Part shown: positions 1 through 20,320 of the stretch, one piece after another
How positions within the stretch are numbered: position 1 is the stretch's first letter
Layout of the letters: each line of letters starts with the position of its first letter
Virus record (IMG/VR): IMGVR_UViG_3300037193_002544
Span: 1 to 20,320 of that record
Strand: one strand, 5' to 3'
Length of the DNA stretch: 20,320 nucleotides
DNA from: a virus
Program-made: the position numbers and the translations under genes
The notes under the pieces: model-generated
What the model was told of the DNA's origin: nothing
The model's database searches: none
The model's input: only the letters and a program-made list of their open reading frames with translations

Positions 1-1
1 C

Positions 2-121
2 CGCCTCAACGCCCTCCACGCCGAACTCGTCACCGAGACGATGAAGCACGCCTGGGCCAAGGTGTACGCGAAGGACCCCGACGCCCCTCCGGCCGGGTTC
101 GAGCCCGGGGGCTACCTCTGA
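2..121 (+). CDS. C-terminal end of an unidentified phage protein (partial)
   Basis: An open frame enters from the left edge and ends at TGA 119-121; 39 residues are visible (RLNALHAELVTETMKHAWAK..., ending PGGYL). The stop overlaps the ATG of the next gene by one base (TGATG), a translational-coupling arrangement repeated throughout this operon. The visible part is mildly charged with no membrane segment. It is too short to identify a family; the gene start lies outside the window. Confidence 0.6.
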   Translation, partial: RLNALHAELVTETMKHAWAKVYAKDPDAPPAGFEPGGYL

Positions 122-303
122 TGGCGATCGAACTTCAGCAGATCCTGCTGACCCTCCTGTTCGCGTTCGGCTTCGGCATGCTCAACGTCTGGATCCGGCG
201 CCCCGGCAACTGGCTCGACACGTCGGTCAAACTGGTCGCCTTCATCATGATGCTGGCCAGCCTCGGCTTCGCGGTCTACCTCGGGCTGAGGTGGATGTGG
301 TGA
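121..303 (+). CDS. Small two-helix membrane protein, unknown function
   Basis: Sixty residues, most of them hydrophobic. Two membrane segments are visible: about residues 8-25 (ILLTLLFAFGFGMLNVWI) and 36-56 (VKLVAFIMMLASLGFAVYL), joined by a short RRPGNW-containing loop. The ATG overlaps the stop of the preceding gene, and its own TGA overlaps the likely GTG start of the next gene, so it is a real operon member. I do not recognise a family. Small membrane proteins of this kind are common among phage early genes. It is not near the lysis genes, so I do not call it a holin. Confidence 0.6.
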   Translation: MAIELQQILLTLLFAFGFGMLNVWIRRPGNWLDTSVKLVAFIMMLASLGFAVYLGLRWMW

Positions 304-611
304 CGACCAAGGACCCGACCCCGAGGCAGATCATCACCTGCCCGATGCGCGAGAACGACGCTGGCGCCGCGACCGTAGGGGAGTACCTCGTGACCCTCCT
401 GCGCGTCCTTTGGCAGGAGGAGCAGGGCTTCAGCGGCAAGCGCCCCTTCGGCAACTCCTCGTGGCAGTGGGAGGTCTACGAGTCCCTCGGCGACGCCGGG
501 CTGATCGAGGTCACCTACGACGAGTGGGAGGAGCCGAACTTGGCCGATCGGCGCGCGGTCGACCGTCTGATCGACAAGGCGATCTCGCTCATTCCGGAGT
601 TGTGGCGATGA
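300..611 (+). CDS. Conserved-looking hypothetical protein, 103 aa
   Basis: I place the start at GTG 300, which gives a GTGA overlap with the preceding stop and puts the AGGTGG motif at 288-293 six bases upstream. ATG 291, which is in frame, has no comparable ribosome site. The product is soluble, acidic and Trp-rich (GEYLVTLLRVLWQEEQGF, NSSWQWEVYES, DEWEEPNL) and probably mainly helical. There are no cysteine clusters or nucleotide-binding motifs. The stop TGA 609-611 overlaps the ATG of the next micro-ORF as ATGA. Function unknown; the neighbouring genes point to DNA metabolism or host takeover. Confidence 0.65.
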   Translation: MTTKDPTPRQIITCPMRENDAGAATVGEYLVTLLRVLWQEEQGFSGKRPFGNSSWQWEVYESLGDAGLIEVTYDEWEEPNLADRRAVDRLIDKAISLIPELWR

Positions 612-697
612 TCGTCCTGGCCTGCGCTCTCATCGGGCTGGCCGGGTGCGCCATCGGCGCGTTCGCCCCGATGCCCTGGGTGGATGGGGTGTACTGA
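608..697 (+). CDS. 29-aa hydrophobic micro-ORF
   Basis: The ATG at 608 overlaps the previous stop as ATGA, and the TGA at 695-697 overlaps the ATG of the exonuclease gene (TGATG). It therefore fills an otherwise unexplained gap in a fully coupled operon. The peptide is one hydrophobic helix (MIVLACALIGLAGCAIGAFA) followed by PMPWVDGVY. LAGC resembles a lipobox, but there is no positively charged N-region, so lipidation is uncertain. It could be a true micro-protein or only a coupling leader for the gene after it. Confidence 0.5.
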   Translation: MIVLACALIGLAGCAIGAFAPMPWVDGVY

Positions 698-1758
698 TGA
701 CCGAACTCGACCACCCGGTTGAGGAACTCTTCTTCGACATCAAGATCGGCCCGGAGCGCGACCGCTACGACCGGCCGAAGTTGATCCCCCGAGGCGGCAC
801 CGAGGAGGACCGGCGGCCCTACACCCGCATGTCCTCCCTGGCCGACGTCCTGGAGAACCACTCGGCGTTCTCGAAGTGGGAGAAGCGGGCCATGGCGAAG
901 GGGATCGCCGATCACCTCGACCTGGCCCGCCTGATCGCCGCCGAGTCCTACACCCCCGGCTTCACCCGGGACAAGGACCACCTCAAAGCGAATCAGGCGG
1001 CCGGGGCTCGCATCGACAAGGTGATCGAGCGCGCTATGGACCGGGCTCTCCTCGACGAGAAGGCCGACTACGGTACGGCGATCCACTCCCGGACCGAGCC
1101 CGGCAACACGGGCGTCGATCTCGACGACAGGCAGCGCGAAGAGGTCGAGTCCTTCGGCGAGATGCTGACCGAGACCGGCATCAAGTTGCTGGCCACCGAG
1201 ATGTTCGTCGCCAACGACTTGATCAACGCCGCCGGGACGTTCGACCACCTGGCGTACGTCCCGCGTTACGGCATCTGCTGCACCGACAAGAAGACGTCGA
1301 GCAAGCCGTCGAGCACGTACGACGTCCAGTTGGGTGGCTACATCCACGGCGACATCTACGACTGCGAGGACGACTCTCGGATGACCCTGGAGGAGTATGT
1401 CGAGTCGCTGGGCTGGGACCCGGGCCTGATCAACCGGGCCGACGGGTTCCTGTTCTACATCAAGAACGGCAAGACCCAGGTGCGCCACCTCAACCTGCAC
1501 CAGGGCTGGGAGGACGCCCAGTTGGCCGCGCAGATCCACGGCGGCCACCGCAAGAAGGGCGTCGCCAAGGATCTGACGAAGCAACTCGCCGAGGGCGTCG
1601 TCATGGACCGGGCTGACCTGATGACCTACATCACCGACGCGACCAGGCCGGAGCACCTCCTGGAACTCTGGGGCAATTACCGCTTCCGGGCCATCTGGAC
1701 CGAGGCCCACACCGAGGCCGCCAAGATCAAGCAGGAGGAACTCAATGGTAACAATTGA
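697..1758 (+). CDS. Cas4/RecB-like PD-(D/E)XK exonuclease
   Basis: The start is ATG 697 (MTELDHPVEE...), coupled to the preceding stop; the frame is also open upstream but lacks that signal. The 353-residue product shows the order of motifs in the phage 'Cas4 family exonuclease': a histidine motif (YGTAIHSRTE, H130), E168, AAGTFD (D183), DKKT (D197/K199) and YDVQLGGY (Q211, Y215). These fit the metal-binding and catalytic residues of the PD-(D/E)XK fold. The four-cysteine Fe-S site of CRISPR Cas4 is not evident (only C194, C195 and C223 stand out). The likely role is DNA end resection in phage recombination or replication, consistent with the ssDNA-binding-like gene downstream. It is not part of a CRISPR system. 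Confidence 0.82.
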   Translation: MTELDHPVEELFFDIKIGPERDRYDRPKLIPRGGTEEDRRPYTRMSSLADVLENHSAFSKWEKRAMAKGIADHLDLARLIAAESYTPGFTRDKDHLKANQAAGARIDKVIERAMDRALLDEKADYGTAIHSRTEPGNTGVDLDDRQREEVESFGEMLTETGIKLLATEMFVANDLINAAGTFDHLAYVPRYGICCTDKKTSSKPSSTYDVQLGGYIHGDIYDCEDDSRMTLEEYVESLGWDPGLINRADGFLFYIKNGKTQVRHLNLHQGWEDAQLAAQIHGGHRKKGVAKDLTKQLAEGVVMDRADLMTYITDATRPEHLLELWGNYRFRAIWTEAHTEAAKIKQEELNGNN

Positions 1759-1972
1759 ACCCGAGCCGCTCGACGCCGCCATCCTGGCCCACTTCAACAT
1801 GAAGGTCGACGATCTCATCGACCAGGTTTTCGAGGGGATCCAGGACTACAAGGACCGGCACCCCGAGATCACCGACGACATCGCCAAGCAGGTCCTGGAG
1901 ACCCGGGCCTGCGACATGGCCGAGGGGTACGTCAACTGGATCGAGGAAGGCGATGATGAGTGGAATGGCTGA
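1745..1972 (+). CDS. Hypothetical acidic protein, 75 aa
   Basis: ATG 1745 has a strong AGGAGG ribosome site at 1733-1738 (six-base spacing) and lies inside the 3' end of the exonuclease gene, overlapping it by 14 bases. The 75-residue product is helical and acidic (MKVDDLIDQVFEGIQDYKDR..., ending EEGDDEWNG). No motif is recognised. Close coupling to the exonuclease suggests a shared role in DNA metabolism, but this is inference. Confidence 0.65.
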   Translation: MVTIEPEPLDAAILAHFNMKVDDLIDQVFEGIQDYKDRHPEITDDIAKQVLETRACDMAEGYVNWIEEGDDEWNG

Positions 1973-2189
1973 CCAGGAGAAGGGCCTCGACATCTCGTGG
2001 AAGCACACGAAGAACCGGCGCCAGATCACCATCGTCAACGGCGACGCCCGGATCTCGATCTCCCACACCAAGGACATGAAGGGAGCCGCCGACCTGACGT
2101 TCCTCACGAACGTCCTGCCCTCGGTGCTGAACTTCATCACCGCCAAGATCAACGAACAGGAGAGTTCTGAGGATGACATCGAGCGCTGA
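1956..2189 (+). CDS. Hypothetical protein, about 77 aa
   Basis: Starts are possible at ATG 1953, 1956 and 1965; GAGGAAGG at 1943-1950 is best spaced for 1956. The gene overlaps the end of the previous one. The sequence (DISWKHTKNRRQITIVNGDA...) suggests a small beta-rich N-terminal half and a helical C-terminal half ending ESSEDDIER. No family is recognised. It is the last gene before a structured 157-base gap. Confidence 0.6.
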   Translation: MSGMADQEKGLDISWKHTKNRRQITIVNGDARISISHTKDMKGAADLTFLTNVLPSVLNFITAKINEQESSEDDIER

Positions 2190-2218
2190 CATGATCCGGG
2201 GGGATTGGAAGTAGCGAC

Positions 2219-2263
2219 ACGCTATCGCCCGGTACCGAGTCCGTCGGTGCCGGGCGGTAGTGT
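2219..2263 (+). terminator. 20-bp GC-rich hairpin upstream of the ssDNA-binding-like gene
   Basis: Bases 2219-2238 pair with 2244-2263 around a five-base loop (gtccg). Read as plus-strand RNA, the stem is continuous over 20 pairs, counting three G-U wobbles. It is followed by TCTTCC, a weak pyrimidine tract. It could be a terminator for the upstream operon or a stabilising structure in the leader of the next gene. Confidence 0.6.
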
Positions 2264-2267
2264 TCTT

Positions 2268-2296
2268 CCTGCCGGTCACGCGGAGTGGCCGGAAGG
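2268..2296 (+). promoter_or_regulatory. Second leader hairpin
   Basis: CCGGTCAC (2272-2279) pairs with GTGGCCGG (2285-2292) around gcgga, with three further pairs (2268-2270 with 2294-2296) after one mismatch. It lies five bases after the 20-bp hairpin, so the leader of the ssDNA-binding-like gene carries tandem structures. Its role is unknown. Confidence 0.4.
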
Positions 2297-2330
2297 TCCG
2301 GGAGGGCCAGATCGTCCCCCCGAAAAATGA

Positions 2331-2346
2331 TTGCCTAGGAGGCAAA
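2331..2346 (+). promoter_or_regulatory. Ribosome site held in a small hairpin
   Basis: TTGCCT (2331-2336) is the perfect reverse complement of AGGCAA (2340-2345), leaving a three-base AGG loop. The AGGAGG Shine-Dalgarno (2337-2342) is half in the loop and half in the stem, four bases before ATG 2347. The structure could throttle translation and be opened or bound by a regulator. Confidence 0.5.
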
Positions 2347-3075
2347 ATGACCGACGACGACTTCTTCGACATTGGCGGCGGTACCTCGGCGCCTTCCGCG
2401 AAGTTGAAGGACCTGAACGACTCCGTAGTGGGTGTCGTTGCGGAGACCTTCAAGAAGGAGTTCACCAAGTTCGGGGAGAAGACCCCGCAGGTGATCACCG
2501 ACCCGAAGACGGGCCAGCCCCGGAACCGGATCCAGATGGTGGTGATCCTCGACACCGACCTGCGCAACTGGCAGGGCGTCTCGAAGATCCCGGTGGTCGA
2601 CCCGGACAACCCGAACTCGCCGCAGAAGCCCCCCACCGAGGACGACGGCAAGCGCGCCGTCTACATCCCCGAGATGGTCAAGGGCGCTGGCTCCACCGGC
2701 TTCATCTTCGCAGTCGCCACCGCGATGCGCGATGCTGGCATCAAGGGCGGGCTTCCGGCCGGGACGAAGTTCTTCGCCCGGATCGCCGACCTCAAGGACG
2801 TGGACAAGGGCAACCCCCTGAAGGTCTACGAGGTCAAGGTCAAGGCTCCCGAGGTCGGCGCCGACGTGTTCGGCGATGCCCAGGCGGCTGCGGCCCCTCC
2901 GGCACCGGCTCAGCAGGGGGGATTCCCCGACCAGGCTGCCGCCGCCGCTGCCGCCGCTCCGGCCCAGGCCCCTGCCCCCGCGCAGACGGTCACGGACCCC
3001 TGGAGCAACGAGCAGGTTCCGAGCCCGGCACCGGCCGCTCCGGCTCCGGCGTCCACCCCGGTCCCGCCGTTCTGA
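2347..3075 (+). CDS. Single-stranded DNA-binding-like protein
   Basis: The start is ATG 2347, directly after AGGAGG; 242 residues. Residues 1-180 resemble actinophage ssDNA-binding proteins: DDDFFDIGGG at the N terminus, a beta-rich region with IQMVVILDTDLRNW, then DDGKRAVYIPEMV and an AMRDAGIKGGLPAGTKF stretch. The last 60 or so residues are a low-complexity Ala/Pro/Gln linker ending TPVPPF. Cellular SSB proteins have a disordered linker with an acidic tip ending in PPF/IPF; here the PPF is present but the acidic residues are not. It probably coats ssDNA during phage replication or recombination with the upstream exonuclease. The call rests on remembered family features, not on a search. Confidence 0.68.
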   Translation: MTDDDFFDIGGGTSAPSAKLKDLNDSVVGVVAETFKKEFTKFGEKTPQVITDPKTGQPRNRIQMVVILDTDLRNWQGVSKIPVVDPDNPNSPQKPPTEDDGKRAVYIPEMVKGAGSTGFIFAVATAMRDAGIKGGLPAGTKFFARIADLKDVDKGNPLKVYEVKVKAPEVGADVFGDAQAAAAPPAPAQQGGFPDQAAAAAAAAPAQAPAPAQTVTDPWSNEQVPSPAPAAPAPASTPVPPF

Positions 3076-3099
3076 TCGAGCGGTAGGTCCCCCACACAT

Positions 3100-3134
3100 G
3101 AGAACCCCCGGGCCCGCGAGGCTCGGGGGTTCTC
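3100..3134 (+). terminator. Intrinsic-type terminator after the ssDNA-binding-like gene
   Basis: GAGAACCCCCG (3100-3110) pairs perfectly with CGGGGGTTCTC (3124-3134), an 11-bp GC-rich stem with a 13-base loop, starting 25 bases after the stop codon. The trailing sequence (TGCGTTTCAG) is only weakly T-rich, as is common in high-GC actinobacteria. A GTTTACAC site begins 14 bases further on. Confidence 0.7.
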
Positions 3135-3147
3135 TGCGTTTCAGACC

Positions 3148-3155
3148 GTTTACAC
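3148..3155 (+). promoter_or_regulatory. GTTTACAC site 1 (intergenic)
   Basis: CGTTTACACG lies between the terminator at 3100-3134 and ATG 3169, in the sense orientation. It is well placed to control transcription into the genes from 3169 to 4788. Putative repressor/stoperator site. Confidence 0.6.
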
Positions 3156-3168
3156 GACCAGGAGCATC

Positions 3169-3813
3169 ATGACCACCGACAACGAAGAGACCCCCAGCCT
3201 GTACTCCGCCCGTCGCCAACTGGAGGACATGCGGTATCGCTACGGCAAGTCCCGCCCGGCCGCCACGACCCTGCTCCAGCAGTTCAGCCAGATCCTGGAC
3301 ATCGCCGAGGAGACCATGGCCCAGACGATCGAAGCCAAGGAGCGCGAGATCGACATCCGTTACCAGGGACGCCTGGAGCAGGCCACGGCGCAACAGCAGG
3401 CCGCCTGGGCCAGAGTCAACCAGGAGGTTGACAAGGTGGCCGAACTGCAGGAGATCCTCAGGGGCAAACGCTCCCTCCAGGAGGAGCGCGAGCGAGAGGG
3501 CGACGACGTCAAGGTCTCCATCGATCGCGGCGTTGGCGGCTGGACCGTGGCCGACATCGAGGAGATCGCCTATCGCCTTCGAGGCGGGGGCGCTGTCGAT
3601 GACACCCCGGTCCACCTCTCGACCACGCGCGTGGTCAGCCATGTCCCCGACCCGAACGTGGTCACCCTGGGGGGCGGCCAGGAGGTCGAGCGCCCGCACC
3701 CGGCCACGATGGTCGCCGAGGCAGGGCTGCCCTGGCGCAAGCGGGACACCCTCTTCATGGCGATGTTGGCGCTCGGGGCCCTCGTCGGAATCCTCGGATT
3801 GACGGTGTGGTGA
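3169..3813 (+). CDS. Coiled-coil protein with C-terminal membrane anchor
   Basis: ATG 3169 follows AGGAGC (3160-3165). The 214-residue product has a long charged helical region (about residues 10-115, rich in Glu/Gln/Arg, e.g. IEAKEREIDIRYQGRLEQA). A middle segment (residues 120-185) contains DRGVGGWTVADIEEIAYRL. It ends in one hydrophobic segment (about 194-214, TLFMAMLALGALVGILGLTVW) that reaches the last residue, preceded by WRKRD. This is a tail-anchored topology with the bulk in the cytoplasm. No family is recognised. The gene starts a sub-operon after a terminator and is coupled to the next gene. Confidence 0.65.
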   Translation: MTTDNEETPSLYSARRQLEDMRYRYGKSRPAATTLLQQFSQILDIAEETMAQTIEAKEREIDIRYQGRLEQATAQQQAAWARVNQEVDKVAELQEILRGKRSLQEEREREGDDVKVSIDRGVGGWTVADIEEIAYRLRGGGAVDDTPVHLSTTRVVSHVPDPNVVTLGGGQEVERPHPATMVAEAGLPWRKRDTLFMAMLALGALVGILGLTVW

Positions 3814-4145
3814 TGCCCTACCCACGCCACAGCGGAATCACTGTCATCCTCAGGGACCTGCCCAGCCGACGATGGGCCGCCGTCCGGGACGACCCGACCC
3901 CCGAGCGCGAGGCCCTCTGCGACTGGCTCGACTTCCACCGGATCCCGAGATGGATCCTGGACGGCGCCGAGATCATTCGGGACGAGGAGAACCATCGGAT
4001 CGTGATCAAGGGCTGGCTCTCGGAGGAGGACATCAGCACCGCGCTGATCCGGCCCGACGGCACGATCGTGTCCAACACGTACGTCGAGCAAGGGGAGGCT
4101 GGCCCGCTGCCGTTCCCGAAGGAGATCGAGTTCGCAGATGGCTAA
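3813..4145 (+). CDS. Hypothetical protein, 110 aa
   Basis: The start is ATG 3813 (TGATG coupling with the previous stop) or GTG 3810 in the same frame. The product is a small mixed alpha/beta protein with many charged residues (ALCDWLDFHRIPRWILDGAEI, IVIKGWLSEEDIS, LIRPDGTIVSNTYVEQ). I do not recognise it. It overlaps the start of the endonuclease VII gene by eight bases, so the two are probably translated together. Confidence 0.6.
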   Translation: MPYPRHSGITVILRDLPSRRWAAVRDDPTPEREALCDWLDFHRIPRWILDGAEIIRDEENHRIVIKGWLSEEDISTALIRPDGTIVSNTYVEQGEAGPLPFPKEIEFADG

Positions 4146-4788
4146 GGTCAGACCGTGTAAACACGCTGCGGAGGGCTGCCCCTATCCGGCCCACGAGAAG
4201 GTCCAGGACTGTGTCTGGCACTGGCTGTTGCGGCGCCCGGCGTACTCCGGCACCATCATGGCCGACCGGCGGCGCTCGAAGACCCCTGAGCACAAGTACC
4301 GGGCCCGGGTTCCGAAGTCCGAGTGGCCGGAGGGGGAGCGCTGGTGCGCGGGCTGCCAGTCATTCGTGCCGCTGTTCTATTGCCAGGGCTCGCGCTGCAA
4401 GGCGTGCGCCTCGGACGCCGCTCACGCCTCACAGGTCGAGAAGACCTACGAACTGACCGGTGAGGAGTATCGGGCCCTTCTGGAGCGCCAGGGAGGCGTG
4501 TGCGCCATCTGCAAGGGGCGGCCCCAGTCGAAGCGGCTCGCCGTCGACCACGACCACAAGACCGGCGAGGTCCGGGGGCTCCTGTGCTCTCGGTGCAACC
4601 ACGACGGCCTTGGAGCCTTCCATGACAGCGTTCTGCTGCTCTGGCGGGCGGTTGCCTACCTCTTGATGCCCCCGGCGCCGTACGGGCCCGAGGAGCGCAC
4701 CAGGGACGCCCTCCTGGAGCGGCTCGGGGAGGAACTCATGGCTGCCACGAAGGCGCCTCCGCCGACCGACGACCCGCCGCCGTTCTGA
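4138..4788 (+). CDS. Recombination endonuclease VII (HNH/ββα-metal type)
   Basis: 216 residues. The endonuclease VII core is clear: C122-x2-C125 (GGVCAICKGRP), the catalytic/metal segment LAVDHDHKTGEVRGLLC (D137-H138-D139-H140) and C150-x2-C153-N154 (SRCNHDGLGAF). The two cysteine pairs bind the structural zinc and the DHD/N residues form the active site. N-terminal to this are two more possible zinc sites (C7, C14, C25; and C70, C73, C82, C87, C90), so the protein is longer than the minimal domain. The enzyme resolves branched DNA before packaging. The C terminus reads PPPTDDPPPF, like the partner-binding tip of SSB proteins. A GTTTACAC site lies in codons 6-9 on the opposite strand. ATG 4258 is an alternative start that would drop the first zinc motif. 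Confidence 0.88.
   Translation: MAKVRPCKHAAEGCPYPAHEKVQDCVWHWLLRRPAYSGTIMADRRRSKTPEHKYRARVPKSEWPEGERWCAGCQSFVPLFYCQGSRCKACASDAAHASQVEKTYELTGEEYRALLERQGGVCAICKGRPQSKRLAVDHDHKTGEVRGLLCSRCNHDGLGAFHDSVLLLWRAVAYLLMPPAPYGPEERTRDALLERLGEELMAATKAPPPTDDPPPF
4155..4162 (-). promoter_or_regulatory. GTTTACAC site 2 (within endonuclease VII codons 6-9)
   Basis: Read on the minus strand as GTTTACAC followed by GGTC. On the plus strand it encodes part of P-C-K-H. It is near the 5' end of the gene, where a bound protein could block elongation. Confidence 0.55.
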
Positions 4789-4796
4789 GGCACCCA

Positions 4797-4839
4797 AAAG
4801 GCCCCCGCCAAAGACATACGAACTTAGGCGGGGGCCTTT
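4797..4839. terminator. Bidirectional terminator between converging operons
   Basis: AAAGGCCCCCGCC (4797-4809) pairs perfectly with GGCGGGGGCCTTT (4827-4839), a 13-bp stem with a 17-base loop. The A-run before and T-run after allow it to work in both directions. It lies nine bases after the plus-strand endonuclease VII stop and about 50 bases beyond the end of the minus-strand holin gene, exactly at the convergence point. Confidence 0.88.
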
Positions 4840-4877
4840 CAGTACCCAAGGTAGCGAACCGGTGGGATCACTACCGA

Positions 4878-4885
4878 GTGTAAGC
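4878..4885 (-). promoter_or_regulatory. Degenerate GTTTACAC-like site (one mismatch)
   Basis: GTGTAAGC on the plus strand (GCTTACAC on the minus strand) differs from the dispersed octamer by one base. It lies in the short gap between the terminator and the holin stop codon. It may be a decayed or weak site, or chance. Confidence 0.25.
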
Positions 4886-4889
4886 GAAC

Positions 4890-5177
4890 TCAGGCCTCGG
4901 AATGGCCGTCGTACGTGTTGTCGAAAGAGACCTCGTCGGGAAGCGCCTCGGCGCCGCCGAACGAGGGACCCTCGCCCGACGTGAATCTGGCGGAGAGGGC
5001 AGAGGTGAGGACGGACAGGATCGCCATGGACAGCGCGGAGCCGCCGATGACCTTCCAGTCGGCCGTGAGTGCGTCGAACGTCGCCGTCGCACCGATCGCT
5101 ACCAGGGCGCCCTGGACGGCGGACTTGGTAGCCCGCTCCGCCGTGGCTGCCCAGAATTCCTTCGTGAAGATGCTCAT
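4890..5177 (-). CDS. Holin, phage r1t-like
   Basis: The start is ATG 5177 (MSIFTKEFW); 95 residues. The N terminus KEFWAATAERATKSAVQGAL closely follows the r1t holin pattern ('W..D..ERA.KT.AQ'). Two membrane segments follow (about 20-36, and 45-66 with ALSMAILSVLTSAL), separated by a DALTADWK turn. The acidic polar C terminus (SGEGPSFGG..., ending GHSEA) is also typical. Holins permeabilise the inner membrane and set lysis timing. It is the last gene of the minus-strand unit, with its own leaderless-type promoter (TACGAT seven bases before ATG) and no Shine-Dalgarno. Confidence 0.85.
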   Translation of the reverse strand: MSIFTKEFWAATAERATKSAVQGALVAIGATATFDALTADWKVIGGSALSMAILSVLTSALSARFTSGEGPSFGGAEALPDEVSFDNTYDGHSEA

Positions 5178-5190
5178 GACCACTATCGTA
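5178..5190 (-). promoter_or_regulatory. Leaderless-type promoter for the holin gene
   Basis: On the minus strand TACGAT (5190-5185) is followed by AGTGGTC (7 nt) and ATG 5177. No -35 hexamer or Shine-Dalgarno is visible. The palindrome CGCTAGCG (5191-5198) abuts the -10 box. Confidence 0.6.
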
Positions 5191-5192
5191 CG

Positions 5193-5507
5193 CTAGCGGA
5201 ACGGTGGAGGGCTGGGAGCCGGGGGAAGTTTGATGCCCGCGTCGGCCATCTTCTGGATGACTGCCTCGTCCCAGGCGATGTGCAGTTCCCATGCTCGCCG
5301 CTGTGCGTCGCGCTCAGCGTTGAAGATCTCGCGCTCGGTCTTCAACTGCCGCTCCAGCGACTCGACGACCCCGGCGGCGGCCCGGGTGATGATCTCGGTG
5401 GCCTCGGCGCCCAACTTCCGCTTCGAGAAGATGCCGTTGACGATGGCGACCAGGATGGCCCCGATACCGCCGCTTGCGAGCGCGGCCACGATGGTCTCAG
5501 TGGTCAT
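5193..5507 (-). CDS. Holin-like protein: one membrane helix plus coiled coil
   Basis: I choose ATG 5507 (MTTETIVAALASGGIGAILV), 104 residues; a longer in-frame start adds only 12 residues without support. One membrane segment (about 6-26) is followed by KRK and a long amphipathic helix rich in Glu/Arg/Ala (about 32-85), then a proline-rich end (LPPAPSPPPFR). This layout fits the second small membrane protein of actinophage lysis cassettes. It overlaps the upstream gene by 11 bases and the two are probably coupled. It might act as a holin partner or antiholin; the sequence does not decide. Confidence 0.6.
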   Translation of the reverse strand: MTTETIVAALASGGIGAILVAIVNGIFSKRKLGAEATEIITRAAAGVVESLERQLKTEREIFNAERDAQRRAWELHIAWDEAVIQKMADAGIKLPPAPSPPPFR

Positions 5508-5988
5508 GACCGGCGTCACCGTCGTTTTCGAGGGCCTCGCCAAAGATCTCCTGCTTGAACTCCTCCTTGGCGGTGTCGATCAACTTCTCGCGATACGCCG
5601 TGTCGATGAGGATTTGCAACTGGACCCAGCGCAGGCCGCAGGCGATCCCCCAGGCGAGGATGATCCCCGCCGACATGTAAGCCCTTTCCCCAGCCAGCCA
5701 GATCAGCATGATCGCGTAGAAGGCGGTGGCCACACACACGGCGACCGATCCGATCTGCTCGATGATGATGCCGTTGATGGTCTGGAGCCACATTCCGATC
5801 AGCGCCGTCGCCGATCCCCCGATGAGGATGGCGCCCCATACGACCACGCCCCAGTGAGGCATGACCGCTTCGAGCGTCCCGGGCTGGGCATCCAGGGCCA
5901 GAGTGATGATCCCCGTGAAGACCGAGAAGGACAGTATGAAGACCGCTCGTGGGTCTGCCGGAAAGCGCGCGGCTGGCTGGAAGATCAT
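5497..5988 (-). CDS. Four-helix membrane protein, probable holin or lysis accessory
   Basis: The start is ATG 5988 (MIFQPAARFPADPRAVF), 163 residues. The frame is open further upstream, but that part crosses a hairpin and lacks start signals. Four membrane segments are visible: about 16-33, 43-68, 74-97 and 101-124. They are followed by an amphipathic tail (EKLIDTAKEEFKQEIFGEAL) ending GDAGHDH. It is the first of three consecutive membrane proteins. It has its own leaderless-type promoter (TATAGT seven bases before ATG) directly after a hairpin and a GTTTACAC site. Confidence 0.62.
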   Translation of the reverse strand: MIFQPAARFPADPRAVFILSFSVFTGIITLALDAQPGTLEAVMPHWGVVVWGAILIGGSATALIGMWLQTINGIIIEQIGSVAVCVATAFYAIMLIWLAGERAYMSAGIILAWGIACGLRWVQLQILIDTAYREKLIDTAKEEFKQEIFGEALENDGDAGHDH

Positions 5989-6001
5989 GATAATCACTAT
6001 A
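5989..6001 (-). promoter_or_regulatory. Leaderless-type promoter for the four-helix membrane protein
   Basis: TATAGT (6001-5996, minus strand) then GATTATC (7 nt) then ATG 5988. TATAGT is the best -10 match of the set. There is no Shine-Dalgarno. Its first base is also the last base of the hairpin at 6001-6030. Confidence 0.65.
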
Positions 6002-6030
6002 CCCCGCCTCTCCGGACGGAAAGACGGGGT
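6001..6030 (-). terminator. Minus-strand hairpin between tail and lysis genes
   Basis: 6001-6013 pairs with 6018-6030 around a four-base loop. In minus-strand RNA all 13 pairs form, two of them G-U wobbles; in plus-strand RNA the same two positions are C-A mismatches. The stem therefore works only for minus-strand transcription. It follows the stop of the 103-aa gene and is followed by AT-rich sequence, without a real U-tract. Confidence 0.62.
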
Positions 6031-6034
6031 CAGT

Positions 6035-6042
6035 GTGTAAAC
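6035..6042 (-). promoter_or_regulatory. GTTTACAC site 3 (intergenic, upstream of lysis genes)
   Basis: The minus strand reads GGCCGTTTACACACTG. It is in the sense orientation, 33 bases upstream of the TATAGT box and just before the hairpin at 6001-6030. Placed to control entry into the lysis cassette. Confidence 0.6.
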
Positions 6043-6064
6043 GGCCGAAGTGTTACCGAGTGGT

Positions 6065-6376
6065 CTAGACCGCGTCGATCCGGGCCTGGAGGAGGGAAAC
6101 CAGCCGCTCCGCGTCGGCCTCGGACAGGATCGGGGTGTCGGCGTCCTCCCCGTCATTCCCGGAGTAGAACTGACGCGGTGTCATGAACAGCGCCTCGTCC
6201 ACAAGGGCCACCGTGTCAGCGAGGTCCCGCTTCACCGAGAGGAGCGGCTCGAAAACGGTCCCGAGCGCCTGCTCCAGCCGGAGCCGTCGGTAATACTCCC
6301 TCTGGATGGCCTCGTTCTTGGCCATCTCAGCCTGGAGTTCTTCGTTGGTCAGTTGCGTGTAGTCTTCGTCTGCCAT
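6065..6376 (-). CDS. Hypothetical protein, 103 aa, helical
   Basis: The start is ATG 6376 (MADEDYTQLTNEELQAEMA), which sits seven bases after the TAGAGT box; the upstream GTG (6385) overlaps that box. The product is acidic and strongly helical, with likely coiled coil in residues 8-60 (ELQAEMAKNEAIQREYYRRL) and a second helix at the C terminus (SEADAERLVSLLQARIDAV). It lies between the large tail protein and the lysis genes. Actinophages often have a small unknown helical protein here. It could be a tail-fibre chaperone, but nothing in the sequence proves it. Confidence 0.65.
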   Translation of the reverse strand: MADEDYTQLTNEELQAEMAKNEAIQREYYRRLRLEQALGTVFEPLLSVKRDLADTVALVDEALFMTPRQFYSGNDGEDADTPILSEADAERLVSLLQARIDAV

Positions 6377-6389
6377 GGCGACCACTCTA
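6377..6389 (-). promoter_or_regulatory. Leaderless-type promoter for the 103-aa gene
   Basis: TAGAGT (6389-6384) then GGTCGCC (7 nt) then ATG 6376. The conserved AGTGGTC heptamer is present at 6386-6380. No Shine-Dalgarno. The box starts six bases after the stop of the upstream tail gene. Confidence 0.55.
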
Positions 6390-6394
6390 TCGGG

Positions 6395-9300
6395 TTAGGG
6401 CACATAGGAGCCGCCGATGCTCATGGAAAGTCCGGCCACCGTGGACGTGAATGCGTTCCCGCTGAGCACGCCAGCCGAGGTGACGAAGATTCGACCTGCG
6501 TACTGGTTTGCCCCGCTGCCGATGGTGGCCGCCCAGATGGCATTGGACTGAGTGGGGCGAAGCGCCGTCGGCAGCGCCGCCGCGATAGAATCTGTACTGG
6601 TGGTCCAGGCGGCACTCTTGGTGACGCGCCCCCTCAGATAGACCACGCCATCCTTCAGGCAATACTGCGGAGTTTCCCCGGAGACACCGCTGAACCCAGA
6701 CCCGCCATTCAGGCTGAAGTTCGTCCACGGGACGTCGTCGAGGTTGGTTCCCGCCAGCCTGTAGGAGCCGTCTCCCTTGAACTGGAGAAGAGGTCCGCTC
6801 CCGTCCGAGGCCGAAGAGATGATCCGCCCCGCCCCAGCGCCGGGGAAGTTGTTGGTTGCCGGGGGGTTGGTCCCGGAGACGACGAGCCCGTTGGCCGGGA
6901 TGATGTAGGTCGTCGTGCCGGAGGCGTTACCGCCCTGGGCCTGGAGGAACATCGACGTACGCCCGGCCGGGAGCGCCAGAGACGCCCCCTTGAAGGCGTA
7001 GAAGCGCCAGCGGTCGGGGTCATCACTGCCCCCAGCGTCCGGCACGCGGGGGAGGGTCGCTCGGATGCCCGAGATCCTCTTCTTCAGGGTGATCGACGCC
7101 AGGGAGGTCAGGTCAGTCTCGTGCGTGCCCGTGCCTCCGGCGTCAGAGTCAAACCAGGTGATCCCGCCATACAACTTGTGATCCGTCTGGGGCCAGGTCC
7201 AGTCGGAGAAGCGGGTCAACTTGCCCGCCGTGTCGATCTGCCAGAAGTGGTCGTCGTCATGACAGAAGCCGACCGGGGAACTCGGGAGCGACCAGCGCTC
7301 GGTCGGGTCCAGGGCGCCACCGGAGCCAGCGGCGAACGTGTAGACGTCGGCGGCCGTGGTGTTCCTGGCCGCCGTGTAGATGTCGGCGCCGACGATCGCG
7401 ACACCAGCCAGGCCGGACTGCCACGAGGAGCGCGAGGTGCCCGTGCCGCCGACCGTGGTGTCTTCCAGCGTCATGGTGCCACTGGGCGTTGTGGTGGGCG
7501 CCAGGCGCTTGTAGACGTTCCGGCCCGAGCCGTCGATGTGAGGGTAGAAGACGTAGAGGCGACTGTTGGCGTTGTTCCAGTAATACTGGGGGTGCACGTC
7601 GGAGGGGACAACGCCGTCGGGGATCCGGTTCAGGATGGTCGAGGCTCCATTGGAGACGTACGCCCAGAAGTTGCCGCCGAACTGACCGGCGAGGAGGTTC
7701 GCGTTCGAGTGTGACCCGGCGTCGTAGATCGGAGTCGCCCACTCGAAGCCCTCCAGGAACGAGACCCAGGGGAGCGTGCCATCGGTCCGCATCCGCCAGA
7801 TGGCGATGCCGCCGCCACGGTTCTCCGTGATGAAGAACTGGCCCCAGTGGCCGTTCCAGACCATGCCGGTGATCTGAGAGGGGTTCAGCGTCGGCCGCGA
7901 GGAGAAGCCGGTCCACGTCTCGGGGACGCGCTGCATGGTGTACTGCTCGTACTCCTGCGTCAGCGTCAGGCCGCCGACGGGCGACTTGACGCCGTCGGAG
8001 AGGGTCACCGTGGCGTCCTTGGCGACCTCAGACTGACCCTCCAGCGAGGCTCCGCCGAAGACCCGAAGCCAGTCGGCCTCGATGCCACCTCGGAACAGCG
8101 GGGTCTCGTTCTCGTCCGTCGGGATCGAGATCTGGACCTGTCCCTGGGCGTTGACCATCCGGATGCCAGAGGAGTCGATCTCGACTCGCCGGGCCGCCAT
8201 GGAGCCGTAGTTGTAGTTGATCGTGTTCAGCGTGTAGAGCCGCAGGCCATGCAGGCCCGGCACCTGGTTGGTGCTGGCCGCGATGTTGCCCGAGGGCCCG
8301 TTGGAGTATTCGGCCCAGAAGACCACCTTGGCGGCTCCGGTCGGCGGCACCAACTGGATGTTCCAGTAGTTCTCCGTCAGATTGGTGATCCCCTGGGCGG
8401 CCAGCGCGGCCACGTCGAAGTCGATGAGCGCCTGGTTGGAGATCAGTACGTTGGCGCCGTCGTACCAGGACGCCGTGAAGGACACGTCGTCGAGCCCGTC
8501 AGCGGCCTGGGTCAGTCCGGCCAGGCCGACGTTGACGAAGAGGCTCTCCAGCGGCCCCAGCGTGGGGACGATCTGCACCGGAGCGACGATGCGAGCCCGC
8601 AGCCCCAGGCCGGATCCGCCCGACTGGGTGGTGATGCGTACGCCGCGCGCCTGCTGGAAGGACTGAGCCTGGCCGGGGATGGCGTAGCGGCCCGGGGTGC
8701 TGAACTTCGAGGGCCCGAAGGCGCCGCCGGACGAAGAGGTCGTGTAAACGCTGGGCGTCCGGACGATGCTGCTGGTCGTGCCGCTCCAGACCGCGCTGGC
8801 CTGCCACACTGCCGAGGTCGGGCTCGGGGAGACGTCGGCCGCCGCGACGGATGCGGGCACCACCGGGTCGGCCCCACCCACCGTAGTGGACTCGACCTTG
8901 CGGAGTTCGGGGAAGACGATCTGGAACCCGCCAGCGTTGGCGAGCATGTGGTTGGCGTTGATCTCCAACTTGATGTAGAGCGTCGTCTGGCCGGTGCCGG
9001 TCCGGATGATCCCCCGGTCGAACTTGGTCAGGTCGGGACGAGGGGTGTCGTCCTTGACAAAGGTCTTCCAGGAGAAGACCTCGGGCGACTGGTAGGAGTC
9101 GTCGGTCGAGACGAACCACTTCACCGAGTTCAGGATGGCGTTGTTGGCGCCTGCGAGCGGCATGTTGGGGTCCATGCCCGGCATCGAGGAGTTCATCTCG
9201 AAGCGGTACTCCGTCAGCGGTTCGACCGTGACGCGAGTGCGAAGGGAGACCTGGCTGGCGGATCCCGTCAGTGCAGCGGTTCGATCCAAGCGTAGAGACT

Positions 9301-10549
9301 GAAGTGATCCGACCGCCATCCGCTGCCAGTAGGGGTCGTCATTCGGCGGCGAGAACTGCTCTGCCACCTTGGACCAACCGGCCGCCGTGCCGTTCGTGTT
9401 CCAGAGCCCTTCGACCGTGGTGACGTCGGTCGACAACTTGTCGGCGGCGAAGGTAGGCAGGAGGTTCGGGTTCAGCGAGGCCGGGTCGAGGCCGTTGTTG
9501 TCCAGGGTGCCCAGGAGCATCTCCGAGGCGAGGATCAGCCGCGCGGCCAACTTGTCAGCGTCGACCGCACCGGCCTGCAACTGACCCACACCCACCGAGT
9601 CGGCCTGCATGTGCCGCGTCGTGATGGCGTCGGTGGCGATGTCGGGGGAGTTGATCTCGACCGACTGCGCGATGGCGGGCATGGAGTCCGGGCCCTGGCC
9701 GTCGGCGTCGTAGGCCACGACCACGCCGTAGAAGTCGACACCGGGGGTGACGGCGCGCTCGATCTCCGGGCCGCCGGGGTCGTCAGGATTCTCTCCGAGG
9801 GCCTCGCGTACGACGGCCTGGGAGATGTTCCCGGCCGCCACCAGGTAGGTGTCGTCGGTCGTCGTGGGGACGTCGCCCGCGCGTACGTAGAGGGCGTACT
9901 CCGTCGGGTCGGCATTGGCGACCTGGGTCCAGCGATAGAAGACAGAGCCGATGCCGCCGGTCCAGGCGATGGTCGGCGCCGCGCTCGGAGGGAAGCCGTC
10001 GGGGGCCGAGCCGGTGTCGATGAGGCTCACTGTGCCGAGGGCGGGCTCCGAGGGGACCGAGAACTTCCCGGACTGGCTCCAGGAGACCAGGATCGCGATG
10101 TAGTCGCCCGGCTCCAGGACCGGAGACACCTCGCCACCGCGCGCGGTCTCGAAGGAGCCGTAGATCTGGGTCTGGTCGAGCGGCGTGAATGTCTCGGGGT
10201 CGTACTCAGCCTCCGGGACGATGTGCACGGTGACGCGGGCCCAGTCCATCGGGCTGAAGACGCCACCCTCGAAGGTGCCGTCCCAGTAGACCCGCAGGGC
10301 GCCCGGCGCCGAGGTGGTCAGCGCCTGGGTGGGAGTCGGGGGCGTCGGGCCGGTGATCGAGGCAGCAGTGTTGGTGCCGTCGAACTGCTCGCCCATCACC
10401 ATCGTCAGGGTCTCGTCGACCCCGTTGGTGGCCTGGATGGCGCCGCCGTCGAGGGTGGAGAAGCCCAGGTTCGGCTGCTTGGTCTGACGGACGTTGTACT
10501 CAAGGTTCTTGAGGCGTCGAGCAAGCGCCATCAGGGCGGGATCCGTCAT
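6395..10549 (-). CDS. Large minor tail protein / tail fibre, probable host-receptor contact
   Basis: 1384 residues from ATG 10549 (MTDPALMALARRLKNLEYN); GTG 10555 is an in-frame alternative but overlaps the -10 box. Residues 1-300 include beta-sandwich, FN3-like stretches (ALRVYWDGTFEGG). About 300-345 is a linker of a type common in siphovirus tail proteins (SPDIATDAITTRHMQADSVG). The middle is beta-rich with an SSGIRMVNAQGQVQISIP segment. About 875-1150 has repeated Trp/Gly/Asp-rich strands that could form a propeller. The last 100 residues (GETPQYCLKDGVVYLRGRVT..., ending GGSYVP) look like a fibre tip domain. Size and position after the tape measure and hub genes support a baseplate fibre. 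Codons near residue 602 contain a GTTTACAC site. Confidence 0.82.
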   Translation of the reverse strand: MTDPALMALARRLKNLEYNVRQTKQPNLGFSTLDGGAIQATNGVDETLTMVMGEQFDGTNTAASITGPTPPTPTQALTTSAPGALRVYWDGTFEGGVFSPMDWARVTVHIVPEAEYDPETFTPLDQTQIYGSFETARGGEVSPVLEPGDYIAILVSWSQSGKFSVPSEPALGTVSLIDTGSAPDGFPPSAAPTIAWTGGIGSVFYRWTQVANADPTEYALYVRAGDVPTTTDDTYLVAAGNISQAVVREALGENPDDPGGPEIERAVTPGVDFYGVVVAYDADGQGPDSMPAIAQSVEINSPDIATDAITTRHMQADSVGVGQLQAGAVDADKLAARLILASEMLLGTLDNNGLDPASLNPNLLPTFAADKLSTDVTTVEGLWNTNGTAAGWSKVAEQFSPPNDDPYWQRMAVGSLQSLRLDRTAALTGSASQVSLRTRVTVEPLTEYRFEMNSSMPGMDPNMPLAGANNAILNSVKWFVSTDDSYQSPEVFSWKTFVKDDTPRPDLTKFDRGIIRTGTGQTTLYIKLEINANHMLANAGGFQIVFPELRKVESTTVGGADPVVPASVAAADVSPSPTSAVWQASAVWSGTTSSIVRTPSVYTTSSSGGAFGPSKFSTPGRYAIPGQAQSFQQARGVRITTQSGGSGLGLRARIVAPVQIVPTLGPLESLFVNVGLAGLTQAADGLDDVSFTASWYDGANVLISNQALIDFDVAALAAQGITNLTENYWNIQLVPPTGAAKVVFWAEYSNGPSGNIAASTNQVPGLHGLRLYTLNTINYNYGSMAARRVEIDSSGIRMVNAQGQVQISIPTDENETPLFRGGIEADWLRVFGGASLEGQSEVAKDATVTLSDGVKSPVGGLTLTQEYEQYTMQRVPETWTGFSSRPTLNPSQITGMVWNGHWGQFFITENRGGGIAIWRMRTDGTLPWVSFLEGFEWATPIYDAGSHSNANLLAGQFGGNFWAYVSNGASTILNRIPDGVVPSDVHPQYYWNNANSRLYVFYPHIDGSGRNVYKRLAPTTTPSGTMTLEDTTVGGTGTSRSSWQSGLAGVAIVGADIYTAARNTTAADVYTFAAGSGGALDPTERWSLPSSPVGFCHDDDHFWQIDTAGKLTRFSDWTWPQTDHKLYGGITWFDSDAGGTGTHETDLTSLASITLKKRISGIRATLPRVPDAGGSDDPDRWRFYAFKGASLALPAGRTSMFLQAQGGNASGTTTYIIPANGLVVSGTNPPATNNFPGAGAGRIISSASDGSGPLLQFKGDGSYRLAGTNLDDVPWTNFSLNGGSGFSGVSGETPQYCLKDGVVYLRGRVTKSAAWTTSTDSIAAALPTALRPTQSNAIWAATIGSGANQYAGRIFVTSAGVLSGNAFTSTVAGLSMSIGGSYVP
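8742..8749 (-). promoter_or_regulatory. GTTTACAC site 4 (inside the large tail protein gene)
   Basis: The minus strand reads AGCGTTTACACGACC, in the sense orientation, encoding S-V-Y-T-T. It is nearly 2 kb from the nearest gene boundary, so it cannot be an ordinary promoter operator; it fits a roadblock (stoperator) role. Confidence 0.55.
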
Positions 10550-10562
10550 AGCCACTATCCTA
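10550..10562 (-). promoter_or_regulatory. Leaderless-type promoter for the large tail protein
   Basis: TAGGAT (10562-10557) then AGTGGCT (7 nt) then ATG 10549. A TG one base before the -10 box (TGATAGGAT) makes an extended -10. AGGA could also act as a weak Shine-Dalgarno here. Confidence 0.6.
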
Positions 10563-10570
10563 TCAGCGGC

Positions 10571-11716
10571 TCAGGACACCAACTTGTCGGAGCGGGCCAC
10601 GGTGTAGCGCGCGACCTTGCCGCTGGCGGGCTCGTAGCCGATGGACAGAATCCGAGCCGTCACGCCGACGTCGCCCCAGTCCGTCCGGCCGCCGACGAAG
10701 ATGGTGTCGCCGACCTGGGCCGCCCCGAGTCGCGCGTTCTCGTGGTCGACCACGGTGAACTCACGGATGTCGGTGAGGTTGCGGCGCCACTGGGCTTCCT
10801 GCTTGGCCCGAGCGTCAGCGCGAGTCCGAGACTTGATGGCGTCGTCCTGCACGATGGCGATCCGGCGCAGGGGGTCGCCGTTTACACGGCCTGGCTCGTG
10901 GATGGACTTGATGCCCGAGGCGCCCTCTCCGGCACCGAGCACCATCACGCCCGTGGCGAACTCCTCGCCGCTGCGGTTGATCTGGGGCACCTGGTGGATG
11001 TTGACCCCGATGGTGAAGCGCAGGTCGTCTCGGACGCGGCCGATCTTGGGGTGCTTGAAGTCGATGACGTGCCCGATGGTGCCGTCTGGCTTCCAGAAGT
11101 GGCGCTCTCGGTAGTCGAAGGAGTTCTCGTTGGCCAGTTCGTCGATCTTGCCCGCGAGGTCGAAGGTGGAGTACCAGTTCAACTTCACCGGGCCGCTCTC
11201 GAAGGAGACGGGCCCCGACTGCGTGTCGAACTCGACCTGCTCCAACTTGGTGCCGATCTTGATGGGCGTGCTCCATGCCGGGATGGTCACCCCGAGGTTG
11301 CCCCCGCGCTGGCTCTGCGCATGGTTCCAGATCACGCCAACGACGGCGGCCGGGTCCACCTGGATCCCGGCGTACCCCGAGCCGGTGTAGGGCAGGTCGC
11401 GCAGGTAGCCGGTGAAGCCAGTGAACTGGAGTGCCCACTCGGCGCCGCTGAAGTTGCCTCCGGTCAGGATCCCGCCTGCGCGAATCTCCCCGTCCGACTC
11501 GGCGTAGAGCGCCGTGGACCACTCGCGGAAGAGGGGCTGGCCATTGGAGGCCCGGACGCGATCGACGGCCGGGGAGATGGTCCCGCTGATGGAGTCGTCG
11601 CCGGAGAGGATCTCCTCGATCTGAACGTTCTCCAAAGGGACGTCGGGGTCGAGAAGCGTCTCGGTGCCGTCGCCGTTGAGCCGCGTGGCGAGGTAGCGCC
11701 AGCCGCGCCGCCTCAC
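10571..11716 (-). CDS. Minor tail protein, Gp37-like hub component
   Basis: The start is GTG 11716 (MRRRGWRYLATRLNGDG), with GAGGA about eight bases upstream and only two bases after the previous stop; 381 residues. The N-terminal half carries VQIEEILSGDDSISGTIS and ALYAESDGEIRAGGILTG, typical of siphovirus hub/baseplate proteins. The C-terminal half has RRIAIVQDDAIKSRTRADARA and GDTIFVGGRTDWGDVGVTARIL. The pattern resembles the 'Siphovirus ReqiPepy6 Gp37-like' family by memory. It would sit at the tail tip between the distal tail protein and the fibres. A GTTTACAC site is in codons for GRVNG. Confidence 0.72.
   Translation of the reverse strand: MRRRGWRYLATRLNGDGTETLLDPDVPLENVQIEEILSGDDSISGTISPAVDRVRASNGQPLFREWSTALYAESDGEIRAGGILTGGNFSGAEWALQFTGFTGYLRDLPYTGSGYAGIQVDPAAVVGVIWNHAQSQRGGNLGVTIPAWSTPIKIGTKLEQVEFDTQSGPVSFESGPVKLNWYSTFDLAGKIDELANENSFDYRERHFWKPDGTIGHVIDFKHPKIGRVRDDLRFTIGVNIHQVPQINRSGEEFATGVMVLGAGEGASGIKSIHEPGRVNGDPLRRIAIVQDDAIKSRTRADARAKQEAQWRRNLTDIREFTVVDHENARLGAAQVGDTIFVGGRTDWGDVGVTARILSIGYEPASGKVARYTVARSDKLVS
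10880..10887 (+). promoter_or_regulatory. GTTTACAC site 5 (inside the Gp37-like gene)
   Basis: GCCGTTTACACGGC, a perfect inverted repeat (GCCGT/ACGGC) around TTAC. Antisense to the gene; coding strand CGT GTA AAC encodes R-V-N within GRVNG. Confidence 0.6.
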
Positions 11717-11718
11717 GA

Positions 11719-12726
11719 TCAGTCCTCGAAGAAGCGTACGTCGATGACGACCTGGGAGCCGGAGTCAAGCCGGATCCGCTGGTCAGTCGTCGGGGAGGCG
11801 GGAGAGGTCTGTCGCCCCTCGATCAAGAGGGTCACGTTGGTGCCAGCCACCGAGGTGACGTCGAACTCTCCGGCGGCCTCCAGGTTCATCCGCATGGGCC
11901 CGGCGACGTTGGCGGTGTTCCAACTGACATCCGGCCCGAGCACGGCTCCCAACTGGAAGCGCAGGTTGCCAGCGGTGGAGGTGTGAGCGTTGACGATCGT
12001 CGCGCCGTTTACACGGCCTGAGACCACGGCCCGCTTGGCCCAGATCGGAACGTCGACATTGGGGAAGTAGCCGCCGCCGGAGTCGCCGGACCAGTTTCCG
12101 TACGATCCGCCGGACGCCATGTAGCGCACCGTCGGGGTGTAGGCCGACCCGGGGGAGGCGAACATGCGCTGGTACTGCCGGGGGTTGGCCAACTTGCGCA
12201 GGTCCGTGATCATCGCGTTGGTGATCGTGGTCGTGCTGGCCGGAACGTTGATGCGCGCCAGGGCGTAGTAGGGGTAGGTGGCCCCAGGGATGCTGGTCGC
12301 GCCAGCACTCACCTCGATCAGGGTGGGGCGCACATACTCGAAGGTTGTCTCCTCGCCCGACGGCGGATCGGAGGCCAGCATCCAGGGGTGGCCGGTCTGA
12401 GCGAACTCAGGGTCGCCGATCACCACGGCCAGGATATACGCCTTCGCCGACGGATTCGAGGCTGGCATCTGGCCGGACGGGATGATGTGCACCGTGGGGT
12501 TCGAGGCGATGTAGGACTCGTTGATCGTCGACTGGTAGCGGTTCAGCACGCTGGCCACTCCGGGCGCGATCTGCACGCCGACGCCAGGGGTCGACAACTG
12601 GGTGACCTTCAGGTCGTCCTTGAGGACGACTCCCTCGCCGCCGCCGTTGGCGTACGCTTCCCGGCGAGCAAGGGCCGAGGTGCTCAGCGCGCCGTCGATG
12701 GCCCAGGCGGACTTTTCAAAGGTCAT
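11719..12726 (-). CDS. Minor tail protein
   Basis: 335 residues from ATG 12726 (MTFEKSAWAIDGALSTSALA). The N-terminal third follows a pattern common in actinophage minor tail proteins: ARREAYANGGGEGVVLKDDLKV, then PGVGVQIAPGVASVLNRY, then a SYIASNPTVH segment. The C-terminal part is beta-rich (NLRFQLGAVLGPDVSWNTAN) and ends IDVRFFED. It lies between the distal tail protein and the Gp37-like hub gene, so a baseplate position is likely. A GTTTACAC site lies in codons for GRVNG, the same peptide as in the neighbouring gene although the proteins are otherwise unlike there. Confidence 0.75.
   Translation of the reverse strand: MTFEKSAWAIDGALSTSALARREAYANGGGEGVVLKDDLKVTQLSTPGVGVQIAPGVASVLNRYQSTINESYIASNPTVHIIPSGQMPASNPSAKAYILAVVIGDPEFAQTGHPWMLASDPPSGEETTFEYVRPTLIEVSAGATSIPGATYPYYALARINVPASTTTITNAMITDLRKLANPRQYQRMFASPGSAYTPTVRYMASGGSYGNWSGDSGGGYFPNVDVPIWAKRAVVSGRVNGATIVNAHTSTAGNLRFQLGAVLGPDVSWNTANVAGPMRMNLEAAGEFDVTSVAGTNVTLLIEGRQTSPASPTTDQRIRLDSGSQVVIDVRFFED
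12007..12014 (+). promoter_or_regulatory. GTTTACAC site 6 (inside a minor tail gene)
   Basis: GCCGTTTACACGGC again with the perfect GCCGT/ACGGC repeat. Antisense to the gene; encodes R-V-N within GRVNG. Confidence 0.6.
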
Positions 12727-12739
12727 AGTGCCTATCCTA
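12727..12739 (-). promoter_or_regulatory. Leaderless-type promoter for the minor tail protein
   Basis: TAGGAT (12739-12734) then AGGCACT (7 nt) then ATG 12726. The box is duplicated (GGATAGGATAGG). AGGA about eight bases before the ATG is a possible weak Shine-Dalgarno. Confidence 0.55.
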
Positions 12740-12744
12740 TCCGA

Positions 12745-13650
12745 TCAGAGTCCGAGGTAGGTGTTGCGCCAGGACACGCTGGCGTACGCCCCGCCGCCGG
12801 TAGCGATCCCGCCCAGTCGAGCCTGAATCTGGGTCTTCGGGGCCAGCCAGATGTCCTCCAGCATGGTCGTCTTCGGGAGCCCCGCAACGGCGGATGCGCC
12901 GGACTGGTTGAGCACCGTGAGCATCCACGGCCGGGCGTCGATCTCGATCCATCCACCGTTGGGGATAGATCCAGCCCAGGACAGAGCCCAGTCGTCGGTC
13001 GTGATACTCGGGTTGGTCCAGGGCCCGTAGAAGCGAATCACGGGGTAGGCCCGTCGAGTGCCGCCCACATAGAAGGCCTGCTCGGTCTCGTCGGATGGCA
13101 GGGTGATCATCGGGAAGATGACCGGGAACTGGAAGCCTGAGGCGCCGGGCTCGGAGGCGAACGGGATGATCACCGTGGTGGCGAGGTCGTCGTAGGTGTT
13201 CGAGTCGGCCAACTCGAAGTCGTGGGTGACGGGGACGTAGCCGCCCAGGATCCGGTTGCTCGGCGGAGCGCTGAAGCGGCGCGGACGGCCGAAGACGCGC
13301 CGGTCCCGGCCGCCGACTCGGTACCGGAGCCCGGTCACAACGCCCGGCTGAAGCATGAGCGCCTCGGGAGCCCAGGCATCCTCGAACTCCTCCAGCGTCT
13401 CCAGGGCGCCCTCGACGTCGTCCCGGTTGATATGCGAGGCCCAGGTCCAGGTCTTGGCGCCCTTGATGTCGCGGCCGAAGCCTCGAACTCCTCGGCGACT
13501 GTTCTGAGAGGTCTGGGTCAGCCACTCGGCGTCGCCCGGGTCGAACCCCTCGCCGTCGACAGAGACGGTCTGCCCGATGCCGAAGACGAAGCCGTCGTTC
13601 GCCTCGGCACTCGGGAGGATCTCGAAGCAGTGCTCGCTCAGGATGCTCAC
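12745..13650 (-). CDS. Distal tail (Dit-like) protein
   Basis: The start is GTG 13650 (MSILSEHCFEILPSAEAND), which overlaps the tape measure stop as GTGA; 301 residues. The open frame continues far upstream only because it shadows the tape measure gene. The product is beta-rich (KTWTWASHINRDDVEGALE, PFASEPGASGFQFPVIFPM, GGWIEIDARPWMLTVLNQS). Immediately after the tape measure is the standard place for the distal tail protein, which joins the tail tube to the baseplate. Family assignment is by position and general pattern. Confidence 0.72.
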   Translation of the reverse strand: MSILSEHCFEILPSAEANDGFVFGIGQTVSVDGEGFDPGDAEWLTQTSQNSRRGVRGFGRDIKGAKTWTWASHINRDDVEGALETLEEFEDAWAPEALMLQPGVVTGLRYRVGGRDRRVFGRPRRFSAPPSNRILGGYVPVTHDFELADSNTYDDLATTVIIPFASEPGASGFQFPVIFPMITLPSDETEQAFYVGGTRRAYPVIRFYGPWTNPSITTDDWALSWAGSIPNGGWIEIDARPWMLTVLNQSGASAVAGLPKTTMLEDIWLAPKTQIQARLGGIATGGGAYASVSWRNTYLGL

Positions 13651-16600
13651 TGGCCGACCCCCGCGTACTTGCCGGACCGGCTCAACTTCTTGAAGGTGAA
13701 GTTGAGGTCGCCAGCCACGTCCTCGGAGGTCAGGTCCGAGCCCTCGAAGTGGGGCTCGTAATGGATGCCGCCGCCGCCAGCCTTCATCGCCTCGAACTGC
13801 GAGTCGGTGAAGATCCGCTCGGGCTTCCCGGTCAGGTTGACCACGGTGGTCAGTCCGGTCGGGAGCATGCCGCCGCTGTCGTACTGCATAGTGCCATTGT
13901 AGGGGAGCGAGGACCCCGGGCTGGCCGTGCTGTCCCCGGCCTCGTAGACCCCGCCGTCGGAGTACCAGTTGTTCCGGTTGTGGAACGCCAACGCCTTGGC
14001 GGGCGAGCCGTAGCGGTCCTTGATGTACTGCGCACCGGCCAGCGTCTGGTCGTAGACCGAGGCGCCCGACTTGATGCCGTACGCCGACCGGGTCGCAGCG
14101 AGGAACTGGAACAGGCCCTCTGCCGTCGAGGTCGGGTTCTTGGCGTTCGGGTTCCAGGAGGACTCCTTCTGGACCAGCGCCACCAGGGCGCTCCACTGGC
14201 TGCCGGAGGCCCAGGACCCGAAGCCACCCTCGCCGAGGGCCTTCCGGGCCTGCTCCTGGACGCTGCCGGTCGCCTTGCCGCCGAGGAGGCCCAGCAGGGT
14301 GCCGACCGGAGACAGGCTGGCCACGTCCGACATCCAGTCCGGGATGCGGTCCTTGAAGGTGTCGACGACGCCCTCGACCAGGGTGCCGGGCATCGCCTGG
14401 AGCACCTTGGCCATGGGGTTGCTGTACGCCTTCTTGAACTTGTCGAGCGAGTCCTCGTACCAGCCCTTGACCATCTTGACCGGACCGCCGAAGAACTCCG
14501 AGATCATCTTCGGGATGTTCCCGCCAGCCTCGGCCCACGGGGAAGCGGGGCCGTAGCCAGCCTTCATGGCGCCAGACAGGAGCGCCATGGCCTGGCCGTA
14601 GGTACCTCCGGGGAAGCCGAAGTGCAGGTGGGGCCCGGTGCTGTTGCCGGTGCTGCCGACGCGACCGAGGAACTGACCGGGCGCGACGCTCTGGCCAGCG
14701 CGGACGCCGATCGCGCTGGAGTGGCCGTAAACCAGGGTGCCGTACTTCGTCGCCTGGAAGACAGCGTCGCCGTAGCCCCGGCCCGAGCCGACGTAGACGA
14801 TCCGGCCGCCGACGGCAGCGTAGTAGGGCTTGCCGTAGTCATTCGGCGAGTTCAGGTCGACGCCATCGTGGCCGGAGTACGTCGAGGCGATGCCGCCGGG
14901 CAGCGGCCAGAAGACGCCGCCCTTGGCGAAGGCCTGGCCGCCCATCATGGCGCGGCGTACGGCGTTCGGTCCACCCATCCGGGCCAGCGCGTTCATCTGG
15001 TTGACCCAGTGCGGGCCCATCGCCTTGGTCCACTCGGGGCGCATGATCGCCTCGCCACCGGACAGGTGGAGGCGACCCGCCGTCGGGGAGTAGAAGTCGT
15101 GGACGTCGCGGCCCGGGGTGTAGCCGGGCAGGACGCCACCAGTGGCGAACCCGTCAGCCGTGCGGCGGTCATCAGCCCCCTTCTTCGCCTTCTTGGTGCT
15201 GAAGGGTGTGATCGTGGGGATGTTGATCTTCAGCCCGGCCGCCTTGGCCAGACCGTTGAAGCCCCGGATGAAGGCATTCAGGACCGAGATCCCGAGGTTC
15301 ACCTGGCCGGTGATCACCTTGCCGAAGCCCTGGAAGATCTGGCCCCAGCCACCGGCCTCGCCGCGCAGGACCTTCGTGAAGCCCTTGACGATGTCGGAGA
15401 ATCCGGAGAAGACCGGCTTGATGGTGTCGCGCCAGATGTCGCGGATCAGCAGACCGGCCGCCTTGAAGACGGAACCAATGGCCTGGAACTGGTCCTTCAG
15501 CCCGCCCTTGCGGCCCCAGATGGTAGACCAGGTCCTGCTCATCAACTGGAAGGTTGGGATGACCACCTTCAGGATCAGCCACGCGATCGCCTTGAACACG
15601 CCGACGATCGTCTTACCGATGGCGTCGAAGAGGACCGGCACGACCTCGCGCCCGAGCCACTCCAGGGCCGGGACGAGGTACTTGAAGACGAACGGCCCGA
15701 TGACCTCGTCCCACAGTTCCTTGATGGCGACGCCCAGTTCGCGGACCGGCTCCTGGATCGGCTTCCAGATCTTCTCCGAGAACTGCTCGCCGAGGAAGGA
15801 CATCAGAGCGCGGACCTTCTCGCGGAAGGTGTCCGAGTTGCTCCACAGGACGACGAAGGCGGCAGCCAGGGCCAGAACGACCCCGATGGCGATAGCGATG
15901 GGCCCGGTCAGCAGGGTGATGCCGGTCAGCAGGGCTCCGGCGCCGGAGACGATCTGGACGAAGCCGAAGACGGCCAGCAGGCCAGCCCCGATGGCCTGGA
16001 GGATGATCGGGTCGAGCCCGGCGAGGAAGTCCAGGAAGTTGCCAAGCCCCTCCAGGATCGCGAGCGAGATCGGCATCATGGCCTGGCCGAAGTGGAACAA
16101 GAAGGTGACGAGGTCGCCGAAGAAGTCGAGCACCTCCGGGCCGATCTTGGCGGCGTTGTCCAGGAAGTCGGTGATCGCCTTCTGGCCCTTCGTGGAGTTG
16201 GCCCACTCGGAGAAGGTATCCGCGAGATCGGCCAGCGCCGCCGAGAAGGCCAGCGTGAAGGGCAGGCTCGCGCGGAGGATCCCGGCGAGCGCCTCCAGGA
16301 ACGAGATGAAGGTGGAGTTCAGGTTGCCCTGGATCTCCGGCGCCAGGTTGGCGAAGGCGCCGAAGAACGCCTGCATCTCCGGGCCGTTTACACTCTCTGC
16401 GAGGTCGGTGAAGAAGGCGCCCATCACGCCCGCCATCGAGAGCATGAAGGCCCGGAAGCCGGGGCCGTTCTTCTCGATGATGTCGGTGAAGGCGGCCTGG
16501 ACGTCGGGGAGGAAGACCTCCTGAATCTCGTTGCGGAGGTCGCGGAAGTCACTCTTGACGCCCATCATGAAGACCGCGAAGTTGCGCCCAGCGTTGCTCA

Positions 16601-18569
16601 ACTTGCCCATGGCAATCTCGGTCGCCGTGGCGGTAGCCGAGACCTCGGCACTGGTCGAGGTCAGAGACTCCTGGGCGCGGCGAAGCGACTCGCGGGCCGA
16701 GGCGATCGAGCGAGCGTTGTCGGCGTTTACACGGGACTGATCCCGAAGCGCGTCGGCGACATCGCGGGCACCCTGCGCACGGGCCTCGTCGACGGCACGA
16801 GAAGCCTCGCCGAGGTCGGTGACGGCGTCGCGCTGTGCCTCGATCGCGTCGGTGAGGCGCTCCTGGGCGGACTTGACGACGTCGGAGCCCTCGACGCCCT
16901 CCTTGTCCCACTTCTTCTTCTCCTCGGCCAGTCGAGAGCCCTCCAGCCGGAGACGCTCCTGCTGGAGTTTGGCCTGCTCCCAGTTGATGCGAGCCTGCTC
17001 GACCTCGGCGTTAGTCGCGGAGCCGTCGGCGCGGGCGGCGTCGAAGGCCACCTTGGCGTCGAACTCGTTGAGGAGGCCCTCCTCCTGGGCCAACTTGTTG
17101 CCCCGGATCTGGAGTCCGAGGTCCTGGGCGTCGGCGCGGGCCTGCTTGCGGGCCTCCTGGAGGGCGACCTCGGCCTCGCGCACGGACCGAATCGAGTCGG
17201 CGTACGCCTCCTGGGCCTCGCGCTGGCGCTCAAGGGCGTCCTGGATGCTGTCGGCGGCCGACTCGCGGGCGTCGGCAACGCGCCGTGCTGCATCCTCGGC
17301 GGCCTGGGCGGCGCTGCGCTCGGCGTCGGCGAGGGCCTTGCGGGCGTCGGAGACGGCGTACGTCGCCTGCTTGATCGAGTCGCCCTGGGCCTTCATCTCC
17401 TTGCCGGAGGCGTCGGCCTGGTTCTGCATCGCCGTCATGGCATCGCCGAGGCCGGAGAAGCCGAACGCGAGCGCGGCGATGCCGGTGCTGGCCACGAGGC
17501 CCGAGGTGCCGAGTGCCAGGATGCCACCGGCTGCCGCCGAGGTGAGGGCGGGCATGACCGACAGGGTGCCGACGACGGCGATCAGGAACGGGTTGAAGAC
17601 GCGGAAGGAGTTGGCCGCCTGGAGCCCGTCCTGGTGCAGGCCCTTGAGGCCGCGACCAAGGAGTCCGGCCGCGCGGTGGGCCTTGCCGGTCTCCTGGACG
17701 AAGGAGCGCAGGCCGCGCTCGGCTGCCGAGACGTCGATGAGGTCGCGGGCGTTGATCCGCTTCGAGCGGCCGACTCGGCGGATGGTGTCGTAGAGCCGGT
17801 TGGCGGCCTTGGCGGCGTCGGCCTCGCTGATGTCGATCCCGACCCGCATGGTCGAGAGTCGCTCCATCTCGCGACGAGCACCCGCGAGCGCTCCGGAGGC
17901 GTCCTTGGAGATCGCCTCGGAGGCCTTCTTCATCTCCTTCTGGAAGGAGCGCGCGAACGTGCCAGCGGTACGCTCCCACTCCTTCTGGCGGACCTCTGCG
18001 ATCTCCTTCTCGGCCTTGATGGCCTCGGCCCGCATCCGGGCGTTGGCGGCCTCAGTCGTGGCGATGTGGCGATCGAGTGCGGCCTTGGCGGCCCGGGCCG
18101 AGGTGTCGGCTTCCGACTTGGTCTTCTCGATCTCCCGGGCCAACTTGTCGGCCTCGGCCCACTCCTTGCGGGTCTGCTTCTCGAAGAGGTCGGCGCGGTT
18201 CTTGGCGGCCTTGGCGTCGCCCTCCATCTGGTCGCGCAGGCGCTTCTGCTCGGCCTCACGGAGGGCGTTCTCGTCCTTGATCTGCTGAGCGTTGGCGTCG
18301 CGAGCCTGCTTCACCTTGGCATCGGCGATGCGCTTGGCGGCGGCGAGTTCTTCCTTCTCGGCCTTCGCGCGCTCGCGGGCGTTGATCTTCGAGATCTCGC
18401 CAGCGGTCAGTTCCGCCTGCTTGACGTGCTCGCGGCCGACGTCGGCGGCGTCCTTCTTGGCGCGGGCGTTGGCCTTCTCTGCCTCGCGAGCGATCTCGTT
18501 CTGGAAGTCCTTGAAGACCGGGACCACCGATACGAAGATGCTGCCGGTGGAGAAGCCCTCCGAAGCCAT
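13647..18569 (-). CDS. Tape measure protein with M23 peptidase and transglycosylase-like domains
   Basis: 1640 residues from ATG 18569, with GGAGGGG just upstream. Residues about 20-260 and 395-660 are long Ala/Glu/Arg/Lys coiled coils. Hydrophobic stretches lie at about 320-375 and 845-920. At about 1230-1325 is an M23 zinc endopeptidase: GHDGVDLNSP (H...D), a YGTLVYGHSSAIGVRAGQ segment and STGNSTGPHLHFG (HxH). At about 1465-1500, LVQKESSWNP...STAEGLFQF resembles a lytic transglycosylase with catalytic Glu in KESSW. The protein sets tail length and its C-terminal enzymes probably open peptidoglycan during infection. Using the usual 0.15 nm per residue the tail would be roughly 250 nm. Two GTTTACAC sites lie inside the gene. 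Confidence 0.93.
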   Translation of the reverse strand: MASEGFSTGSIFVSVVPVFKDFQNEIAREAEKANARAKKDAADVGREHVKQAELTAGEISKINARERAKAEKEELAAAKRIADAKVKQARDANAQQIKDENALREAEQKRLRDQMEGDAKAAKNRADLFEKQTRKEWAEADKLAREIEKTKSEADTSARAAKAALDRHIATTEAANARMRAEAIKAEKEIAEVRQKEWERTAGTFARSFQKEMKKASEAISKDASGALAGARREMERLSTMRVGIDISEADAAKAANRLYDTIRRVGRSKRINARDLIDVSAAERGLRSFVQETGKAHRAAGLLGRGLKGLHQDGLQAANSFRVFNPFLIAVVGTLSVMPALTSAAAGGILALGTSGLVASTGIAALAFGFSGLGDAMTAMQNQADASGKEMKAQGDSIKQATYAVSDARKALADAERSAAQAAEDAARRVADARESAADSIQDALERQREAQEAYADSIRSVREAEVALQEARKQARADAQDLGLQIRGNKLAQEEGLLNEFDAKVAFDAARADGSATNAEVEQARINWEQAKLQQERLRLEGSRLAEEKKKWDKEGVEGSDVVKSAQERLTDAIEAQRDAVTDLGEASRAVDEARAQGARDVADALRDQSRVNADNARSIASARESLRRAQESLTSTSAEVSATATATEIAMGKLSNAGRNFAVFMMGVKSDFRDLRNEIQEVFLPDVQAAFTDIIEKNGPGFRAFMLSMAGVMGAFFTDLAESVNGPEMQAFFGAFANLAPEIQGNLNSTFISFLEALAGILRASLPFTLAFSAALADLADTFSEWANSTKGQKAITDFLDNAAKIGPEVLDFFGDLVTFLFHFGQAMMPISLAILEGLGNFLDFLAGLDPIILQAIGAGLLAVFGFVQIVSGAGALLTGITLLTGPIAIAIGVVLALAAAFVVLWSNSDTFREKVRALMSFLGEQFSEKIWKPIQEPVRELGVAIKELWDEVIGPFVFKYLVPALEWLGREVVPVLFDAIGKTIVGVFKAIAWLILKVVIPTFQLMSRTWSTIWGRKGGLKDQFQAIGSVFKAAGLLIRDIWRDTIKPVFSGFSDIVKGFTKVLRGEAGGWGQIFQGFGKVITGQVNLGISVLNAFIRGFNGLAKAAGLKINIPTITPFSTKKAKKGADDRRTADGFATGGVLPGYTPGRDVHDFYSPTAGRLHLSGGEAIMRPEWTKAMGPHWVNQMNALARMGGPNAVRRAMMGGQAFAKGGVFWPLPGGIASTYSGHDGVDLNSPNDYGKPYYAAVGGRIVYVGSGRGYGDAVFQATKYGTLVYGHSSAIGVRAGQSVAPGQFLGRVGSTGNSTGPHLHFGFPGGTYGQAMALLSGAMKAGYGPASPWAEAGGNIPKMISEFFGGPVKMVKGWYEDSLDKFKKAYSNPMAKVLQAMPGTLVEGVVDTFKDRIPDWMSDVASLSPVGTLLGLLGGKATGSVQEQARKALGEGGFGSWASGSQWSALVALVQKESSWNPNAKNPTSTAEGLFQFLAATRSAYGIKSGASVYDQTLAGAQYIKDRYGSPAKALAFHNRNNWYSDGGVYEAGDSTASPGSSLPYNGTMQYDSGGMLPTGLTTVVNLTGKPERIFTDSQFEAMKAGGGGIHYEPHFEGSDLTSEDVAGDLNFTFKKLSRSGKYAGVGQ
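16386..16393 (+). promoter_or_regulatory. GTTTACAC site 7 (inside tape measure gene)
   Basis: GGCCGTTTACACTCTC; antisense; coding strand AGT GTA AAC encodes S-V-N in AESVNGPEM. Only 339 bases from site 8. Confidence 0.55.
16725..16732 (+). promoter_or_regulatory. GTTTACAC site 8 (inside tape measure gene)
   Basis: GGCGTTTACACGGGAC; antisense; coding strand CGT GTA AAC encodes R-V-N in QSRVNADN. Confidence 0.55.
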
Positions 18570-18581
18570 GTGCCCCTCCAG

Positions 18582-18589
18582 GTGTAAAC
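18582..18589 (-). promoter_or_regulatory. GTTTACAC site 9 (between tape measure promoter and gene)
   Basis: The minus strand reads GCGCGTTTACACCTGG, sense orientation, downstream of the putative -10 at 18610-18605 and just before the Shine-Dalgarno and ATG 18569. A classic position for repression of initiation or early elongation. Confidence 0.65.
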
Positions 18590-18597
18590 GCGCTGAC

Positions 18598-18610
18598 GAC
18601 CACTAGTCTA
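18598..18610 (-). promoter_or_regulatory. Promoter for the tape measure gene
   Basis: TAGACT (18610-18605) followed by AGTGGTC, with an extended -10 TG (TGATAGACT). The same box as in the leaderless set, but here a transcript starting seven bases downstream would have a leader of about 28 nt with a proper Shine-Dalgarno. It overlaps the stop codon region of the upstream chaperone gene. Confidence 0.5.
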
Positions 18611-19321
18611 TCAGCGGTTCGGCAGCATCCTGGCCACTAGTTTCTCGTGCTTCGCCTTGCGGTGCTCGAACTTCATCTTGTCCACCTGACGCTTCAGGTC
18701 GGACTGCGGGCGCGGCGCGAATACGGGCTCGGGGACCTTCCTCTCGGCGTGGATCGACGCCGTCAGGTGGGCGAGTTCCTTCAGCGCGTCGTGAATGTCG
18801 GTCAGTTTGGCAACCTCGGGAGACCAGGTGCTGAGCGCAGGGGAGGCCTCCGCCTTGCTCTCGCCGCTGAACTCCGCCTCGGCCAACTGCTTGGCGAGGA
18901 GCGCTACGTGCTCGGGATCTTCCGAGACAGCCTGGGCATACCAGGTGTGTGACGGCAGCCGATCGATATAGCCCAGGAGTCGACCCCATCGGCGGTGCAG
19001 CCAGAGTTCTTCCAGATCCACGCCAAGATGGTTCCGGAGGTCGTACTCCAGGGCCTCTTCGTAGTGGTCGACGACATAGGTCAGCCGAATGGCGGCGTTG
19101 ATCTCGGGCAGGTCGTACGCCGCGCGCCAGAGATTGTGGATCGTCTCGATCGAGTAGATGGAGATTTTCTTGTCGTGCAAGCCATCAAAGATGCGGTCTC
19201 GAAGGATCGCCAGAACCTCTTGGTAACCCATCAGACGCGGATCGGGCAGCACGACGTCTTCGAGCCAGGCCTCCTTGGTCAGGATCACCTTCTCGGCGCG
19301 CAGGTCGAAGTCATCGATCAT
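18611..19321 (-). CDS. Tail assembly chaperone, second (T-type) gene
   Basis: 236 residues from ATG 19321 (MIDDFDLRAEKVILTKEAW). The stretch RWGRLLGYIDRLPSHTWYAQAVSEDPEHVALLA matches the region of actinophage second chaperone frames that reads 'L..LID.LP..S....A...D'. The position directly upstream of the tape measure gene is also right. In most siphophages this part is made only as a fusion, by frameshifting from the gene before; here an in-frame TAA (19327-19325) lies two codons before the ATG, so it must start independently. GGAGG (19337-19333) is 11 bases from the ATG, longer than optimal. The TAA is part of GTTTACAC site 10. Confidence 0.75.
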   Translation of the reverse strand: MIDDFDLRAEKVILTKEAWLEDVVLPDPRLMGYQEVLAILRDRIFDGLHDKKISIYSIETIHNLWRAAYDLPEINAAIRLTYVVDHYEEALEYDLRNHLGVDLEELWLHRRWGRLLGYIDRLPSHTWYAQAVSEDPEHVALLAKQLAEAEFSGESKAEASPALSTWSPEVAKLTDIHDALKELAHLTASIHAERKVPEPVFAPRPQSDLKRQVDKMKFEHRKAKHEKLVARMLPNR

Positions 19322-19322
19322 C

Positions 19323-19330
19323 GTTTACAC
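19323..19330 (+). promoter_or_regulatory. GTTTACAC site 10 (one base before the second chaperone ATG)
   Basis: ATCGTTTACACGGCCTCC. Antisense to the gene; on the coding strand it reads GTGTAAAC between the Shine-Dalgarno and the ATG and supplies the in-frame TAA that isolates the second chaperone. Confidence 0.6.
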
Positions 19331-19344
19331 GGCCTCCAGACGTG

Positions 19345-19392
19345 GAATGCCGCCCCCTTCGCTGCTGTACATCCAGCGCGGGGGCGGCGTTC
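19345..19392 (-). terminator. Strong hairpin between the two chaperone genes
   Basis: 19345-19357 pairs with 19380-19392: nine GC pairs (GCCGCCCCC/GGGGGCGGC) plus three outer pairs after one mismatch in minus-strand RNA. A four-pair inner stem (19361-19364 with 19374-19377) may add to it. No U-tract follows on the minus strand. It could be a partial terminator or attenuator lowering expression of the downstream gene. Confidence 0.5.
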
Positions 19393-19400
19393 GTGGGGGA

Positions 19401-19748
19401 TCACCCTCGGGCGGCGCGCTCGGCGATCCGGCGGGCCTCGGCGATCCTCTTGGTGAGACCGAAGTGCTCGTTGTACTTGTCGAAGATCCGGCCGAACATC
19501 CAGCCCGGGACGATCTTGTCGTTGAGGAACTCGCGGTCCTCCAGCGAGAAGGCGAACCGGGAGAAGTCGATCGCGTCGTCGATCGCGGCCAGGTCGCGAT
19601 AGTCCATGTCGGTCGGGTCGATGAGTTCCATCTCCCGCTCGAACAAGACGATCTTGAACGGAGGGAACTGGTCCTTCTCGTCCTTCTCTTCGAGGTCGAG
19701 GTTGAGCGCGATCGACTTGTCGGGGAGTCGGGTCACGTTCTTGGTCAC
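19401..19748 (-). CDS. Tail assembly chaperone, first (G-type) gene
   Basis: The start is GTG 19748, overlapping the previous stop as GTGA with AGGAGG five bases upstream; 115 residues. The protein is acidic and helical in its C-terminal two thirds (DYRDLAAIDDAIDFSRFAF, LNDKIVPGWMFGRIFDKYNEHFG) with a beta-like N terminus (KSIALNLDLEEK, FKIVLFEREMELI). Size and place match the first of the two chaperones that coat the tape measure during tail assembly. No slippery frameshift site leading to the second gene is workable. Confidence 0.68.
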   Translation of the reverse strand: MTKNVTRLPDKSIALNLDLEEKDEKDQFPPFKIVLFEREMELIDPTDMDYRDLAAIDDAIDFSRFAFSLEDREFLNDKIVPGWMFGRIFDKYNEHFGLTKRIAEARRIAERAARG

Positions 19749-19996
19749 TTGCCCTCCTGGGCCTTCGGGGTCGGGCCGGGCTTCGGCGCGGCGGTCTTGG
19801 GGGCCGGGGGCGGGGTCTCGGAGTCCGCCTTGTCGGTGGGCTTGTCGCCCTCGTCGGCCGGGGCCTCGGTCTTGGCCTCCTCTGCCTCGACGACTCGGTA
19901 GCCGTCGAACTTCAGGGAGACCTCCTGTGCCTTGTTCGTCGCGGTGCGCTCCTGCTCGGTGACAGGGTGGCGGTACGTCTTCGGGTAGTCGCTCAT
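19745..19996 (-). CDS. Small protein with Pro/Ala/Lys-rich tail
   Basis: I choose ATG 19996 (MSDYPKTYRHPVTEQERTA), 83 residues; the upstream in-frame GTG (20017) overlaps a conserved promoter-like heptamer. Residues 1-40 form a small domain (VTEQERTATNKAQEVSLKFDGYRVV). The rest is low complexity (Glu/Ala, then PPPAPKTAAPKPGPTPK). Short proteins with the SDYPKT...FDGYR pattern occur near tail or capsid genes in actinophages; the function is unknown. A weak TGAAG ribosome site and a TGTTAT hexamer nine bases before the ATG leave its expression mode open. Confidence 0.62.
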   Translation of the reverse strand: MSDYPKTYRHPVTEQERTATNKAQEVSLKFDGYRVVEAEEAKTEAPADEGDKPTDKADSETPPPAPKTAAPKPGPTPKAQEGK

Positions 19997-20011
19997 GGCT
20001 TCAGAATAACA

Positions 20012-20028
20012 GACCACTAGCGCTAGCG
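20012..20028 (-). promoter_or_regulatory. Promoter-like box before the 83-aa gene
   Basis: The minus strand reads CGCTAGCGCTAGTGGTC. It shares the palindrome CGCTAGCG and the heptamer AGTGGTC with the holin promoter at 5178-5198, but lacks a clean TANNNT in the right register; TGTTAT (20011-20006) is an alternative -10. It overlaps the stop codon of the upstream gene. Confidence 0.4.
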
Positions 20029-20232
20029 AACCGTCATGCGAATCGCCGAGGCGATCTCCCGATTGGACTTGGCAATCTCCTCCGCCCCGACCTTAATCGC
20101 GTCGGCCACGGCCAGGAGGGAGATCGCCACCGTGGCGATGGCGTGATCTGAGGTGGCCTGGTTGGGGCCGTTCAGGATGGTCTGGGCCTCGACTGCGGCG
20201 GCGGCGCGTGGAAACATCTTCGAGGTGCTCAT
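20023..20232 (-). CDS. Hypothetical protein, 69 aa
   Basis: The start is ATG 20232, overlapping the previous stop as ATGA. The product is Ala/Ile-rich and helical (DHAIATVAISLLAVADAIKV, EEIAKSNREIASAIRMTVR) with no charged pattern of a membrane protein; it may form an amphipathic helical hairpin. No family is recognised. Its stop (TAG 20025-20023) lies inside the promoter-like box. Confidence 0.55.
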   Translation of the reverse strand: MSTSKMFPRAAAAVEAQTILNGPNQATSDHAIATVAISLLAVADAIKVGAEEIAKSNREIASAIRMTVR

Positions 20233-20320
20233 CGGCGCTCCTCGATCACGTTGACCGCACTGCTGGCCGTGATGGACAGAAGGCGCAGGAAGTCCCGCCA
20301 CATCTCCTCGACGTCGCCCG
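20229..20320 (-). CDS. C-terminal end of an unidentified gene (partial)
   Basis: An open frame enters from the right edge and ends at TGA 20231-20229; the last 29 residues are GDVEEMWRDFLRLLSITASS...VIEERR. The overlap with the next ATG (ATGA) shows they are coupled. The helical acidic segment is not diagnostic. Position upstream of the tail genes suggests a head-tail or tail structural gene. Confidence 0.5.
   Translation of the reverse strand, partial: GDVEEMWRDFLRLLSITASSAVNVIEERR

Follow-up and report, generated by a model that had tools for sequence, protein, structure and literature searches.

The window, i.e., the whole 20,320-nucleotide stretch of viral DNA that was analyzed, belongs to an uncultivated, presumably actinobacterial phage and carries a leftward tail/lysis operon in which −10-like TANNNT boxes stand just before the start codons of several genes (Table 1; genes are named by the position of their start codon). 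Genes were called by codon score, because a greedy longest-ORF caller returned antisense ORFs and blurred the signal. The protein encoded by gene 10549 has weak PHROG matches, solely to families of unknown function. The TATAGT box of gene 5988 lies within the 3′ arm of an RNA hairpin. Two of the boxes, TATTCT before gene 19996 and TAGACT before the tape-measure gene, were absent from a preliminary description of this DNA.

Table 1. Boxes, genes and a predicted RNA structure in the window
Feature	Position	Strand	Remarks
−10-like box TACGAT	5190-5185	−	7 nt before ATG 5177
−10-like box TATAGT	6001-5996	−	7 nt before ATG 5988
−10-like box TAGAGT	6389-6384	−	7 nt before ATG 6376
−10-like box TAGGAT	10562-10557	−	7 nt before ATG 10549
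−10-like box TAGGAT	12739-12734	−	7 nt before ATG 12726
Sixth box, TATTCT	20008-20003	−	6 nt before ATG 19996
Box with leader, TAGACT	18610-18605	−	35 nt before tape-measure ATG 18569; SD present
Boxed holin, r1t type, 95 aa	4890..5177	−	PF16945, 1.2e-14; phrog_443 holin
Boxed membrane protein, 163 aa	5497..5988	−	weak match to phrog_5552 membrane protein
Strong RNA hairpin within the 76 nt that precede gene 5988	5995..6035	−	86-nt fold, −39.6 kcal/mol, z −4.7
Boxed gene, 103 aa	6065..6376	−	no PHROG or Pfam match
Boxed tail-fibre-like gene, 1384 aa	6395..10549	−	role inferred from size and position
Boxed minor tail protein, 335 aa	11719..12726	−	phrog_25212 minor tail protein, 3.3e-33
Tape-measure gene, 1640 aa, box with leader	13647..18569	−	Peptidase_M23 and SLT domains
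Boxed pre-chaperone gene, 83 aa	19745..19996	−	just before the tail-assembly-chaperone genes

The five boxes named in the preliminary description are all present on the minus strand, each at a spacing of exactly 7 nt. The accompanying argument, that five in five is not chance, stands only in part: the five genes were a chosen subset, and the true denominator is about 13 minus-strand genes, giving a boxed fraction of 5/13 (6/13 if a spacing of 6 nt is included). The signal is nevertheless far beyond chance, as a box at 7 nt precedes 5 of the 13 gene starts but 1 of the 433 other ATG or GTG codons of the minus strand (Fisher p = 5e-8) and none of its 192 non-gene ATGs. Within the 20,320 bases of the minus strand, which hold 28 TANNNT and 192 ATG, the pattern TANNNT-N(k)-ATG occurs five times at k = 7, twice at k = 6, and at most once at every other k between 0 and 25; on the plus strand of the whole window, it does not occur at k = 6 to 7. 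A pattern search of the whole window found 5 occurrences compared to 0.87 expected, and 5 were reached in 0 of 100 shuffles. The first T of TANNNT lies 12 to 13 bp before the start codon in six genes, and the central bases differ strongly from those of TATAAT. The fixed motif GATAGTGG, as such, is not enriched in the window, and a literature search found no published GTTTACAC stoperator.

None of the six boxed genes has a Shine-Dalgarno sequence (SD) with strong pairing to the 16S tail, and in two of them AGGA stands at a usable distance within the TAGGAT box; the earlier statement that three of the five genes have no SD at all is therefore fair.

Related phages were reached through an alignment search, single-protein queries having matched nothing; the 10549 and tape-measure proteins had no match among viral contigs, the single 11716 protein had none among viral and genome contigs, and a near-DNA search among phages returned only a 174-bp piece of the tape-measure gene. 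The comparison pool comprises 148 other tail-module loci with 2,395 genes. In this pool, TANNNT enrichment is confined to 6 to 7 nt before starts (30 and 17 genes, compared to a mean of about 4 elsewhere), and at these positions the pattern has the highest enrichment ratio among 64 XYNNNZ patterns at 31 positions. An SD is found at 1 of the 47 boxed starts versus 1451 of 2379 (61%) of all genes in the pool, and a pyrimidine directly precedes the start in 43/47 versus a background of 59%. Furthermore, TTGAC (with at most one mismatch) occurs upstream of the pool boxes five times at 17 nt, twice at 18 nt, and zero to one times elsewhere. When the full records of four relatives were searched with no gene filter, TANNNT-N7-ATG was not clearly more frequent than a reversed-pattern control (8 versus 6 in G002).

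Comparison with related phages, proposed in the preliminary description, thus finds the peak at 6 to 7 nt again, and the same gene starts are boxed in divergent relatives. The tail-fibre start is boxed in the window and in the loci L130, L061, and L135 (TAGGAT, TAGAAT, TAAGCT, and TAACAT) and the pre-chaperone start in the window, L130, L052, and L061; the relatives with a box at these two genes share about 35 to 46% protein identity. At gene 5988, the homolog in L052 has an SD-like AAGGG in place of the box. The minor-tail start 12726, boxed in the window, has an SD in nearly all compared relatives, and here box and SD look as if one signal had been swapped for the other. Homologs of the tape-measure gene were found in L130, L052, L061, and L131.

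In sum, the boxes are probably serial sigma-A-type internal promoters, most of which would give leaderless mRNA. Leaderless promoters had already been put forward in the preliminary description, and the sequences support them through the positions and spacing of the boxes, the missing SD, the recurrence of the same spacing peak in relatives, the boxes kept there at the same gene starts, the tape-measure TAGACT shared by four phages, the pyrimidine at −1, and the −35 elements of relatives at the right spacing. Against this reading speak the missing −35 at the window boxes, their central bases, the weak SD (AGGA) in two of them, and the whole-record counts of four relatives. In our model, the boxes would be −10 elements inside the leftward operon, placed at most of the non-overlapping gene junctions. 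With the −10 element 6 to 7 nt before the ATG, RNA polymerase would start on, or beside, the A of the ATG at six genes, and the resulting leaderless mRNA may be translated by direct recognition of its 5′-terminal AUG. As the boxed genes have no good SD, they would be translated poorly from a long read-through mRNA, and each would need its own transcript. The similar box of the tape-measure gene, 35 nt upstream, would produce a short leader (~30 nt) with a normal SD. We infer the start of transcription, leaderless translation, its timing, and the identity of the sigma factor or activator from these features. Given that the signal recurs in related phages, leaderless promoters seem to turn on the late genes singly, in place of expression solely as one long operon. 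It is unlikely, though imaginable, that this amounts to a late-infection switch in which the virion and lysis genes without SD are silent on read-through mRNA and expressed only from late, activator-dependent leaderless promoters; if so, tail stoichiometry and lysis timing would be set gene by gene.

The boxes might, more tentatively than in our model, be phage-specific late promoters that need a phage activator or sigma factor, with host sigma-A alone being insufficient and the transcripts still leaderless. This would fit the window boxes being without a −35 element: no TTGACA-like hexamer lies 15 to 19 nt from the six leaderless-type boxes (best match, 3/6), and a sigma-70 scan returned no promoter. 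It would also fit the sequence that five of the seven boxes share beyond TANNNT: every one of the seven GATAG and eight ATAG that the leftward strand has between 4,800 and 20,320 is found at a box, often followed by AGTGG. Codon use and the stop codon TAG do, however, lower the frequency of ATAG in coding DNA to some degree. However, relatives boxed at the same genes have an ordinary TTGAC at 17 nt and no AGTGG extension, and no activator gene is visible within the 20-kb fragment.

That the element acts in translation only, like the start-associated sequences (SAS) of Cluster K mycobacteriophages, is very unlikely. The fixed distance to the start codon, the replacement of the SD, and the AGGA within two boxes could be read in this way, and the SAS, too, is a repeated element just before start codons. 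But the SAS is a conserved 13-mer with the SD core AGGAG and is confined to the non-structural half of the genome (PMC3203893), whereas here only T, A, and T are conserved across relatives. The 13-bp consensus GGGATAGGAGCCC, which includes AGGAG, fits none of the boxed upstream sequences, and AGGAG is present at none of these starts. Furthermore, the −35 peak of relatives would be meaningless for translation, and a box is also found before an SD-led start: TAGACT lies 35 to 41 nt before the SD-led tape-measure start in the window, L130, L061, and L131, at a distance where a translation-only element is not expected and where TAGACT occurs at only 6 of 1649 SD-led genes.

At least as improbable is the idea that the true starts are in-frame GTGs 6 to 9 nt upstream (5183, 5997, 6385, and 10555) and the boxes incidental. 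Four of the five boxed genes do have such a GTG, at 6 or 9 nt from the ATG, and gene callers may prefer it, and coding-score gene finding does choose three of the GTGs (5183, 5997, and 6385). However, genes 12726 and 19996 have no such codon, the GTGs are not preceded by an SD, and the boxed starts of relatives align with residue 1 of the ATG reading at the pre-chaperone gene and lie within two or three residues of it at the tail-fibre gene. That the boxes arose by chance, or as a side effect of AT-rich gaps and of stop codons lying upstream, is exceedingly improbable: the gaps are richer in AT than coding DNA (mean upstream GC, 63%) and TANNNA has stop-plus-SD peaks at 8 to 9 nt in the pool, but only one of 100,000 shuffled sets of upstream regions (22 starts, three of them approximate) had five boxes at any single spacing, the TANNNT peak has a different spacing and its genes have no SD, and no upstream gene uses a window box as its stop codon.

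Late operons of actinophages are usually drawn as a single long transcript with SD-led genes. If the boxes work as serial promoters, tail and lysis genes would be promoted individually and many annotated starts would need correcting. The box combined with a missing SD would be a simple rule, applicable across the large collection of actinophage genomes. The model also makes testable claims on what sets the ratios of virion proteins and the timing of lysis, and on the use by phages of the leaderless translation route, which is strong in actinobacteria.

In Actinobacteria, a TANNNT some 12 bp ahead of the start marks leaderless genes (PMC3160421), and in S. lividans, the distance from −10 to start is 5 to 7 nt in 88.7%, with a purine at +1 in 97.1% of leaderless transcripts (PMC8079986). 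The window resembles these TA-led genes in the TANNNT core, with its first T 12 to 13 nt before the start codon, in the boxed genes without SD, and in the purine at the presumed +1. However, the TA-led genes are on host chromosomes, where they make up about 14 to 21% of genes or transcripts (PMC3160421, PMC8079986), whereas here the operon is a tail/lysis operon of a phage, with about 6 of 21 genes concerned. Many host sites have a −35 element (TTGACn about 16 to 17 nt upstream), which the window sites do not have and which peaks at 17 nt in relatives; it is present in only part of the host leaderless promoters and hence not strictly defining. Mycobacteriophage Adephagia, likewise with an actinobacterial host, has a predicted leaderless gene behind the putative promoter P90 (PMC11373665), but only one gene is concerned there, a non-structural member of a toxin-antitoxin-like pair, unlike the tail/lysis series of the window. 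The preliminary description had called a series of leaderless promoters in a phage operon unusual. There is a predicted precedent in Cluster O mycobacteriophages such as Corndog, with the leaderless SigA promoters PL1, PR2, and PL2, the last of which sits within the structural operon (PMC4351075). Of their SigA-like −35 and −10 elements with +1 at the start codon, the window has the −10 and its spacing but no −35. Cluster O has three per genome, and PL2 serves an oppositely oriented gene; here, six follow one another on the strand of the operon itself, before virion and holin genes. Predicted leaderless promoters in phages are already known from Corndog, and what is new here is their number, placement, and conservation.

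The reading that the sequence supports best is that a chain of sigma-A-type promoters lies inside the tail and lysis operon, at its gene junctions, and that six of them would be leaderless. The preliminary description had placed a −10-like hexamer, TANNNT, exactly 7 nt before the start codons of five minus-strand genes (5177, 5988, 6376, 10549, and 12726, named by start-codon coordinate), and all five were confirmed at exactly these coordinates. Its count of "five in five" has to be replaced, since the five are a selected subset and the real denominator is 13 minus-strand starts, but the signal stands: a 7-nt box precedes 5 of the 13 compared to 1 of 433 other ATG/GTG codons (p = 5e-8), and five at any one spacing arose in 1 of 100,000 shuffles of the upstream sequences. 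TANNNT is scarce on the minus strand (28 in 20 kb), and a scan of distances of 0 to 25 nt to ATG gave five at 7 nt, two at 6 nt, and never more than one elsewhere. One of the two 6-nt cases, gene 19996, is a genuine intergenic start; the other, TACAAT at 13901, lies before an in-frame ATG at 13889 within the tape-measure frame and may be an internal leaderless start or chance. The related sequences GCTAGCG(TACGA)TAGTGGTC and GCTAGCGCTAGTGGTC precede the holin gene and gene 19996 (5170-5200 and 20000-20030), and at both places the upstream gene terminates on the TAG within GCTAGCG.

The window (GC, 66%) is the entire IMG/VR virus record of 20,320 bases and probably part of a larger genome; its closest relatives have ~60 kb, and the hosts of related phages and records are Arthrobacter, Gordonia, Streptomyces, and other actinobacteria. 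Plus-strand genes, among them an exonuclease and endonuclease VII, occupy positions 1 to ~4,790; the tail and lysis genes, on the minus strand, span 20,301 to 4,890. A strong hairpin, GGCCCCCGCC, between these convergent blocks (4796-4840) is probably a terminator.

Features of the window and corresponding starts in loci of other phages (L numbers)
Feature	Locus	Position	Strand	Box and distance before start
Tail assembly chaperone	Window	19321	minus	
Tape measure, M23 and SLT domains (SD-led)	Window	18569	minus	TAGACT, 35 nt
Tape measure (SD-led)	L130			TAGACT, 41 nt
Tape measure (SD-led)	L061			TAGACT, 39 nt
Tape measure (SD-led)	L131			TAGACT, 35 nt
Tape measure	L052			TACCAT, 40 nt
Tape measure	L133			TAGAGT, 44 nt
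Tail protein adjoining tape measure	Window		minus	
Minor tail protein	Window	12726	minus	
Minor tail protein	Window	11716	minus	
Large tail-fibre-like protein	Window	10549	minus	TAGGAT, 7 nt
Tail fibre	L130			TAGAAT, 6 nt (GTG start)
Tail fibre	L061			TAAGCT, 7 nt
Tail fibre	L135			TAACAT, 6 nt
r1t-type holin	Window	5177	minus	
GTTTACAC copies	Window	3148, 4155, 6035, 8742, 10880, 12007, 16386, 16725, 18582, 19323	both	

Pairing with the 16S tail is poor near the boxed starts (−2.7 to −6.5 kcal/mol for four genes with a 7-nt box); the −7.1 kcal/mol of gene 5988 derives from a GGCGGGG located too far upstream, and two boxes, both TAGGAT, themselves contain AGGA. Several unboxed genes have clear GGAGG-like Shine-Dalgarno (SD) sites of about −10 kcal/mol. 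Lacking an SD, each boxed gene would thus probably need its own transcript. At five of the six genes the upstream stop codon ends 15 to 26 nt ahead of the start, so that box and start occupy the entire gap. In the 76-nt gap before 5988 stands a very stable hairpin (5995-6035; z, −4.7) without a T run, whose 3′ arm contains the box. This hairpin would fold in read-through RNA, a leaderless RNA would begin past it, and it could split the lysis genes from tail transcription.

Two alignment-based scans yielded, after removal of duplicates, 148 loci with the same tail module and 2,395 called genes. TANNNT ends 6 nt before the start at 30 genes and 7 nt before it at 17, with a mean of ~3.8 at other spacings, and these two positions have the top enrichment ratios (8.0 and 4.6) among 64 XYNNNZ patterns at 31 positions; SD-related patterns peak elsewhere. 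An SD motif is present at 1 of the 47 boxed starts versus 1451 of 2379 genes overall, and a pyrimidine immediately precedes 43 of the 47 (background, 59%). The strongest sequence argument for the boxes being promoters is a peak of TTGAC-like −35 elements (at most one mismatch) upstream of the relatives' boxes, with five at 17 nt, two at 18 nt, and none or one elsewhere, which does not depend on how the box sites were chosen. L051, a separate phage lineage (GC, 59%) on which the window-trained gene caller performs poorly, has six or more boxed starts on a single strand, with TAGGAT, TAAGAT, TAGAGT, and TACGAT ahead of ATG/GTG.

Gene by gene, the small gene preceding the tail chaperones is boxed in the window, L130, L052, and L061; the tail-fibre start of several further relatives overlaps or bears an SD-like motif, and gene 12726 is boxed in the window only, almost every relative compared having an SD there. 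Proteins of window and relatives are ~35 to 46% identical and the alignable parts of the DNA ~67 to 71%; at such divergence the position and the TA...T are thus kept, the other box bases vary, and box and SD interchange.

No −35 element was found at the window's own boxes, and GATAG is common to five of the seven (the six leaderless-type boxes and the tape-measure TAGACT), often with AGTGG; within the leftward region, no GATAG or ATAG occurs on the transcribed strand other than at the boxes. Therefore, a phage-specific activator or a change in RNA polymerase may be involved.

TAGACT at 35 to 41 nt is rare before SD-led genes (6 of 1649), and at the tape measure it has the look of a conserved promoter followed by a short leader. 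Because this box, with an SD present, sits away from the start codon, the boxes can be argued to act in transcription. Between TAGACT and SD lies the exact 8-mer GTTTACAC, at nearly identical positions in the window (18582-18589) and L131 (3008-3015), as would be expected of an operator in a 5′ leader. The window has 10 copies (0.08 expected) and only three with one mismatch; GTTTACAC is also repeated in L130, L131, L057, L059, L060, L108, L137, L152, and L165, and the 46-kb record behind L057 has 18 copies (reversed control, 0). A literature search found no published match to this putative operator- or stoperator-like element.

Of mycobacterial genes, 14% are leaderless (PMC7148126), as are 17% of primary transcripts in S. 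lividans (PMC8079986), and TANNNT ~12 bp upstream of the start is a published computational mark of leaderless genes (PMC3160421). The boxed rate of the window, 6 of 21 genes, is far above the ~2% of the pooled tail modules and resembles the rate in an actinobacterial host. Among phages, three leaderless promoters were predicted in Cluster O mycobacteriophages (PMC4351075) and one in Adephagia (PMC11373665), whereas the start-associated sequences of Cluster K are unlike the boxes of the window (PMC3203893).
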